A DNA stretch of 64,000 bases. Source: Gaiella occulta (GTDB taxonomy: Bacteria > Actinomycetota > Thermoleophilia > Gaiellales > Gaiellaceae). The stretch is taken from the NCBI RefSeq assembly GCF_003351045.1, contig NZ_QQZY01000004.1:124001-188000 (forward strand). Direction: 5' to 3'. Made by a program: the position numbers and the translations under genes. Shown one piece after another: positions 1 to 64,000 of this stretch (position 1 is the stretch's first letter; every line of letters starts with the position of its first letter). The notes below the pieces were generated by a model, which was given only the letters and a program-made list of their open reading frames with translations, ran no database searches and was not told the origin of the DNA.

Positions 1-1
1 C

Positions 2-244
2 CTCGCCCAGGCCGAGGTCGAGGCTGCCCGCCGTGCCGCCAGCGACCCGCTGTCGGATCGCGAGCGCGAGGTCCTGCGCCTGCTCGCCCTCGGGCACACG
101 AACCAGGAGATCGCCAGGACGCTCTTCATCTCGGTGCGGACCGCCGAGACGCACCGAGCGCACATCATGCAGAAGCTCGGGCTCGGCACGCGCGCCGAGC
201 TCGTGCGCTACGCGCTCGCGAACGGCCTCCTGGAGGATCCGTGA
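2..244 (+). CDS. LuxR/NarL-type response regulator, C-terminal part (5' end outside window)
   Basis: Open from the left edge; 80 codons are visible. They form a complete LuxR (GerE) helix-turn-helix: LSDREREVLRLLALG, the NQEIARTLFIS helix and the recognition helix VRTAETHRAHIMQKLG, ending GLLEDP. This is the DNA-binding end of a NarL/FixJ-type regulator. Whether a receiver domain precedes it cannot be seen. It converges on the cupredoxin gene that ends about 70 bp downstream. Confidence 0.85.
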   Translation, partial: LAQAEVEAARRAASDPLSDREREVLRLLALGHTNQEIARTLFISVRTAETHRAHIMQKLGLGTRAELVRYALANGLLEDP

Positions 245-313
245 CGGTCGCGCCGCCGCGAATCCTCCAGGGACGTCCGCCGGCACCCGTGGCGCGGGCG
301 CGAAGCGGATGCG

Positions 314-1399
314 CTATTGCGACGCCGCTTCCTTCGGCTTCCCGACCTCGAGCAGGCCGACCTGGCCGAGATCGACGTGCGCGAACGCGTGCGAGACGAA
401 CGGGTAGAGGCCCGGCTCGTCGATCTTCACCTCGAACACGCCGCCGCCTCCCGCGGGCACGTCGACGGTCTGGACGCCGTTCAGCACGTGCGCCGGGTTC
501 ATGTCCCCGTTGGGGTAGACGTTGTCGAAGACGGTGCCGACGACGTGGAACGCGGTCGTCAGGCTCGGCCCGGCGTCGACGACGTAGAACCGCACCAGGT
601 CGCCCGGATCGGCGGTGAGCGGGTGCTCGACGTACTGGTGGGCGTAGCCGTTGAACGCCGTCCAGTCGGGCATCATCGCCCGCGCCTTGTTCATGTCGAG
701 CTGTGCGGGCGTGTCGAGCCCGTCGCTGCCCAGGTACCACTCGCCGGCGACGAGGACGTACTCCTTGTCCGCCTTCGGCAGGGGAGTCGCCGGGTCGACG
801 ACGATGGCGCCGTACATGCCGTTCGCGATGTGGGCGAGCACGGGCTTGGTGCCGCAGTGGTACATGAAGACGCCCGGGTCGTCCGCCTTGAAGCGGAAGG
901 TGAAGGACTTCCCCGGCATCACGTCGACGAACGCCTCGTTGGGCGCGATCCTCGCCGCGTGGAAGTCGATCGAGTGCGGGATGGCGCCGTCGTTCGTGAG
1001 CGTCATCTCCACCGTCTGGCCCTGGCGCGCGTGCACGATCGGACCGGGCGCGCCGCCCTCGAAGCCCCACGCCTGGTACGACACGCCCGGGGCGATCTGG
1101 ATCGTCACGTCCTTCAGCACCATGCGCACCTTCACGACGGGTCCGGGGGTCAGGGGCGGGAGCTCCGCGGGGTAGGGCTTGTGCGCGAGGGCGAGCTCCT
1201 TCGCGTTCTCCGGCGCGACGCCGGCGAAGCTCTGGCCCTTCGGCGTCGTCGCAGAGGCGTTCGCCGTGTTCTCGTGCCCGCTGCCAGCGGCCGCCGGCGA
1301 GACGTCGTCGTCGAGGGCCCGATTCGACGCGACGACGGCGGCGACGAGGATCACGACGGCGGCGACGAGAGCGCCGAGCCCAAGCATGAGAGTCTTCAT
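314..1399 (-). CDS. Copper nitrite reductase-like two-domain cupredoxin protein
   Basis: 361 residues. The start at 1399 follows a clear GGAAGGAG site. Residues 1-25 are a hydrophobic signal or anchor, so the protein acts outside the membrane. Two cupredoxin domains follow. The copper ligands of NirK-type nitrite reductase can all be placed: type 1 His142, Cys182, His190, Met195; type 2 His147, His181, His285; and the catalytic pair Asp145 (PHSIDFH) and His259 (EHPLTADPG). From family knowledge this set supports reduction of nitrite to nitric oxide in the periplasm or outer membrane face; related two-domain multicopper proteins act as oxidases. It is divergent from an HTH regulator and close to a terminal oxidase operon, which fits a respiratory role. 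Activity is not proven by sequence. Confidence 0.8.
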   Translation of the reverse strand: MKTLMLGLGALVAAVVILVAAVVASNRALDDDVSPAAAGSGHENTANASATTPKGQSFAGVAPENAKELALAHKPYPAELPPLTPGPVVKVRMVLKDVTIQIAPGVSYQAWGFEGGAPGPIVHARQGQTVEMTLTNDGAIPHSIDFHAARIAPNEAFVDVMPGKSFTFRFKADDPGVFMYHCGTKPVLAHIANGMYGAIVVDPATPLPKADKEYVLVAGEWYLGSDGLDTPAQLDMNKARAMMPDWTAFNGYAHQYVEHPLTADPGDLVRFYVVDAGPSLTTAFHVVGTVFDNVYPNGDMNPAHVLNGVQTVDVPAGGGGVFEVKIDEPGLYPFVSHAFAHVDLGQVGLLEVGKPKEAASQ

Positions 1400-1536
1400 T
1401 GCTGCTCCTTCCGAGGACGGGTGTTTCTCCATCGCAGAGTGGAAGAACAGCCCCGCGCTCACATCCGGGGAGGCGCCGATCGCGATTGCGGGCTTCCCCC
1501 CATGCGCGGCGCGGCGGGCGCCTCGAAGATCCAGCT

Positions 1537-2187
1537 GTGGACGGAGAAACGCGACGCCACCGTGCGCTTGCAGAGCCCGCGCGCACGCGCCTGCTGGAGC
1601 ACCTGCGCGGGTCGGCGCGCCCGCTCTCGGCCGACGAGCTCGCACGCGTCCTCTCCCTGCATCCGAACACGGTGCGGGCGCATCTCGACGTGCTCGGCGA
1701 GGCCGGCCTCGTCGACGCCGTGGTGGAGCGCCGAACGCGACCCGGTCGGCCGCGACGCCTGTTCAGCGCCGTGCCCGACGAGGCGGAGCGCGAGCACGAG
1801 ATGCTCGCCTCGGCGCTCGCCTCTTTGCTCGAGCCGCTTCCCGACGGCGACGGCCTCGCCGCCGCCGCCGGCCGCAGCTGGGGGCACGTGCTCGTCGAGC
1901 GCCTCGAGCCCGGGCAGCCGGCCACGGCCGAGGCGGGCCTCGAGCGCGTGGCGTCGCTCCTGCGCCGCCGTGGCTTCGCGCCGGAGCTCGGCCGCGACCG
2001 CATCGTGATGGGCCGCTGCCCCTTCCGGGAGCTCGCGCTGCGCTACCCGCGCACCGTCTGCGCGCTGCACGAGGGCATCATCGAGGGCGCCTTCGAGGAG
2101 CTCGGCGCGCCGGTCGCGCTCGAGCGACTCGAGCCGTGGACGACGCCGACGACGTGCGTCGCCTCGGTGCGCCGCGTGGGTGCCTAG
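1537..2187 (+). CDS. COG2345-type winged-helix regulator with a cysteine/histidine cluster
   Basis: 216 residues from a GTG at 1537. An upstream ATG at 1399 would extend the protein by 46 low-complexity residues into the divergent gene's leader, so the shorter form is preferred. Residues 16-75 form a winged helix (TRLLEHLRG, SADELARVLSLHPNTVRAHL). The C-terminal part has Cys161 (GRCPF), Cys175 and His178 (VCALHEG) and Cys207 (TTCVAS), a pattern like the metal or Fe-S ligands of SufR-type regulators. Divergent from the copper nitrite-reductase-like gene, so it probably controls that gene; a role in sensing NO, oxygen or metal is inference. Its stop shares CTAG with the convergent stress-protein gene. 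Confidence 0.75.
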   Translation: MDGETRRHRALAEPARTRLLEHLRGSARPLSADELARVLSLHPNTVRAHLDVLGEAGLVDAVVERRTRPGRPRRLFSAVPDEAEREHEMLASALASLLEPLPDGDGLAAAAGRSWGHVLVERLEPGQPATAEAGLERVASLLRRRGFAPELGRDRIVMGRCPFRELALRYPRTVCALHEGIIEGAFEELGAPVALERLEPWTTPTTCVASVRRVGA

Positions 2188-2681
2188 CCGGCCGCCCGGC
2201 CCGCGGCGGCCGCGCGACCCTTGCGGGGCCTCTCCTGCGCCTGCTCGGGAGCACGCACGACCAGCACCGGGCACGGGGCCTTCCGGATCACCGCTCCCGA
2301 GACGCTTCCGAGCAGCAGCGTCGCCACCGTCCCGTAGCCGTGCGTGCCCACCGCAACGAGCCGGGCGCCGACCTCCTCGGCGAATGCGCAGATCTGCTCG
2401 GCCGGGTCGCCGGTGGCGAGCCGCGTGCGCACCGCGACCCCGTGCTCGCGGCCGTGATCGAGCGCCAGCTCGAGCGTGGCGATCGCGTGATTCCGCTCCG
2501 CGTCGAGCAGCTCGTCGAGCAGCGCGGTGGCGGGGAAGGCGAGCCCGAAGTCACCCTGCAGCGCCTGCCACACGGTGATCGCGGCGATGTCGTCGCCGCT
2601 GTGGCGCGCGAGCGCAACCGCCTCTGCGAGAGCGGCGCTCGCCGCCTCCGATCCGTCGGTCGCGACGACGATCGTGCCCAT
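2184..2681 (-). CDS. Universal stress protein (UspA family)
   Basis: 165 residues from the ATG at 2681 (MGTIVVATDGSE, the usual family start); an ATG 36 bp upstream is possible. A single Usp domain: the N-terminal strand with DGSE, and the nucleotide-binding signature near residues 113-133, VGTHGYGTV followed by LLLGSVSGAVIRKAPCPVLVV. A basic, alanine-rich tail follows. Family members bind ATP and are induced by starvation or respiratory stress. It lies between the cupredoxin regulator (stop codons overlap) and the cytochrome oxidase operon, a common actinobacterial association with respiration under low oxygen. Confidence 0.85.
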   Translation of the reverse strand: MGTIVVATDGSEAASAALAEAVALARHSGDDIAAITVWQALQGDFGLAFPATALLDELLDAERNHAIATLELALDHGREHGVAVRTRLATGDPAEQICAFAEEVGARLVAVGTHGYGTVATLLLGSVSGAVIRKAPCPVLVVRAPEQAQERPRKGRAAAAGRAAG

Positions 2682-2803
2682 GTCCACGATCTTGCGCGCC
2701 GCGCGGGCTGCGCGCATCCGTGCGCCCGCGTCGACACTTGCGGGAAACCCGCAGCAGAGACGGGGCGAATGCCCGATGCCGCGCCGACCCGCCGGCGCCG
2801 AGG

Positions 2804-3337
2804 ATGGTGCGCGTGAGCCAGACGGCGACCATCATCACCGTCGCGTACGCGGTAGCCGTCGTGATCGGCGGCGCGGTCGCGCTCGCCGTGTGGCGCTCGA
2901 CGACGCGGCCCCTCGACGAGGATCGCACCCCCGCGTGGTCGCGGCGGGAGAGCACCTGGCTCGTCGTCGTCGTGCTCGCCCTGTTCGCTTTGCTGATGGG
3001 GACGATCTTCTACACGCCCTACGGCGAGAGCGCCGGGCCGCGCAAGCAGGTCGTGCGCGTGACGGGCGTGCAGTTCGCGTGGGCGGTCGACGCGCCCGAC
3101 GGCATCGTCACCGGTCGCCCCGTCGAGTTCCTGGTGACCTCCACGGACGTCAACCACGGCTTCGGCGTCTACGACCCGTCGGGCACGCTGCTGTTCCAGG
3201 CGCAGGTCGTTCCCGGTCGCACGCAGAAGCTCGTGCACACCTTCGCGAAGCCCGGCGCCTACACGGTGCTGTGCCTCGAGTTCTGCGGCGTCAAGCACCA
3301 TCTCATGAAGACGAGCTTCGAGGTGCGGCCGGCGTGA
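2804..3337 (+). CDS. Cytochrome c oxidase subunit II (short, B-type)
   Basis: 177 residues from ATG 2804. A GTG at 2813, nine bases after GAGG, is an equally plausible start. Membrane segments lie at about residues 9-30 and 52-70, then a cupredoxin domain with the binuclear CuA ligands His118, Cys157, Glu159, Cys161, His165 and Met168 (CLEFCGVKHHLM). It takes electrons from cytochrome c and passes them to subunit I at the outer membrane face. Much shorter than A-type subunit II. The stop overlaps the GTG of subunit I by four bases (GTGA), so the two are translationally coupled. Confidence 0.9.
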   Translation: MVRVSQTATIITVAYAVAVVIGGAVALAVWRSTTRPLDEDRTPAWSRRESTWLVVVVLALFALLMGTIFYTPYGESAGPRKQVVRVTGVQFAWAVDAPDGIVTGRPVEFLVTSTDVNHGFGVYDPSGTLLFQAQVVPGRTQKLVHTFAKPGAYTVLCLEFCGVKHHLMKTSFEVRPA

Positions 3338-5295
3338 TCGACGAGCGCGACAGGGGCATCGCCCGCGGCCTCACGCTTCGCTACGTGGGCGCGTCGACGG
3401 CGATCCTGGCCGCGTCCGGCCTCCTCGGGGTCGTCCTGCGCTGGAGCCAGGCGGTTCCGCAGGCACGCGTCGGCGACAACTTCTGGTACGCGCTGATGAC
3501 CGCGCACGGTCTCGGCGCCTTCGTCGGCTGGGCGGGCTTCGCCGTGATGGGGCTTTCGTGGTGGATCCTCGCCGGCGCCGGCTTCCCGGTGCGCGGGTTC
3601 GGCCTCGCCATGGCGCGCGTGACATGGTGGCTGATGGTGCTGGGGGTCGCGGGCGTGATCGTGACGACGATCTTCATGGGCTTCGGCGCGTCATGGGTGT
3701 TCCTCTACCCGCTGCCGTTCTACGGCTCCGGCAACTGGGGCGACTGGGCGACGGGCCTGTTCTCCTTCTCGGTCCTGCTGGCCGGGCTCGCGATCGTCAC
3801 CTGGTGCTTCGGGATCCTGCACACCGTGACGAACCGCGAGGCGCTGCACAGCGTCTCGAGCTCCGTCGCGAAGCGGCTCGGCATCTCGTTCGGTTGGGGC
3901 TTCCTGATGCCGAAGACGTTCGCGACGAACCGGAAGCCGGTGCCGTACCCCGTGATCCCGCTCGCGGTGATCGGCCTCGACATGATCATCGCGACGCTGC
4001 CGCTCGCCGGCCTGCTCGTCTGGCAGATCTTCCAGTCGATGGGGATCGTGGGGGACGCGAACGTCCTCCTCGCGAAGAACATCCTCTGGTGGTTCGGCCA
4101 CCCGGTCGTCTACCTGCTCCTCTTCCCGGCCGTCGCCGCCTACTACTGGCTCATCCCTCGCTACGCGGGCCGCGATCTCGTCGCCGGGCACGTGATCGCC
4201 GTCGCGTGGACCGTCGCCGTGATCGCGAACGTGTTCGTGTGGGCGCACCACCTCTACCTCGACTACCCGAGCGGCACCCCGCAGGCGCAGATCAACACGG
4301 CGATGCAGCCGATCACGTTCGCGCTCGTGCTGCCGTCGGCGCTGTCCCTGTACAGCCTGGCGTTCACGATCTACCGCTCGCGATTCCGCTGGACGCCCGC
4401 CTCGACCGCGCTGTTCCTGGGCCTCGTCGGCTGGCTCCTCGCCGGGCTGTCCGGGGTCGTCAACGCGACCATCGCCCTCGACGTCGCGGTCCACAACACG
4501 CTCTGGATCGTCGGCCACTTCCACCACATGGCGATGCTCAACATCGGCCTGGTCGTGTTCGGCGCCACCTACGCGCTGCTGCCCGAGCTCTCCGGGAAGG
4601 CGCTCTACAGCGAGCGGCTTGCGTGGATCCACGTGTGGACGACGTTCGGGGTGGGCACGGCCTTCTTCGGGCTCTGGCTCGTCCAGGGCCTCGACGGCGC
4701 TCCGCGGCGCTGGGCCGTGCTGCCGTCGGAGTACGACACGCTGACGCGGGTCTCGCTCGGCTTCGTCGTCCTGCTGGCGGCCGTGCAGGCGCTCTTCTTC
4801 TGGAACGTGCTGCAGACGCTGCGCGGCAAGGCCGGCATCGCCACGTTCGACGAGCGCGGCATCCCCGAGCCCGCCCCGCCGCGCGACTGGACCGTGCCCG
4901 CGGCCGAGGGCGCGCTCGTGCTCACCGCGCTCTCGCTCGCGTTCGTCTTCGCGCTGGGCGGCTATCTCGTCGGGCGCGAGTACGGGAAGGGCGGCGGCGC
5001 GACGACGGTGACGGCGCCGGCGACGACGGGCGGCGGTGGGACGGCCGCGGGCGACCCGGCGAAGGGCAAGGAGGTGTTCGCCGCTGCGGGCTGCGGGGCC
5101 TGTCACACGTTCGCCGCGGCGGGGGCGTCAGGCAACGTCGGCCCGTCGCTCGACGGCAACGCGAGCCTGTCGCGGGACCTCGTCGTCGCGCGCGTGACGA
5201 ACGGCGTCGGTGCGATGCCGAAGTTCGACGATCGGCTCAGCGGGCAGCAGATCCAGGACGTCGCCGCGTACGTCGTGCAGAGCACGACGAAGTAG
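3334..5295 (+). CDS. Cytochrome c oxidase subunit I (B/ba3-type) fused to a C-terminal cytochrome c domain
   Basis: 653 residues starting with GTG inside the subunit II stop. About twelve membrane helices carry the haem-copper ligands: low-spin haem His58 and His397, haem a3 His395 (GHFHHM), CuB His256, His305 and His306, and Tyr260 in GHPVVY. The GHPVVY form, lacking the Glu of A-type GHPEVY, and the small subunit II place it in the B (ba3) family, which reduces oxygen at high affinity. After a last helix (about 524-547) and a Gly/Thr/Ala linker comes a class I cytochrome c domain (CGACH at 587-591, axial Met628). The fused domain probably delivers electrons to CuA. The two-gene operon ends here. 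Confidence 0.92.
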   Translation: MIDERDRGIARGLTLRYVGASTAILAASGLLGVVLRWSQAVPQARVGDNFWYALMTAHGLGAFVGWAGFAVMGLSWWILAGAGFPVRGFGLAMARVTWWLMVLGVAGVIVTTIFMGFGASWVFLYPLPFYGSGNWGDWATGLFSFSVLLAGLAIVTWCFGILHTVTNREALHSVSSSVAKRLGISFGWGFLMPKTFATNRKPVPYPVIPLAVIGLDMIIATLPLAGLLVWQIFQSMGIVGDANVLLAKNILWWFGHPVVYLLLFPAVAAYYWLIPRYAGRDLVAGHVIAVAWTVAVIANVFVWAHHLYLDYPSGTPQAQINTAMQPITFALVLPSALSLYSLAFTIYRSRFRWTPASTALFLGLVGWLLAGLSGVVNATIALDVAVHNTLWIVGHFHHMAMLNIGLVVFGATYALLPELSGKALYSERLAWIHVWTTFGVGTAFFGLWLVQGLDGAPRRWAVLPSEYDTLTRVSLGFVVLLAAVQALFFWNVLQTLRGKAGIATFDERGIPEPAPPRDWTVPAAEGALVLTALSLAFVFALGGYLVGREYGKGGGATTVTAPATTGGGGTAAGDPAKGKEVFAAAGCGACHTFAAAGASGNVGPSLDGNASLSRDLVVARVTNGVGAMPKFDDRLSGQQIQDVAAYVVQSTTK

Positions 5296-5304
5296 CGTCG
5301 CGCC

Positions 5305-6384
5305 TCAGCCGGCCGCGTCGCGCGCCATCGCCGCGATCGTGCGTCCGAGCAGGGGCGCGAACTTGAAGCCGTGGCCCGAGCAGGCGGAGGCGACGACGAC
5401 GCGGCCGTGGCGCTCGAGGACGAAGCTCTCGTCGGCGGTGCTCGTGTAGAGGCAGGTCTCCGCGCCGACCGGCGAGGGATCGACCTCCGGGAAGCGGCGT
5501 GCGACCCAGGTCGACGCCCAGCGCACGACCGCTTCGTCGGGCTCGCCGCGCTCGTCCGGGTTGGCGGGCGGGCCCGCATGATGGAGGCCGCACTTGAGGC
5601 CGATGCCGGGCGCCGGCAGGGCGTAGTTGATCAGGCCGGGGCGTCGCAGGCCGTGGGCGCGAGCGTCCGGTACCGCGTCGTCGACGACGGTCGGTAGCTC
5701 GAGAGCGCCGGGAAGGTCGAAGTAGGTCACGGTCTCGCGGGTCGGTACGACGGCGAGCTCGATGCGAAGCGGCGCCAGCAGCGCCTGCGCCCAGGCTCCG
5801 GCGGCGACGACGACCGCGCGGGCGACGATCTCCTCGCGCGCCGTGTGCACGCGCACGACGCCGGGGCCGAGCTCGATCTCCGTCACGGGAGTGTTCTCGA
5901 GGATCTCGGCGCCGCTCTGCCGCGCCGCCGCGGCGAATGCGGCGTGCGCGCGGTCGGCAAGCGTCGTGCCTCCGTCCGGCTGGTAGAGCACCGGTTCGCC
6001 CGGGTCGGCGTCGATCGGCCAGCGCATGCTCACGTCGCGCCCGTCGAGGAGCTCGTAGCGGACGCCGCAGGATGCGAGCGCACGCGCGTGCTCGAGCGCG
6101 ATCGGCCCGAAGTCGAGCGCGCCGGCCGTGACGATGAGCGTCTCCCCGCACTCCGCCTCCAGCTCGCGCCACCCCTCCCGTGCCCCCTGCGCCAGGCGCA
6201 CGTAGTGGGCGTCCGGGTATGCGAGCCGGAAGATGCGGGAGCCGCCGTGGCTCGAGCCGCGATCGTGGCCCAGCTCGAACTGCTCGAGCAGGAGCACCGC
6301 GCGACCGCCCTGCGCCAGGGCGCGGGCCGCCGCGACCCCGGTGATCCCGCCGCCGACGACGACGATATCCGCATCGCGCCCCAT
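5305..6384 (-). CDS. Monomeric sarcosine oxidase / N-methyltryptophan oxidase family flavoenzyme
   Basis: 359 residues, normal for the family. An N-terminal FAD-binding Rossmann motif (VVVGGGITGVAAARAL), then SSHGGSRIFRLAY containing the arginine near the flavin. Cys311 in ETCLYTSTADESF matches the cysteine that carries covalent FAD in MSOX-type enzymes, and Lys341 in SGHGFKFAPLLG matches the oxygen-activating lysine. Members oxidise N-methyl amino acids with oxygen, giving formaldehyde and hydrogen peroxide. The exact substrate is unknown. Convergent with the oxidase operon (10 bp apart); the XRE regulator gene upstream on the same strand ends 27 bp before it. Confidence 0.85.
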   Translation of the reverse strand: MGRDADIVVVGGGITGVAAARALAQGGRAVLLLEQFELGHDRGSSHGGSRIFRLAYPDAHYVRLAQGAREGWRELEAECGETLIVTAGALDFGPIALEHARALASCGVRYELLDGRDVSMRWPIDADPGEPVLYQPDGGTTLADRAHAAFAAAARQSGAEILENTPVTEIELGPGVVRVHTAREEIVARAVVVAAGAWAQALLAPLRIELAVVPTRETVTYFDLPGALELPTVVDDAVPDARAHGLRRPGLINYALPAPGIGLKCGLHHAGPPANPDERGEPDEAVVRWASTWVARRFPEVDPSPVGAETCLYTSTADESFVLERHGRVVVASACSGHGFKFAPLLGRTIAAMARDAAG

Positions 6385-6410
6385 CTCCGGGCGATCCTAC
6401 GGGAGGACGG

Positions 6411-6803
6411 CTAGCTCGAGATCGCCCGAGCGGCCTTCGACGCCGCCCGCGACAGGGCCTGGTAGGCGCGGGTGCGGGCCGCGGCGTCGCCGCTCGCCTC
6501 GGCGGCCTCGACGTCGCGCACGCGGGAGGCGACGCCGGAGTCGATCGGGTCGCGGCCGAAGGCGAGGAGCGCCTCGGACACGCCGAGCCGCCGCGCGAGC
6601 TCCCGCATCACCTGGAGCGACGGAATCCGCTCCCCGCGCTCGATGCGCGAGATGTAGGCGGCGCTGCACCCGGGGAACGCGAGCTCGCGCTGGCTCATCG
6701 CGGCGGCCTCCCGTGCCTCGTGCAGGCGCCGGCCGACGGCGACCGGGTCGTCGTAGTGCGGTGTCCGGGCCCGTTTGAAGGTGATCGCTCCCGTGTAGCT
6801 CAT
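6411..6803 (-). CDS. XRE-family helix-turn-helix regulator
   Basis: 130 residues from the ATG at 6803 (MSYTGAITF). A longer form starting at 6947 would add 48 low-complexity residues. A Cro/C1-type HTH occupies about residues 22-78: VGRRLHEAREAAAMSQRELA, then CSAAYISRIERGERIPSL. An alanine-rich helical tail follows. Transcribed just ahead of the sarcosine-oxidase-like gene and divergent from the gamma-glutamyltransferase gene (about 100 bp between starts), so it may control either. The ligand is unknown. Confidence 0.8.
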   Translation of the reverse strand: MSYTGAITFKRARTPHYDDPVAVGRRLHEAREAAAMSQRELAFPGCSAAYISRIERGERIPSLQVMRELARRLGVSEALLAFGRDPIDSGVASRVRDVEAAEASGDAAARTRAYQALSRAASKAARAISS

Positions 6804-6904
6804 ACTTACATCGACAACGGTACAGGTTCCGCGCGCCGAGGGGAAGAGGGAGCCGTCGGCCGGAGCGCGGGCCGTCGACGTCGTCGACGTGCGATGCTCG
6901 TGCC

Positions 6905-8398
6905 GTGGAGATCGGCTTCGACGCGCTGTTCCGCCCGGGCTCGGCACACACGAGCGGCTGGCGCCGGATGCCGGCCGTGGCCGCGGAGGCGATGGTGGCG
7001 ACGAGCCATCCGCTCGCGACCCGCGCGGGCCTCGCTGCGCTCGACCGCGGCGGCAACGCGGTCGACGCGGCTCTCGCTGCCGCGGCCGTGCTCACCGTCG
7101 CCGAGCCGACCGACAACGGGCCGGGAGGGGACGCGTTCGCGCTGGTCTGGGACGGCGCGACGCTCCACGGGGCGAACGGCTCCGGCCGCTCGCCGGCCGT
7201 GCTCGACGCCGACCGCGCCGATGCGGCGGGGCCGCGGTCGGTGACGGTGCCGGGGGCCGTGCGCCTGTGGGCCGACCTCGCCGTGCGCTTCGGCCGGCTC
7301 GGGCTCGACGCGGCGTTGGCGCCGGCGGCCGCGCTCGCGGAGAGCGGCCTCGCGTGCACGGCGCGCATCGCGGACAAGTGGGCACGGGCGGAGCGTGCGC
7401 CGTGGCCCGCGCCCCGCGTGGGCGAGCGCTATCGGCTTCCCGAGCTCGGCGCGACGCTGCGGGGCATCGCCGAGCGCGGCCCGCAGGCGTTCTACGAGGG
7501 ACCGGTGGCGGCGGCGATCGCGTCGGCGACGTGGCTCGAGGAGAGCGACCTGGCCGAGCACCGGACGGAGTGGGTCGAGCCGCTTCGGCACGACTACCGC
7601 GGTGTCGAGGTGTGCGAGCTGCCGCCCAACGGCCAGGGGGCGGCGGCGCTGCTCGCGCTCGCACTCTACGACGGTCTCGAGCCGGGCCTGCACGCGCAGA
7701 TCGAGGCGATGAAGCTCGCGCTCGCCGACACGCGGGCGGTCGTGCACGACGGCGCGCTCCCCGGCGACTTCCTCGCTCCCGAGCGGCTGGCGGCGCGCCG
7801 GGCGCTCGTGCGGCCGGCGGCGGCGCTCGACCCGGTGCTCCGGCTGCCGCGCGGCGGCACGACGTACCTGTGCGCCGTCGATGCCGACGGCATGGCGGTG
7901 TCGCTGATCCAGAGCATCTACGAGTCGTTCGGCTCCGGCGTCGTCGCCCCCGGCACCGGTGTCTCGCTGCACAACCGCGCCGCCGGCTTCTCCGCCGAGC
8001 CCGGCCATCCCAACGCGCTCGCGCCGGGCAAGCGCCCGTACCACACGATCATCCCCGGCATGCTGCTCGAGGGCGGGCGCATGCTGGGGCCGTTCGGGGT
8101 GATGGGGGGCCCGATGCAGCCGCAGGGCCACTTCCAGCTTCTGCTGCGGCTCGTCGACCACGGCGACGACCCGCAGGCTGCTCTCGACGCCCCGCGCTGG
8201 CGCGTCGAGGGCGGTCGCGTCGTCACGCTCGAGCCGGGGTTGTGGCAGGCCGCGGAGCGGCTGCGCCTGCTCGGCCATGACGCCGTCCGCGGCTCGTCAC
8301 CGCACCCGTTCGGCGTCGGCCAGATGATCCTGCGCTGCGGCGAGGGGCTGATCGGCGGCTCGGACGGCCGCGGCGACGGCTTCGCGGCGGGCTACTGA
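6905..8398 (+). CDS. Gamma-glutamyltransferase family protein
   Basis: 497 residues from a GTG. The Ntn-hydrolase architecture is intact: a large-subunit region with NGPGGDAFALVWDG, then the autocleavage site GGTTYLCAVD, whose Thr319 would become the N-terminal nucleophile of the small subunit. Downstream are ESFGSGVV and the C-terminal MGGPMQPQGHFQ. Such enzymes cleave gamma-glutamyl bonds of glutathione or related compounds. No signal peptide is visible, and the protein is slightly shorter than E. coli Ggt, so a cytoplasmic role like that of actinobacterial homologues is possible. Overlaps the convergent CBS/BON gene by 7 bp. Confidence 0.88.
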   Translation: MEIGFDALFRPGSAHTSGWRRMPAVAAEAMVATSHPLATRAGLAALDRGGNAVDAALAAAAVLTVAEPTDNGPGGDAFALVWDGATLHGANGSGRSPAVLDADRADAAGPRSVTVPGAVRLWADLAVRFGRLGLDAALAPAAALAESGLACTARIADKWARAERAPWPAPRVGERYRLPELGATLRGIAERGPQAFYEGPVAAAIASATWLEESDLAEHRTEWVEPLRHDYRGVEVCELPPNGQGAAALLALALYDGLEPGLHAQIEAMKLALADTRAVVHDGALPGDFLAPERLAARRALVRPAAALDPVLRLPRGGTTYLCAVDADGMAVSLIQSIYESFGSGVVAPGTGVSLHNRAAGFSAEPGHPNALAPGKRPYHTIIPGMLLEGGRMLGPFGVMGGPMQPQGHFQLLLRLVDHGDDPQAALDAPRWRVEGGRVVTLEPGLWQAAERLRLLGHDAVRGSSPHPFGVGQMILRCGEGLIGGSDGRGDGFAAGY

Positions 8399-9036
8399 TC
8401 CGCGCGGTGCCGTACCGTCGAGGCGACCGACACGACCCCGGGAACGCGTGAGACGAAGGTCGACGCGATGCGGGCGTCGTCGGCCGTCGGCATCTCGCCG
8501 CTGAGCGTCACCGCTCCGTCGTCGACCGACACGCGCACGGTGCCCTCCTCGAGCCAGAGCACCCGGCGCAGCACGTCCTCCTCGATCTCGCGCCGGATCT
8601 CCTCGTCGCTGCGAGCGAACGCGCGCACGAGGTCGCCGCGGCTGACGAGCCCCGCGAGCGTCCCGTCCCGGTCGACGACGGGCAGCCGGTTGACGCCCTC
8701 TTCGAGCATCACCCGTGCGGCCTCGGCGACCGGCCGTCCCGGGGTGATCGTGAGCGCGGGCGCCGACATCGCCTCGCCGACGGTGACGGCGACGCTGCGC
8801 TGCGCCCAGGCCGGATCCGGCATCGCGAGCCAGCGCAGCAGCCCGCCTGCCGGGCGGGCCTCCGCTTCCTTCACGAGCACGTCCGCCTCGGAGATGACGC
8901 CGAGCACCTTGCCGTCCTCTGCCACGACGGGCATGCCCGAGATGCCGCGACCGGCGAGCAGGCCCGCGGCCTCCTTGAGCGACATGCCGGGCGTGGCCGT
9001 CACGACCTCGGTCGTCATCACGTCCTTGACCTTCAT
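8392..9036 (-). CDS. CBS-pair and BON domain protein
   Basis: 214 residues. Two CBS domains (about 1-60, starting MKVKDVMTTEVVTATPGMSL, and 86-142, VGEAMSAPALTITPGRPV) form a nucleotide-binding Bateman module. A BON domain covers about 145-210 (EEGTVRVSVDDGAVTLSGEM and VPGVVSVASTV). CBS pairs usually bind adenosine nucleotides and BON domains bind phospholipid or act as scaffolds. The pairing is common in actinobacteria as a stress or redox accessory protein, but no defined activity can be given. Lies 82 bp downstream of the metal ATPase gene on the same strand, so may be cotranscribed with it. Confidence 0.85.
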   Translation of the reverse strand: MKVKDVMTTEVVTATPGMSLKEAAGLLAGRGISGMPVVAEDGKVLGVISEADVLVKEAEARPAGGLLRWLAMPDPAWAQRSVAVTVGEAMSAPALTITPGRPVAEAARVMLEEGVNRLPVVDRDGTLAGLVSRGDLVRAFARSDEEIRREIEEDVLRRVLWLEEGTVRVSVDDGAVTLSGEMPTADDARIASTFVSRVPGVVSVASTVRHRADQ

Positions 9037-9118
9037 CGGAGCGCCTCCTTGTCGTTGGCCGCATCCTCGCGGCTGCCCTGCCCGGTGGCATCGGGGTGAT
9101 CGCGGATCGGCCTGCGGA

Positions 9119-10954
9119 TCAGCCGCGCAGCGCCCGGAGCGCGTTGAGGATGACCGCGACGTCGATCACCTCTTGCAGCAGCGCGCCCCACACGGGCGGC
9201 AGGTAGCCGAACGCGGCGACGATCATCGCCGTGATCGAGAGCCCGAGCCCGACGGTGACGCTCTGGCGGGCGATGTGGACGGAGCGGCGGCCGATGCGGA
9301 TCGAGAGCGCGATGCGGTCGGCGCGGTCGACGGTGATGACGACGTCGGCCGCCTCGGACGACACCGTGGCGCCCTTGCCCGCCATCGCGATGCCGACGTC
9401 GGCGAGCGCCAGGGCGGGGGCGTCGTTGATCCCGTCTCCGACCATGACGACGGCCCCGCTCTCGCCGTGCGCGCCGATCATCGCCCGAACCGCATCGAGC
9501 TTGTCCTCGGGTGTCTGCTCGGCGAGCACGCGGTCGATGCCGGCAAGGCGCGCGACCTCGTCGGCGACTTCGCGGCGGTCGCCGGTGACGAGTGCGATCT
9601 CGGAGATGCCCGCGTCCCGCAGGTCGCCGGCGAGGCTCTCGGCGCCGGGGCGCAGCCGGTCTCCCATCACGACGATGCCCTCGAGCGCTCCGTCCACGGC
9701 GACGAGCACCTCGGCGCGACCGGCGTCGTCCGCTCCGTCCTCGCCGCGGGAGCGCTCGCCCACGCCGGCGATGCCCTGCGCCGCGAGCCAGCCGCTCGAG
9801 CCGACGGCGACGTGGCGGCCCTCGACCTCGCCGGCTATGCCGTGGCCGGCGTCCTCCGTGACGGCCGTCGGCACGGCGAGCGCGAGACCGCGCCGGCGCG
9901 CGTCGCGGACGAGGCTGTCCGCCAGCACGTGCACCGACATCTGGTCGAGCGAGGCCGCGAGCCGTAGCACCTCGCCTGCGGGCAGCGATCCGAGCGGCAC
10001 GACCCGCTCGACGTCCGGCGCTCCGAGCGTGAGGGTGCCCGTCTTGTCGAGCAGGACGGTGCGCGCCGCGCCGAGGCGCTCGAGCGCGCCTGCACCCTTG
10101 ACGATGACGCCGGCGCGAGCGGCACGGGAGAGCCCTGCCACGAACGCGATCGGCGCGGCGAGGATGAGCGGGCACGGAGTCGCGACCACCATCACCGCGA
10201 GCCCTCGTTTCGCGTCTCCGGTCGCGAGCCAGGCGATGCCGGCGACGGCGAGGCTGAAGGGGAGGAAGAAGGCGGCGTAGCGGTCGGCGAGACGCGTGAA
10301 GCGCGAGCGGTCGCTCTCCGCCTCGCGCACGAGCCGGACGATGGCCGCGTAGGCGCTCTCCGCCGCCGGCCGCGTGACGCGGAGATCGAACGCGTCGCCG
10401 GCGTTGGCCGTGCCCGAGCGGACGTCGGCGCCGGCCGCGATCGTCACCGGCAGCGGCTCGCCGGTGAGCGCGGACTCGTCGATGACGGCCTCCCCGCGGA
10501 CGACGGTGCCGTCGGCGGGGACGACCTCGCCGGCGCGCACGACGACGACGTCGGCCGGCTGCAGCTCCTCGACCGCGACCTCCTCGACCGCTCCGTCGGC
10601 GTGGCGGTGGGCGATGCGCGGGGCGCGCTCGACGAGCAGCCGCAGCTCGCGGCGGGCGCGGCCCGCGGCCCACGACTCGAGCGCCTCGCCGCCGCTCATC
10701 ATCAGCGCGACGATCACGGCGGCGAGCTGCTCTCCGAGGAGGAGCGACCAGGCGATGGCGATGAGGGCGATGGCGTCGACCCCGACGTCGCCGCGGCCGA
10801 GCGCGCGTGCCGTGGCGAGGGCGAGCGGCACGAGCACGGCGGCGGCGCCCACGCCCCAGGCCAGGTCGGCGAGGCCCGGGTGGTCGAGCAGCCAGAGCAC
10901 GCCGCCGCAGGCGATCGCGGCGAGTGCGGTGAGTGCGAGCAGGCGGGCTCTCAT
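9119..10954 (-). CDS. Heavy-metal translocating P1B-type ATPase
   Basis: 611 residues. Landmarks in order: SGGEALE (87-93), the actuator TGEPLP (164-169), the transmembrane metal-site motif TPCP (259-262), the phosphorylated Asp303 in DKTGTLT, and VGDGINDAPAL near residue 520. It exports metal ions from the cytoplasm using ATP. No N-terminal metal-binding domain is present. The motif is TPC rather than the CPC of copper pumps or the SPC of cobalt/zinc pumps, so the metal cannot be assigned with confidence. Followed on the same strand by the CBS/BON gene. Confidence 0.9.
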   Translation of the reverse strand: MRARLLALTALAAIACGGVLWLLDHPGLADLAWGVGAAAVLVPLALATARALGRGDVGVDAIALIAIAWSLLLGEQLAAVIVALMMSGGEALESWAAGRARRELRLLVERAPRIAHRHADGAVEEVAVEELQPADVVVVRAGEVVPADGTVVRGEAVIDESALTGEPLPVTIAAGADVRSGTANAGDAFDLRVTRPAAESAYAAIVRLVREAESDRSRFTRLADRYAAFFLPFSLAVAGIAWLATGDAKRGLAVMVVATPCPLILAAPIAFVAGLSRAARAGVIVKGAGALERLGAARTVLLDKTGTLTLGAPDVERVVPLGSLPAGEVLRLAASLDQMSVHVLADSLVRDARRRGLALAVPTAVTEDAGHGIAGEVEGRHVAVGSSGWLAAQGIAGVGERSRGEDGADDAGRAEVLVAVDGALEGIVVMGDRLRPGAESLAGDLRDAGISEIALVTGDRREVADEVARLAGIDRVLAEQTPEDKLDAVRAMIGAHGESGAVVMVGDGINDAPALALADVGIAMAGKGATVSSEAADVVITVDRADRIALSIRIGRRSVHIARQSVTVGLGLSITAMIVAAFGYLPPVWGALLQEVIDVAVILNALRALRG

Positions 10955-10995
10955 GTTCCCGCCATCATCGCCGCCGCCGGTCTGCGGGGAACGCC

Positions 10996-13643
10996 TACCA
11001 GGACTTCGGGCCGGTGGGCGCCGGCGGGCGCGCGAGGCGCACGCGGGCGTCGACGACGACGGCCCCGTGCTCGAGCCCGAGCACGGGGTTGAGGTCGAGC
11101 TCGGCGAGCTCGGGCACGTCCTCCGCGAGCCGGGAGAGCCGGTGCAGCACGTCGCTGAGCGCCGCGGCGTCGGCGGGAGGGGCGCCGCGGAAGCCGGCCA
11201 CGAGGCGGCCGGCCTTGCCGCCGCCGACGAGCTCGTCGGCGTCGACGTCCGTGAGCGGGGCGAGGCGGAACTGGGCGTCTCCGATCAGCTCCGCGTGGAT
11301 GCCGCCGGGGCCGAACGCGACGAGAGGGCCGAACACGGGATCCTGTGCGACGCCTGCGAGCAGCTCGACGCCGCCGCTGATCAGCGGCTGCACGATGACG
11401 GAGCCGCCGATCCGCGCCGCCGCGGCGCGCACGTCCGCGGCGGAGGCGAGGTCCAGCGCGACGCCGCCGCTCTCGGTCTTGTGGACGCCTGCCGCGGCCG
11501 TCTTCACGACCGCCGGGTAGCCGAGCTTCTCGGCGGCGGCTACGGCCTCCTCCGGGCCCGCGGCGACGAGCTCGGGGACGACGGGGAGGCCGTACGCCTC
11601 GAGCAGCGCGCGCACGTCGCCGGGCCCGAGCCACGCCTCGGCCGCGCCGCCGAGCGCGCGCTCGACGACCTCCGTGGCCGCTGCGTGGTCGATGCCGTCG
11701 AGGTGTGGCACCGTTCCCGCCGCGCGCCTGAGCCACTCGGCGCGCTCGGCTGCGCGGCCGAGCGCCCGTGCGGCGGCCTCGGGGTAGGCGAACGACGGGA
11801 TCTGCGCGGCGCGGCGCAGGGTGGATGGGGCGCCCTCGGCGGCGAGGATCGCGGCGAGCACGGGCTTCGAGGTGCCGCTCGCGGCGGCCGCCTCGCTGAC
11901 GGCCGCGCCGACGTCGGCGGTCGCGACCGCGACGGGGGGGACGAAGAGCACGATGACGGCGTCGATGCCGGGATCGGCGAGCACGAGCGGCAGCGCCGCC
12001 CGGTAGCTCTCGGCCGTGGCCGAGCCGAGCATGTCGACGGGGTTCGCGGTCGACGCCTCGGCGGGCATCACGGCGGCGAGCGCGGCGCGGGTGTCCTCGC
12101 AGAGCTGGGGAAGGGAGAGGCCGGCGCTCTCGCAGGCGTCGGCGCAGAGGATGCCGAGGCCGCCCGCGTTCGTGAGCACCGCGACGCGGCGGCCGCGCGG
12201 GACGGGCTGGGTGGAGAGCAGGGCGGCGACGTCGAGCAGCTCCCCGAGCGTGTCGGCGCGGAGCACGCCGGCCTGGCGGAAGACCGCATCGACGGCGGCG
12301 TCGGACCCGGCGAGCGCGGCGGTATGCGAGCCCGCCGCCTTCTGCCCGGCCCGCGAGCGACCGCTCTTCATCGCCAGGATGGGCTTGTCGCGGGCGACGC
12401 GGCGGGCGATGCGCGCGAACTTGCGCGGGTTGCCGAACGACTCCACGTACAGCAGCACGAGGTCGGTGCCGCCGTCGTCCTCCCACCATTCGAGCAGGTC
12501 GTTCGAGGACACATCCGCCTTGTTGCCGATCGAGACGAACGCGGACACGCCGAGGCCCCGTGCCTCGGCGCGCTGGAGCAGCGCCAGGCCGAGCGCCCCG
12601 GACTGCGACGAGAAGCCGATGCGGCCTGCCGGGAACGAGCGCGGCGCGAAGGTCGCGTTGAGCCCGACGGCGGCGGAGGCGATGCCGAGGCAGTTCGGGC
12701 CGACGAGGCGGGCCCCGTGCGCACGGACGAGGGCGAGCAGCTGCTCCTGCCGGGCCCGGCCCTCGTCGCCGGTCTCGGCGAACCCGGCCGAGATCACGCA
12801 GAGCGCGCGCGTGCCGCTGCGGAGCGTCGCCTCGGCGGCCTCGAGCACGTGCTCTGCGGGGAGGCAGATGACGCCGAGGTCGATTTCGTCGGGGATCTCG
12901 TCGATGGACGGGTAGGCGCGGACGCCGGCCACGGGCTCGCCGGAGCGGTTGACCGGGTAGGCGGCGCCGGTGAAGCCTCCGGCGAGGACGTTGCGGAACA
13001 GCTCGCCGCCGATCGAGCCGCGGCGTGGGGAGGCACCGATCACGGCGACCGTCGACGGCGCGAAGAAGGGCCGCAGCGACGCCGAGACGGCGACGTGGTC
13101 GCGCGCGTCGACACGCTCGCGGTACCCGGGGGTCGACTCGATCGGGAACGTGACCTCGTAGACGCCGCCCTCGAGGGCGCGGGCGGCGCGAAAGCCGATG
13201 TTCTCGAACACCGACAGCATGGCCGCGTTCTCCGGCAGCACCTCGGCGACGAAGGATTCGATGCCGTGGGCGGCGGCGCGCGCGGCGAGCTGCTCGAGCA
13301 TCCGCGTGCCGATCCCCTTGCGCTGGACGTCGTCGGCGACCGCGAACGCGGCCTCTGCCGCGTGACGATCGCGCAGGCGGCTGTAGTTGGCGACGGACAC
13401 GATGCGCGCGTCGGAGCCGTCGCCCATGACGCCGATCAGCGAGCCCGCCTCCTCCCAGTCGGGATCGACGAGGGTGCGGGCGAACCGCTCGCCGGCGGCG
13501 GCGAGACCGTGGAAGCGGAGGAAGCGGCTGCGCACCGAGAGGCCGGCGAAGAAGGCGACGATCGCGTCGACGTCGTCGGCGCTGGGAGCGCGCAGACGCA
13601 GCGTCGTCCCGTCGCGGAGGATGACGTCGACGGTGGCCTGCAT
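10996..13643 (-). CDS. GNAT acetyltransferase fused to NDP-forming acyl-CoA synthetase (Pat/ACD-like)
   Basis: 882 residues from the ATG at 13643 (MQATVDVILRDG); an ATG 63 bp upstream is also in frame. Residues 1-170 form a GNAT domain (acetyl-CoA loop near DDVQRKGIGTRMLEQL). Next are the CoA-binding domain (FFAPSTVAVIGASPRRGSIG), the succinyl-CoA-synthetase-like domains with the phospho-histidine in GSHTAALAGS, and a C-terminal ATP-grasp domain (AEKLGYPAVVKT, LDLNPVLG). The order GNAT, CoA-binding, ATP-grasp suggests either a protein lysine acetyltransferase with a regulatory ACD-like part or an ADP-forming acetyl-CoA synthetase. The phospho-histidine is retained, so synthetase activity is possible. 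Confidence 0.88.
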
Positions 13644-13749
13644 GTCCTGATCCTGCACGAGGTGCGGCACGCTGCCCAGTCTCGCGCGCCGCGCGCGCCG
13701 GGTCATCCGTCGCGGCGCGGAACGTCGGCGCGGGAAAGCCGCAGGCTCG

Positions 13750-14034
13750 TCAGCGGCGCCCGCGCGGGGCGAACATGCGCAGGAGCGTCCCCACGTCGAT
13801 GTCGCGCTGCAGCGGATGCCGCAGCGGCACGTGATCGTGGACGACGTAGTGGTTGCGGCGGCCGACGCGCGTGCGCTCCACGTATCCCTCCGCGACGAGG
13901 TCGTTCACGATCGCCTGCACGGCGCGCTCCGTGATCCCCGCCTCGACGGCGACGTCCCGCAGTCGCGTGTCGGGGTCGCGGGCGATGCAGAGCAGCACCT
14001 GGGCGTGATGCGACAGGAACGTCCAGCCGCTCAT
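13750..14034 (-). CDS. Small winged-helix transcriptional regulator
   Basis: 94 residues from the ATG at 14034, preceded by GGAGGAG. The whole protein is one winged helix: HHAQVLLCIARDPDTRLRDV, then AGITERAVQAIVNDL and the wing GYVERTRVGRRNHYVV. It resembles the small MarR/ArsR-like regulators of actinobacteria that take the form 'helix-turn-helix domain-containing protein'. No ligand or metal site is visible. It diverges from the small LuxR gene and follows nothing on its own strand, so its target is unknown. Confidence 0.8.
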   Translation of the reverse strand: MSGWTFLSHHAQVLLCIARDPDTRLRDVAVEAGITERAVQAIVNDLVAEGYVERTRVGRRNHYVVHDHVPLRHPLQRDIDVGTLLRMFAPRGRR

Positions 14035-14202
14035 GCTCGCTCCTCCGCCCTCTGGGCCGCTGCGAGGGCGCCCCGGAGGTTGAGGTCGGCGCCCATCGCA
14101 GGCGAAAATAGCAGAAGTCAACTTCAGGTGTAGTGTTTACACCCGGGGTTACACCCGCGGGCGAATGGTTGCTGCGAGCGGGGGACAGTAGCCTGCGGCG
14201 GC

Positions 14203-14469
14203 ATGACGACCCCGATGATGGAGAGAGGCACGAGGTTGACGGAGCGGCAGCGCGAGGTGATCGCACTGATCGCGGCAGGGTGCTCGAACGACGAGGTCGG
14301 CGCGCGGCTCGGCATCTCCCCGCGAACGGCGAAGGCGCACGCGGACACGCTGCGCTCGAAGCTGGGCGTGAGCCGCCGGCGGCAGATCCCGGTCGCCTTC
14401 AGGGCGCTGACCGGCGAGGACCCTCTCTCCGCAAGCCTGGGCGCGCTGGTTCGGCGCCCGGGGCCCTGA
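14203..14469 (+). CDS. Stand-alone LuxR-type DNA-binding protein
   Basis: 88 residues consisting almost entirely of a GerE/LuxR helix-turn-helix: LTERQREVIALIAAG, SNDEVGARLGIS, PRTAKAHADTLRSKLGV. There is no receiver or sensor domain. Such single-domain proteins may compete with or complement full-length regulators, or be remnants of larger ones. It ends 6 bp before a strong GC-rich hairpin that probably terminates its transcript, separating it from the MalT-like gene downstream. Confidence 0.7.
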   Translation: MTTPMMERGTRLTERQREVIALIAAGCSNDEVGARLGISPRTAKAHADTLRSKLGVSRRRQIPVAFRALTGEDPLSASLGALVRRPGP

Positions 14470-14474
14470 CGGCT

Positions 14475-14520
14475 GGGCGCCCGCGGCTTCCCCCGCTCCG
14501 CCGCGGGCGCCCGTCTTCTC
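14475..14520 (+). terminator. Hairpin terminator after the small LuxR gene
   Basis: Perfect 12-bp inverted repeat, GGGCGCCCGCGG at 14475-14486 and CCGCGGGCGCCC at 14501-14512, with a 14-nt loop, followed by the pyrimidine run GTCTTCTC. Placed directly after the stop at 14469, it fits an intrinsic-type terminator, although the U tract is imperfect. Confidence 0.65.
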
Positions 14521-14558
14521 GAATGAGCGCTGCTCCAGTAGCGTCCACTGGCACTGCC

Positions 14559-17186
14559 ATGGCCGAGCCGACCGTGAAGCCGACCATCCGGCGTCGCCGG
14601 ATCATCGAGCGGCCGCGCCTTATCCGGGCGCTCGACCGCTCGCAGGCTCGCGTGCGCATGCTCGTCGCGGCGGCCGGCTACGGCAAGACGACGCTGGCAG
14701 AGCAGTGGGCGGCGCAGCCGGGCCGGCGGGTCTCGTGGGTGCGTGCGCGCCGTGCCACGGCGGACGTCGCGGTGCTGGCGCGGGAGATGGCGGGCGCCGG
14801 CGCGGAGATCCTGCCGGGCTGCGACCGGCGGCTGCGCGAGCGCCTGAACGCGACGAACGACCCGGCGGAGGAGCTGTCGGTGCTCGTCGACCTGCTGTCG
14901 GAGGATCTGGCGGGCTGGCCCGGCGACGCGTGGATGGTGATCGACGACTACCACCACGTGCGCGAGTCGTCGACTTCCGAGGCTTTCGTCGAGGCCGTCG
15001 TCCTGCGCTCGCCGCTGCAGGTGCTGATCTCGACGCGCGACCGCCCGCGCTGGGTCTCGACGCGCAGCGTCCTCTACGGCGACGTGCTGGAGATCGGACA
15101 GAGCGCGCTGGCGATGAGCGAGGAAGAGGTGGACGACCTGCTGGCCGGCGCGCAGGAGCGGCTGAGCCCGGGCCTGCTCGCCCTGGCCGGAGGATGGCCG
15201 GCGGTGATCGGGCTCGCCAGCCTGACGACGTCGTCGCCGGCGGAACCGGTGATCGAGCTCGAGCTGCCCGACCAGCTGTACGAGTTCTTCGCGGATGAGA
15301 TCTACCGCGGCCTCGAGCCCGACCTGCGCCTCGGTCTCGGCCTGCTCGCCACCGCGCCGAGCCTCGACCGCGAGCTCGCCGAGGAGCTCCTCGGCGCCGA
15401 GCGCGCGCAGCGCGTGTGCACCGAAGCGCTCACGCTGGGCGTGCTCGAAGAGCGTGGCGGCAAGCTCGAGTTCCACCCCCTCGCCGCCGCCTTCCTCGAG
15501 GAGAGGGCCCGGCGGGAGGCTACGAAGGATCTGTCCGCGGTCATCAATCTGTGTCTGGGGGTTTATCGGAGACGTCGTGAATGGGACGCGGCCTTCGACC
15601 TTGTCGAGCGCCATCGGATTGATGCCGAGCTAGAGGTTCTGTTCAACGACGCTCTCGATGAACTACTCAACGGAGCACGTCTTGCGACAATCGAGCGGTG
15701 GATTGACCGGGCAGAACGCCGCAGGTTGGTCAGTCCGATCGTCGAAATCGCAAAATCCGAACTGGCGCTACGGCATGGTCGGCACATGAGCGCCCAGGCA
15801 TTCGCCGAAGTCGCTCTGTCCATGCTGGCTAAGAATGAGGCGAACCGTTTCCGAGCATTGGTCGTGGCTGCGCGGTCTGCACATTCAGGGTCGAGGGAGG
15901 AGGTCGCTCTCTCTTATTACAGACTCGCGGAGGAAGCAGCCTTAAATCCGCGCAGCGTACACGAAGCTCTCTGGGGGCAGCTCATGTGCGCCACGGCATT
16001 GGAGCTCGACGAAGCACACGAACTGATGCGAACGCTGGAGGAGACACTCACAACGAGAGGTCCCTACGAGCTGGTGCGAATGGCAGACAAGAGGCTCGGG
16101 TTAGGTTTTCGCTTCGGCTCGGTCCAGCACCTATCTGCCGCCCGACGTGTCGCCGAGTTGGTGGATCACGTCGACGATCCATTTGTCAGGTGCTCATTCA
16201 GGTGCGCATTCGCGTACGCGTTAAACCTTGGGGCGTTCTACGACGAAGCAGCTCAGCAGACCGGACTTCTCTTGAACGATGCTACCGAATTTCGGGTAGA
16301 CCTTGCGCTTCCGTACGCGCATTTGATGTCTGCGATGGCTTCTACCGGCCATCGAGACTATGCCGCAGCTCACGCGTCCCTCGACGTCGCAGTCGCCGAG
16401 TCGCGGCGTTGCAACGATGAATTCGGCGTTCAAAGCGTCTACGCGGCACGGGTGCGTACGCTTCTACAGGAGGGCCGATCATCCGAGGCCTGTGCCACGG
16501 AGCCGCCCAGTCTCGAGGAATCTCTTCGATCCATGCGGGGTGAAGTGCTGGCTTCGAGGGGTCTCGCGCTGGCCTCAATCGGGCGATTGGAAAAGGCTCG
16601 AACGCTCGCACGAGAGGCGGTCGGGTCGACGAACGCGGTTGAAGCACGCGTGCTGGCGGTTGCCATCGATGCTGTTTGCTCAGTAAATGGTCGAGACCCT
16701 CAGATGCATGAGCACGTAGAGAACATGATCGACGTCGGTTTCGAAGCCGGAGCTGTCGATCTCGTGGTCGGCACTTACCGGGCGAGCGTTGATGTTCTCT
16801 CAGTTGCGCTCTCGTCTCCGTCGGTGCGAGAGCGAACCGTGTTTATCGTAGGTCGTGCTAGAGACGAACAGCTTCTGGAGTTCTTGATGAGCGGATCCGC
16901 GAGTCTGGATCCGAAGGAGTTTTTGTCGAAGCGAGAGCGAGAGGTCTATGACCTAGTCTGCGAAGGAATGTCGAACAGCGAGATTGCCAGACGGCTCTTC
17001 ATCAGCGAGTCGACTGTCAAGGTGCATGTCCATCACGTCTTCGACAAACTGGGCATTCGGTCGCGGACGGCACTTGCAATGAACGCTGCTCGGGATCGTT
17101 GGCGTCATGCAACGCCTACGGCCACTTCAGGATCACCTCTTGGTTCGACATCCTCCTCAGACAGCAATCGTTCGATCGCAGAGTAG
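14559..17186 (+). CDS. MalT-like LuxR-family ATPase regulator (compositional mosaic)
   Basis: 875 residues from ATG 14559; an in-frame ATG at 14523 is the alternative, and neither has a good ribosome site. N-terminal STAND-type ATPase: Walker A AAAGYGKTT near residues 38-46 and Walker B AWMVIDDYHHV near 125-135. Tetratricopeptide-like helices fill the middle, and a LuxR helix-turn-helix lies near 790-850 (LSKREREVYDLVCEGMSNSE, then SESTVKVHVHHVFDKLG). Such proteins activate transcription after binding an inducer and ATP. Near 15530 the DNA changes from about 72 % to about 55 % GC and codon third positions change, with the frame kept. The last 82 bases overlap the convergent HD-GYP gene. Confidence 0.8.
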   Translation: MAEPTVKPTIRRRRIIERPRLIRALDRSQARVRMLVAAAGYGKTTLAEQWAAQPGRRVSWVRARRATADVAVLAREMAGAGAEILPGCDRRLRERLNATNDPAEELSVLVDLLSEDLAGWPGDAWMVIDDYHHVRESSTSEAFVEAVVLRSPLQVLISTRDRPRWVSTRSVLYGDVLEIGQSALAMSEEEVDDLLAGAQERLSPGLLALAGGWPAVIGLASLTTSSPAEPVIELELPDQLYEFFADEIYRGLEPDLRLGLGLLATAPSLDRELAEELLGAERAQRVCTEALTLGVLEERGGKLEFHPLAAAFLEERARREATKDLSAVINLCLGVYRRRREWDAAFDLVERHRIDAELEVLFNDALDELLNGARLATIERWIDRAERRRLVSPIVEIAKSELALRHGRHMSAQAFAEVALSMLAKNEANRFRALVVAARSAHSGSREEVALSYYRLAEEAALNPRSVHEALWGQLMCATALELDEAHELMRTLEETLTTRGPYELVRMADKRLGLGFRFGSVQHLSAARRVAELVDHVDDPFVRCSFRCAFAYALNLGAFYDEAAQQTGLLLNDATEFRVDLALPYAHLMSAMASTGHRDYAAAHASLDVAVAESRRCNDEFGVQSVYAARVRTLLQEGRSSEACATEPPSLEESLRSMRGEVLASRGLALASIGRLEKARTLAREAVGSTNAVEARVLAVAIDAVCSVNGRDPQMHEHVENMIDVGFEAGAVDLVVGTYRASVDVLSVALSSPSVRERTVFIVGRARDEQLLEFLMSGSASLDPKEFLSKREREVYDLVCEGMSNSEIARRLFISESTVKVHVHHVFDKLGIRSRTALAMNAARDRWRHATPTATSGSPLGSTSSSDSNRSIAE

Positions 17187-18499
17187 CCGCTCGGATCAAA
17201 GTCTTCGCGCTTCGCCATGCGGTAGTCCTCGCCAGCGCTAGCGAGGATGGCTTCGAAGGCTGCCACAACTGAGGTGTCAAACTGGCTTTCCACGGCCTGT
17301 GCGAGTCGGAGGCGCGCGACTCGGCTTGACATCGCCTCACGGTACGGTCGATGGGAGGTCATCGCGTTGTAGGCGTCCGCGACGGCGATGACCCTTGAGA
17401 GGAGCGGAATCTCCGATCCCGAGAGTCCGTCTGGATAGCCCTCTCCGTCAATCCGCTCGTGATGGTGCCTGACCACTACAGCAACGTCCGCGTACAGATC
17501 CACCTTCTCAAGGATCGTTTCGCCAATCGCCGGATGTTCCTGCATCTGGCGACGCTCTTCGAGAGTCAAGGGCCCGTCCTTGAGAAGTAGGCTAGCCGGA
17601 AGACCGATCTTGCCAATGTCATGGACAAGACCGCACAAATATGCACGCTCTTGAACGTCGGGGGAGAGGCCCAGTCGTTTTGTAATATCCCTCGAGTAGA
17701 TCGCCACCGCCTTCGAGTGGCCGGCCGTGTATCGGTCACTCTTCTCAAGAGTTGCGACCAGAGCCTCAGCGAATGACATGTTGGCACGCTTGAGATCCTG
17801 AGCGAACTGTCGCTGCTGTTGGTACATCCCAAACAACCGCTGAGCCGCGAGCGCAGGTATGAAGAAGAGCGGCGCCGTCCAAGGAGAAACCTCGCTGTAG
17901 GCGAGCGCAAGGATCGCGACGATCGGTGCATAGAGAGGTACCGATGTCAAAAGGAGTGGGGCAAGCGGCCGGAGGACGTCTCTGATGTCTCGACCGCGGA
18001 TCCTTGCGGTGATCCCTGCTGACAGAATGTCCAGGATCTCTGCCACGAGGGCCGCGACCAGCGTTGCTGCGAGAAGTCTCCCTAAGCCGCTGGCCGGGGA
18101 GCCCTTGATTCCAAGGGCGATGAAACCGGCGGCGACTCCGGTGAGGAATCGCGTACTTGTGTAAGTCGCCCACTTGAGCCTCGGCGCCCGCTCAGGGTCA
18201 GGTCGTGAGAAGAGTTCGGAATCACCGAGCATCGATGCCGCGTTCACGAGACCCGCTGCGAGCGGCCCGAAGAGAACAGCCGCGAAGAGTGTTGGCAGAA
18301 GCGCGATAGAGAGCTGGAGCGTGCGTGTGATCCATACGCCGCTCCGCTCGGCAACAGCGTTCACAGTGATCAGAGCGACGATCGTCCAGGGGTCCCCGAG
18401 CCCATAGCCAGCCTCAGAGACAACCAAGCCGGTGGCGACGGCCGCTATCGCTAGTGCGCAGGCGTATGCCCATGTCCGTCGTTGTGTGTCCAAGATCAA
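17105..18499 (-). CDS. Membrane-anchored HD-GYP domain protein (probable cyclic di-GMP phosphodiesterase)
   Basis: 464 residues from a TTG at 18499 preceded by GAGGGAT. The N-terminal half has about six or seven membrane helices (residues 12-215), then a linker (RQFAQDLKRANMSFAEAL). The HD-GYP domain carries VHDIGKIGLP, VVVRHHHERIDGEGYPDGLSG and the final HRPYREAM motif, so the metal-binding and GYP residues are present. Predicted to hydrolyse cyclic di-GMP at the membrane in response to an unknown signal. It lies wholly in a lower-GC segment and overlaps the end of the convergent MalT-like gene by 82 bp. Confidence 0.85.
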   Translation of the reverse strand: MILDTQRRTWAYACALAIAAVATGLVVSEAGYGLGDPWTIVALITVNAVAERSGVWITRTLQLSIALLPTLFAAVLFGPLAAGLVNAASMLGDSELFSRPDPERAPRLKWATYTSTRFLTGVAAGFIALGIKGSPASGLGRLLAATLVAALVAEILDILSAGITARIRGRDIRDVLRPLAPLLLTSVPLYAPIVAILALAYSEVSPWTAPLFFIPALAAQRLFGMYQQQRQFAQDLKRANMSFAEALVATLEKSDRYTAGHSKAVAIYSRDITKRLGLSPDVQERAYLCGLVHDIGKIGLPASLLLKDGPLTLEERRQMQEHPAIGETILEKVDLYADVAVVVRHHHERIDGEGYPDGLSGSEIPLLSRVIAVADAYNAMTSHRPYREAMSSRVARLRLAQAVESQFDTSVVAAFEAILASAGEDYRMAKREDFDPSGYSAIERLLSEEDVEPRGDPEVAVGVA

Positions 18500-18507
18500 C
18501 TTGATCT
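18493..18507. promoter_or_regulatory. 15-bp palindrome over the HD-GYP start and a plus-strand -35 box
   Basis: AGATCAA-C-TTGATCT is a perfect palindrome. It covers the TTG start of the HD-GYP gene (18497-18499) and the TTGATC (18501-18506) that could serve as a -35 box for TATAGG at 18523-18528 (16-bp spacer). Position and symmetry suggest an operator; this has not been shown. Confidence 0.4.
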
Positions 18508-18566
18508 ATCCCTCGAATGGGGTATAGGATCTTCTTTGCCGTCAGTACCCGAACCTAGGAGCATCG

Positions 18567-18629
18567 ATGCGCAAGCTGTTTCGTCGTGTCGCGGCTCATG
18601 CCCTCATGAGCGGCGCGAAGGACTGGTAG
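18567..18629 (+). CDS. Possible 20-residue peptide gene
   Basis: ATG at 18567 after CCTAGGAGCATCG, with GGAG at good spacing, reading MRKLFRRVAAHALMSGAKDW then TAG. A plausible promoter (TTGATC, 16 bp, TATAGG) lies 39 bp upstream. The peptide is basic at its start, with an amphipathic middle. No family is recognised. It sits in an otherwise gene-free 235-bp gap between the HD-GYP gene and a small LuxR gene, in low-GC DNA. The signal could be chance; the coupling of a ribosome site with a promoter is the reason to list it. Confidence 0.35.
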   Translation: MRKLFRRVAAHALMSGAKDW

Positions 18630-18734
18630 CCGTCAGATCCTCGTTTCTCCGCCCCTAGCGGGCATCCCTCTTTCGGGGGAACCGCAATCGGGGAGGTAAA
18701 CGAAGGATCCGACGGTGGAAACCAGACAACTGCG

Positions 18735-19136
18735 TTAGGCAATGAGCCCACGCCGGAAGCCCACAGCTACGGCGTGGGCTCTGCTGCGCGCTTGAAGCTT
18801 CGCGAGCAGATGCCTCACATGCGATTTCACGGTCTCCTCCGAGAGGAAGAGCCGCTGTCCGATCTCCCGGTTGACGAGGCCGTCGGCGACGAGCTGAAGG
18901 ACCTCGATCTCGCGGGCGGTCGGCTCCTGCTCCAGCTCTCGGAGCACCGGGACGTTGAACGGAATCACCGAGCCCGCACGGCTGCTGCTGCGCCGCGCGG
19001 CAGCAGCCTCGAAACGACGGCTGTGATCGCGGTAGCGGCTCAGGATCTCCTTGCGCTCTGCTGCGTCCACGCGGTTCGTATCGACCCCGCCCGGGTGCCA
19101 CTTGAGAGCGAGGACGCTCGATCGAGTGAATTTCAC
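18735..19136 (-). CDS. Small LuxR-family regulator
   Basis: 133 residues from a GTG at 19136 (an internal GTG at VDAAERKEIL is possible). An N-terminal region with no recognised domain (RKEILSRYRDHSRRFEAAAA) precedes a LuxR helix-turn-helix: PTAREIEVLQLVADGLVNRE, then SEETVKSHVRHLLAKLQA. It follows the peptide ABC transporter operon by 59 bp on the same strand and may be cotranscribed with it. A perfect 12-bp hairpin lies within its last codons. Confidence 0.75.
   Translation of the reverse strand: MKFTRSSVLALKWHPGGVDTNRVDAAERKEILSRYRDHSRRFEAAAARRSSSRAGSVIPFNVPVLRELEQEPTAREIEVLQLVADGLVNREIGQRLFLSEETVKSHVRHLLAKLQARSRAHAVAVGFRRGLIA
18744..18781. repeat. Perfect 12-bp hairpin in the 3' end of the small LuxR gene
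   Basis: GAGCCCACGCCG at 18744-18755 and its exact complement CGGCGTGGGCTC at 18770-18781, separated by 14 nt. On the minus strand it falls just before the stop codon at 18735-18737; on the plus strand it lies about 115 bp beyond the possible peptide gene. Neither side has a T-run, so it may be an RNA stability or termination element rather than a classic terminator. Confidence 0.5.
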
Positions 19137-19195
19137 CCACGATGGGGGACACGGAGCGTCCCGCGGCTCAGCCGCGCCGCCCGAGGGGCCGCGTG

Positions 19196-20277
<1,082 letters not shown>

Positions 20278-20281
<4 letters not shown>

Positions 20282-21288
20282 GCGGCCCCGCCGAGTCGCT
20301 CGCGCTCCCACGTATCCGCGGCCACCGGACGGAAGCAGGCCGCATCCTGGCCGCTGTCCATGCGTCTCAACGCCGGCAGCTCGGCAAGGCATTGCTCGAC
20401 GCGGTAGCGGCAGCGGGGCGCGAACGGGCAAGAGGCCGGAGGGCTCAGCATGTTGCGCGGCTGGCCCGCGATCGGCTGCAGGGCCTGCCGGCGGCCGAGG
20501 TCGAGCCGCGGCACGCTCTGCAGGAGCCCGAGCGTGTACGGATGCCGCGGCCGCGCGAAGATCCGATCGGCGTCGCCGGTCTCGACGAACGTGCCTGCGT
20601 ACATGACGTTGACGCGCTCGCAGATGCCCGCGACCACCCCCAGGTCGTGCGTGATCATGATCAACGCGGTGTGATGCTCGGCGACGAGCGCGCGCAGCAG
20701 GTCGAGGATCTGTGCCTGGATGGTGACGTCGAGCGCCGTGGTCGGCTCGTCGGCGATCAGGAGCTTCGGCTCGCAGGCGAGCGCCATCGCGATCATCACA
20801 CGCTGCCGCATCCCCCCGGAGAACTGGTGCGGGTAGTCCTTCAGGCGCGCGCGTGCGCTCGGGATGCCCACCTGCTCCAGCAGCTCCGCCGCGCGTGCTC
20901 TCGCCGCATGCCGGGTCATCCCGAAGTGCTCCTCGAGCGGTTCGCGGATCTGCCTCCCGATCGTCAGCACCGGATTCAGGCTCGTCATCGGGTCCTGGAA
21001 GATCATCGCGATCTCCCGGCCCCGCACCGTACGCAGCTCACGGTCGGAGAGCCGCAGCAGGTCGCGCCCCTCGAAGCGCGCGCTGCCCGCGGACGCGCGC
21101 CCGGCGCGAGGCAGGATGCCGAGCAGGGCGAGCGACGTGACGCTCTTGCCGCACCCGGACTCGCCCACGATCCCGAGCGTCTCGCCGGGCGCGATCTCGA
21201 ACGAGACGCCGTTGACCGCGTGGATCGTGCCCCGGTCGGTCCAGAACTCGACGTGCAGGCCGTCGACTGCGAGGAGCGGCTCAGGCAC
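20278..21288 (-). CDS. dppD: Peptide/nickel-type ABC transporter ATP-binding protein (DppD/OppD-like)
   Basis: 336 residues from a GTG. Walker [22 protein letters not shown], signature FSGGMRQR, Walker [15 protein letters not shown]-loop ITHDL, and the family C-terminus [15 protein letters not shown] with CPFAPRC. Its start lies inside the dppC coding sequence (8-bp overlap) and its end overlaps dppF by 4 bp, so it is tightly coupled. It pairs with DppF as the energising heterodimer. Confidence 0.9.
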
Positions 21289-22189
21289 GGCCGCGCAGCT
21301 TCGGGTCGAGGGCCTCGCGCAGAGCGTCGCCGATCAGGTTGAACCCCAGCGCCGAGATCACGATCGCGAGGCCGGGGATGATCGCGAGGAGCGGCGCGTT
21401 CTGGAGGTAGTTGTTCGCGCCGGTCAGCATCGCCCCCCACTCGGGCCGCGAGGGATCCTGGTCGCCGAGCCCGAGGAAGCTCAGGCCCGCCACGTCGATG
21501 ATCGCCGTGGCGAGAGCGAGAGTCGCCTGCACGATCACCGGCGAGATGGCGTTCGGGAGGATGTGCGAGAAGAGGATGGAGCGGCGCGGGACGCCGACGG
21601 AGCGCGCGGCCAGCACGAAGTCGTTCTCGCGCTGGGCGAGGATCGATCCTCGCAGGAGGCGCGCGAAGACCGGGATGGTCGTGACGCCGACCGCCACCAT
21701 GATCTGCCACAGCCCCGCGCCCAGCATCGCGACGACGCCGATCGCGAAGAGGAGCCCGGGGATCGCGAGCATCACGTCCATGCAGCGCATGATCACCGTG
21801 TCCACGATGCCGCCGAGATAGCCGGCGATCGCTCCGAGGAGCATGCCCGCCGTGAGACCGACACCGACCGCGACGACGCCGATCACGAGCGAGGAGCGCG
21901 CGCCGTACAGCACGCGCGAGAGCTCGTCCCGGCCGAGGTCGTCCACGCCGAGCCAGTGGCCGGAGGACGGCCCGGGGCAGCAGCCGTCCGCGACGAGGTC
22001 GAGGTTCTGGTCGAGCGGGCCGTGCGGGGCGATCAGCGGCGCGAAGATGCCGGTGAAGACGAACAGGAAGACGAACACGAACCCGACGATCGCACCCGGG
22101 TTGCGGCGGATCCGCCGCCACGCGTCGCGCCAGAGCCCGCCGCCCGCCTCGAGTTGGAGCTCGCGCCCCTCCAGCTCCGCGACCGACAT
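21281..22189 (-). CDS. dppC: Peptide/nickel-type ABC transporter permease (DppC-like)
   Basis: 302 residues from the ATG in TGATG at the dppB stop. A cytoplasmic N-terminus (LWRDAWRRIRRNPGAIVG), a first helix, a periplasmic loop with SGHWLGVDDLGRDELSRVLYGARSSL typical of DppC, then five helices. The EAA cytoplasmic loop reads VLAARSVGVPRRSILFSHILPN. Forms the membrane channel with DppB. The substrate is a short peptide or another small solute; it cannot be fixed from sequence. Confidence 0.9.
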   Translation of the reverse strand: MSVAELEGRELQLEAGGGLWRDAWRRIRRNPGAIVGFVFVFLFVFTGIFAPLIAPHGPLDQNLDLVADGCCPGPSSGHWLGVDDLGRDELSRVLYGARSSLVIGVVAVGVGLTAGMLLGAIAGYLGGIVDTVIMRCMDVMLAIPGLLFAIGVVAMLGAGLWQIMVAVGVTTIPVFARLLRGSILAQRENDFVLAARSVGVPRRSILFSHILPNAISPVIVQATLALATAIIDVAGLSFLGLGDQDPSRPEWGAMLTGANNYLQNAPLLAIIPGLAIVISALGFNLIGDALREALDPKLRGRA

Positions 22190-23193
22190 CAGCTCACTCT
22201 GATCCGCGGGTTGATGATCCCGTAGGAGATGTCGACGAGCAGGTTCACGAGCACGAACACGAGCGCCGTGAAGAGGATTCCGCCCTGGATGACCGGGTAG
22301 TCGCGGTTGAAGATCGCGTTTGCCAGCCACGAGCCCATGCCCGGCAGCGCGAAGACCGTCTCCGTCAGCACCGCGCCGGAGAGCAGGAGCCCGGTCTGCA
22401 GCCCGATGATCGTCGACACCGGCAGCATCGCGTTGCGAAACACGTGGCGCGCGTCGACCGTCCACGGGCCCATGCCTTTCGCCCGCGCCGTGCGCACGTA
22501 GTCCTCGTTCTGCACGTCGAGCACCGCGGCACGGGTGATGCGCGCGATGATCGCGAGCGGGATCGAGCCGAGCGCCACCGCGGGGAGGATGAGGTGCTTG
22601 ACCGCGTCCCATGCCGACGTCCAGCGGCCGGTGACGATCCCGTCGAGGACGTAGAAGCTGGTCGGGTGCGGCGTGTCGAGGAGGACGTCCTGGCGGCCGA
22701 CGCTCGGCAACCAGCCGAACTTGACGGAGAAGACGTACTTCAGGAGCAGCGCGAGGAAGAAGATCGGCGTCGAGACGCCGACCAGGGAGACGACGAGGCT
22801 GCCGTGGTCGAAGACCGTGCCGTACTTCTTCGCCGCGAGGAAGCCGAGCGGGATCCCGAGCGAGATCGCGAACAGCATCGCCGCGAGCGTGAGCTCGACG
22901 GTCGCCGGGAAGCGCTCCCTGAGCTCCGTCGTCACCGGTCGCCTCGACACGATGCTCGTCCCGAGCTCCCCGTGGACGGTCTTGTCGACGTAGTTCCAGT
23001 ACTGCACGTAGAGGGGACGGTCGAGGCCGTACTGGTGCCTGATCTGGGCGATCGCCGCCGGTGTCGCCCGCTCGCCGAGCAGCGCCTGCGCCGGGCTTCC
23101 CGGCAGCGCGCGGATCCAGAGGAAGATGAGGAGCGAGAGCCCTATCAGGATCGGCACGACGAGCAGGAGCCGACGGACGACGAACCGGAGCAT
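22189..23193 (-). CDS. dppB: Peptide/nickel-type ABC transporter permease (DppB-like)
   Basis: 334 residues. The N-terminus MLRFVVRRLLLVVPILIGLS is the standard family start, followed by the periplasmic segment LDRPLYVQYWNYV and six membrane helices. The EAA loop reads YVRTARAKGMGPWTVDARHVFRNA. Its ATG lies in the loop of a 20-bp perfect hairpin (23168-23217), which also covers its leader and first codons. Translation of this gene is therefore likely to be limited relative to the binding-protein gene upstream. Confidence 0.9.
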   Translation of the reverse strand: MLRFVVRRLLLVVPILIGLSLLIFLWIRALPGSPAQALLGERATPAAIAQIRHQYGLDRPLYVQYWNYVDKTVHGELGTSIVSRRPVTTELRERFPATVELTLAAMLFAISLGIPLGFLAAKKYGTVFDHGSLVVSLVGVSTPIFFLALLLKYVFSVKFGWLPSVGRQDVLLDTPHPTSFYVLDGIVTGRWTSAWDAVKHLILPAVALGSIPLAIIARITRAAVLDVQNEDYVRTARAKGMGPWTVDARHVFRNAMLPVSTIIGLQTGLLLSGAVLTETVFALPGMGSWLANAIFNRDYPVIQGGILFTALVFVLVNLLVDISYGIINPRIRVS

Positions 23194-23217
23194 CTAGCGG
23201 TTCGTCGTCCGTCGGCT
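23168..23217 (-). promoter_or_regulatory. 20-bp perfect hairpin holding the dppB start codon
   Basis: Arms 23168-23187 and 23198-23217 are exactly complementary over 20 bp; each contains CGACGGACGACGAACCG or its complement. The 10-nt loop (23188-23197) contains the dppB ATG. It lies between the binding-protein gene and the permease genes, where such structures commonly protect upstream mRNA and reduce downstream expression. No T-run follows, so it is not a standard terminator. Confidence 0.7.
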
Positions 23218-23234
23218 GTGGAGCACGTGCTTCC

Positions 23235-24896
23235 CTACCTGCTGTAGCTGACGGTCGCGAAGGACTCCAGCGAGACGGGGCTCGGGACGTATCCCTGCAC
23301 GTTCTTCTGGAACGCGAGCGCCGGCTTGCTGTGGACGTACGGGACCATCGGCAGGAACTTCATCACCTCGACGCTGGCCTTCTGGTACAGCCCGATGCGG
23401 GCCGCGGGGTTCGTCTCCGCATCCGCCCGCGCCAGGAGATCGAAGAGCGCCGGGTTCTTGAAACCGAACAGCCCGCTCTCCGCTCCGAAGTGCACGTTGA
23501 GGAAGTTGGCCGGGTCGCCGAAGTCGCCGGTCCAGCCGAGCAGGAACATCTGCGCCTTGCCGCTCTGGGTCGCCCCGAGGTAGTCGGGGCGCCACGGCGC
23601 GCTGTGCGGGACGACCTGGAAGCCGGCCTTGGCGAGGCTGGCCGCGAACGCCTCGAAGTTCCGCTTCGGGTCGGGCATGTACGGCCGCGACACGTTCGTC
23701 GGATACCAGAAGTCCACCTTCACCGGCAGGGTGAGTCCGGCCTGCCGGAGCAGCGCCTTCGCCTTCTCCGGGTCGTACTTGTACTGCGGCACGCCCGACT
23801 TGGCGAAGCCGACGACGAGCGGCGGCAGGAACTGGTCGGCCACCTCGCCTCGACCCGAGTAGAACGACTTCACGACGGCGTTGCGGTCGAGCCCGTAGGC
23901 CACGGCCCGCCGCACGAGGATGTTGTTCATCGGCGGGATCGACTGGTTCAGCCCCACGTAGCCGACGTTGAAGGCAGGCCGGTCGAGCACCTTCAGCTTC
24001 GAGGAGCCCTTGATCGTCGCGATGTCCTGGGGCGCGACGAGGTCGTAGCCCTGGATCTCACCGGTCTGGAGCGCCTGCAGGCGCGCGGAGTTGTCCGAGA
24101 TCGCCCGGAAGATGATCCGCTTCAGCTTCGGCTTCGGGCCCCAGTAGTTCGGGTTCGCCGTGAGCTCCAGCCTGTCGCCGACCTTCCACGACTTGAGCAT
24201 GAACGGCCCCGTGCCGATCGGGTGCTGGGTTCCGAACGTGCCCGTCGGATGGAAGACGCCGTCGGCGTCGACCGAGCCCGCGTCGGCCTGGTACTTCTTC
24301 AGGGCCGTGGGGCTCGCGATGCCGAAGTTCGTGAGCGCGAGCGCGCCGAGGAACGACGACGAGCGCCGGTTGAGGATGATCTTCGCCGTCGACTGGCCGG
24401 AGGCCTTGCAGCCGCGGTAGAGGCTCTTGTCCGGGCCCGGGCTTCCCTGTGCCGGCTTCTTGAAGCCGCCGAACACCGTGTTCCAGTAGTACGTCACGGC
24501 GTCGGTTTGCAGCGGGCCCGGGAAGCTGTACCAGCGGTCGAAGTTGGCGCACACGGCGGCGGCGTTGAACGGCGTGCCGTCCTGGAACTTCACGTTCTTG
24601 CGCAGGTTGAAGATCCAGATGAGCCCGTTCGGGCTCGCCTTCCAGCTCACTGCGAGCTTCGGCTCGATCACCGTCGTGCCGGGCTTCAACCCCACGAGGC
24701 CCTCGAAGATCTGGTCGATCACACGCAGAGACTCTCCGTCCGACACGAGCGGCCCGTCCAGGATGACCGGGTCGGACGCGGCGCCGAACACGAGCGTGTC
24801 GCTGGCGGATCTCTTGTCGGCCGCTGCCAGCGCGGACGCCGCCACGACGACCGACAGTGCCGCGATCGCCGCACCTACCTTCAGAAGCTTGCGCAT
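23235..24896 (-). CDS. dppA: Extracellular solute-binding protein, family 5 (peptide/nickel ABC transporter)
   Basis: 553 residues from ATG 24896; a GTG six bases upstream is also possible. A Sec signal peptide (MRKLLKVGAAIAALSVVVAA, cut after ALA) has no lipobox cysteine, so the protein may be exported but held by other means. The family 5 binding-protein fold is shown by TLVFGAASDPVILDGPLVSD, the signature-like stretch GFKKPAQGSPGPDKSL to HPIGTGPFMLKSWKVGDRLE, and NPNYWGPKPKLKRIIFRAI. First gene of the dpp operon; 41 bp and a strong hairpin separate it from dppB. Confidence 0.88.
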   Translation of the reverse strand: MRKLLKVGAAIAALSVVVAASALAAADKRSASDTLVFGAASDPVILDGPLVSDGESLRVIDQIFEGLVGLKPGTTVIEPKLAVSWKASPNGLIWIFNLRKNVKFQDGTPFNAAAVCANFDRWYSFPGPLQTDAVTYYWNTVFGGFKKPAQGSPGPDKSLYRGCKASGQSTAKIILNRRSSSFLGALALTNFGIASPTALKKYQADAGSVDADGVFHPTGTFGTQHPIGTGPFMLKSWKVGDRLELTANPNYWGPKPKLKRIIFRAISDNSARLQALQTGEIQGYDLVAPQDIATIKGSSKLKVLDRPAFNVGYVGLNQSIPPMNNILVRRAVAYGLDRNAVVKSFYSGRGEVADQFLPPLVVGFAKSGVPQYKYDPEKAKALLRQAGLTLPVKVDFWYPTNVSRPYMPDPKRNFEAFAASLAKAGFQVVPHSAPWRPDYLGATQSGKAQMFLLGWTGDFGDPANFLNVHFGAESGLFGFKNPALFDLLARADAETNPAARIGLYQKASVEVMKFLPMVPYVHSKPALAFQKNVQGYVPSPVSLESFATVSYSR

Positions 24897-24969
24897 CTTC
24901 ACCTTCCCCTCAGGCGTCTCCTTGAGATGACGAGTCGCCCATTATGACCCTTTCCGCGGCCTAAAGTTT

Positions 24970-24984
24970 GCGGCCGACGGCCGC
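24970..24984 (-). terminator. Possible weak terminator downstream of the sigma factor gene
   Basis: GCGGCC at 24970-24975 and GGCCGC at 24979-24984 form a 6-bp stem with a 3-nt loop. On the minus strand it is followed by AAACTTTAGG. It lies about 55 bp after the sigma factor stop and 75 bp before the binding-protein start. The stem is short and the T-run is broken. Confidence 0.3.
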
Positions 24985-25038
24985 GAGGCACGGGAGCGAG
25001 CCCGGAGGGCACCCGGGCGCGACACCGGCTCGAGCGTG

Positions 25039-26133
25039 CTACGCGGCGAGCGAGGCGAGCTCGCGCAGCGCGGCCAGGCGCGACAGCGCCTGGCCCTCGA
25101 GCTGCCGCACGCGCTCGCGCGTGAGGTCGAGCTCGTGGCCGATCGCCTCGAGCGTCCACGGCTCGCCCTCGAAGCCGAAGCGCAACTCGAGGATACGCCG
25201 CTCACGCTCCGGCAGGGCGTCGAGCGCTCGACGCACGCCCTGGCGGCGCAGCGACTCCTCCGCCTCCTCGAACGGGTCCGCGGCCTCGCGGTCGGCGAAC
25301 AGGTCGCCGAGCTCGCCCTCGTCGTCGGCGCCGACCGTCTGGTTCAGCGACACGGACGCGTGCGCCGCCCCGAGCGCCTCGTCGACGTGCTGGATCGGCA
25401 GACCCGTCGCCTCGGCAAGCTCCTGCTTCGTCGCCTCGCGACCCAGCTCCACCTCGAGCCGCCGCGCCGCCCGCGACAGCTTCTGCTGCCGCTCGACGAC
25501 GTGCACCGGCACGCGGATCGTGCGGGCGTGGTTCGCCACCGCGCGCTGCACCGACTGGCGGATCCACCAGGTCGCATACGTCGAGAACTTGTAGCCGCGG
25601 CGCCAGTCGAACTTCTCGACGGCGCGGTTCAGGCCCAGCGTCCCCTCCTGGATGAGGTCGAGGAACGGCACGCCGAGACCGCGGTAGCCCTTGGCGATCG
25701 ACACGACGAGGCGCAGGTTCGACTCGATCATGCGGCGCTTCGCAACCGGGTCGCCCCGCTCGATGCGCTTCGCCAGCGTGACCTCGTCCGCGGCCGTGAG
25801 CAGCTTGTGCCGCCCGACGTCGGCGAGGAAGAGCTGCAGCGAGTCGGCGGCGCCCGACAGCGTCTCCGCCGCCCACACGGCAGCCTCCGCCTCCTCCTTC
25901 TTGCGCTCCTCGGCCGAGCGCTTCTCGTCTGCGCCGGACTGCGGCTCGCCCACCTCGAGGCCCATCGTCTCGAGCTCGCGCGTGATCTGCTCCGCTTCCT
26001 CGTCGTTGAGCTCGTGCTCGAGCACGAACGCCTCGAGCTCGGTCGGCTCCACCCAGCCGCGCTCCTCGGAGCGCTCGATCAGTGCCTTGATCTGGTCAGA
26101 CTCGAACAGTTCCGTCAGCTGGTTCTGCGTCAA
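25039..26133 (-). CDS. rpoD: RNA polymerase sigma factor, sigma-70 (RpoD/SigA-like)
   Basis: 364 residues from a TTG at 26133, the likely but not certain start. Residues 1-60 resemble region 1.1, followed by an acidic/charged linker. Region 1.2 ([21 protein letters not shown]), region 2 ([44 protein letters not shown]), region 3 ([20 protein letters not shown]) and region 4 ([34 protein letters not shown]) are all present. The full region set marks a primary or primary-like factor that directs RNA polymerase to TTGACA/TATAAT-type promoters. An actinobacterial genome may have several such factors. Confidence 0.88.
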
Positions 26134-26388
26134 GAGGGTGTTTCAGTCCTTTCGCCTGCTGCCTCGAATGAGCACAATCTCTTCTGACTCTATTGTCGTT
26201 TGCCCGTCTTTTCCAGGGCTGGAACGTCGGTCGAGCTGTCACAAGCTCGTAACGAGCGCCTTTTCGCAGATATTCCGTCGCCGAGGCGGGCCGGACCGGT
26301 GCAGGCGCCCGCGACAGAGCCGGCGGCGTCGCCGAGCACTTTAGGACGTCGAACGGACGAAAGACGATAGACCATCGCCGGGTGCGGG

Positions 26389-29025
26389 TCAACGGCGGCC
26401 GGCGGCGCGGCGTCGCGGCGTCGCCGCGCCCTTCGCGCGGCGCTCGGCCAGCAGCTCGATCGCGCGGTCGACGGTGAGGCCGTCGACGTCGTCTCCCTTG
26501 CGCAGGCTGGCGTTCGTCTCGCCGTCCGTCACGTACGGGCCGAAGCGGCCATCCTTGACCACGAGCGGCTTCCCGGTCGCCGGGTCAGGCCCGAGGTCCT
26601 TGAGCGGAGGCTTCGGCGCGCCGCGCCCGCGTCGCTCCTTCGGCTGCGCGAGCAGCGCGAGCGCCTCCTCGGCGCTGACGGTGAACAGCTGCTCCTCGGA
26701 GGCGAGCGAGCGCGTCTCCGACCCCTTCTTGATGAAGGGACCGTAACGGCCGTTCGCGACGAGGATCTCCTCGCCGTCGGGCGCCGCCAGCGTTCGCGGC
26801 AGCGTCAGCAGCTTCAGCGCATCCTCGAGCGTGACCGTGTCGACGGTCATCGTCGACAGCAGCGACGCCGTCCGCGGCTTCCCGGTCGCGCCCTCCTCCG
26901 GCACCTCGCTCACGTAGGGGCCGTAGCGCCCGTCGCGGACGACGATCGTGCGGCCCGTCGCCGGGTCGACGCCGAGCGTGCGGTCGCCCGCCGGTCGGGC
27001 GAGCAGCTCCTGCGCCCGCTCGACCGTGAGCTCGTCGGGCGCCATCTCGTCCGGCACGCTCGCCCGCTCCTCGCCACGCTCCAGATAGGGGCCGTAGCGG
27101 CCGACGCGCAACACGATGCCGTCGCCGATCGGGATCGAGTTGACGGCGCGCGCGTCGATCTCGTCGAGGTGGTCGTTGACGAGCGCGTGCAGGCCCTCGT
27201 CGCGGTCCGTGCCACGGTAGAAGCGGCTCAGCCAGTCGGTGCGGTTCTCCTCGCCGGAGGCGATCCGGTCGAGGTCGTCCTCCATGCGCGCCGTGAAGTC
27301 GTAGTCGACGAGCTTGCCGAAGTGCTGCTCGAGCAGGTTCGTGACCGCGAAGGCGAGGAACGTCGGCACGAGCGCCGTCCCCTTCTTGAACACGTAGCCG
27401 CGGTCGAGGATCGTGCCCATGATCGACGCGTACGTCGACGGGCGGCCGATGCCGCGATCCTCGAGCGCCTTCACGAGCGACGCCTCCGTGTAGCGCGGCG
27501 GCGGGTTCGTCGCGTGCCCCTCGGGCTCGAGCGCCGTCGCATCGACCGCCTGGCCGACCCGCAGCGGCGGCAGGCGGCGCTCGGCGTCGTCCGCCGCGGC
27601 GTCGTCGTCGCGTCCCTCCTCGTAGGCGGAGAGGAAGCCCCGGAACGCGATCACCGTCCCTGACGCCGCGAACTCCGCGTCCTCGCCCGCGGTCGACGTC
27701 GCGCCGAGCCGCAGGGAGACGGTCTGGCCGCGCGCGTCCTCCATCTGCGATGCGATCGTCCGCTTCCAGATCAGGTCGTAGAGGGCGAGCTCGTCGCGCG
27801 ACAGCTCGCGCGCGAGCGCCGACGGAAGCCGGAAGACGTCGCCCGCCGGACGGATCGCCTCGTGCGCCTCCTGGGCGTTCTTGACCTTGCGCTCGTAGCG
27901 CCGCGGCGCCGCGGGCACGAACTCGGGGCCGTAGAGCTCCGCCGCCTGCGCTCTCGCCGCCGCCAGCGCCGGCTCGGACAGCGTCGTCGAGTCGGTGCGC
28001 ATGTAGGTGATGTAGCCGTTCTCGTACAGCCGCTGGGCGACCCGCATCGTCGTCTGCGACGAGAAGCGGAGCTTGCGGCTCGCCTCCTGCTGCAGCGTCG
28101 AGGTCATGAACGGCGGCGCCGGGCGGCGCGTGTACGGCTTCTCCTCGACGGAGCGCACGGCGAACGGGACGCCCTCGAGTCTCGAGGCGAGGCCGCGTGC
28201 GCCCTCCTCGTCGAGGGCGATCGTGCCGGAGCTCCTGAGCGTGCCGTCGGCCCCGAAGTCGCGCCCCTGGGCGACTCTGCTGCCGTCGACGCCGACGAGG
28301 CGCGCCTCGAAGGCGCCGGGATCGAACGTGCCGGCGATGTCCCAGTAGGAGGCGGAGACGAACGCCATGCGCTCGCGCTCGCGCTCGACGACGAGCCGCG
28401 TGGCGACCGACTGCACCCGCCCCGCGGACAGCCCCTGCATCACCTTCTTCCACAGCACCGGCGACACCTCGTAGCCGTACAGCCGGTCGAGGATGCGGCG
28501 GGTCTCCTGCGCGTCCACGAGCCGCCCGTCGATCTCGCGCGTCTCGCCGAGCGCGCGCTGGATCGCCTCGCGCGTGATCTCGTGGAAGACCATCCGCTTC
28601 ACCGGCACCTTCGGCTTCAGCACCTCGAGCAGGTGCCAGGCGATCGCCTCGCCCTCGCGATCCTCGTCTGTTGCCAGCAGCAGCTCCTGCGCGTCCTTGA
28701 GCTCGCGCTTCAGCTCGGCGATCTTCTTCTTCTTGTCGGGGTCCTCGACGTAGAGCGGCTCGAAGTCGTTGTCGACGTTGACGCCCAGCCGGGCCCACGG
28801 CTCCTTCTTCACCGCGGCCGGGATGTCGGCCGCGCGGGTGGGGAGATCACGGATATGGCCGATGCTCGACTCCACGACGAAGTCGTCGCCGAGATATCCG
28901 GCGATGGTCTTCGCCTTGGCGGGCGACTCGACGATGACGAGACGGCGTGCGGCCACGGATGCCTGTTCGGTGTCGGGGACGGGATACATCCCGGCCGGGA
29001 GCGACAGGGGTGCGCGCGTCACCAT
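26389..29025 (-). CDS. topA: DNA topoisomerase I
   Basis: 878 residues from ATG 29025, which has GGAGAG seven bases upstream; an ATG at 28989 is an alternative. The TOPRIM domain starts RRLVIVESPAKAKTIAGYLG, with acidic residues at LLLATDEDREGEAIAWH (120-124). The catalytic Tyr341 lies in GYITYMRTDSTTLSE. The C-terminus has no zinc ribbons; instead it has four repeats of the form DPATG-K/R-x-I/L-V-V-x-DGR-Y/F-GPYV, the usual actinobacterial tail. It relaxes negative supercoils. The sigma factor gene follows it on the same strand after a 255-bp gap. Confidence 0.95.
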   Translation of the reverse strand: MVTRAPLSLPAGMYPVPDTEQASVAARRLVIVESPAKAKTIAGYLGDDFVVESSIGHIRDLPTRAADIPAAVKKEPWARLGVNVDNDFEPLYVEDPDKKKKIAELKRELKDAQELLLATDEDREGEAIAWHLLEVLKPKVPVKRMVFHEITREAIQRALGETREIDGRLVDAQETRRILDRLYGYEVSPVLWKKVMQGLSAGRVQSVATRLVVERERERMAFVSASYWDIAGTFDPGAFEARLVGVDGSRVAQGRDFGADGTLRSSGTIALDEEGARGLASRLEGVPFAVRSVEEKPYTRRPAPPFMTSTLQQEASRKLRFSSQTTMRVAQRLYENGYITYMRTDSTTLSEPALAAARAQAAELYGPEFVPAAPRRYERKVKNAQEAHEAIRPAGDVFRLPSALARELSRDELALYDLIWKRTIASQMEDARGQTVSLRLGATSTAGEDAEFAASGTVIAFRGFLSAYEEGRDDDAAADDAERRLPPLRVGQAVDATALEPEGHATNPPPRYTEASLVKALEDRGIGRPSTYASIMGTILDRGYVFKKGTALVPTFLAFAVTNLLEQHFGKLVDYDFTARMEDDLDRIASGEENRTDWLSRFYRGTDRDEGLHALVNDHLDEIDARAVNSIPIGDGIVLRVGRYGPYLERGEERASVPDEMAPDELTVERAQELLARPAGDRTLGVDPATGRTIVVRDGRYGPYVSEVPEEGATGKPRTASLLSTMTVDTVTLEDALKLLTLPRTLAAPDGEEILVANGRYGPFIKKGSETRSLASEEQLFTVSAEEALALLAQPKERRGRGAPKPPLKDLGPDPATGKPLVVKDGRFGPYVTDGETNASLRKGDDVDGLTVDRAIELLAERRAKGAATPRRRAAGRR

Positions 29026-29080
29026 AGCGGCGCTCTCCGGCGCCGCAAGTGTCCAGAAGGGGCGATACTGCCGAACGACG

Positions 29081-29710
29081 ATGCAGACGAACCCTCGCCC
29101 GAGCCTGCTCTACCTCGTCGTCGGTGGACTCAGCTACCCCGTGCTGCGGCTCCTCTACCGCCTCACGTGGCGCGGCGTCGAGCGCCTGCCCGCGGTGGGC
29201 GGATACGTCCTCGCCGCCAACCACTGGTCGAGCTTCGACCCGTGGCCGATCGGGATGCCGCTCTTCCCCCGGCGCTACCTTCGCTTCATGGCGAAGTCCG
29301 AGCTGTTCTGGTTTCCGCTCGGCCCGCTCATCAGCGCCTGCGGCGCCTTCCCCGTGCGCCGCGGGCAGCGCGACCAGGAGGCGATCGACACCGCCGTGCG
29401 CCTCTGCCGCGAGGGCCACGTCGTCGTCATGTTCCCCGAGGGCACCCGCCGCCAGAAGGGGCTGCGCAAGAAACACGAGGCGCGCTGGCGCTCCGGCGCG
29501 GCGCGCATCGCGCTCGAGGCGGGCGTCCCGCTCGTGCCTGCGGGGATCGCCGGTACCGACGCGCTGGCGCGCTTCGCGAAGCTGCGCGTCGCGTTCGGCC
29601 CGCCCGTGAGCCTCGACGGCCTGTCCGAGCTGCCGGTCGACGAGGCCGCGCGCATCGCCACCGACCGTCTGCGCGAGGCGATCGCGGCGCTCGAGGAGTC
29701 GCTGGATTGA
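29081..29710 (+). CDS. plsC: 1-acyl-sn-glycerol-3-phosphate acyltransferase (PlsC family)
   Basis: 209 residues. An N-terminal hydrophobic segment (LLYLVVGGLSYPVLRLLYRL) anchors it to the membrane. The catalytic NHxxxxD motif is NHWSSFD (His48, Asp53) and the substrate-binding FPEGTRR is at 118-124. It transfers an acyl chain to lysophosphatidic acid to make phosphatidic acid, or to a related lipid acceptor. Divergent from topA by about 55 bp and followed by the exonuclease gene on the same strand. Confidence 0.88.
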   Translation: MQTNPRPSLLYLVVGGLSYPVLRLLYRLTWRGVERLPAVGGYVLAANHWSSFDPWPIGMPLFPRRYLRFMAKSELFWFPLGPLISACGAFPVRRGQRDQEAIDTAVRLCREGHVVVMFPEGTRRQKGLRKKHEARWRSGAARIALEAGVPLVPAGIAGTDALARFAKLRVAFGPPVSLDGLSELPVDEAARIATDRLREAIAALEESLD

Positions 29711-29744
29711 GCGTGGATCGACCGATCGCCGCGGGCCGGCGGCG

Positions 29745-30599
29745 GTGACGCCGACCGGTGCGTCGAGGCTGACCCGCCCGCTTCTCGTCGTGGACGGCGA
29801 CTCGCTCGCCCACCGCGCCTACCACGCCCTGCCCTCCTCGATGAAGCGTGCCAACGGACGGCCGGGAAACGCCCTCACGGGCTTCATGTCGATGCTTCTG
29901 CGTCTCTGGCAGGCGGAGCGCCCGCGCGCCGTCGTCGTCGGCTGGGACACCCTCGGCCGGCCCACGTATCGGAACGCGCTGCTCGACAGCTACCAGTCGG
30001 GCCGCGTCTTCGACCCCGACCTCGTGGAGCAGCTCGAGCTGCTGCCCGGCCTCGTCTCCGCGGCGGGCATCGTATCCGCGAAGGAGCCGGGCTACGAGGC
30101 GGACGACTTCCTCGCGGCCGCCGTCGCGCAGGAGCGGGGCCGGCGCGGCAGCGCGCTCGTCGTGACCTCCGACCGGGACGCGTTCCAGCTCGCGGACGAG
30201 CAGACGACGATCCTGCAGCCCGTCCGCGGCGTGAGCGAGACGGCGCGGGTCGGCCCCGCGCAGGTGCGCGAGCGCTACGGCGTCGAGCCGCGCCAGGTGC
30301 CGGACTTCATCGCCCTCCGGGGCGATCCGTCCGACCGCATTCCCGGAGCCCGCGGCGTCGGCGAGAAGACCGCCGCCCGGCTGCTGGCCGAGTACGGCAC
30401 GCTGCAGGCGCTCCTCGCGGAGGGGCGGTTCGCGGCGGAGGCAGGCCGGCTGCGGGACTTCCGCCGCATCGCGACGCTCGACGCCACGGCCCCGCTGCCG
30501 CCGCTCGACGACCGCGAGCCCGACTGGGCGGCCGGCGCGGCCGCTGCCCGCGAGCTCGGGCTCGAGCGGCTCGCGGACAGGCTGGAGGCCGGCGCCTGA
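29745..30599 (+). CDS. 5'-3' exonuclease (PolA N-domain/flap endonuclease family)
   Basis: 284 residues from a GTG, a typical length for stand-alone members. The acidic metal-binding residues are in place: [40 protein letters not shown] and [21 protein letters not shown], the last leading into the helix-3-turn-helix DNA-binding motif. It probably removes 5' flaps or RNA primers during replication and repair. Its TGA shares one base with the ATG of the deacetylase gene, so the two are coupled. Confidence 0.88.
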
Positions 30600-31456
30600 T
30601 GGACGTCGTCAGCCATGCGGCGATGGCGCACCTGCACCCCACCGGCCATCGTCATCACCCCGAGCGCGAGGAGCGCCTGCAGCGGCTCCTCGCCACCTTC
30701 CCACCCGAGCTGGAGGGGGGAAGGGCGAGCCGGGAGGCGATCGAGCGCGTCCACGATCGCGCCTACGTCGACCGGGTGGAGGCGATCGACGGGGAATGCT
30801 GGCTCGACGGGGACACGCTCGGGCAGCCGACGACGTGGGAGGCCGCCCGGCTCGCCGCCGGCTGCGCCATCCGCGCCGCCGAGGTGGGCGCCTTCGCGCT
30901 CGTCCGTCCGCCCGGCCACCACGCGCTGCCGGACGCGGCGATGGGCTTCTGCATCTTCGGCAACGCGGCCGTCGCGGCGCGTCACGCGCAGGCCGAGCTC
31001 GGGATCGAGCGCGTGGCGATCGTCGACTGGGACGTCCACCACGGCAACGGCAGCGAGGCGATCTTCCGCGGCGACGACAGCGTCCTCTTCGTGTCGCTGC
31101 ACCAGTGGCCGTTCTACCCCGGCAGCGGCGGGCCGGGTACGGACGACGACACGACGGTCAACGTGCCGCTCCCGGCCGGGTCGGGCGACGCCGCCTACGC
31201 GGAGGCCTTCCGCGACGTCGTCGAGCCCGCCGTGCGCGCGTTCGACCCGGGGCTGCTGATCGTGTCCGCCGGCTTCGACGCGCACGTCGACGACCCGCTG
31301 GCGCAGATGGAGGTGACCGCCCGCGGCTTCCGCGACATGGCGGCGCGATGCACGCAGCTCGCACCCAGGGTCGCCGCCGTGCTCGAGGGCGGCTACAACC
31401 TCGAGACGCTGCCGGCCCTCGTCGAGGCCGCGCTCGAGGGCTTCGCCGGCGGCTGA
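30599..31456 (+). CDS. Histone deacetylase family hydrolase (acetylpolyamine/AcuC-like)
   Basis: 285 residues. The zinc-hydrolase motifs are complete: [10 protein letters not shown] with the paired histidines, [17 protein letters not shown] with zinc-binding Asp and His, and [17 protein letters not shown] with the second Asp. It ends [17 protein letters not shown]. In bacteria such enzymes deacetylate acetylpolyamines or proteins such as acetyl-CoA synthetase. A GNAT/acyl-CoA-synthetase fusion elsewhere in this window could be the opposing enzyme, but the genes are 17 kb apart. Starts on the stop of the exonuclease gene (TGATG). Confidence 0.9.
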
Positions 31457-31472
31457 GCCGCGCGGCGGGCGC

Positions 31473-32117
31473 TCAGCGGCGCGCGGCGGCGAGCCGCTCG
31501 AGCGCCGCCCGCCGCGACGAGACGCCGAGCTTGCGCAGCAGGCTCTTCACGTGCGAGCGCACGGTGTGCTCGGAGATGTAGAGGCGGCTTGCGATCTCGT
31601 CGGTGCCGAAGTGCTCGTCGAGGAGAAGCAGAACCTCGACCTCGCGTGCCGACAGCTTCTGCGCGATGTCGTCCGGCACGCCGCCGAGCCTGCCTCCCTC
31701 GCGCACCCGGTCGAGCAGCCTGCGCGCGATCGATCCCGACAGCGCCGCCTCTCCGCCCGCGACGCCGCGCAGGAACCACGCGATGCGCTTCGGCGGCTCG
31801 CTCTTGAGCAGGTAGCCGGCCGCCCCCGCGCGGATCGCCTCGAGCAGGTTCTCCTCGGTGCCCGAGGCGGTGAGAACGACGACCTCGCTGTCCGGGGACG
31901 CCTGGCGAATCGGCGGGAGCGCCGCGAGCCCGTCCATGCCGGGCATCGTCAGGTCGAGCAGGACGATCGCCGGCTGCAGCTCGCCGGCCAGCGCGATCGC
32001 CTCGGCGCCGTCGGCCGCCTGGCCGACGACCTCGAAGCCGTGCTGCTGCAGCAGCGAGGCAAGGGCCTCGCGCGTCAACGGATGGTCGTCGACCACCAGG
32101 ATGCGCTCTGCGCTCAT
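31473..32117 (-). CDS. NarL/FixJ-type response regulator
   Basis: 214 residues from ATG 32117. An N-terminal receiver domain (ILVVDDHPLTREAL, phospho-acceptor Asp55 in IVLLDLTMPGMDG, VVVLTAS, YLLKSE) is joined to a C-terminal LuxR helix-turn-helix (LSAREVEVLLLLDEHFGTDE, SEHTVRSHVKSLLRKLGV). It is phosphorylated by a histidine kinase, very probably the one encoded divergently 43 bp away. The short gap holds a 14-bp inverted repeat that includes the ribosome sites of both genes. Confidence 0.9.
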   Translation of the reverse strand: MSAERILVVDDHPLTREALASLLQQHGFEVVGQAADGAEAIALAGELQPAIVLLDLTMPGMDGLAALPPIRQASPDSEVVVLTASGTEENLLEAIRAGAAGYLLKSEPPKRIAWFLRGVAGGEAALSGSIARRLLDRVREGGRLGGVPDDIAQKLSAREVEVLLLLDEHFGTDEIASRLYISEHTVRSHVKSLLRKLGVSSRRAALERLAAARR

Positions 32118-32121
32118 CACA

Positions 32122-32157
32122 CCCCTCATCGGCAGGAGTGCCGCTGCCGATGAGGGG
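32122..32157. promoter_or_regulatory. 14-bp inverted repeat between the divergent regulator and kinase genes
   Basis: CCCCTCATCGGCAG at 32122-32135 and its exact complement CTGCCGATGAGGGG at 32144-32157, with an 8-nt centre. Each arm carries the GAGGGG that serves as the ribosome site for the gene on that side (starts at 32117 and 32161). The gap is too short for two promoters, so these would have to lie within the opposite genes. Confidence 0.6.
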
Positions 32158-32160
32158 AAC

Positions 32161-33537
32161 GTGCACCCCGGGCGCGTCGACACCTATCGGTCGTGGCTGA
32201 TCGGCGAGCTCGTGCTCGTCGGCCTGCTCGGTCTCGCCACGCTGCTGCTCGCGCTCACCGGCCGCCTCGAGGGGTACGCGCTCCCGCACGGCCGCATCGC
32301 CCTCGACACGGCCGTCGCGATCGTGGCCTCGATCGTCGCGGTCCTCGCGGCGATCCGCTTCCTCGTCGAGGGGCGCGGCATGGACATCCTGCTCGCAGCC
32401 GGGTTCCTCGCCACGGGGCTCGGGTCGTTCGGATTCGGGGTCGCACCGGTGCTCGACGGCAGCAGTCTCGGAGCCGGGGAAGCATGGGCGCGCATCGGCG
32501 CCGACCTCTTCGGCGCCGCGCTGATCGCCCTGGCCCCGTTCGTCACGCGCCGTACGTCGAACCGCCCGCGGGTGCTCCTCGCCGGCCTGCTGGTCGTGCT
32601 CGCCTCGCTCGCCGGGATATGGGTGGACACGCGCATCCTCGGTCTCGACCTCGGCGTCACGGGCGCGGCGGACGACCATGCGCCCGCGGTGATCGTGGCG
32701 TTCGCGCTGCTCGCGCTGCTCGCGGTCGCCGCCGCCGTCGGGTTCGGCCTTCGCTTCCGTCGCTACGGGCGCGACCTCGACCGCTGGCTGGCGCTCGCGC
32801 TGACGCTCGTCGTGTTCGCTGACCTCCACTTCGTGCTGCAGCCGACGCGGTCGAGCGAGTACGTGTTGCAGGGCGACTTCCTGCGCCTGCTGTCGTTCGC
32901 CGTGCTCCTCGTCGGGGTGTGGCGCGCGATCAGCCAGGCCGAGTTCGGCAGGGCCGTCGCGGAGGAGCGGGCCCGCGTCGCCCGGGAGATCCACGACGGC
33001 CTCGCGCAGTACCTGTTCGCGATCTCGACGCAGGTGAGCATGCTCGAAGGCGGAACCGCCCTCGACGACCTCCTGCCGCGACTGAAGCACGCCACCGACG
33101 CCGCGCAGCAGGAGGCACGGTTCGCGGTGCTGGCGCTGTCGTCGGCGTCGGGGACGGCGCCGTTCGACGCCGCCCTCAAGCGCTACGTCGACGTGCTCTG
33201 CGCCGACGGCGCCGTCGACGTGGAGGTCGACATCGACGCGGCGGTGAGGCTTGCGCCGGACGAGCAGATCGAGGTCTTCCGCATCGTGCAGGAGGGGCTT
33301 GCGAACGTGCGCCGACACGCCGGCGCCAGCCACGTCGAGGTGTGTCTGCGGCAGCGGGCCGGCCGGCGTGTGGTCACGATCGACGACGACGGCCACGGCT
33401 TCGACGGCACGGGCACGGCGGCGGGCCAGGGTCTCGAGAACATGCGCGCGCGCGCCGCGTCGATCCAGGGCGCGTTCGCGCTGCGATCGGCGCCCGGCCG
33501 CGGCACCTCGATCGAAGTCGTGCTGCGGCCGCTGTAG
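32161..33537 (+). CDS. Sensor histidine kinase (HisKA_3/NarX-LiaS type)
   Basis: 458 residues from a GTG at 32161 preceded by GAGGGG. About seven or eight membrane helices occupy residues 10-255 (for example WLIGELVLVGLLGLATLLL), with no large extracellular domain, so the signal is probably sensed in the membrane. The dimerisation/phosphoacceptor segment is RARVAREIHDGLAQYLFAIS (His278). The ATPase domain has FRIVQEGLANVRRHAGA, VTIDDDGHGFDG and GQGLENMRARA. It phosphorylates the response regulator encoded divergently. Confidence 0.88.
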   Translation: MHPGRVDTYRSWLIGELVLVGLLGLATLLLALTGRLEGYALPHGRIALDTAVAIVASIVAVLAAIRFLVEGRGMDILLAAGFLATGLGSFGFGVAPVLDGSSLGAGEAWARIGADLFGAALIALAPFVTRRTSNRPRVLLAGLLVVLASLAGIWVDTRILGLDLGVTGAADDHAPAVIVAFALLALLAVAAAVGFGLRFRRYGRDLDRWLALALTLVVFADLHFVLQPTRSSEYVLQGDFLRLLSFAVLLVGVWRAISQAEFGRAVAEERARVAREIHDGLAQYLFAISTQVSMLEGGTALDDLLPRLKHATDAAQQEARFAVLALSSASGTAPFDAALKRYVDVLCADGAVDVEVDIDAAVRLAPDEQIEVFRIVQEGLANVRRHAGASHVEVCLRQRAGRRVVTIDDDGHGFDGTGTAAGQGLENMRARAASIQGAFALRSAPGRGTSIEVVLRPL

Positions 33538-33642
33538 CCGGCAGCGCGTCGCGGCATGCGCGTGCTCGACGTAGCGCTCCGAGCTCCGTTCGAGCGGTTC
33601 GCTCTCGCCAACCGCAGCCCGACGGATCGACGCGTCGACAGC

Positions 33643-33952
33643 CGGCAGGAGGAGGATGGCTCGCCTTGCCCCGGTCTCGCTATCGTGGAGGCGTTGCTCG
33701 AACGGGGCGCGCCACGCGTCTACGCTGCGGCTCGCGATACGCGTTCACTGGAACGCTGTCCCATCGCGGAGATCCGGCTGCATCGCACTCGATCACGCAG
33801 GCGCTGCGCCCGACGCTCGCCGACGGGATTCTCGACGGTCTCGCGCAGGACCAGGAGGACATCTTCCCCGACCCCACGTCGCAGCAGTTGCCGCAGATGT
33901 GGTGGACGGACCCGAAGAGCTTCGAGTGGGCGTTCGCGAGCATGGGATAGGC
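33643..33952 (+). pseudogene. Decayed short-chain dehydrogenase
   Basis: Two SDR pieces in different frames. At about 33676-33760 one frame reads GLAIVEALLERGAPRVYAAA then RDTRSL, the start of an SDR after its glycine-rich loop. From about 33780 another frame reads SITQALRPTLADGI, then LAQDQEDIFPDPTSQQLPQM, like the SDR C-terminus, ending with TAG near 33950. The central 120 or so residues, including the catalytic YxxxK, are missing. Best read as a gene broken by internal deletion and frameshift. Confidence 0.6.
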
Positions 33953-34050
33953 GGCCGGACGATCCGAGCTCCTGCTCCAGCCCACGGGCCGGAGCGGGAG
34001 CCGCGGTCCTTCCCTCCGAAGATCCCCCACGCACATCGACGCCCGACGGG

Positions 34051-34315
34051 CGTGCGCTTTGACGGTCGAGTCTGCCGCTTCGATCTGGCGACCGGCGACG
34101 GACGAATTCTGGACCGGGGTCTTCGATTCGCGAACGGCATCGCCTTCGGCCCGGATGGGGCGCCCTACGTCAACGAGATGGTGACCGGCAACGTCTACCG
34201 ATATCACCCGCCAGCGAGCGGTCGCCGCGGGCCGTTCGGGAACATGCTCGAGCGAGCGATCCAGTCCCCGGGCCTCCGTGATCCGGACGGCCCACCCAGG
34301 GGAGCTTCGGCCTAG
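34051..34315 (+). pseudogene. Fragment of an SMP-30/strictosidine-synthase-like beta-propeller protein
   Basis: The reading frame ending at TAG 34313-34315 gives VRFDGRVCRFDLATGDGRIL, then LRFANGIAFGPDGAPYVNEM, then VTGNVYRYHPPASG. This is one or two blades of the SMP-30/gluconolactonase-like propeller, where NGIAFGPDG is characteristic. Most of the fold is absent and no start is evident. It follows directly after the broken SDR, and its stop shares CTAG with the convergent dioxygenase gene. Confidence 0.55.
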
Positions 34316-35322
34316 CTCGCGGTGTCGGTGATGACGGGTAGCAGGGGGTCGCGGATCGGCACCGTGCCACCGTCTTCGGCGGCGAGCAGCGACGACTCCT
34401 CGAACCAGCTTTTCGGGGCGCGATGACCCCAGAACGTCCCGCGCTGCGGGTCGGTGGCGCTCCAGCGCAGCGGCACGAAATCGGGGTCGCCGGTGTAGTA
34501 GTCGCTCGTGTACAGCTCGATCCGATGTCCGTCCGGGTCGCGCGTGTAGAGGAAGAACGCGTTGGAGACGCCGTGCCGGCCGGGGCCCCGCTCCATACGG
34601 GCCCGCTCGCCTGCGGCGGCGAGGATGTCGCAGGCGCGGAGCACGCTCCCCGTGTCGGCCACCCAGAAGCCGACATGGTGGAGGCGTGGGCCGCGCCCGT
34701 TCATCAGCGCCACGTCGTGGACGTCCGGTTTGCGGTACATCCAGGCCGCCCAGAGGCGCTCGTCGGGTGGGTCCGTGGCGATGAACTCGCTACATCGAAA
34801 GCCGCGGCCCCGCAAGATTCGGAACGCCTGCTGGACGTCCGGGACGTGGAAGTTAAAGTGGTCGAGCCGCTGGATGCTTGCGCCGCGGTGCTCGTGGAAG
34901 CGGCGCAGCAGCGACTCAACCTGCCCCAGCTCGTGAACGAACTCGAGCGGGAAGCCGAGCTCGTCACGCACGCGCAGAGCCGGCCCCTGCCCCGGTTCGA
35001 CGCCCTCGACGAAAGCCGGGGAGCAGCCGCTCGCTGCGAAGTGGCGCTCGAGCGCCTCGAGACAGCCGGGCGTGCGCACGAGGAAGGACAGGTGGCCGAC
35101 CTTTGCCTCGTCCCCCTTCCGGAGCAAGAGGGAGTGGTGGTGGTGCTCTTCGACGCCGCGCAGGTAGAGGGCGTCCTCCGACTCCTCGGTGACGTGGAGC
35201 CCGAGCAGGTCGACGTAGAAGCGGCGTGACGCCGCGAGGTCGCTGACGAACAGCTCGACGTGTGCCACGCGGACGATGTCGAACGGCGTCTCGAGCGGCG
35301 GCGTCTCGACCACAACGGTCAT
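34312..35322 (-). CDS. hpaD: Extradiol ring-cleavage dioxygenase (homoprotocatechuate 2,3-dioxygenase type)
   Basis: 336 residues. Two vicinal-oxygen-chelate (glyoxalase-fold) modules, as in the Brevibacterium/Arthrobacter homoprotocatechuate 2,3-dioxygenases, which it resembles along its whole length. Metal ligands can be placed at His155 (LDHFNFHVPD), His216 (LHHVGFW) and Glu269 (HRIELYTSDYYTGDPD), with the acid-base His202 (PDVHDVAL). It cleaves the ring of 3,4-dihydroxyphenylacetate, or a related catechol, next to the hydroxyls. Last gene of the minus-strand catabolic operon; its ATG overlaps the hydroxylase stop (ATGA). Confidence 0.88.
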   Translation of the reverse strand: MTVVVETPPLETPFDIVRVAHVELFVSDLAASRRFYVDLLGLHVTEESEDALYLRGVEEHHHHSLLLRKGDEAKVGHLSFLVRTPGCLEALERHFAASGCSPAFVEGVEPGQGPALRVRDELGFPLEFVHELGQVESLLRRFHEHRGASIQRLDHFNFHVPDVQQAFRILRGRGFRCSEFIATDPPDERLWAAWMYRKPDVHDVALMNGRGPRLHHVGFWVADTGSVLRACDILAAAGERARMERGPGRHGVSNAFFLYTRDPDGHRIELYTSDYYTGDPDFVPLRWSATDPQRGTFWGHRAPKSWFEESSLLAAEDGGTVPIRDPLLPVITDTAS

Positions 35323-36821
35323 GTCGTCACCACGGTCTCGGCGCCCTCGGCCTCAGCGCCCGCCTCGTCGCGGTGGAGGAACTCGTCGATGCGCGCCTCG
35401 TAGGGAGCGAGGTCGTGCGAGCGCACGTACGCGCCCGCCATGCGCACCGGGTCGCCGAAGAAGAAGTACTCGTATGCCTCCTGCCGCCCGGCGAACGACG
35501 ACAGCGCCCAGTCCCAGGCCAGCCGAAAGAGGCGGACGCGCTCGACGCCGCCGAGAGACGCGCACTGCAGGTAGCGCTCCACGTCGTCTCGCGCCGTACC
35601 GGTCAGGTCCGCCTCGGTGGGCACGCCGAAGATGCCGCTGGCGCCGAGCTTCCAGACGATCTCTCGCAGCTCGGGGTACGTCCGCGGGTACCAGTTGCGA
35701 GCCGTGTTCAGGGGAGCCCAGGCGGGTGCCATGAGCCCCCAGCGGCCGATCTCGGCGTCGGCCTCGGCGGCGCGAGTGAGCCCTCGCAGGATCTCGAGGG
35801 CCATGATCACCTCGGCCAGCTTCTCCTGGACGTGCTGGAACTCGCCGATCGAGATGGCATCCACCATCTTCGCCACGAGCCCGAGCAGGGCCTCCGTCTT
35901 CGCGGTCGTCCGTGTCACGACCTGGTGGGTCATGTGGACCATCGCGTCCGTCTCGTAGTACAGGCGGCCGCCGTGGAGGAGCTCCGGGCTGCGTACCATG
36001 AAGCAGCGCTCCCAGGGAACCTCGACATCGTCGAAGATCACGACGGCGTCCATCTCCTCGAAGCGCGATGCCAGCGGGTGGTCGAAGTGGCCGCGCCCGT
36101 AGTCGAAGCTCTCTCGGCAAAGGAAGCGCATGCCGGGCGTGTCGCACGGGAGCGCGAACGCGTTCGCATACGGCTCGTCGTCGGAGCTGTCGCGCAGCAC
36201 CGTCGACGGGAAGACGAGGATCTCGTCGGCGATCGGCCCGATCGTGGCCAGCATCCGCGCCCCGCGGATGATGATGCCGCTGTCGGTCTCGCGCACGATG
36301 CGCGCAGCGAGATAGGGGTCGGTCTGCCCCGCCGCCGAGGCCGACCGGTTGGCCTGCGGATTGATCAGCGTGTGCGTGAGCAGCAGGTCGTTCTCGCGCA
36401 CGTACTCGTAGTAGTTCCTGACATTCTCCCCGAACCGCGCGTCCTTCTGGCCGAACCAATCCGCTGCGGCGGCCATCGCCATCACGGCGCTGTTGAGGTA
36501 GTCGCCCGTGCGGCCGAGCGTGCCGAGGCTCCAGTCCGCCCAGAGCTTCATCATCTCTCTCCGTCGCGCGAGATCCTCCCGCGTCTGCGGTTGGAGGAAG
36601 GAGACGCTGACGGGGTCGCCGGTGGTCGGCGACGGATAGGTCAGCACGTCGCGGAGATCGGGGTCGTGCTGCATGTCGTAGAGACGTGCGTAGCTCTCGA
36701 CGATCCCTCTGAACGCGGCGTGCTCGCCGACGCGTTCCGTCACCCGCTCGCCGTGGATCTGGACGTCCCGGCGCGAGGAGTTGAGCGCCTCGATGAACTG
36801 CTTACCTGTGCGTGCCGGCAT
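35319..36821 (-). CDS. hpaB: 4-hydroxyphenylacetate 3-hydroxylase, oxygenase component (HpaB family)
   Basis: 500 residues from ATG 36821, preceded by a perfect AGGAGGT located inside the end of the upstream gene (20-bp overlap). Family features: ALNSSRRDVQIHGERVT at the start, LTYPSPTTGDPVSVSF, TLINPQANRS, and the acyl-CoA-dehydrogenase-like core with VVIFDDVEVPWERCF. It uses reduced FAD supplied by a separate reductase (the flavin reductase gene heading this operon) to hydroxylate a phenol ortho to its OH. The substrate is probably 4-hydroxyphenylacetate given the operon partners, although related phenols are possible. Confidence 0.88.
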   Translation of the reverse strand: MPARTGKQFIEALNSSRRDVQIHGERVTERVGEHAAFRGIVESYARLYDMQHDPDLRDVLTYPSPTTGDPVSVSFLQPQTREDLARRREMMKLWADWSLGTLGRTGDYLNSAVMAMAAAADWFGQKDARFGENVRNYYEYVRENDLLLTHTLINPQANRSASAAGQTDPYLAARIVRETDSGIIIRGARMLATIGPIADEILVFPSTVLRDSSDDEPYANAFALPCDTPGMRFLCRESFDYGRGHFDHPLASRFEEMDAVVIFDDVEVPWERCFMVRSPELLHGGRLYYETDAMVHMTHQVVTRTTAKTEALLGLVAKMVDAISIGEFQHVQEKLAEVIMALEILRGLTRAAEADAEIGRWGLMAPAWAPLNTARNWYPRTYPELREIVWKLGASGIFGVPTEADLTGTARDDVERYLQCASLGGVERVRLFRLAWDWALSSFAGRQEAYEYFFFGDPVRMAGAYVRSHDLAPYEARIDEFLHRDEAGAEAEGAETVVTT

Positions 36822-38367
36822 CGCCGCGCACCTCCTTGTCACCGGTCGGAAGCCCGAGCCGCGGGATCGGGTGGTCCCCGAGCGCCGTATGGATCGTCTC
36901 GAGCTCGGAGTAGAAGTCGAAGCTGAAGCGCCCTCCCTCGCGGCCGATGCCGCTCTCCTTGGCGCCGCCGAATGGCGTGCGGAGATCGCGGACGTTCTGC
37001 GAGTTGAGCCACACCATTCCCGCGTCGATCGCTCCCGCGACGCGGTGGGCGCGCTGCAGGTCGCGGGTCCAGACATACGCTGCCAGGCCGTAGCGCACGC
37101 CGTTGGCGAGCCTGACGGCCTCCTCCTCGTCCCGAAACGGCGTCGCGCAGAGCACCGGTCCGAAGATCTCCTCCTGGAAGACGCGCATCTCCGGCCGCAC
37201 GTCCGCGAAGAGCGTGGCCGCGAGGTAGTTGGACGCCGGGAGACCCGGTGGGCAATCGCCGCCGACGAGCAGGCGCGCACCTTCGGCGACGCCTGTCTCG
37301 ACATAGCCGCGGACGCTCCGCCAGTGCTCGGGATGGATCAGCGGTCCGAGCTCCGTCGCCGGATCGAGCGGGTCGCCGCAGCGGATCGCAGCGGTGCGTT
37401 CCGCGACCCGCGCCACGACGTCGTCGTAGACGGCGTCTTCGACGAGGAGACGCGAGCCGGCGGTACAGCGCTCGCCGTTGAGCGAGAACACCCCGAAGAC
37501 GGCGGCGTCGACGGCGCGGTCGAGGTCGGCGTCGGCGAAGACGACGACCGGCGACTTGCCCCCGAGCTCGAGCGAAAAGCGCTTGAGCGTCGCGGCGCCT
37601 GAGCGGACGATCTCCTTGCCGGTGGTCGTCTCGCCCGTGAAGGAAACGAGGCGGACGTCGGGATGTGCGACGAGCGCGGCCCCGGCGACCTCTCCGATGC
37701 CGTGCACGAGGTTGAACACGCCGGGTGGTATGCCGGCGTCGGCGATCGCCTCGGCCAGCTTCACCGCAGACAGCGGCGACCACTCGGCCGGTTTGAGGAC
37801 ACAGGTGTTGCCGGCGGCCAGGCAGGGTGCCACCTTCCACGTCTCGAGCATGAAGGGTGTGTTCCACGGTGTGATCAGCGCCGCGACGCCGACAGGCTTG
37901 CGGACGACGTAGTTGAGGAACCGGCCGTCGACTCCGTACGCGTGGGTCTCGAGCTGGGTCACCGCGTCGGCGAAGAAGCGGAAGTTCTCGGCGGCTCTCG
38001 TTGCCTGTCCCCGTGCCTGGGCGATCGGCAGGCCTGTATCGAGGCACTCCGCGCGGACGATCTCCTCGCCCCGCGCCTCGATCGCGTCTGCGACGCGACG
38101 GAGGGCGGCCGCCCGCTCGGCGGGGGTCATCCTCGGCCAGGGGCTCTCGTCGAACGCCCTCCGCGCGGCGGAGACGGCACGGTCGACATCGGCGGCGAGC
38201 CCTTCCGCGACTTCGGCGAGAACATCGTTCGTCGCCGGGGCGCGTGTCTCGAAGCAGCCGCCGTCGCGGCTGGGAACGAAGGCGCCCTCGATGAAGTGGA
38301 GCACCCTCTCGTGCGGCGGGTGCGTGGCGACCTCGTCCGAGGTCGACCTGACCGTGGCTCCGCTCAC
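36802..38367 (-). CDS. hpaE: Aldehyde dehydrogenase (5-carboxymethyl-2-hydroxymuconate semialdehyde dehydrogenase type)
   Basis: 521 residues from a GTG overlapping the preceding stop (GTGA). A complete NAD-dependent aldehyde dehydrogenase: ALITPWNTPFMLETWKVAPC, SFTGETTTGKEI, the catalytic Glu in LELGGKSP, the nucleophilic Cys in NGERCTAGS, and QEEIFGPVLCATPF. The family members closest to this arrangement oxidise the ring-cleavage product of homoprotocatechuate to the muconate. Neighbouring dioxygenase and hydroxylase genes support that role; specificity is inferred. Confidence 0.85.
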   Translation of the reverse strand: MSGATVRSTSDEVATHPPHERVLHFIEGAFVPSRDGGCFETRAPATNDVLAEVAEGLAADVDRAVSAARRAFDESPWPRMTPAERAAALRRVADAIEARGEEIVRAECLDTGLPIAQARGQATRAAENFRFFADAVTQLETHAYGVDGRFLNYVVRKPVGVAALITPWNTPFMLETWKVAPCLAAGNTCVLKPAEWSPLSAVKLAEAIADAGIPPGVFNLVHGIGEVAGAALVAHPDVRLVSFTGETTTGKEIVRSGAATLKRFSLELGGKSPVVVFADADLDRAVDAAVFGVFSLNGERCTAGSRLLVEDAVYDDVVARVAERTAAIRCGDPLDPATELGPLIHPEHWRSVRGYVETGVAEGARLLVGGDCPPGLPASNYLAATLFADVRPEMRVFQEEIFGPVLCATPFRDEEEAVRLANGVRYGLAAYVWTRDLQRAHRVAGAIDAGMVWLNSQNVRDLRTPFGGAKESGIGREGGRFSFDFYSELETIHTALGDHPIPRLGLPTGDKEVRGDAGTHR

Positions 38368-39134
38368 GCCGCCCTCGCCTCCGCACCCGGCGTCTCGGCG
38401 ACGACAGGATTCTCGAGCGCACCGAGCCCGTCGACCTCGAGCCGCATGACGTCACCCGGGAAAACGTGTGAGATGCCCCGCGGCGTCCCGGTGAGGATCA
38501 CGTCGCCGGGGTTGAGCGTCATGAAGCTCGTGATGAACTCCACGAGCTCGGGGATCGTCCAGACAAGGTCGCTCGTGTTGCCCTCCTGGCGCAACTCGCC
38601 GTTGACGTACGTGCGCAGGCCGACTGAGCCCGGATCGTCGATCTCGTCTTCGACGAGATACGGGCCCAGGGGAAGGAACGTGTCCCACCCTTTCGCCCGC
38701 ACCGGCGGCCGGTAGAAGTTGCCGACGAAATCGCGGATCGTGACATCGTTTGCGATCGTGTAGCCCAAGATCAGGTCGTAGGCGTCGTCGGCGCGGGCGC
38801 GGCGGCACGTGCGCCCGATGACCGCGGCGAGCTCCACCTCGTAATGCATGTAGTCGACGCCGTCGGGGTAGACGACCGGGCTTCCGTGCCCCGTGAGAGT
38901 GTTGTCCGCCTTGAAGAAGAGTGCGGGCTCCTTGGGCGGCTCGGCAAACTCGAGCTCGGCGGCGTGGTCCGCGTAGTTGAGAGCGAGGCCGACGATCTTG
39001 CCCGGTACGACCGGCGGCAGGAAGACGACCGCATCCTCCGCGTGGCTCGCCCCGGTCGAGTCGACGAGCACGCCGGGCTCTGAGAGGACGCCTTCCTCGA
39101 CCCGGCCGTCGACCAGGAAGCGGGCGCGCTTCAT
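38364..39134 (-). CDS. hpaG: Fumarylacetoacetate hydrolase family isomerase/decarboxylase or hydratase
   Basis: 256 residues from ATG 39134 (ATGA overlap with the gene before it). FAH-fold signatures: KIVGLALNYADHAAELEF, FFKADNTLTGHGSPVVYP, the metal-binding YMHYEVELAAVIGRTCRRAR, LGYTIANDVTIRDF and DVILTGTPRGISHVF. In homoprotocatechuate catabolism this family supplies both the decarboxylase/isomerase (HpaG) and the hydratase (HpaH). Only one such gene is present here, single-domain in length, so the precise step is uncertain and the symbol is provisional. Confidence 0.8.
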   Translation of the reverse strand: MKRARFLVDGRVEEGVLSEPGVLVDSTGASHAEDAVVFLPPVVPGKIVGLALNYADHAAELEFAEPPKEPALFFKADNTLTGHGSPVVYPDGVDYMHYEVELAAVIGRTCRRARADDAYDLILGYTIANDVTIRDFVGNFYRPPVRAKGWDTFLPLGPYLVEDEIDDPGSVGLRTYVNGELRQEGNTSDLVWTIPELVEFITSFMTLNPGDVILTGTPRGISHVFPGDVMRLEVDGLGALENPVVAETPGAEARAA

Positions 39135-40048
39135 GCCGGCACCTCCGCGGGGAGGAGGTCGTAGAGCGCGAGCGTGGCCCGGATCTTCTCCTGGTTCTCG
39201 GGGGAGGGCTCGCAGAGCGGTGCGCGGAGCACCGGCGTGATCTTTCCGGTGAGCCCCAGGGCGTACTTGAGTGGCCCGGGATTCGTCTCCACGAAGAGCA
39301 CGTCGTTGAGCGGCAGCAGGTGGTAGTGGAGGTCGAGCGCATCGGCGAAGCGCCCGGCCGCGACGAGGTCGTAGAGCCGAGCGATCTCCCGCGGGAGCAG
39401 GTTCGCCGTCGCGCTCACATGACCGGCTCCCCCGATCGCGAGCACGGGGTAGCAGAGGAGCTCGATGCCCGAGTAGACGAGGAAGTCTCGGCCACAGGCG
39501 TGGAGCACGCGCGAGACGTGCTCGAAGTCCTTGTTCGACTCCTTCGCTCCGACGACGTTCGGCGCGTCGCGACGGAGCCGCGCCATGGTCGAGGGCTCCA
39601 TGTTCACCGCCGTGCGTCCCGGGATGTTGTAGATCACGATCGGGAGCTCGACCGCGTCCGCGACGGAGCGGAAGTAGCGATACAGCCCCTCCTGCGACGG
39701 ACGGACGTGATACGGGACGAGAACCAGGGCGGCGTCTGCGCCGAGCCGCTCTGCCGTCTTCGTCAAGCGGATCGTGTCGTCGAGGTTGTTCGTGCCCGTA
39801 CCCGGGAGGAACGGCACCCGGCCGCCGATTGCATGTGCCGCGAGCTCCGTCACGTGCTCGCGCTCGTCGAGGGACATCGACGTCGGCTCGCCCGTCGTGC
39901 CGAGCGTCGAGATGCCGTGGCTGCCCGAGTCGATCTGCCACTCGATCAGCTCCAGATACGTCGCCTCGTCGAAGCTGCCGTCGGCCGTGAAGGGAGTCAC
40001 GAGCGGCACGATGGACCCGCGCAGCGTCGACGGATCGCGGCGGGTCAC
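39131..40048 (-). CDS. Dihydrodipicolinate synthase (DapA) family aldolase/lyase
   Basis: 305 residues from a GTG overlapping the regulator stop (GTGA). Class I aldolase features of the DapA family are intact: SIVPLVTPFTADGSFDE, the pyruvate-binding TLGTTGEPTSMSLDERE, YNIPGRTAVNM with the catalytic Tyr, and VVGAKESNKD with the Schiff-base Lys. Placement among homoprotocatechuate genes suggests it cleaves the 2-keto-hydroxy-acid product to pyruvate plus an aldehyde in place of the metal-dependent HpaI aldolase. That is inference; the usual lysine-pathway role seems unlikely here. Confidence 0.8.
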   Translation of the reverse strand: MTRRDPSTLRGSIVPLVTPFTADGSFDEATYLELIEWQIDSGSHGISTLGTTGEPTSMSLDEREHVTELAAHAIGGRVPFLPGTGTNNLDDTIRLTKTAERLGADAALVLVPYHVRPSQEGLYRYFRSVADAVELPIVIYNIPGRTAVNMEPSTMARLRRDAPNVVGAKESNKDFEHVSRVLHACGRDFLVYSGIELLCYPVLAIGGAGHVSATANLLPREIARLYDLVAAGRFADALDLHYHLLPLNDVLFVETNPGPLKYALGLTGKITPVLRAPLCEPSPENQEKIRATLALYDLLPAEVPA

Positions 40049-40734
40049 GGCTCGCCTCCAGCGGCGGCGACGCTCGGCGTCAGCCCTGCGAGCTCGTGCT
40101 CGGCTTGTCGGTGTCGAAAGGCCTCGACCGTGCGGAGCTTGTGTTCGCGCGCAGCGGCTTCGATCTCGTCGGCCGCCGCGCCGGACTCGATCAGGTCGAT
40201 CAAGTGGGCGTGCTCCTCGATGGAGCTCAGCCCCCGGTAGGGGATGTGGGTGAAGACCGTGCGGCGTACGGCGTCAAGACGGCTGTTCGTGTCGTGCAGC
40301 AGGTCGACGAGGTGCGAGTTCGGGCAGTGCTCGAAGATCTCTGCGTGGAACTGCTGGTTCAGGCGGCTGAAGGCCAGGACGTCCGTCCGCTGCATCGCCT
40401 CCGCCATCTGCGTGTTCACGGCGCGTAGGCCGGAAATGTCGAGCGGCGTCAGGCGCGACGCCGCGAGGGCGGTCGCGTAGCCCTCGAGCACCGCGAGGAC
40501 CGTCATCGCGGACTCCCAGACATCGGCATCGGCCGGGGCGACCTGCGCTCCGGCGTTGGGTCGGTACACGACGAACCCCTCGGCTTCGAGGCGACGTATC
40601 GCCTCCCGCACCGGAACGGTGCTGACCTGGAGCTCGTCCGCGACGGTGTCCATCACCAGCCGGTACCCGGGGCCGTAGGTGCCGTCCAGAATCCGCCCGC
40701 GAATGACTCGGTAGGCATGTTCCTGCTTGTTCAT
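40045..40734 (-). CDS. GntR-family (FCD) transcriptional regulator of the catabolic operon
   Basis: 229 residues. An N-terminal GntR winged helix (YRVIRGRILDGTYGPGYRLV, STVPVREAIRRLEAEGFV) and a C-terminal all-helical FCD ligand domain (SRLNQQFHAEIFEHCPN, VFTHIPYRGLSSIEEHAHLI) with likely metal-binding Asp/His residues. Second gene of the operon, sharing ATGA with the flavin reductase. Closely similar along its length to the GntR protein at 59692-60369 (shared DGTYGPGYRLV, PIREAIRRLEAE and VEALLEG-like stretches). It probably binds the 16-bp GATTTCGTATAGGATT-like sites found in this region. Confidence 0.88.
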   Translation of the reverse strand: MNKQEHAYRVIRGRILDGTYGPGYRLVMDTVADELQVSTVPVREAIRRLEAEGFVVYRPNAGAQVAPADADVWESAMTVLAVLEGYATALAASRLTPLDISGLRAVNTQMAEAMQRTDVLAFSRLNQQFHAEIFEHCPNSHLVDLLHDTNSRLDAVRRTVFTHIPYRGLSSIEEHAHLIDLIESGAAADEIEAAAREHKLRTVEAFRHRQAEHELAGLTPSVAAAGGEP

Positions 40735-41315
40735 AGCGCGTCGTAGGGGAGCTCGAACGGGTCGTAGTGGTGAGCGAGGGAGGCGGCTGGAACGGGGGCG
40801 CGGAAGAAGCGGCTCCTGAAGAAGCCGAGACCGTCCCCGTCGCGATGGCGAGAGAGGACGACGCGCCCGAGGAAGAGCACGTGATCGCCTCCGTCATAGT
40901 CGCGCCAGGGCTCGCACTCGAAGAAGGCCAGCGCGTCGGCCAGCAGAGGGACGAGGGTGCCGGACTCCCAGACGATGCTCACGTCCCGATTCGATCGGCC
41001 CGCGAAGTGCGTTGCGAGGCGCTCCTGATCCGCGTCGAGGACGTTCACCCCGAACGGGCGCTCGGCGAGCAGGCGGCATGCCCTCGCCCGTCGGTCGATC
41101 GACACGAGCACGAGCGGTGGCTCGAGCGAGACGGCGGTGAACGAGTTGACGGTGAGGCCGTGGGGCTCGTCGGCATCACCCCGGCAGGTGACCACGACGA
41201 CGCCGGTTGCAAACGCGCTCGACGTCAGGCGAAGCGCGACGGAGCTCAGACCGTCCGCCGTGTCTTGTTGGAGACGAGAACGTGCTGCCGCGGTCGCTTG
41301 GAGCCTTCCAGGCAT
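40731..41315 (-). CDS. hpaC: Flavin reductase component (HpaC family)
   Basis: 194 residues from ATG 41315. The flavin reductase fold is shown by RLTSSAFATGVVVVTCRGDA, HGLTVNSFTAVSLEPPLVLV, ERPFGVNVLDADQERLATHF and DHVLFLGRVV. It reduces FAD or FMN with NAD(P)H and passes the reduced flavin to the HpaB oxygenase encoded in the same operon. There is no ribosome site before the ATG; a good promoter places the transcript start only about 4 nt upstream, so the mRNA is probably leaderless. First gene of the seven-gene operon. Confidence 0.85.
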   Translation of the reverse strand: MPGRLQATAAARSRLQQDTADGLSSVALRLTSSAFATGVVVVTCRGDADEPHGLTVNSFTAVSLEPPLVLVSIDRRARACRLLAERPFGVNVLDADQERLATHFAGRSNRDVSIVWESGTLVPLLADALAFFECEPWRDYDGGDHVLFLGRVVLSRHRDGDGLGFFRSRFFRAPVPAASLAHHYDPFELPYDAL

Positions 41316-41324
41316 TAGATAGGA

Positions 41325-41340
41325 AATCGTATACGACGAT
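41325..41340 (-). promoter_or_regulatory. GntR operator candidate A, upstream of hpaC
   Basis: On the minus strand it reads ATCGTCGTATACGATT, matching 12 of 16 positions of the GATTTCGTATAGGATT-like consensus. It overlaps the -10 box of the hpaC promoter, a position that would block transcription when bound. Confidence 0.6.
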
Positions 41341-41354
41341 AAGTCGAGCGTCAA
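41326..41354 (-). promoter_or_regulatory. Promoter of the hpaC operon
   Basis: Minus-strand TTGACG (41349-41354), a 17-bp spacer and TACGAT (41326-41331). The predicted transcript start near 41319 is about 4 nt before the hpaC ATG, consistent with the missing ribosome site. Confidence 0.6.
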
Positions 41355-41472
41355 CTCTTCTGCGCGTGATCAGGCGCAGGTGCGCTTCGGGCGTGTCCTG
41401 CCTCGCGAGATCGCGGAGCAGGCGCCACCGTCCTCGTCAGTGGCGAGACGGCGGAGAGCCTCACGTCGGAGC

Positions 41473-41501
41473 TTGAAATCGCCAATGATTTCGTATAGGA
41501 T
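41473..41501 (+). promoter_or_regulatory. Promoter of the ABC importer operon
   Basis: TTGAAA (41473-41478), a 17-bp spacer and TAGGAT (41496-41501). It lies 33 bp before the substrate-binding-protein start, which has a good GGGAGGAAG ribosome site. Operator candidate B overlaps the -10 box. Confidence 0.6.
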
Positions 41502-41514
41502 CCACGAATCCTAT
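41487..41514 (+). promoter_or_regulatory. GntR operator candidate B, upstream of the ABC importer
   Basis: GATTTCGTATAGGATC at 41487-41502 matches the shared 16-bp motif at all but one position. It continues into an inverted repeat ATAGGAT (41495-41501), six bases, ATCCTAT (41508-41514). It covers the -10 box and the transcript start. Confidence 0.65.
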
Positions 41515-41533
41515 CGTTGGGAGGAAGAAAGAG

Positions 41534-42727
41534 ATGAATCGTGGGAGGTTTGTCGTGGGCGCCGCGGTCGTGCTGAGTGTCGCGGCGTTCGTCGGTTCGG
41601 CGTCGGGAGCGGGAGCGGGAGGGGTCAGCGGAGCCGCCGCGGCAGCCGGCCCGATCAAGGTCGGCGCGATCAGCTCGCTCACCGGGCCGGTTCCCTTCCC
41701 TGAGTCATCCGCTGCGGCCAAGGCGGTCTTCGACCAGGTGAACGCGACCGGCGGGATCAACGGCCGCAAGATCAAGTACATCGTCGCGGACGATAAGGCC
41801 GACCCGGCGCTCGCCGCGCAGGCGGCGCGGCGGCTCGTCGACCAGGACGGCGTGGTCGGCATGGCGGGGTCGGCGAGCCTGCTCGAGTGCGCCGTGAACG
41901 CGGCCTTCTACAAGCAGAAGGGCGTCTACGCGATCCAGGGCACCGGAGTCGATCCCGTCTGCTTCAACTCGCCGAACATCTCGGCTGTCAACACCGGACC
42001 GTACCTCGGGACGACCGCAGGACTCTACTTCGCCTCGGAGGTGTTGAAGGATACGAAGGTGTGCATGATCTTCTACAACATCCCCGGCTTCGAGTCGGCG
42101 GTGAAGCAATCCGTCGCGCGCTGGACGGCCATCACCGGAAAGGAGCTCACCTACTTCGATATGTCTCTGGGTCTGGCCGACGACCCGACGCCGCAGATCG
42201 TCAAGGCCAAGGAGAAGGGGTGCCAGGCGATCGTGCACAACGGTCTCGAGGCTCATGCGATCGTCTGGGGCAAGGCTCTCAAGGCGCAGGGGCTCACCGT
42301 CCACGAGATCGCTCTCACGTCCGCCTACACGGACAAGGTCGCCAAGGAGCTCGCGCAGGCCGGCGCCGAGGGCATCTACGCGAACTCCGAGTTCGAGCCG
42401 TACCTGTCGAGCTCGCCCGCGCTCAAGGACTGGCGCGCGCTGATGAAGAAGGCAAGGGTCCCGCAGACCTCATTCGCGGAGGGCGGCTACCTCGCGGCGA
42501 CATTCTTCGTCCAGGCTCTCAGGACGATCAACGGCCCGATCACCCGCAAGTCGGTCGCGGCCGCTCTGCTCAGGCTCAAGCCGATCAAGCATCCGATGGT
42601 CGGTTCGCCCTACTCGTTCGGGCGAGGAAGCGCCCACAACCCGAATCGGGCCAGCAAGTTCGTCCAGGTGCAGAACGGGCGCTGGGTCGTCGTCACCCCG
42701 AAGTGGCTCGTCCTGCCAACCGCATAG
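41534..42727 (+). CDS. Branched-chain-type ABC transporter substrate-binding protein
   Basis: 397 residues, with GGGAGGAAG before the ATG. A Sec signal peptide (MNRGRFVVGAAVVLSVAAFV, small residues after) lacks a lipobox. The type I periplasmic binding fold begins PIKVGAISSLTGPVPFPESS, followed by ATGGINGRKIKYIVADDKAD and AQAARRLVDQDGVVGMAG. Proteins of this class in aromatic-degradation clusters often bind aromatic acids rather than leucine. Divergence from the hydroxyphenylacetate operon and the shared operator motif support import of an aromatic substrate; this is inference. Confidence 0.85.
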   Translation: MNRGRFVVGAAVVLSVAAFVGSASGAGAGGVSGAAAAAGPIKVGAISSLTGPVPFPESSAAAKAVFDQVNATGGINGRKIKYIVADDKADPALAAQAARRLVDQDGVVGMAGSASLLECAVNAAFYKQKGVYAIQGTGVDPVCFNSPNISAVNTGPYLGTTAGLYFASEVLKDTKVCMIFYNIPGFESAVKQSVARWTAITGKELTYFDMSLGLADDPTPQIVKAKEKGCQAIVHNGLEAHAIVWGKALKAQGLTVHEIALTSAYTDKVAKELAQAGAEGIYANSEFEPYLSSSPALKDWRALMKKARVPQTSFAEGGYLAATFFVQALRTINGPITRKSVAAALLRLKPIKHPMVGSPYSFGRGSAHNPNRASKFVQVQNGRWVVVTPKWLVLPTA

Positions 42728-42763
42728 GAACCCTGTAGCCGACCGGCACACCCGAGCAAGCGC

Positions 42764-43621
42764 ATGATCCAGTCCGCCGTTGCCGGGCTCGTGTCGGGCG
42801 GTGCCTACGCGGCGCTCGGCGTCTGCATCGTGCTCGTCTACCGGATGGTCGGCGTGCTCAACTTCGCGCAGGCTGCAATCGGTGCATTCGGCGCGTACGC
42901 GACGTTCGTTCTCTACGAGAACGGCGTCGCGTACGCGCCCGCCGTCCTGCTCGGAGCAGCCACCGGCGGTGCGGTCGCCGCTCTGCTCGGCTACGTGATG
43001 TCGACCTGGTTCTCGGAATCGGGGCCGGAAGTCCGCTCCACCGTCACCATCGCGGCACTGATCACCCTCTTCGCCGTCGCGTTCCGCGCCTTCGGCGACT
43101 CGCCCCGCTCCGTCCCCGACCCGTTCTCCGGCGCCGCCTTCGAGGTCGGCGGTGTCGCGATCGGCGCCACCGGCGCCGTGGCGATCGCGGGTGCGGGAGC
43201 GATCGCGCTCGCCGTCGGGCTCGGCCTCCGCCACACCGTAACGGGCGTCCGCCTGCGGGCGCTCAGCGAACGACCGACCACGGCCGAGCTGGTCGGGATC
43301 CGGGCCAGACGCCTGTCGATCGGCGTCTGGGCGTTCGCAGGGGCCGTCTCCGCCCTCGCCGTGCTCGCGATCGCACCGTCGCGCACGTCCGACTTCCTCG
43401 GCCTCGGCATGCTCGTCGTCCCCGCGCTCGCAGCCGCTCTCATCGGTCTCCTCCGTAGCCTCGAACTCGCGTTTCTCGGTGGGCTCGCGATCGGGCTGAT
43501 CGAGGGCGTCGCCGCGAACTTCCCCTCCGTCAGCCCCTACCGGCAGGCGCTGCCGTTCTTCGTCATCGTCACCGTGCTCCTCTGGACGGAGCGCTCGGAG
43601 GTGTGGGATGCTCGTCGCTAG
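42764..43621 (+). CDS. livH: Branched-chain-type ABC transporter permease (LivH-like)
   Basis: 285 residues. Hydrophobic throughout with about eight helices, and the family N-terminus AVAGLVSGGAYAALGVCIVL and VGVLNFAQAAIGAFGAYATF. A cytoplasmic loop carries LRALSERPTTAELVGIRARR, which contacts the ATPases. It forms the channel with the LivM domain of the next gene, whose start lies 14 bp inside its 3' end. Confidence 0.88.
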   Translation: MIQSAVAGLVSGGAYAALGVCIVLVYRMVGVLNFAQAAIGAFGAYATFVLYENGVAYAPAVLLGAATGGAVAALLGYVMSTWFSESGPEVRSTVTIAALITLFAVAFRAFGDSPRSVPDPFSGAAFEVGGVAIGATGAVAIAGAGAIALAVGLGLRHTVTGVRLRALSERPTTAELVGIRARRLSIGVWAFAGAVSALAVLAIAPSRTSDFLGLGMLVVPALAAALIGLLRSLELAFLGGLAIGLIEGVAANFPSVSPYRQALPFFVIVTVLLWTERSEVWDARR

Positions 43622-45338
43622 GCGTCTCGCGCTCCCGGCTCTCCTGGTCGCGTCCGTGCTCGCGGTTGCCGGCTCGAGCTTCCTCCTTCCGAGCTACTGG
43701 CTCTTCCTCGCCACGTCGGCCGTGATCGGCGCGATCGTGGCGCGCAGCACCGGCCTCGTGACCGGGCAGGCCGGCATGATCTCGCTCTGCCAGCTCTCGT
43801 TCGCGGCGGTGGGCGCCTGGGTCGTGTCACGACTCAGTCTCACCGGCCAGGGAGTGCCCTTCCTCGTCCAGATCGTCGCCGCCGGTCTCGCCGCGGTGCC
43901 GCTCGGCATTCTGGTCGGGCTACCGGCTCTTCGGCTGCGCGGTGTGCACCTTGCCGTCGTCACCCTGGGGTTCGCAACCACCGTCGACGTCTACCTGCGG
44001 GTCAAGGGGTTCCCGCGCGAGGGATTCGCCTCGGCGGTCTCCCCGCCGGGGCCGTTCGACGATCCACGGATCTACTTCGAGCTCTGCTTCGGAACGTTCG
44101 TCGTCGTGGCGCTCCTCCTCGCTCTTGCCGGGAGGCGGAGGGTAGGCGCGGCGTGGCTCGCCGTGCGGCACAGCGAGCGCGCGACCGCCGCCATGGGAAT
44201 GAGCGTGCCGCGCGTCAAGCTCACCGCCTTCGCCACGAGTGCCTTTGTCGCCGGTCTCAGCGGCGGCCTGCTCACGGGGCAGGTGGGGCTCGTCACGCCG
44301 GAGAACTTCGCCCCGGTCGGGTCGCTCGTGACGTTCGCGGTCGCCGTCATGACCGCGGCCCAGTACGTCGAGGGCGCCATCCTCGCAGGAGTGCTTGTCG
44401 CGTTCTTCCCCGAGGTGTTGCGGCGACTCGGTCTGCCGCTCGACATCGCCGACCTCGCGTTCGCGCTCGGCGCGATCGACGTGCTCCGACGAGGACGAGG
44501 CGGCATCGCGGCACAGGCTCGGCAGGCGATGAGACGGCGTGGTGGGAGGCGGTCCCCGGCCCACACCTCCGTCGCGACCGCGCCGCCCGCAAGACCTCCA
44601 CGGCGCACTCGCTCGGCTGACGCCGGCGCGACGCCTGCGCTCGAGGTGAAGGGCCTGACGGTGCGCTTCGGCGAGGTCGCCGCCCTCGACGGGGTCGACC
44701 TGCGCGTCCGACCGGGTACCGTCCACGCCCTCATCGGGCCCAACGGGGCGGGCAAGACGACCCTCGTCGACGCCGTCACGGGCTTCCTCCCCCGCTACGG
44801 CGGAGACGTGCTCGTGGCCGGCTTCAGCCTCGACGGGCTACTTGCGTACCGCCGAGCCCGCGCCGGTGTGCGGCGCACGTTCCAGCAGGACCGTACCATC
44901 CCCGACCTCAGCGTCGGCGACTACGTGCGGCTCGCTGCCGGCCACCGAACGAGCGCCCGAGACGCCGAAGCCGTCCTCGGCTTCCTCGGCTGCCCCGCCG
45001 CCGATCGGCCTGTCGGCTCGCTCGACGTCGGCACACGACGGCTCGTCGAGGTCGCGGGAGCCCTCGCGGCCCGCCCCGCCCTGCTTCTGCTCGACGAGCC
45101 GGCCGCGGGCATGACCGAGGTCGAGTCGGCCGACCTCGCGCAGCGGATCGCGGCGATTCCCAGCCGCTTCGACTGTGCCGTGCTCCTGATCGAGCACGAC
45201 ATGGCGCACGTCGTCGCGGCGAGCAGCGAGGTGACGGTCGTCGACTTCGGGCGCACGATCGCGAGCGGCAGCCCGAGGGACGTGCTCGAGCACCCCGACG
45301 TCGTCGCCGCCTACCTCGGTCAGGAGATCGCCGTCTGA
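43608..45338 (+). CDS. Fused branched-chain-type ABC permease and ATPase (LivM-LivG)
   Basis: 576 residues. The first 300 or so are a LivM-type permease (VARSTGLVTGQAGMISLCQL, LRLRGVHLAVVTLGFATTVD). An Arg/Pro/Ala linker near 305-340 leads to a LivG-type ATPase: ALEVKGLTVRFGEVAALDGV, Walker A GPNGAGKTT, Walker B LLLLDEPAAGM, H-loop IEHDMAHV. The signature region is LDVGTRRLVEVAGAL in place of the usual LSxGQ form, a degenerate motif. The fusion fixes permease and ATPase stoichiometry. It overlaps livH by 14 bp and livF by 1 bp. Confidence 0.88.
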   Translation: MLVARRLALPALLVASVLAVAGSSFLLPSYWLFLATSAVIGAIVARSTGLVTGQAGMISLCQLSFAAVGAWVVSRLSLTGQGVPFLVQIVAAGLAAVPLGILVGLPALRLRGVHLAVVTLGFATTVDVYLRVKGFPREGFASAVSPPGPFDDPRIYFELCFGTFVVVALLLALAGRRRVGAAWLAVRHSERATAAMGMSVPRVKLTAFATSAFVAGLSGGLLTGQVGLVTPENFAPVGSLVTFAVAVMTAAQYVEGAILAGVLVAFFPEVLRRLGLPLDIADLAFALGAIDVLRRGRGGIAAQARQAMRRRGGRRSPAHTSVATAPPARPPRRTRSADAGATPALEVKGLTVRFGEVAALDGVDLRVRPGTVHALIGPNGAGKTTLVDAVTGFLPRYGGDVLVAGFSLDGLLAYRRARAGVRRTFQQDRTIPDLSVGDYVRLAAGHRTSARDAEAVLGFLGCPAADRPVGSLDVGTRRLVEVAGALAARPALLLLDEPAAGMTEVESADLAQRIAAIPSRFDCAVLLIEHDMAHVVAASSEVTVVDFGRTIASGSPRDVLEHPDVVAAYLGQEIAV

Positions 45339-46060
45339 TGTCCGGCCTCGAGGTTCGGGGCGTGAGTGTCGGGCGCGGCGGCCTGCCGATCTGCCGCAAC
45401 ATCGACATCGTCGCTCCCCGCGGCGAGGTCACCGTCCTCCTCGGGCCCAACGGCGCCGGCAAGACGACCCTGCTCGAGGCGATCTCGGGGATCCTCCCCG
45501 CCTCCGGGGGCGCGATCGCGCTCGACGGCGTCGCTGTCGAGCGCCTCCGGCGTGAGCGGCGGGCGCGGCTCGGGCTCGCCCACGTCGAGCAGGGGCGAGC
45601 GGTCTTCCCGGGCCTCACGGTCGAGGAGAACCTCATGGCCGTCACGCGGTCGCGAGCCGTGATCGAGCGCGCACTCGACCTCTTCCCCCGGCTCGCCGCG
45701 CGCCGCCGCGCCAAGGCCGGGCTCCTCTCCGGCGGAGAGCAGCAGATGCTCGTGATCGCGCGCGCCCTCGCCGGCGCGCCGACCATGCTGCTCGTGGACG
45801 AGATGTCGCTCGGACTCGCCCCGATCGTCGTTCGCACAGCGATGCCGGTCATCCGCCGGCTCGCCGACGAGGGCGTCGGCGTGCTGCTCGTCGAGCAGTT
45901 CGCCGCGCTCGCGCTCGAGATCGGCGATCGTGCGTACGTGCTCAACCACGGCGAGATCGTCTACGCGGGCACCTGCACCGGCCTTCGCGACGAGGTGGAC
46001 ATCCTGCGAGGTGCCTACCTCACCAGCCCCTCGTCCAACGGTCCGAGGGCGGAGAGTTGA
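45338..46060 (+). CDS. livF: Branched-chain-type ABC transporter ATP-binding protein (LivF-like)
   Basis: 240 residues starting on the stop of the fused gene (TGATG). Walker A GPNGAGKTT, LAHVEQGRAVFPGLTVEENL, the canonical signature LLSGGEQQML, Walker B MLLVDEMSLGLAP and H-loop LLVEQF. It has a full signature, so it may complement the degenerate ATP site of the LivG domain in the ATPase heterodimer. Completes the importer; an alpha/beta hydrolase follows after 76 bp. Confidence 0.9.
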   Translation: MSGLEVRGVSVGRGGLPICRNIDIVAPRGEVTVLLGPNGAGKTTLLEAISGILPASGGAIALDGVAVERLRRERRARLGLAHVEQGRAVFPGLTVEENLMAVTRSRAVIERALDLFPRLAARRRAKAGLLSGGEQQMLVIARALAGAPTMLLVDEMSLGLAPIVVRTAMPVIRRLADEGVGVLLVEQFAALALEIGDRAYVLNHGEIVYAGTCTGLRDEVDILRGAYLTSPSSNGPRAES

Positions 46061-46136
46061 ACGGCAGCACGCCCGCAGGGGCCCCGTTGCCCGTTCTTGG
46101 GTCGGCGTTTCCCGCAGCAGAGGCTCGAGGCTGTCC

Positions 46137-46955
46137 ATGACCCGGCACGTTCGAACCGCCGACGGCTGCCGCATCTGCTACGACGAGGCAGGGAGCGGTG
46201 ACCCGCTCATCCTGATCCACGGCTTCGCGCAGAGCGCGGCAGTGTTCGGCGCCCAGCTCGAGGCGCTCGCCGGCCGGAATCGTGTCATCGTGCCCGATCT
46301 CCGAGGGCACGGCCGCTCCGACAAGCCCTCCCGCGGGTACCGCATCGCACGCCTTGCCGCGGACGTCAGAGAGCTCATCTTCGAGCTGGGTCTGACCCGC
46401 GTCAGTCTGCTCGGATGGTCGATGGGCTGCGCGGTCGTCTGGAGCTACTGGGATCTCTTCGGCGCCGACCGGCTGCACAAGCTTGTCCTCGTCGACCAGT
46501 CCGCCATGCTCGTCAACCGGAAAGGCTGGACACTCGGCTTCCTCGACCCCGACCAGCTCTTCCGGCAGTCCGACGCGATCCGAGCGGACTACCCATCCTG
46601 GGCGAGAGGCCTGACTGACCTCATCGCGGCCGGTCTTCCCGACAGCCGGAAGGAGCTCCTGGTCGAGGAGAGCCTTCGGCTTCCGACCGAGGCGGCCGAT
46701 GCGTTGCTCTTCGACCACTGCGCGAACGACTGGCGCGACGTGATCCCGACCATCACCGTGCCCACGCTCGTGATCGGGGCGAAGCAGAGCCCGGTTCCGG
46801 CCGACGCGATGCGGTGGATCGCGAGCAGCATCGCCGGTGCGACGCTCGCCCTGTTCGAGATGGGCCACTTCATGTTCATCGAGGAGGCAGAGGACTTCAA
46901 CCGGGTGGTCGGCGATTTCCTCGCCTCCGCGGAGTCGCACGAGGAGCGCATCTGA
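46137..46955 (+). CDS. Alpha/beta hydrolase
   Basis: 272 residues from ATG 46137. The oxyanion-hole HG (PLILIHGFAQSAA), the nucleophile Ser in LLGWSMGCAV, the acid in TLVIGAKQSPVPA region and the catalytic His in FEMGHFMFIEEAED form a complete triad. DLRGHGRSDKP is typical of ring-fission-product hydrolases and related esterases. Its place after an importer and before an acyl-CoA synthetase suggests it processes an imported ester or a ring-fission product. The substrate is unknown. Confidence 0.82.
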   Translation: MTRHVRTADGCRICYDEAGSGDPLILIHGFAQSAAVFGAQLEALAGRNRVIVPDLRGHGRSDKPSRGYRIARLAADVRELIFELGLTRVSLLGWSMGCAVVWSYWDLFGADRLHKLVLVDQSAMLVNRKGWTLGFLDPDQLFRQSDAIRADYPSWARGLTDLIAAGLPDSRKELLVEESLRLPTEAADALLFDHCANDWRDVIPTITVPTLVIGAKQSPVPADAMRWIASSIAGATLALFEMGHFMFIEEAEDFNRVVGDFLASAESHEERI

Positions 46956-46996
46956 CACGCGGCCGTCCCCCAGCGGGTTCGAGCGTCGACGGGTTG

Positions 46997-48607
46997 ATGA
47001 TGGACTACCAGCTGACGCTGCCCGCCCTGCTGCGGCGCGCCGACACCTTCTTCGGCTCCGTCGAGATCGTGACACGCCTCCCCGACGGCAGCCTCCATCG
47101 CTCGACCTACGCCGACCTGGCCCGGCGCTCCGCCATGCTCGCCGCGGCGCTCCGGGCTCTCGGCATCCAGCCCGGCGACCGGGTTGCGACGCTCTGTCGC
47201 AACCATTCCCAGCACCTCGAGGCCTACTTCGGCATTCCCCTCGCGGGCGCCGTGACGCACACGCTCAACTTTCGCCTCCATCCGGACGATCTCGCCTACA
47301 TCGCCGGCCACGCCGGTGACCGCGCCGTCGTCGTCGACCAGTCGCTGCTCCCGGTCCTCGACGAGTTCCGGGCGCGGGCTCCGTTCGAGCACGTCCTCGT
47401 CGTCCGCGACGACGGCCCCCCGCTCGCGGAGCGGCTCGACTTCGAGGTCGCGCTGGGCGAGGCCGACACGTCGTCGTTCCTGGCATTCGAGCCCGACGAG
47501 AAACAGGCCGCCGCCATGTGCTACACGTCCGGAACCACCGGCCGTCCCAAGGGCGTTCTCTACTCGCATCGAGCGATCGTGCTGCACTCGCTCGTCTGCG
47601 CGCACCGCGACGCGCTCGACATCGGCGAGTCCGATGTCGTCCTTCCCGTCGTGCCGATGTTCCACGTCAATGCGTGGGGCCTTCCTTACACGGCCACCCT
47701 CGTCGGCGCGAAGCAGGTCCTGCCCGGTCTGCACACCGACGCGGCCGGGCTGCTCGAGCTCCTCGCTGACCAGGGCGTCACCGTGACGGCCGGGGTGCCT
47801 ACCGTCTGGCTCGCCGTCCTCGATGCTCTCGACCGCGATCCACGGGCGTACGACCTCTCCCGGCTGCGCTCGATCCTCGTCGGCGGTGCGGCGGCGCCCG
47901 AGGCGATGATCCGCGCCTTCCAGGAGCGGCACGGGCTCCACGTCGTGCATCTCTGGGGCATGACCGAAATGACGCCCCTCGGGACCGTCTCGAAGCTCGG
48001 CCCTGCCCTGGCGAGCGCGCCGGACGACGTACGCCGCAGATACCAACTTACCCAGGGGCGCCCCGTTCCCCTCGTCGAGGCACGTGCGCACGCCGAGAAC
48101 GGCCCCGTCCCGTGGGACGGCCGGACGCCCGGGGAACTCGAGGTCGCCGGTCCCTGGGTGGTCAGCAGCTACTACGGGGACAACGGGCTCGACGATCGCT
48201 TCACCGGGGACGGCTGGTTCCGCACCGGAGACATCGTCACCATCGATCCGCTCGGATTCGTCTCGATCCAGGATCGCGCGAAGGATCTGATCAAGTCGGG
48301 CGGGGAATGGATCAGCTCGGTAGCGCTCGAGAACGCTCTCATGGGGCACCCGGCCGTCGCCGAGGCCGCCGTCGTCGCGGTGCCGCACCCAAAGTGGCAG
48401 GAACGCCCCCTCGCCGCCGTTGTCTTGCGCGAGGGACACCGTGCGACCGGCGACGAGCTCCGCGAGCACCTCGCCCCGCACTTCGCGAGCTGGTGGCTGC
48501 CAGACGCCGTCGAATTCGTCGACGAGATTCCGCGAACGGCAGCGGGGAAGTTCCGCAAGTCGGCGCTTCGCGAGCGCTTTTCGTCCTACTGGGAAGGGGA
48601 GTCATGA
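46997..48607 (+). CDS. AMP-forming acyl-CoA synthetase (medium/long-chain fatty-acyl-CoA ligase type)
   Basis: 536 residues from ATG 46997; a second ATG follows directly. Adenylate-forming motifs: CYTSGTTGRPKGVLYSHRA, VVPMFHVNAWGLPYTATLVG, LWGMTEMTPLGT, DGWFRTGDIV and the C-terminal IKSGGEWISS with the catalytic lysine in AAGKFRKS. It makes an acyl- or aryl-CoA thioester from the acid, ATP and CoA. Its closest general type is the fatty-acyl ligase group, which also handles cinnamate-like and side-chain acids. Overlaps the next gene by 4 bp (ATGA). Confidence 0.88.
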   Translation: MMDYQLTLPALLRRADTFFGSVEIVTRLPDGSLHRSTYADLARRSAMLAAALRALGIQPGDRVATLCRNHSQHLEAYFGIPLAGAVTHTLNFRLHPDDLAYIAGHAGDRAVVVDQSLLPVLDEFRARAPFEHVLVVRDDGPPLAERLDFEVALGEADTSSFLAFEPDEKQAAAMCYTSGTTGRPKGVLYSHRAIVLHSLVCAHRDALDIGESDVVLPVVPMFHVNAWGLPYTATLVGAKQVLPGLHTDAAGLLELLADQGVTVTAGVPTVWLAVLDALDRDPRAYDLSRLRSILVGGAAAPEAMIRAFQERHGLHVVHLWGMTEMTPLGTVSKLGPALASAPDDVRRRYQLTQGRPVPLVEARAHAENGPVPWDGRTPGELEVAGPWVVSSYYGDNGLDDRFTGDGWFRTGDIVTIDPLGFVSIQDRAKDLIKSGGEWISSVALENALMGHPAVAEAAVVAVPHPKWQERPLAAVVLREGHRATGDELREHLAPHFASWWLPDAVEFVDEIPRTAAGKFRKSALRERFSSYWEGES

Positions 48608-49809
48608 GAGGGCACAGGGAGGCGGCCACCCCGATCGACGGGACGGTCGCCGCAGGATTCGAGCCGGTACGCGAGACGTTCGCCGCGAACTTCGCCGAGA
48701 GGGGCGAGGTCGGGGCCGCGTTCGCGGCATACGTCGACGGTCAGAAGGTCGTCGATCTCTGGGGTGGCGATGCCAGACCAGGGGCCCCGTGGAGCGAGAA
48801 CACGCTCTGCCTCGTCTGGTCGACAACCAAGGGAGCGACGGCGCTTGCCGCACAGATCCTCGCCGAGCGCGGTCAGCTCGACGTGGACGCCCCTGTCGCA
48901 CGCTACTGGCCGGAGTTCGCCGTGAACGGAAAGGAGTCCGTCACCGTGCGAGACGTGCTCACGCACGCCGCCGGGCTTCCCTACTGGGAAGGGTATCGCG
49001 AGCTGGTGACCCTCGACTCGAGCGAAGGGTGGGGGAGGTCGGAAGACATCGCTCGCGCTCTTGCCGCCGCCGCCCCCGTGGTTGAGCCCGGCGCCGTCCA
49101 CGGGTACCACGCCGTTACCTACGGGTGGCTTCTCGGGGAGCTCGTTCGCCGGATCACCGGCGCGAGTCTCGGGGAGTTCTTCAGGGTCGAGGTCGCTGAG
49201 CCCCTCGGGCTCTCCTTCTGGATCGGCCTGCCTCCCGAGGAGCACGGCCGAGTCGCCGATCTGCTGTCGGCTCCGCCCGTTGATGATCCCGAGCTCGCCG
49301 CGATGATGGAGGCGGCGATGGGACCGGACGCACTGACCGGGCGCGCGCTTCTTGTCGGGCCAGGCGGCGGGGTGGATCATGCCGCGGAGACCGCCAACGC
49401 CGTGGAGTTCCGGGCTGCGGAGGTTCCGGCCGCGAACGGCGTCACCGACGCACGCAGCCTCGCGAGGATGTACGCCATGCTGGCGATGGGAGGCGAGCTC
49501 GACGGCGTGCGGATCGTCTCGCCGCAGTCGATCGCCGCGCACACGATCGAGCGGTACCGCGGCGACGACGTCGTCCTCGCCTCGGAGAAGCGCTACGCCC
49601 TCGGCTACATGCGTCCCTACCCGCCGGCCGAGGTGTTCGGGCCGAACGACGAGGCCTTCGGACATCCCGGCATGGGCGGGTCGCTCGGCTTCGCCGATCC
49701 CGTCGCCAGAGTCGGGTTCGGCTACGTGATGAACCAGATGATGCCCGGCATCCAGGTCGACCCACGGGCACGCGCGCTCGCCGATGCCCTCTACGCGTCG
49801 CTGCGCTGA
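48604..49809 (+). CDS. Beta-lactamase-fold serine hydrolase/esterase (class C, EstB-like)
   Basis: 401 residues. The SxxK motif is STTK near residue 80 (CLVWSTTKGATAL) and the second motif tyrosine is in YHAVTYGWLLGELV. The third motif is near GHPGMGGSLGFADP, where HPG replaces the KTG of true beta-lactamases, as in EstB-type esterases. Likely an esterase or lactonase for a pathway intermediate, not an antibiotic resistance enzyme. No signal peptide, so cytoplasmic. ATG overlaps the synthetase stop. Confidence 0.85.
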   Translation: MRGHREAATPIDGTVAAGFEPVRETFAANFAERGEVGAAFAAYVDGQKVVDLWGGDARPGAPWSENTLCLVWSTTKGATALAAQILAERGQLDVDAPVARYWPEFAVNGKESVTVRDVLTHAAGLPYWEGYRELVTLDSSEGWGRSEDIARALAAAAPVVEPGAVHGYHAVTYGWLLGELVRRITGASLGEFFRVEVAEPLGLSFWIGLPPEEHGRVADLLSAPPVDDPELAAMMEAAMGPDALTGRALLVGPGGGVDHAAETANAVEFRAAEVPAANGVTDARSLARMYAMLAMGGELDGVRIVSPQSIAAHTIERYRGDDVVLASEKRYALGYMRPYPPAEVFGPNDEAFGHPGMGGSLGFADPVARVGFGYVMNQMMPGIQVDPRARALADALYASLR

Positions 49810-49811
49810 GG

Positions 49812-50885
49812 ATGGGAGAGCTCGTGCAGGCGCTCGGCGTTCCCGCGCGCTTCCGTGGCTTCGTCGCCGAGCGCACCGATGACCGCGTCGAGACGGGGAT
49901 ACGCGAGCTCTCTCAGGAGGATCTCGCCGACGAGGCGGTGACGGTGCGTGTCGCGTGGTCGAGCGTCAACTACAAGGACGGACTGGCGTGCAGCCCTCAC
50001 GGGCGGGTCGCGCGAATCTCACCGCTCGTGCCCGGGATCGACCTGGCGGGTGAGGTCGTGGCCAGCACATCGCCGCGGTTCCGAGCGGGCGATCTCGTCG
50101 TGGCACACGGCTACGAGATCGGGACGTCTCACCACGGCGGCTTCGCCGAGTACGCCCGGCTTCCCGACGAGTGGGTGGTTCCGCTCCCGCAGGGTCTCTC
50201 GACGCGGGAGGCGATTGCGATCGGAACGGCCGGCTTCACGGCCGCCCTGAGCGTGCACCAGCTCGAGTCGCGAGGTCTCGAGCCAGTCGACGGACCCATT
50301 CTCGTCACCGGTGCCAGCGGCGGCGTGGGGAGCACCGCCGTTGCCATCCTGGCGGCACGCGGCTACGAGGTGGTGGCCAGCACGGGGAAGGAGGCGGCCC
50401 GCGAGTGGCTGCGGGAGCTCGGCGCCGCCCGGGTCCTGGGTCGCGAGGAAATTGCGGCGGGCCCCGAGCGGCCGCTTGGCCGCGAGGAATGGGCTGCGGC
50501 CGTCGACTGCGTCGGCGGGAGCACGCTTGCCGGCGTGCTCGGCTTGCTCCGCTACGGCGGAGCGGTCGCCGCCTGCGGCCTCACCGGCGGCAGGGAGCTC
50601 TCCACCACGGTGCTCCCGTTCATCCTCCGCGGCGTTGCCCTGCTCGGCACGGACTCGGTGCAGTGCCCTCTCGACCTGCGAACCGAACTCTGGGGGCGCA
50701 TTGCCGGCGATCTGCGCCCGCGTAAGCTCGAGCGGATCGTTGCGAGCGAGATCGAGCTGGAAGACCTCGAGCCCTCCCTGGCCGCCATCCTGCGCGGCGA
50801 AATCCGCGGCCGCACCCTCGTGCGCTGCTCGGCCGAGACGAGCCGGTCTCCGATGGCCGATGAGAGGAGTCCTGATGGCGAGTGA
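49812..50885 (+). CDS. YhdH/AcuI-type NADPH-dependent oxidoreductase (zinc-free MDR family)
   Basis: 357 residues. The medium-chain dehydrogenase family without zinc ligands: AWSSVNYKDGLACSPHGRVA, PLVPGIDLAGEVVAS, GTAGFTAALSVHQLE and the NADP loop ILVTGASGGVGSTAV. Homologues reduce acryloyl-CoA to propionyl-CoA or related enoyl-CoA compounds, which fits the acyl-CoA synthetase upstream. A C-terminal tail of about 15 residues (ETSRSPMADERSPDGE) goes beyond the usual end and overlaps the ribosome site of a small downstream frame. Confidence 0.85.
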   Translation: MGELVQALGVPARFRGFVAERTDDRVETGIRELSQEDLADEAVTVRVAWSSVNYKDGLACSPHGRVARISPLVPGIDLAGEVVASTSPRFRAGDLVVAHGYEIGTSHHGGFAEYARLPDEWVVPLPQGLSTREAIAIGTAGFTAALSVHQLESRGLEPVDGPILVTGASGGVGSTAVAILAARGYEVVASTGKEAAREWLRELGAARVLGREEIAAGPERPLGREEWAAAVDCVGGSTLAGVLGLLRYGGAVAACGLTGGRELSTTVLPFILRGVALLGTDSVQCPLDLRTELWGRIAGDLRPRKLERIVASEIELEDLEPSLAAILRGEIRGRTLVRCSAETSRSPMADERSPDGE

Positions 50886-51018
50886 GGCGAACGACCTTCG
50901 AGCCGCAGCCGGGCGCCTCGTCGGCGCCGCGACCATTTGGCGCTCGACGGCGACCGTGCGCCCGCGGGTGGAGGGGCCGTGCGAAACTCCCGTCGTGGCT
51001 GATCGCGGGAGAATGTGA
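50875..51018 (+). pseudogene. Possible truncated start of a lost operon gene
   Basis: ATG at 50875 follows AGAGGAGTCCTG, a strong ribosome site, and overlaps the preceding stop in the way other genes of this operon do. The 47-codon frame (MASEANDLRAAAGRLVGAAT, continuing) has no recognised family and ends at 51018 amid gene fragments. It looks like the 5' end of a gene cut off by a deletion near 50925, but could be chance. Confidence 0.35.
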
Positions 51019-52007
51019 CGGGCGTCGTGGTGCACGCCGGCGGCTGGGGCGACGGCGGCTGGGGCTGGGCGATGTGGCTGGCGATGACGATCGGGATGAC
51101 AGCGATGCTCGTCACCCTGCTTGCGATCGTATGGCTGATCGTGCGCGCCGTCGGGCCGCCGCGCGAGGGCGGGCGCAGCAGGGAAGACCGGGCGCTCGAG
51201 GAGCTGCGAGTGCGCTACGCGCGTGGGGAGATCTCAGGTGAGAGTCCGACGAGCGACGCCGGACGTTGCTCGAGGACGTCGGTGGTCGCGCCGGCTGAGC
51301 CCGACCGGGCGCAAGCCTACGACGCCTGGTACGAGACCGCGCTCGGAGCGGCGGCGCACCGGATCGAGCTGCGTCTGGTCGCGGCGCTTGCCGCCCCCGG
51401 GCGGGGAGAGCGCGCGCTCGACGCCGGTTGCGGAACCGGCATCTATACCGCCTGGCTGCTCGAACAGGGCCTCGAGGTGACCGGGCTCGACCCCGACCCG
51501 GCCATGCTCTCCGCCGCGCGGGTGAAGGTGCCGGAAGCGCGGCTCGTCGAGGGAGACGCGACGATGCTGCCCTTCGCGGAAGGGGAATTCGACCTGGCCG
51601 TCGCGGTCACGCTCTTCTGCTTCCTCGACGGCGAGGAGCGGCTGGTGGCCGCCCGCGAGCTCTTGCGCGTCGTCCGTCCCGGCGGCAGGGTCGTCGTGGG
51701 TGAGCTCGCCCGCCGCAGCCTCTGGGCGGCGCAGCGGCGGGTGAGGGGCTGGCGCGGGTCGAGGACGTGGCGACAGGCGCACTTCGCGACGGCGGGCGAG
51801 CTGCGGCAGCTCTTCCACAACGCGGGAGCAACCGCCGTCAGCGCCCGCTACGGCCTCTACCTCCCGCCCTGGGACGTCACCTCGTTCGTCAGCCGAGCGG
51901 AGGCGATCGAACGGCTCGGCCGGCCGCTGGGCGCGCTCGGAGCCGCCTTCGTCGCGGCGCGGGCCGAGGCTGGCGGCGGCGCGGCAGGCGCGACTGCCCG
52001 CGTCTGA
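51015..52007 (+). CDS. SAM-dependent methyltransferase fused in frame to a truncated SHOCT-type membrane protein
   Basis: 330 residues from a GTG with GGGAG upstream. Residues 1-50 are one membrane helix (WAMWLAMTIGMTAMLVTLLA) followed by SREDRALEELRVRYARGEIS, the start of a SHOCT domain that stops short of its usual DEEEY ending. From about residue 95 comes a class I methyltransferase: ALDAGCGTGIYTAWLLEQGL, VTGLDPDPAMLSAARVKV, GDATMLPFAEGEFDLAVAV and LLRVVRPGGRVVVGEL. The join looks like a deletion that brought two genes into one frame, so the native methyltransferase start may lie inside. Followed by a MarR fragment. Confidence 0.7.
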   Translation: MTGVVVHAGGWGDGGWGWAMWLAMTIGMTAMLVTLLAIVWLIVRAVGPPREGGRSREDRALEELRVRYARGEISGESPTSDAGRCSRTSVVAPAEPDRAQAYDAWYETALGAAAHRIELRLVAALAAPGRGERALDAGCGTGIYTAWLLEQGLEVTGLDPDPAMLSAARVKVPEARLVEGDATMLPFAEGEFDLAVAVTLFCFLDGEERLVAARELLRVVRPGGRVVVGELARRSLWAAQRRVRGWRGSRTWRQAHFATAGELRQLFHNAGATAVSARYGLYLPPWDVTSFVSRAEAIERLGRPLGALGAAFVAARAEAGGGAAGATARV

Positions 52008-52270
52008 CGTCCCAAGTCGTCCGGACTCTCGAGCGAAGGGGTCTCGTGAAGAGACACCGGGACCCCCGTGACTCCCGCGCACTCCAGCTCGAGCTGACGG
52101 ACGAAGGCGCTCGCCTCGCGGTCGAGGCGATCCGCGTCGTCGACGAGGTGGATCGGCGGTTCTTCGCTCCCGTTGCCGAGCGCGGCGAGCTCCAGTCGGC
52201 GCGGCGGGCGCTCTCCGGCCTCGACGCCACTCGGCCCCTGCCCTCACCGCTCCAGTCCTTCCGCGGCTGA
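52001..52270 (+). pseudogene. Remnant of a MarR-family regulator
   Basis: The frame reads RLTSQVVRTLERRGLVKRHR, then DPRDSRALQLELTDEGARLA, ending RGELQSARRALSG with TGA at 52268-52270. This is the wing and C-terminal dimerisation part of a MarR protein; the N-terminal half is missing and the preceding bases belong to the methyltransferase in another frame. No start codon suits it. Evidence of gene loss at this spot. Confidence 0.6.
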
Positions 52271-52318
52271 CTTCCTCCACGTTCGGCGGCGTTGCAGTAG
52301 CGGTTTAACTACGTTGAC

Positions 52319-52334
52319 GATTTCATATACGATT
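52319..52334 (+). promoter_or_regulatory. GntR operator candidate C, upstream of the 192-residue unknown gene
   Basis: GATTTCATATACGATT, matching the shared 16-bp motif at all but two positions. A TTTAAC (52304-52309) and TACGAT (52328-52333) pair with an 18-bp spacer could be the promoter, again with the operator over the -10 box. Confidence 0.55.
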
Positions 52335-52406
52335 GTCGCTGGCACGAGAGCGCGCAGATTGCGGGAAGTGACTATCGCGGCGGGCCGTCCACCGCGGGGA
52401 GGGCCG

Positions 52407-52985
52407 ATGGCAGCGGATCTGATTCTCGAGCTCGACGTCGATCAAGACCTGATCTCTCTCTCGCACGCCAGCGACGATGCGGTGCTCAACGCGTTCTTTC
52501 CGCCGACCGAGAACCGCTCGCCGTTCTACGATCGCGACCTGAACAGGGCATTCGTCGGGGCAGGTCTGTCCCAGGATCTCGCGGTGACGTCGCTCGTCCG
52601 GCTCGATGGTGAGGTGGTCGGGTTCGCGACCGAGCAGGAGTCGATCTCCGTCGCTGCGGAGACGGGCGAGCTGGTCGCCGAGTCCGCCTGGCTGCTGAGG
52701 CTCGTCCGAGCCGGCCTGCGGGGTTTCCTGGCGGTCGCGCAGCGTGAGAACCCACGAGAGGTGTTCGTCCTTGCGAGCCAGGCGCTGCAGGATCCCGGCA
52801 GCGGCGAGGATCGCGATCATTGGGTCCTCTCGACCGTGGGGACGGCTCGTGTCGCCCTCGCCACCGACGAGCTCGCCTCCTACGCCGGCGCGACCTTCGA
52901 GGAATACAACTTCGTCAACCCGGCGGACTACAAGCGCCTGAAGAGGTTCCGCGGGAAGATCCGCTTCATCATCCGCCCTTCGTAG
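52407..52985 (+). CDS. Hypothetical protein in the GntR-motif group
   Basis: 192 residues from ATG 52407, preceded by GGGGAGGGCCG. No family is recognised. It is soluble, with acidic stretches (ILELDVDQDLISLSHASDDA) and a basic C-terminus (KRLKRFRGKIRFIIRPS). The central part has a possible hydrophobic helix (AWLLRLVRAGLRGFLAVAQ). Its promoter region carries operator candidate C, so it is probably expressed together with the aromatic catabolic genes. Convergent with the CGNR gene. Confidence 0.7.
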   Translation: MAADLILELDVDQDLISLSHASDDAVLNAFFPPTENRSPFYDRDLNRAFVGAGLSQDLAVTSLVRLDGEVVGFATEQESISVAAETGELVAESAWLLRLVRAGLRGFLAVAQRENPREVFVLASQALQDPGSGEDRDHWVLSTVGTARVALATDELASYAGATFEEYNFVNPADYKRLKRFRGKIRFIIRPS

Positions 52986-53081
52986 CGCTCGAAGATGCGC
53001 CGGCCGCTGACCGCGGAGGTCAGGGGCAAGGATCGGCTCCGCCACGGGGACACTGCGGCAGGCAGCCTCTGGTCGCGATCG

Positions 53082-53624
53082 TCAGCGACCGCCTTCGGTG
53101 ATCGGGCCGTTTGGCCGCTCAACGGCGTCAACGCGCTCCTTCTCGGCCTTGGCGCGCGCGTAGTGGCGGGCGACGCGGGCGCGATTGCCGCAGCCGTGGC
53201 AGCACCACACTTGCCGCGGGTGCGCGCGGACGAAAAACATTCCGCAGCCTGGTGCGCGACAGGTGGCTACAGTCTCATGTCCCGCAGCGAGGGCGAAAAC
53301 CGCGCGCGCGACCGCGCCAGCGAACGGCTCATGAACCTCGAGGCGGCCGTCGCGAAGAGTGGTGTGCAGCGGCGCTTCAGCGCTGATCACGTTCAGCTTC
53401 TCGATCGCCTCCTCTGGAGGTTGCGCGCCTTGCGCGAGGGCTTCGAGGACGGAGGTCACCGTGGCACGAAGATCGCGCAGCTCGGTGAGCGACAGCTCTT
53501 TCTGCCTGGACTCCGACCATTGGCCGAGAAGGTCAGCTTGCTGAGCCGGCACGAACGTGTTCGCCAGGTCCAGTGCAGGGCCCTGACCGAGCCAGGCGAA
53601 GTCGAGCGGCATAGAGGGAGGCAT
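53082..53624 (-). CDS. CGNR zinc-finger regulator with N-terminal ABATE domain
   Basis: 180 residues. The N-terminal ABATE-like ligand region begins PLDFAWLGQGPALDLANTFV. The C-terminal zinc finger is CRAPGCGMFFVRAHPRQVWC, then CHGCGNRARVARHYAR, with the CGNR motif that names the family. These are stress- or ligand-responsive DNA-binding proteins. It diverges from a small monooxygenase-like gene; the 50-bp gap holds an 8-bp inverted repeat that may be its operator. Confidence 0.88.
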   Translation of the reverse strand: MPPSMPLDFAWLGQGPALDLANTFVPAQQADLLGQWSESRQKELSLTELRDLRATVTSVLEALAQGAQPPEEAIEKLNVISAEAPLHTTLRDGRLEVHEPFAGAVARAVFALAAGHETVATCRAPGCGMFFVRAHPRQVWCCHGCGNRARVARHYARAKAEKERVDAVERPNGPITEGGR

Positions 53625-53633
53625 CGTGATAAC

Positions 53634-53663
53634 CTAATGTAAGTTAAGCATGTGATACATTAG
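53634..53663. promoter_or_regulatory. Inverted repeat between the CGNR and monooxygenase-like genes
   Basis: CTAATGTA at 53634-53641 and TACATTAG at 53656-53663, exact complements with a 14-nt centre, in unusually AT-rich DNA. It lies between divergent starts at 53624 and 53675, as expected for an autoregulatory operator. Confidence 0.5.
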
Positions 53664-53674
53664 AAAGGAAGATC

Positions 53675-53968
53675 ATGCAGGCACTCGAGATGGCTCGGTT
53701 TCGCGTTGCGCCGGAGAGGGTTACCGAGATGAGGGAGAAGCGGAAGGTCGCGCTCGAGGCCTTGCGCGGCGAGTTTCCGGGCCTCGTCTCCGAGCAGCTC
53801 GTTCGTCTGGACGAGCGAACGTGGATGGATCTGATCGTCTGGGACACGCGCGAGACGGCGGACACGGCGGCCGAGCGAGCGCCGCAGATCCCCGAGGCGG
53901 CGGCCTACTTCGGCGCTCTTGACGAGGTCGTGGCCATGGAGCATGGTGAGGTGGTCCACTCGGGGTAG
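53675..53968 (+). CDS. Small antibiotic-biosynthesis-monooxygenase-like (ABM-type) protein
   Basis: 97 residues with GAAAGGAAG before the ATG. It has the size and layout of a dimeric alpha-beta barrel: first strand QALEMARFRVAPERVTEMRE, middle PGLVSEQLVRLDERTWMDLI VWDT, and last GALDEVVAMEHGEVVHSG. Members oxidise small aromatics or act as stress-related proteins. The match is by fold pattern rather than a strong motif. Probably regulated by the divergent CGNR protein. Confidence 0.6.
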   Translation: MQALEMARFRVAPERVTEMREKRKVALEALRGEFPGLVSEQLVRLDERTWMDLIVWDTRETADTAAERAPQIPEAAAYFGALDEVVAMEHGEVVHSG

Positions 53969-54059
53969 GCGGGTGTGGGGTCGATGCCGAGCTCGTGCGG
54001 CTCGTGCCAGATCCGCCCTGCGTAGCCGTTTCGTGCGCGTCGATCCAACCGGCGAGCGT

Positions 54060-54309
54060 GCTTCCAAGATGTCCAGCTCCTCAAGGCTCCAAACGTGTCC
54101 GACGTTGGAGACGAGGCGCGGTCGCGTGCCGGATTGCCGGCTGCGAGCTGGCGTGCAGCATGGACGTTGACCCTGTCCCGTGTGCCGCAGAGCACGAGAG
54201 TCGGCACGCCGATTCGATGGGACCCCGCCTGGAAATCGGCGCGGCCGGCGGGCACGAGCTGCGCCGATCCGTTCATGCGGAGGCGGACGGCGATCTCCTG
54301 ATTCGTCAA
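54060..54309 (-). pseudogene. Frameshifted alpha/beta hydrolase remnant
   Basis: On the minus strand one frame reads FQAGSHRIGVPTLVLCGTRD, then RVNVHAARQLAAGNPA; a second frame continues VSNVGHVWSLEELDILEA. Together they resemble the last third of an alpha/beta hydrolase, with the acid residue region (CGTRD) and the catalytic His (VGHVWSLEE), separated by a frameshift. The nucleophile half is absent. The surrounding 53969-54533 holds nothing else I can support. Confidence 0.5.
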
Positions 54310-54533
54310 CCCCTGCCGCTGCGCGCAAGACGGTTTCCGCCGCGTTGCACCTCGTTATACGAACACGTGTGACAGGCGGCCCGCCGCTCAAGCTCGGCGC
54401 GGTTCGCGTTCGTCGACTCGATCGCGTATGGGGGAGTGTCCGAGGTGCTCCACTGACCGGATAGTTCGGCGTTGAGCCTTCGCGCTACTTCGAGGTCGCC
54501 ACGCGCAGGCGCTTTACCTCCCGGTGTCCCGCG

Positions 54534-55166
54534 TCATTCGGATGACGAGTCGCGCTTCCCGATCAGCCATGCGCCGACGAGTCCGTGGAGCAGCGGCTCG
54601 ACCCGCCGCTCGGCGACGTCGGGGAGGTCGTCGTAGATGCGGGGGTCGACGGTGCGGCCCTCGCGGCCGGAGGCCCAGACGGTGAGGAGGTGTCGGCGCC
54701 GGCCCGGGAGCCCGTCTGCGAGTAGCCGCCGCGCTTCCCGGATGGTCATGTGCTCGGTTGCCTCGACGATGAGAAGCAGGCCGCCGGGCGCAACGCAACG
54801 CCAGAGCGCGTCGAGTGTTGCCGGGCGGTCTGCGACGACGGCGAGGAGCGAGGCGGCCGCGACGACGTCGGTGGGTGCGAATTGCGCGGGCGCCGCGTGA
54901 GCGTCGAGGCGTGCGAACGTCGCGGCGGAATGTTCGCGGTGTGCGATGCGCGTGGCGGCGGCGATCATGCTTGCGTCTGCGTCGATCCCTGTTGCGCGGT
55001 AGCCGTGTGCCTCTGCGAGCCGGGTGAGGAGGCCGGGGCCGCAGCCGATGTCGATCAGGGTGAGTCCCTCGCCCGGCGGCAGCAGAGCGACGGCGTCACG
55101 CAGGTGGTCGTGGTAGAAGCCCGCGCCCTGGACCGACGTGAAGAGACGTGTCGCGATGGTTCCCAT
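54534..55166 (-). CDS. Class I SAM-dependent methyltransferase
   Basis: 210 residues from ATG 55166, with GGAGACGAG upstream. SAM-binding motif LTLIDIGCGPGLLTRLAEA, then YRATGIDADASMIAAATRIA, and the post-motif LWRCVAPGGLLLIVEATEH. The substrate is unknown. Lies 17 bp after the MFS exporter gene on the same strand, so probably cotranscribed; the pairing suggests modification and export of a small molecule. Confidence 0.82.
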   Translation of the reverse strand: MGTIATRLFTSVQGAGFYHDHLRDAVALLPPGEGLTLIDIGCGPGLLTRLAEAHGYRATGIDADASMIAAATRIAHREHSAATFARLDAHAAPAQFAPTDVVAAASLLAVVADRPATLDALWRCVAPGGLLLIVEATEHMTIREARRLLADGLPGRRRHLLTVWASGREGRTVDPRIYDDLPDVAERRVEPLLHGLVGAWLIGKRDSSSE

Positions 55167-55183
55167 CTCGTCTCCGAACCGGG

Positions 55184-56599
55184 TCAGGCTGCCGGCTCGG
55201 CGGCGCTGTCGGGTGCGCGCACTCGCTGCCGAGACGCGGGGACGAGCAGCGCGACCGCGGCGCCGAGCGCGGCGGCGGTGGCGCCGACGAGGAGGGCGCT
55301 GTGGAGGCCGCGGGCGAACGCGGCCGGTGTGCCGAGCCCGCCGGCGCGGGAGAACGCGAGCGTGAGGACGGCGACGCCGAGCAGCCCGCCGAGCTCGCGG
55401 ACGGCTCCGTTGACCCCCGAGGCTTTGCCTTCGTCGCTCGCTGCAACTGCCGCGAAGATTGTCTCCGGGATCGTCGGGAAGACCAGCGAGATGCCGACCC
55501 CCGAGGCGATCAGGGGTCCGATGAGGCCCGTATAGGCCACGTGAGCTGCGACGGCGTGTCCCAGCCGGGCGAGCGCGGCCGCCTGGAGCAGGAGGCCGGC
55601 CACCATCAGCGGGCGGCTGCCGATCCGCGAGGAAAGAACGCCGGCGACCGGGGAGACGAGCATCGGGGCTGCAGTCCACGGGAGCGTGCGGAGGCCCGCG
55701 TCGAGCGGCGAGTAGCCGAGCGCGGTCTGGAGGTACTGCGCGACGAGAAAGAAGAGCGAGCCGAACAGCGAGAACGAGAGCGCAACGGTGACGCCGCTCG
55801 CGGCGGCGAACGCCCGGCTGCGAAAGAAGCGCATCGGCATCATCGGCGCGGCCGCGCGCCGCTCCCAGAGCACGAACGCGGCAAGCAGGACGACACCCGC
55901 CGCGGCCGGGGCGATGACCTCGGGACTCGTCCAGCCCGCCGCGTTACCGCGCACGATCGCCCAGACCACGCCCAGGAGCCCGGTGCCGGCGAGCCCGATC
56001 CCGGGTAGGTCGAGGCTGCGGTCGTGCCCGAAGCTCTCGCGCAGCCGCAGTCGGGCGAGCGGCACGGCGGCGAGGCCGATCGGAACGTTCAGCCAGAAGA
56101 TCCACGGCCAGGAGAGCCGGTCGATGATCGTCCCGGCGACGATCGGCCCCATCGCGACCGCAGCGCCGCCGACGCCGCCCCAGATGCCGAACGCCAGTCC
56201 GCGCCGCTCCGGTGGGAAGGCGTCGGCGAGCAGGGTGAGGCTGAGTGGCATGACGATGGCCGCGCCGACTCCCTGGACGGCGCGCGCGGCGACGAGTGTG
56301 GTCGCGTCGGGGGCGATCGCGGCGATTGCCGAGGCGAGCGAGAAGACCGCGAGCCCGAGGGAGAACATGCGCCGCCTGCCGAAGCGGTCTCCGAGCGCGG
56401 CACCGGTGAGCAGGAGCACGGCGAAGGAGAAGACATAGGCGTTGACGGTCCACTCGAGCTCGCTGATCGTCGCCCCGAGGTCGCGCCGGATGCTCGGTAG
56501 CGCGGTCGCAACGACGAGGTTGTCGAGCGCGACCATGAAGATCGCGACGGAGCTGATGGCGAGCGTCCACCAACGACGGGCGGGCGTCGGGACGGTCAT
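55184..56599 (-). CDS. MFS drug-efflux-type transporter (DHA2/EmrB-QacA family)
   Basis: 471 residues with about 14 membrane helices. Motif A GDRFGRRRMFSLGLAV follows helix 2; the first helix region carries the family pattern ALDNLVVATALPSIRRDLGA, and helix 5 region has AMGPIVAGTIIDRLSWPWIFW. It is a proton antiporter of unknown substrate. First gene of a two-gene unit with the methyltransferase; the NmrA-like gene lies just upstream on the same strand. Confidence 0.88.
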   Translation of the reverse strand: MTVPTPARRWWTLAISSVAIFMVALDNLVVATALPSIRRDLGATISELEWTVNAYVFSFAVLLLTGAALGDRFGRRRMFSLGLAVFSLASAIAAIAPDATTLVAARAVQGVGAAIVMPLSLTLLADAFPPERRGLAFGIWGGVGGAAVAMGPIVAGTIIDRLSWPWIFWLNVPIGLAAVPLARLRLRESFGHDRSLDLPGIGLAGTGLLGVVWAIVRGNAAGWTSPEVIAPAAAGVVLLAAFVLWERRAAAPMMPMRFFRSRAFAAASGVTVALSFSLFGSLFFLVAQYLQTALGYSPLDAGLRTLPWTAAPMLVSPVAGVLSSRIGSRPLMVAGLLLQAAALARLGHAVAAHVAYTGLIGPLIASGVGISLVFPTIPETIFAAVAASDEGKASGVNGAVRELGGLLGVAVLTLAFSRAGGLGTPAAFARGLHSALLVGATAAALGAAVALLVPASRQRVRAPDSAAEPAA

Positions 56600-56680
56600 T
56601 TGGGCTTCCCCGAGGTTGGTGTCACGCGGTGTCCTTTCGTGGTCGCGAGACCGCGGGACGAGAGGAGAGATGCGTCGAGT

Positions 56681-57556
56681 TCAGGCGAGAACGCCAGGTG
56701 CGAGAGCGAAGGCTGGCGCGTGTGCTGCGGCGAAGGACTCGATTGCGGTGGGTCTCACTCGGCCGACGCGCTCGACGGCGTCGGTGACGAGGTCGCCGTG
56801 CCCGGCGGCGTAGACGGCGTGAAGGCCGAGCATGCCCTCCACGAGCCAGCCGGGCAGGCCGGCGTCGCGGAGACCCCGAGCGAGCGCGTCGGCAGACAGG
56901 TCGACATAGCGCACGTCGTGTCCGATGCCGCGGCCGATCGCCGCCGCGACCTCCGCTTGGGAGAGCGACTCGGGGCCGGTGATCATGTAGCGCTGTCCCT
57001 CGTGACCTGTCTCGGTGAGAGCCGCGACGGCTACGGCCGCGATGTCGGCGACATCGACGGGAGCGATGCACCCCTCGCCCATCGCGCCGTAGATCACGCC
57101 TTCGCGGGCGATCGACGCAGCTTGCATCAGGTAGTTCTGGGCGAACCAGTGCGGCTGCAGGATCGTCCAGGCCGCAGCGGAGGCACGCAAAATGTCGTCG
57201 AGCCTGCCGTGCCAGTCCGCCAGGTTCACGTCGGACCCCGCCTGCGCGCCAAGCGCGGACACACGCACCACGTGAGAGACGCCGGCCGTGCGCGCCGCCT
57301 CGATGGCCACGGCCTGCTCGGCGACAAGCGACGGTCCCGGCGCTGTTGAGAGCAGCAGGCGCTCGACGCCGTCGAGGGCCGGGGGAAGGGTTTCGGGGCG
57401 TTGCAGATCGCCGACGACGACTTCTGCGCCGGCCGCGGCGAGGTCGACCGCGCCTGCGGGCTCGCGGGTCAGGACGCGGGTCGGGAGACCGCGGCGGAGG
57501 AGCTCGCGCGCTGCCGCGCCGCCGACCTTGCCCGTTGCACCAATCAGAAGTATCAA
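56681..57556 (-). CDS. NmrA-like NAD(P)-binding protein (quinone oxidoreductase 2 type)
   Basis: 291 residues from a TTG at 57556 chosen because AGGAG lies five bases upstream and ILLIGATGKVGGAAARELLR is the expected N-terminus; an ATG at 57625 would add 23 odd residues. The atypical SDR Rossmann motif is GATGKVGG, followed by VVVGDLQRPETLPPALDGVE and GVSHVVRVSALGA. There is no YxxxK, as usual for NmrA-type proteins, which act as redox sensors or quinone reductases. Divergent from an HxlR regulator with paired operators between them. Confidence 0.82.
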   Translation of the reverse strand: MILLIGATGKVGGAAARELLRRGLPTRVLTREPAGAVDLAAAGAEVVVGDLQRPETLPPALDGVERLLLSTAPGPSLVAEQAVAIEAARTAGVSHVVRVSALGAQAGSDVNLADWHGRLDDILRASAAAWTILQPHWFAQNYLMQAASIAREGVIYGAMGEGCIAPVDVADIAAVAVAALTETGHEGQRYMITGPESLSQAEVAAAIGRGIGHDVRYVDLSADALARGLRDAGLPGWLVEGMLGLHAVYAAGHGDLVTDAVERVGRVRPTAIESFAAAHAPAFALAPGVLA

Positions 57557-57585
57557 ATCTGCTCCTAGAGTCGAAGAGTAGTAAA

Positions 57586-57635
57586 GGCACGATAAGTGCC
57601 CTATACTTCCTCCACAAGAGAGCACGAGAAAGTGC
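57586..57635. promoter_or_regulatory. Two repeat sites for the HxlR regulator
   Basis: GGCACGATAAGTGCC at 57586-57600 is a perfect 5-bp inverted repeat with a 5-nt centre. A second copy, GCACGAGAAAGTGC at 57622-57635, has the same outline. They lie 36 bp apart between the divergent NmrA-like (57556) and HxlR (57657) starts, the classic layout for regulation of both genes. Confidence 0.6.
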
Positions 57636-57656
57636 CTCTACGACCCAGGAGTCCCC

Positions 57657-58100
57657 ATGGAACCTTCCCAAGCCGCGACCGAGCGGACGTTTGTGCCGCC
57701 CTGCCCCGACGTCTTCTCGGCGCGCTGCCTCTCACGCCGGGCGCTCGACCTGATCGCAGACAAATGGAGCGTGCTCGTGCTCGGGGCGCTGCTGGAGCGC
57801 ACCCATCGCCACTCCGAGCTGCGGCGGCGCATCGAGGGCATCTCCCAGAAGATGCTCACCCAGACGCTGCGCAACCTCGAACACAGCGGACTCGTCAACC
57901 GCGAGATCTACCCCGAAGTGCCACCACGCGTCGAGTACAGCCTCACCCCCCTGGGCGAGACACTCCGCGGGCCGATCGGCGCCCTTTGCGTATGGGCCCA
58001 AGACCACATCAGCGACGTGCTCCCGCAGCCCTCTCCGATCAGCGCGCATACCCTGAACGAGAGACATCAGTCGGTAGCAGCGAGAGAATCCGCTTCGTAG
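57657..58100 (+). CDS. HxlR-family transcriptional regulator
   Basis: 147 residues with AGGAG before the ATG. A winged helix of the HxlR type: ALDLIADKWSVLVLGALLER, HSELRRRIEGISQKMLTQTL, LVNREIYPEVPPRVEYSLTP. Two cysteines near the start (PPCPDVFSARC) could be redox-sensitive, as in YodB-like members that sense quinones and aldehydes. It probably controls the divergent NmrA-like gene through the two repeat sites between them. Confidence 0.88.
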   Translation: MEPSQAATERTFVPPCPDVFSARCLSRRALDLIADKWSVLVLGALLERTHRHSELRRRIEGISQKMLTQTLRNLEHSGLVNREIYPEVPPRVEYSLTPLGETLRGPIGALCVWAQDHISDVLPQPSPISAHTLNERHQSVAARESAS

Positions 58101-58161
58101 GAGACGTCTCGGATGCCCGATCGCGCGCGGCGGCGGCGCGGCGATCGCGGTGTCTTGGGTC

Positions 58162-58870
58162 TCAGCTTCCGAGGAGCTCGATCGCGTTCTCGAAGCTGCG
58201 GATGAGACCCGGGAAGTCGAACTCGGGCAGCTGCGACAGCGACTCAACGGGGAAGTGGTCTTCGTAAAGCGGGTAGTAGCCGCCGGGCGGCGACGGAAGG
58301 ACGTGCACGCCGTTCAGCCCTGCCTCGCGGTAGCGCTCGATCCGGCCGCGTACCCGCTCGGCGCTGCCGGCCATCACCATTGCATCCACCATCTCGTCGG
58401 GCACGAGATTGACAGCGCCGCGAAGGTCACCGGCACGCACGCGCTCTCCGATCGCCTCGGCGTCCTCACCAAAGCCGGCCGCGCGTGCGCTTTCGAGGTA
58501 GGCGGGAGCCGACCCGAGCGCAGTCGCGTACATCATCACCTGGCCCTTCGCAAGCTCGAGGCCGCTGTCGTCGCGCGTGATCACGGCCGGGAAGCCCACG
58601 GTGGCGTCGAAGCCTTCCAGCGACCGGCCCGCGCGCTCGGCGCCACGCCGGAGCGCCGGCATCGTCACGTCACGAACGTATTCCAGCGACTGGTACCAGC
58701 CGACGATCCCGTCCGCGATCTCGCCTGCCAGCTCGATCATCCGCACGCCGTTGGCCGCGATCGTGATTCTCGGAGGCGTCGGGGGCAGCTCCATAGCGAG
58801 GTGCGGTTCTGGGCACGATGGTGGTGTAAAAGCCCTGCAAATCGGTGCGTGGGCTTCTCGTACGGCGTCG
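58162..58870 (-). pseudogene. 5'-truncated LLM-class (F420-type) oxidoreductase
   Basis: From about 58860 the minus strand encodes the second half of a luciferase-like monooxygenase fold: PRITIAANGVRMIELAGEIA then DGIVGWYQSLEYV, later VPDEMVDAMVMAGSAERVRG and the end YPLYEDHFPVESL. The N-terminal half, with the F420-binding start, is missing; the sequence beyond runs into an unrelated alpha/beta hydrolase end at 58881. An internal ATG at 58794 would give 210 residues instead of about 330, so function is unlikely. Confidence 0.65.
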
Positions 58871-58880
58871 ATCTGCTGGT

Positions 58881-59654
58881 CTAACCGCCGCGGGACGCCG
58901 CGCGACTGCGCAGCCGGTCGTTCACGATCTCGCTCGACTGGTGCGGGGAATGTCCGGCACCCTCGACCGTCAGACGCTCCGCGGCGATCGCTTCTGCGAG
59001 CGCGTCGGCGACACGGTTGAAGACGACGCCTCCGACGGAGCGCGCGGGCTCGGAAAGGGACCGCCAGTCGCCCGTGGCGACGAGCTTCGGGAATCCGGCT
59101 CGCCGCAGCTCCCCGAGCGGGAGGACGGCCTCCCATGGACCCCGCTCACGGGCCGAGGCGCGCAGGGCGGGCACAAGGTGGGGACGAACGCGGGTTGGCC
59201 TCGGAAAGCCGAACGCCTCCACGAAGTCGGCGTAGACGTCGGCCGGCTCCCCTCCCTCGGCGAAAACGGCCCGCAACCTCGTTACGAGTCGCGCGACGTC
59301 TGGGTCTTCGGGGAGGAGCGAGAACGCCGGCGGCTCGATCACGGTCAGCGAGAGTATTCGCTCCGGCACACGCGCGGAAGCTAGAAGACACCCGAGCCCG
59401 CCGTACGAGTGCCCCACGACGTGCGCCGGCTCGTCGAGGAGCTCCACGAGGTCGGCGGCGTCCGCCTCCCAGTCGACGCGCTCCGAGTCGCGGTGGAACC
59501 CGCGTCTCGTGACGAAGACAAGGCGGAACGTGTCCGCGAGTTCCCGCTGAGCGACGAACGTGTCCTCGGCGCGTGCGAAACTGCCGTGCACGAGGAGAAG
59601 CCGCGGGCCTGCTCCGATCTCCGCGATTCTCGGTCCGCCGAAGGGGTGCCTCAT
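58881..59654 (-). CDS. Alpha/beta hydrolase
   Basis: 257 residues. Oxyanion-hole strand RLLLVHGSFARAEDTF, nucleophile in VVGHSYGGLGCLLA, acid near VIEPPAFSLLPED or later in KLVATGDWRS, and the catalytic His in VEGAGHSPHQSSEIVN. A generic small hydrolase; the substrate is unknown. Divergent from the second GntR gene with only 37 bp between starts, so it may share the operator D there. Confidence 0.82.
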   Translation of the reverse strand: MRHPFGGPRIAEIGAGPRLLLVHGSFARAEDTFVAQRELADTFRLVFVTRRGFHRDSERVDWEADAADLVELLDEPAHVVGHSYGGLGCLLASARVPERILSLTVIEPPAFSLLPEDPDVARLVTRLRAVFAEGGEPADVYADFVEAFGFPRPTRVRPHLVPALRASARERGPWEAVLPLGELRRAGFPKLVATGDWRSLSEPARSVGGVVFNRVADALAEAIAAERLTVEGAGHSPHQSSEIVNDRLRSRAASRGG

Positions 59655-59669
59655 GCGAGGATCGTAGAG

Positions 59670-59685
59670 GATTTGCTATAGGATT
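59670..59685 (+). promoter_or_regulatory. GntR operator candidate D, upstream of the second GntR gene
   Basis: GATTTGCTATAGGATT, matching the shared 16-bp motif at all but two positions. TGCTATAGG (59675-59682 region) could be an extended -10 box, with the transcript starting near the ATG at 59692. There is no ribosome site, so the message is probably leaderless. Confidence 0.55.
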
Positions 59686-59691
59686 GATGCA

Positions 59692-60369
59692 ATGACGCTG
59701 ACCAAGCACGAGCAGGCCTACCAGGCGATTCGGGCACGGATCGTCGACGGCACGTACGGGCCGGGGTACCGGCTCGTCATCGATCAGCTTGCTCGCGAGC
59801 TCGGTGTGAGCTCGGTTCCGATCAGAGAGGCGATCAGGCGGCTGGAGGCGGAGAACTGGGTTGTCTTCCACCGCAACGTCGGCGCCCAGGTCGCCAAGCT
59901 CGATGTCGAGCGCTGGGTCGAGGGGATGACGGTGCTCGCTCTCCTCGAGGGGAGCGCCACCGCACTCGCGGCGCCGTTCCTGCGCGGCGAGGATCTCGAG
60001 CATGCGCGAGCCGCAAACGCGAAGATGCGCTCCGCGCTCGAGGAGATGGACGTGAACGCAGTCACGCGTCTCAACCGGGACTTCCACTTCACGCTGTACG
60101 CGTCCTGCCCGAACCGCACGCTCGTCGAGCTGATCGCGCAGACGTGGGACCGGCTCGAGGGGATGCGCCGGTCGCTCTCCTTCTACCTCGGACGACGGGC
60201 GGTGGACTCGCTCGAGGAGCACGAGCGGCTGGTCGAGCTCGTTGAGCAGGGCGCTGACGAGCGTGAGATCGAGGAGGCTGCGCGGAACCACAAGGTGCGC
60301 ACGGCCGAGGCGTATCTCGAGGATCAGCGGCGGCGCGAGGTCGCTGCTGCGGCGCCCCCGGCGGGTTGA
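59692..60369 (+). CDS. GntR-family (FCD) transcriptional regulator, second paralogue
   Basis: 225 residues. GntR winged helix YQAIRARIVDGTYGPGYRLV and SSVPIREAIRRLEAENWVV, then an FCD domain (VTRLNRDFHFTLYASCPNRT, GRRAVDSLEEHERLVELVEQ). Very similar throughout to the GntR protein at 40045-40734, pointing to a duplicated regulator. First gene of a plus-strand unit with two SDRs; its stop overlaps the next ATG (TGATG). Probably autoregulated through operator D. Confidence 0.88.
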   Translation: MTLTKHEQAYQAIRARIVDGTYGPGYRLVIDQLARELGVSSVPIREAIRRLEAENWVVFHRNVGAQVAKLDVERWVEGMTVLALLEGSATALAAPFLRGEDLEHARAANAKMRSALEEMDVNAVTRLNRDFHFTLYASCPNRTLVELIAQTWDRLEGMRRSLSFYLGRRAVDSLEEHERLVELVEQGADEREIEEAARNHKVRTAEAYLEDQRRREVAAAAPPAG

Positions 60370-61196
60370 TGCCCGCTGCGAGTCGCAGGCTCGAGGGGCG
60401 GCGCGCGCTCATCACGGGTGCGGCGACGGGGATCGGGGCCGCGATCGCCGAGCGGTTCGCGGCCGAAGGTGCGAAGGTGCTGGTCACGGCTCGCAGCGAG
60501 GAAGCCGGGCGCGCGGTCTGCGCGCGTATCAACGACGGTAGTGGGCAGGCGGCGTTCTTCCCGCTCGACGTGTGCGAAGAAGCGCAGGGGCAGGCTGCGG
60601 TCGCCGCGTGCGTGGAGATGCTCGGTGGGATCGACGCGCTCGTCACGTCGGCCGGGGTGGGTGCTCATCCGGAGCAGGCCCCGTCACCGCGCGCCGTCTG
60701 CGATGCCACCCTCGAGCAGTTCGGGCACGTCCTCGACGTGAATCTGACGGGAACGTTCATCGCCGCGCGCGAGGCGGCGCGATCGATGGTCGCGACGGGG
60801 ACGGCCGGGACGATGGTCTTCGTCTCCTCCGTTGCCGCGAAGCGCCCGACAGGCGGCGCCTACGCGGTCTCGAAGGCGGGTGTCTGGATGCTCGCCCGCT
60901 GTCTGGCCGAGGAGCTCGGGCCGCACGGGATCCGGGTCAACGCGGTTGGGCCGGGATTCGTGCGCACGCGGCTGCTCGAGGAGCGCGCGCTGCGTTCGGT
61001 CGACCCCGAGGGGGATCACGATCTCGCCGAGGCATGGCTCGCTGCCCGTGCCGCCGCCCTGCCGCTTCGTCGGCTCGGGACGACCGACGACGTCGCGTCG
61101 GCCGCCGTCTTCCTGACGAGCGCGGAGAGCGCCTACCTCACCGGATCGATCCTGCACCCCGACGGCGGGCTCGTCTCGAGCACCGCAGGAGGTTGA
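60369..61196 (+). CDS. Short-chain dehydrogenase/reductase, first of pair
   Basis: 275 residues from the ATG that overlaps the GntR stop. Classical SDR: cofactor loop ALITGAATGIGAAIAERFAA, LVTSAGV, the catalytic Ser in VFVSSVAAKRP and YAVSKAG (YxxxK), then GIRVNAVGPGFVRTRL. Position after a GntR regulator and before a second SDR suggests oxidation or reduction of a cyclic alcohol or ketone intermediate. About half its residues match the next gene, so the pair probably arose by duplication. Confidence 0.88.
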   Translation: MPAASRRLEGRRALITGAATGIGAAIAERFAAEGAKVLVTARSEEAGRAVCARINDGSGQAAFFPLDVCEEAQGQAAVAACVEMLGGIDALVTSAGVGAHPEQAPSPRAVCDATLEQFGHVLDVNLTGTFIAAREAARSMVATGTAGTMVFVSSVAAKRPTGGAYAVSKAGVWMLARCLAEELGPHGIRVNAVGPGFVRTRLLEERALRSVDPEGDHDLAEAWLAARAAALPLRRLGTTDDVASAAVFLTSAESAYLTGSILHPDGGLVSSTAGG

Positions 61197-61200
61197 GACG

Positions 61201-62052
61201 ATGACGACGGAAACCACCTCAGATCCCGAGCTCGCGTTCGAAGGAAAAGGGGGACGGCTTGCCGGCCGGCGCGCGGTGATCACGGGCGGCGCGTCGGGTA
61301 TTGGCGCCGCCTGCGCGCGCCTGTTCGCCGCTGAGGGCGCCGCTGTCGTCGTGGCCGATCTCGAAGGTGCCCGAGAGCAGGGGGAGGAGCTCGCGGAGCA
61401 GCTGCCGGCCGCCGCGTTCGTCCCCTGCGATGTCCGCGTGGAGGATGAGGTCGAGCGGGTTTTCGACGAGTGCGTGAGCCGCTACGGCGGCGTGGACACG
61501 GTGGTTGCCTCGGCTGGAGTCGGGCGTCACCCGGCCCAGCCCCGCTCGAGCGAGCCGCTGACCGGGGAGCTGATGCTCACCGAGCTGGAGCACTGGCGGT
61601 TCGTGCTCGACGTCAACCTGCTCGGCGTCTTCCTCACCGCGCGGGCGGCCGCGCGGCGCATGATCGCGAGCGGCACGGGGGGATCGATCGTCACACTCGC
61701 GTCGATCGCCGCGAAGCGACCCACGAAGGGTGCGTACTCGGTGTCGAAGGCGGGCGTCTGGATGCTCACGCGTTGTCTGGCCGAGGAGCTCGGTCCGCAC
61801 GGCATCCGTGTCAACGCCCTCGGCCCCGGAATCATCCGCACCCCGATGACGTCCGCCGGTGCGTACGCGGGCGGCGTCAGCGTCGAGGAGTACTGGGACC
61901 GTCAGATCCGGGTGTTGCCGCTCCGGCGCATCGGCGAGCCCGAGGACGTCGCGCGCTCGGCACTCTTCCTGTGCTCGGACGACAGCGCGTACATCACCGG
62001 CTCCATCCTCCACCCGGACGGGGGGATGGCTTCCGCCATCGGCGGGGGCTAG
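61201..62052 (+). CDS. Short-chain dehydrogenase/reductase, second of pair
   Basis: 283 residues with GGAGG upstream, starting 4 bp after the first SDR. Classical SDR: AVITGGASGIGAACARLFAA with VVVADLEGA, which suggests NAD over NADP because of the acidic residue, then ASIAAKRPTKGAYSVSKAG with the catalytic Ser-Tyr-Lys, and GIRVNALGPGIIRTPM. Shares long stretches (VSKAGVWML, CLAEELGPHGIRVNA, TGSILHPDGG) with the previous gene, so the two are tandem paralogues. The substrate is not known. Confidence 0.88.
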   Translation: MTTETTSDPELAFEGKGGRLAGRRAVITGGASGIGAACARLFAAEGAAVVVADLEGAREQGEELAEQLPAAAFVPCDVRVEDEVERVFDECVSRYGGVDTVVASAGVGRHPAQPRSSEPLTGELMLTELEHWRFVLDVNLLGVFLTARAAARRMIASGTGGSIVTLASIAAKRPTKGAYSVSKAGVWMLTRCLAEELGPHGIRVNALGPGIIRTPMTSAGAYAGGVSVEEYWDRQIRVLPLRRIGEPEDVARSALFLCSDDSAYITGSILHPDGGMASAIGGG

Positions 62053-62063
62053 CAAGGACGAGC

Positions 62064-62090
62064 GTCTTCGTATAGGATTTCGTATCCGAT
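62064..62090 (+). promoter_or_regulatory. GntR operator candidate E, upstream of the PEP-synthase-like pair
   Basis: GTCTTCGTATAGGATT at 62064-62079 matches the shared 16-bp motif at all but two positions, with a second TTTCGTATCCGATA half alongside at 62078-62090. TAGGAT at 62073-62078 could be the -10 box; the -35 region is poor. It sits 17 bp before the likely GTG start at 62107. Confidence 0.55.
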
Positions 62091-62106
62091 AGTGGAGGAG
62101 TTGAAG

Positions 62107-63846
62107 GTGGCGACGATCTTTCCAGTCGACGACGTGATCGACGAGCCGTGGTATCCGGGCTACGACCCGGCCCGGAATGACGATTTCATGGCGTTCGATC
62201 GGCCGGGGAACTTCTCCAAGAAGGACGAAACGGCATTCTGGCCGCTCGACTTCCACTACCCCCGCGGAGTCGTGCCGCTCGGGGTGACCGTGATCGTCTC
62301 CGGAGCATGCTGGGGAAGCCAGGTCGCCGCCGAGGCGGTGCCGCTCCCCGCCGGCCGCGGGTTGCGAGGACGCTTCGTGGGCCCGCATCTCTATGCCACC
62401 GAGGTACCGGTCGCGTCGCCGTTCGAGATCGAGCTTCGCACCGGTCGGGTGGCTCAGCGCATGCCCGAGTTGATCGCCGGGTTCCCCGAGATGTGGCGAC
62501 GGGCCGTCGCCGAGCTGGAGGGATGGCAGGCCCTCGAGCGGAGGGACCTGTCGACGCTCGATCGCGCAGGAATCGGCGCGTTCTTCGACGAAGCCGTCAC
62601 CTACGTCCGGCGCGCGTGGGAGATCCACTTCGAGGCGATGTACCCGCTGCTCGCGAACTACCTCGGCTTCCAGGGTCTCTGTGGCGAGCTGGGCCTGGAT
62701 CCGGGTCAGGTGGCGACGTTCCTGCAGGGCTACCCCTCGAAGATCGTCGAGACCGACCGCGAGCTCTGGCGGCTCACAGCGCTCGCGCGCGAGCAGGGGC
62801 TGGAGGCGCTGTTCGCCTCGACCGAGGCCGCAGACCTCTCAGGCGCTCTCCGCTCTTCCCCCGCCGCGGAGGCATGGCTGCGCGAGTTCGACTCGTACAT
62901 CGACGTCTACGGATGGCGAACCGAGGTGATAACCGACGTCGCCGTGGCGCCCTGGGTCGAGGACCCCATCTCTCCGCTCGGCACGATCAAGACGTTCCTG
63001 ACTGCGAGCGGCGACCACGACTTCGACGCCGCGATCCAGCAGGCGGCGGCAGAGCGCGAGCACGCCATCGCCGGTGCGCGGTCTCAACTCACGGGCGAGG
63101 AGCTGAAAGCGTTCGACGCCGCCCTCGAGTCGTGCAGGGCCGCGAACTTCACGTGGTGGAACGAGGAGCACAACTTCTACATCGACCTGCGGGCGCACAT
63201 CCCCATTCGCCGTGCCGCCCTCGCTCTGGCCGACGCGCTCGGTGTCGAGGAACGCGACGACGTCTTCTTCCTCTTCTCCTACGAGTTCCGCGATCTCTGC
63301 GCGGGCCGCCAGGAGTGGAGCGACCTCGCCGACATCACGGCAGAGCGCCGGGCGTGGTTCATCGCCTGGCAGGAGCGCCGCGGGGCGCTGCCGCGCGTGC
63401 TCGGCACTCGCCCCCAGGGCTCCGCCGATCCGGTGGTGAAAGAGATCTTCGGCATGGGCCGCCACTACTTCGAGGCGCTCGAGGCGGACGGCGGCGCGGG
63501 CACCCGCCTCGAGGGGCTCCCCGCCTCGAGCGGTGTGGCGCGTGGGCGTGCGCGTGTGCTCCTCAGCCCGGCGGAGCTGCACGCGATCGAGCCCGGGGAG
63601 GTGCTCGTCTGCGAGGCGACGTCACCGAGCTGGACGCCGGCGTTCACGAAGATCGCGGCATGCGTCTGCGATGTCGGCGGCTCGCTCACCCATGCCTCGA
63701 TCGTCAGTCGCGAATACCGGATCCCGTGCGTCACCGCATGCGCCGTCGCGACGACGACGATCAGGACGGGCGACATCGTCGAGGTCGACGGCGGCAACGG
63801 CGTGGTCACCATCGTCTCGCGCGGCGAAGCAGAGCCTGCAGCGTGA
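62107..63846 (+). CDS. PEP-utilising enzyme mobile-domain protein (phenylphosphate synthase E1-like)
   Basis: 579 residues from a GTG at 62107, chosen because GGAGGAG lies six bases upstream; a GTG at 62092 would add five residues. The first 420 or so residues are a helical region without a clear motif (PWYPGYDPARNDD, WWNEEHNFYIDLRAHIPIRR). The C-terminal 100 residues are the phosphohistidine swivelling domain: GVARGRARVLLSP, CEATSPSWTPAF and GGSLTHASIVSREYRIPCVT with the phospho-acceptor His529. Swivel domain separated from ATP-binding domain recalls phenylphosphate synthase (E1 plus E2). Its stop overlaps the next gene by 4 bp. Confidence 0.78.
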   Translation: MATIFPVDDVIDEPWYPGYDPARNDDFMAFDRPGNFSKKDETAFWPLDFHYPRGVVPLGVTVIVSGACWGSQVAAEAVPLPAGRGLRGRFVGPHLYATEVPVASPFEIELRTGRVAQRMPELIAGFPEMWRRAVAELEGWQALERRDLSTLDRAGIGAFFDEAVTYVRRAWEIHFEAMYPLLANYLGFQGLCGELGLDPGQVATFLQGYPSKIVETDRELWRLTALAREQGLEALFASTEAADLSGALRSSPAAEAWLREFDSYIDVYGWRTEVITDVAVAPWVEDPISPLGTIKTFLTASGDHDFDAAIQQAAAEREHAIAGARSQLTGEELKAFDAALESCRAANFTWWNEEHNFYIDLRAHIPIRRAALALADALGVEERDDVFFLFSYEFRDLCAGRQEWSDLADITAERRAWFIAWQERRGALPRVLGTRPQGSADPVVKEIFGMGRHYFEALEADGGAGTRLEGLPASSGVARGRARVLLSPAELHAIEPGEVLVCEATSPSWTPAFTKIAACVCDVGGSLTHASIVSREYRIPCVTACAVATTTIRTGDIVEVDGGNGVVTIVSRGEAEPAA

Positions 63847-64000
63847 CTCCGATCGCCTGGCTGGACCACCTCGACGCCACCGACGAGGTCGACGTCGGCG
63901 GCAAGCTCGCGAAGCTCGGCGACCTTCGCCGGGCTGGCGTCGAAACGCCGCCGGGGTTCGCGGTTCGCGCGCAGGCGTTCGCCGAGTTCGCGCGGGAGAG
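63843..64000 (+). CDS. PEP synthase/PPDK-type ATP-binding domain protein, N-terminal part (3' end outside window)
   Basis: Starts with GTG inside the previous stop (GTGA), 52 codons visible: TPIAWLDHLDATDEVDVGGK, then LAKLGDLRRAGVETPPGFAV. GGK-x5-LG-x-L-x5-V-x-TPPGFAV is the standard N-terminus of the PEP synthase/pyruvate phosphate dikinase ATP-grasp domain. It would bind ATP and phosphorylate the histidine of the partner protein. The rest of the gene lies beyond the right edge. Confidence 0.85.
   Translation, partial: MTPIAWLDHLDATDEVDVGGKLAKLGDLRRAGVETPPGFAVRAQAFAEFARE

Follow-up and report, generated by a model that had tools for sequence, protein, structure and literature searches.

A divergent gene pair and its inverted repeat

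The window, i.e. the whole 64-kb stretch of DNA that was analysed, belongs to a genome of 3.03 Mb in 34 contigs. According to the list of open reading frames, it contains a response regulator gene on the minus strand with an ATG at 32117 and a sensor histidine kinase gene on the plus strand with a GTG at 32161 (Table 1). The Pfam assignments of both proteins bear out the description of the earlier note, which had seen here two divergent two-component genes 43 bp apart. In the domain make-up of both proteins (NarL/FixJ and HisKA_3) the pair resembles NarXL, LiaSR and MadRS. The top NCBIfam model for the response regulator is NarL with a score under its cut-off, and among the matches listed none of the two-component equivalog cut-offs of NCBIfam is reached by the pair. 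The N-terminal half of the kinase is hydrophobic by eye and gives a weak MASE3 match under the cut-off. The named relatives possessing the gene pair are metagenome-assembled genomes of Thermoleophilia/Actinomycetota, one of which is labelled Gaiellaceae.

Between the two starts lies an inverted repeat, which is indeed perfect over 14 bp, as had been noticed before. The arms CCCCTCATCGGCAG (32122-32135) and CTGCCGATGAGGGG (32144-32157) are 100% complementary and, together with the 8-nt spacer GAGTGCCG, occupy 36 of the 43 intergenic bp. Three perfect inverted repeats with arms of at least 14 bp and a loop of at most 20 nt were detected in the window, compared to a mean of 0.1 in 30 shuffled versions of the 64 kb, and of these three the kinase/regulator repeat is placed between two divergent starts. 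When up to three mismatches are allowed, the repeat has 11 matches in the window with 14.1 expected. The half-site CCGATGAGGGG occurs twice in the own genome, both times at the pair, and its reversed control likewise occurs twice. Perfect inverted repeats were also observed at 23168-23217 (20-bp arms, 10-nt loop), between two minus-strand ORFs of 555 and 334 aa and extending over the predicted start of the latter, and at 42890-42939 (15-bp arms, 20-nt loop), within a predicted plus-strand ORF.

The regulator start at ATG 32117 is a prediction, since another in-frame ATG is located inside the regulator-side arm. In addition, there is an in-frame GTG 5 nt past the putative -10 element of the regulator.

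Table 1. Genes, inverted repeat and putative promoter elements at the kinase/regulator locus (positions of the window)
Feature	Position	Strand	Basis and remarks
Response regulator, NarL/FixJ family (LuxR-type HTH), 214 aa	31473..32117	-	ORF and translation; Pfam Response_reg and GerE
Sensor histidine kinase, 458 aa, GTG start at 32161	32161..33537	+	Pfam HisKA_3 and HATPase_c
Perfect inverted repeat, 14-8-14	32122..32157	both	The inner 11-8-11 (32125-32154) forms the conserved core
Putative kinase -35, TCAT	32126..32129	+	Pattern match; within the regulator -10; TTAT or TCAT here in 43/45 loci
Putative kinase -10, GCCGATGA	32146..32153	+	7 nt before GTG 32161
Putative regulator -35, TCAT	32150..32153	-	Within the kinase -10; only T-N-N-T in relatives
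Putative regulator -10, GCCGATGA	32126..32133	-	8 nt before ATG 32117; GCCGATAA in 37/45 loci

Promoter-like elements and their conservation

The flagellar/WhiG sigma class of promoters has the consensus GCCGATAA at -10 and TAAA at -35 (PMC8325347). In the window, the kinase direction can be read as TCAT-N16-GCCGATGA-N7-GTG and the regulator direction as TCAT-N16-GCCGATGA-N8-ATG, so that an element close to the -10 consensus of the WhiG/sigma28 class is found on both strands. The earlier note had seen no space for two ordinary promoters between the genes, but the repeat itself can contain both, with each -35 embedded in the opposite -10. The mirrored sets of -35 and -10 elements have bases in common, which is, by sequence, the symmetry of a bidirectional promoter.

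For the analysis of conservation, the kinase was searched in 101 relatives, to which another 42 genomes of the family were added, and the regulator in the genome collection (best 80 loci). From 78 loci, four without a kinase start were dropped (L028, L029, L044, L261), and merging of identical ones resulted in 54 distinct segments. Exclusion of the paralogues L031 and L032, which are same-strand pairs without the repeat, left 52 distinct orthologous loci. The core CTTATCGGCAG-N8-CTGCCGANNAG, with a few substitutions, is present in 45 of them. Its eight spacer bases are variable, and the sequence outside the 11-8-11 core is unconserved.

Within the 45 core loci, the kinase -10 is relaxed: it conforms to GCCGANNA throughout and has the form GCCGACAA in 24 loci. 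The kinase -35 is TTAT in 39 and TCAT in four loci, at a distance of 16 bp, and that of the regulator is T-N-N-T; compared to the consensus TAAA at 14-16 bp, both are off consensus. From GCCGANNA to the first in-frame kinase start there are 7 nt (29/45) or 8 nt (16/45). The regulator start could be placed in 44 of the 45 loci; the commonest distance from its own GCCGATAA is 7 nt (18 loci), and the 26 others fall within 5-14 nt. A -10 element that is followed by the start codon at such a distance is the geometry expected of a leaderless start, and the fixed distance on the kinase side supports the leaderless messages that had been considered for this locus. A further proposal, mirrored ribosome sites in the arms, stands only in part: GAGGGG is mirrored beside both starts as a putative ribosome site, but the outer bases vary in relatives, and an SD-like 4-mer is present in the short leader in only 13/45 (kinase) and 9/45 (regulator) loci.

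All 11 core positions pair in only two of the 45 loci, the window's own locus and L005, and pairing at position 4 of the arm is limited to ten. The perfect symmetry of the repeat in the window is therefore partly a local feature.

Several loci deviate from the common arrangement. Five loci of genus g20 (L025, L255, L259, L260, L262) have lost the regulator-side arm; the GCCGATA on the kinase side is kept with TCAT exactly 16 nt upstream, and the kinase start is located 8 or 9 nt downstream of it. In this genus the regulator's start codon, read as its complement, is included in the TCAT, as though this codon also served as the opposite -35. The arms of L016 overlap (CTATCGGCCGATAG), with TCAT still found at 16. 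These one-arm and overlapping-arm variants fit promoters better than a dimer operator. L246 counts against strict interlocking, since its two arms are kept at a distance of 28 bp and TCGA stands at the place of the kinase -35. L248 has CTAT at this place.

Similar sites at pilus genes and the sigma factors

Sites of the same kind were also detected outside the pair. The pattern TNAW-N15-TGCCGATR has 46 matches in the seven genomes of the genus (six of the seven have at least one), compared to none for the reversed pattern. Seven of the sites belong to the own genome, two at the pair and five at type IV pilus genes. The latter precede the genes for an MshEN/T2SSE ATPase, two PilT-like ATPases, a prepilin peptidase and a 181-residue protein of the pilus cluster without a Pfam match; three of the five genes are covered by T2SSE matches. 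These five sites have the form N16 followed by GCCGAT[AG]N and are located 7-8 nt (four sites) or 10 nt (one site) before the start. They emerged once the eighth base of the -10 was allowed to vary, together with some matches within genes or far from starts; with this base fixed as A, no convincing site was found at the pilus loci of the own genome.

Elsewhere in the genus, such sites lie before PilT-, PilB/MshEN-, PilC- and prepilin peptidase-like genes as well as before the gene of a GGDEF protein, and some look like chance matches. A Pfam search with seven downstream proteins from the genus returned T2SSE plus MshEN, T2SSE (twice), prepilin peptidase, T2SSF and GGDEF, with one protein unmatched. 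Those of the 46 matches that lie in the 30 loci read correspond to 28 distinct sites outside the pair. A gene start follows 7-10 nt downstream in 17 of these, and not in the other 11, some of which are chance-like. The -35 of the 28 sites, with TNAW imposed by the search, is TCAA (14), TAAA (8), TCAT (3), TGAA (2) or TGAT (1).

The -35 was also checked in 22 sites from the family and the order that had been picked solely by TGCCGATAAG-N6/7-RTG and lie outside the gene pair (G147:C193 was left out). Here TNA[AGT] occurs with a spacer of 16 in nine sites, of 15 in two and of 11, 12 and 17 in one each; spacers of 13, 14 and 18-20 did not occur. Since orthologous MshEN sites from a single genus account for four of the nine, approximately six independent sites have a spacer of 16. 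In 103 genomes of the family, the strict pattern TAAA-N14/16-GCCGATAA has 27 matches versus seven for the reversed pattern, with no match in the own genome, and TGCCGAYAAG-N6/7-RTG has 107 versus 30, the TGCCGACAAG form being among the matches outside the pair. The -10 alone is mostly noise, since GCCGATRA-N7/8-RTG matches 124 times in the genus and its reversed form 94 times. Looser promoter patterns also match inside genes.

A protein without a Pfam match closely follows a WhiG-type promoter in the own genome (L324 1536-2081, C8). Compared by eye, similar proteins are encoded downstream of a WhiG-type promoter in L330, L312 (plus strand), L144, L197 and L221. They have roughly 170-240 residues and, again by eye, an N-terminal hydrophobic stretch, occur in several genera and are candidates for a new kind of pilus-associated protein. 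In G005, a genome of the same genus that is 86% complete, there is neither a TNAW-N15-TGCCGATR match nor a FliA/WhiG-family match above the cut-off; a joint loss of sigma factor and regulon is possible.

A cognate sigma factor is encoded in the own genome, as one gene scores above the cut-off of the NCBIfam WhiG model (363 bits, cut-off 343). The closest PDB entry to its product is 6pfj, and 7lq4, which is labelled WhiG, was also matched. A second gene of the FliA/WhiG family (243 bits) is located in a flagellar-looking cluster. This cluster (L209 2907-10633) contains, by resemblance, genes for flagellin, CsrA, FliW, FlgL and FlgG. Its flagellin-like gene is preceded by TAAA-N15-GCCGACAA with a leader, and the two flagellar promoters that were read both have the N15 spacer and a leader. 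At the level of the family, a WhiG match is present in 50 of 57 genomes with the kinase and in 33 of 46 without it, so that its presence is not tied to the pair, in a comparison that combines two search methods and many incomplete genomes and in which the WhiG matches may include FliA. The kinase fragments of G041 and G051 were scored as present in this count and the paralogue of G148 was not. A search of the window and of four 20-kb stretches for an RsiG motif gave no match.

Interpretation and relation to known systems

Taken together, the repeat very probably represents two back-to-back promoters of the sigma28 class (WhiG/FliA). Each -35 would coincide with bases of the opposite -10 read from the complementary strand, and a single block of 30 bp would serve both promoters. 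Under this arrangement the 8-bp spacer cannot drift freely, since moving the arms alters both spacings. RNA polymerase with a WhiG-type sigma factor would start at or beside the start codons, which would result in leaderless messages with starts approximately 44 bp apart. Presumably only one polymerase fits at a time, so that the two genes would be under the same sigma factor and in competition with each other. Since promoters of this class are also found in the genus before genes for type IV pili and for a diguanylate cyclase, the pair would be part of the pilus regulon. Against promoters speak the off-consensus -35 elements, the relaxed kinase -10, the strict pattern missing from the own genome, the scatter of the regulator starts, the arrangement in L246 and the CTAT of L248, the chance-like sites, the matches of looser patterns inside genes and the presence of WhiG irrespective of the pair.

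It is rather likely that these promoters are read by WhiG and not by FliA. The flagellar paralogue FliA, or a different sigma factor of the class, might also serve the same leaderless back-to-back promoters, as the second FliA/WhiG-family gene and the TAAA-N15-GCCGACAA element of the flagellin-like gene would allow. However, the own-genome pilus sites differ from the flagellar ones in having an N16 spacer and only 7-10 nt to the start instead of N15 and a leader, and a WhiG-type gene accompanies the kinase in most genomes of the family, although FliA may be counted among these matches. We therefore regard a reading by FliA or another such factor as unlikely.

A different explanation takes the repeat as the operator of the response regulator, which would bind as a dimer to both arms and control both genes, its own included, with promoters elsewhere or overlapping. 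NarL/FixJ-type regulators commonly bind inverted repeats, and such a site would be in keeping with the position between regulator gene and partner and with the twofold symmetric, rigidly spaced core of 45 of the 52 loci. Moreover, the full palindrome in the TTATCGGC form has 27 matches in 121 genomes, every one of them beside the kinase; the matches of the TCATCGGC form include the pair in G000, G001, G006, G038 and G051. However, pilus genes are preceded by single arms that have a -35-like element but lack a partner arm, and in G002 the TNAW-N15-TGCCGATR pattern has eight matches, several of them before pilus genes, yet the kinase search gave no match. The variants that persist with a single arm, with overlapping arms or with a long insert argue against an operator as well, and so does the nearly constant spacing from the start codon, which is a promoter feature. 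An operator instead of promoters is thus quite improbable, but the regulator may bind here as an added layer. Finally, the translation switch envisaged by the earlier note, a hairpin in both messages, would profit from the perfect 14-bp pairing of the arms in the window and from their position beside both starts, but it can be rejected as extremely improbable, since arm pairing is seldom complete in relatives and a message beginning at the start codon would not contain the hairpin at all.

The promoter reading can be compared to the Rubrobacter system, for which a connection between WhiG and type IV pili has been described (Schumacher et al. 2021; PMC8325347). For Rubrobacter radiotolerans, 12 predicted promoters of the class with mapped starts are given there; the pilus cluster contains three of them, and five precede DGC/PDE genes. 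Both systems thus have the TAAA/GCCGATAA class before genes of type IV pili and c-di-GMP turnover, and Rubrobacter belongs to a neighbouring class of the Actinomycetota. Unlike here, the main text of that paper does not use the terms two-component, histidine kinase or leaderless, response regulator appears only in the title of a reference, and the section considered here describes no back-to-back arrangement.

In E. coli and Salmonella, bidirectional promoters are described as pseudo-symmetric DNA on which polymerase binds either way, including cases between divergent genes linked in function (PMC12825309, PMC10268837). As presented in these sources, they have one common -10, starts 7-25 bp apart and belong to sigma70. 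The locus described here differs by two separate putative -10 elements, each of which would supply the opposite -35, and by a probable dependence on a sigma factor of the flagellar/WhiG clade. The predicted starts, approximately 44 bp apart according to the codons at 32117 and 32161, lie outside the 7-25 bp of the bidirectional definition (PMC10268837). A literature search found neither this arrangement nor a WhiG regulon described in Gaiellales, which is no proof of absence. The repeat would accordingly be of a known kind, the bidirectional promoter, and is a likely member of the WhiG regulon; new would be the mutual use of -10 and -35, the sigma factor of the WhiG clade and the leaderless genes.

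More tentatively, the repeat might be an obligately interlocked bidirectional promoter, which works in one direction at a time and thereby sets the ratio of kinase to regulator without an operator, under a pilus switch in which WhiG would be gated by c-di-GMP through its RsiG partner.

If the promoter reading is true, the repeat would be a very compact coupling of two divergent genes, with a fixed spacing kept in most of the orthologous loci seen within one bacterial family, and the palindrome would consist of two promoters sharing their elements and not, or not only, of an operator. It would also caution against taking any perfect inverted repeat between a regulator and its partner for the regulator's binding site. 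Moreover, the WhiG pilus regulon of Rubrobacter would extend to Gaiellaceae-like Thermoleophilia, which are known mainly from metagenomes. The palindrome would tie the signalling pair to the pilus programme and add it as a candidate regulator of surface behaviour in these bacteria.
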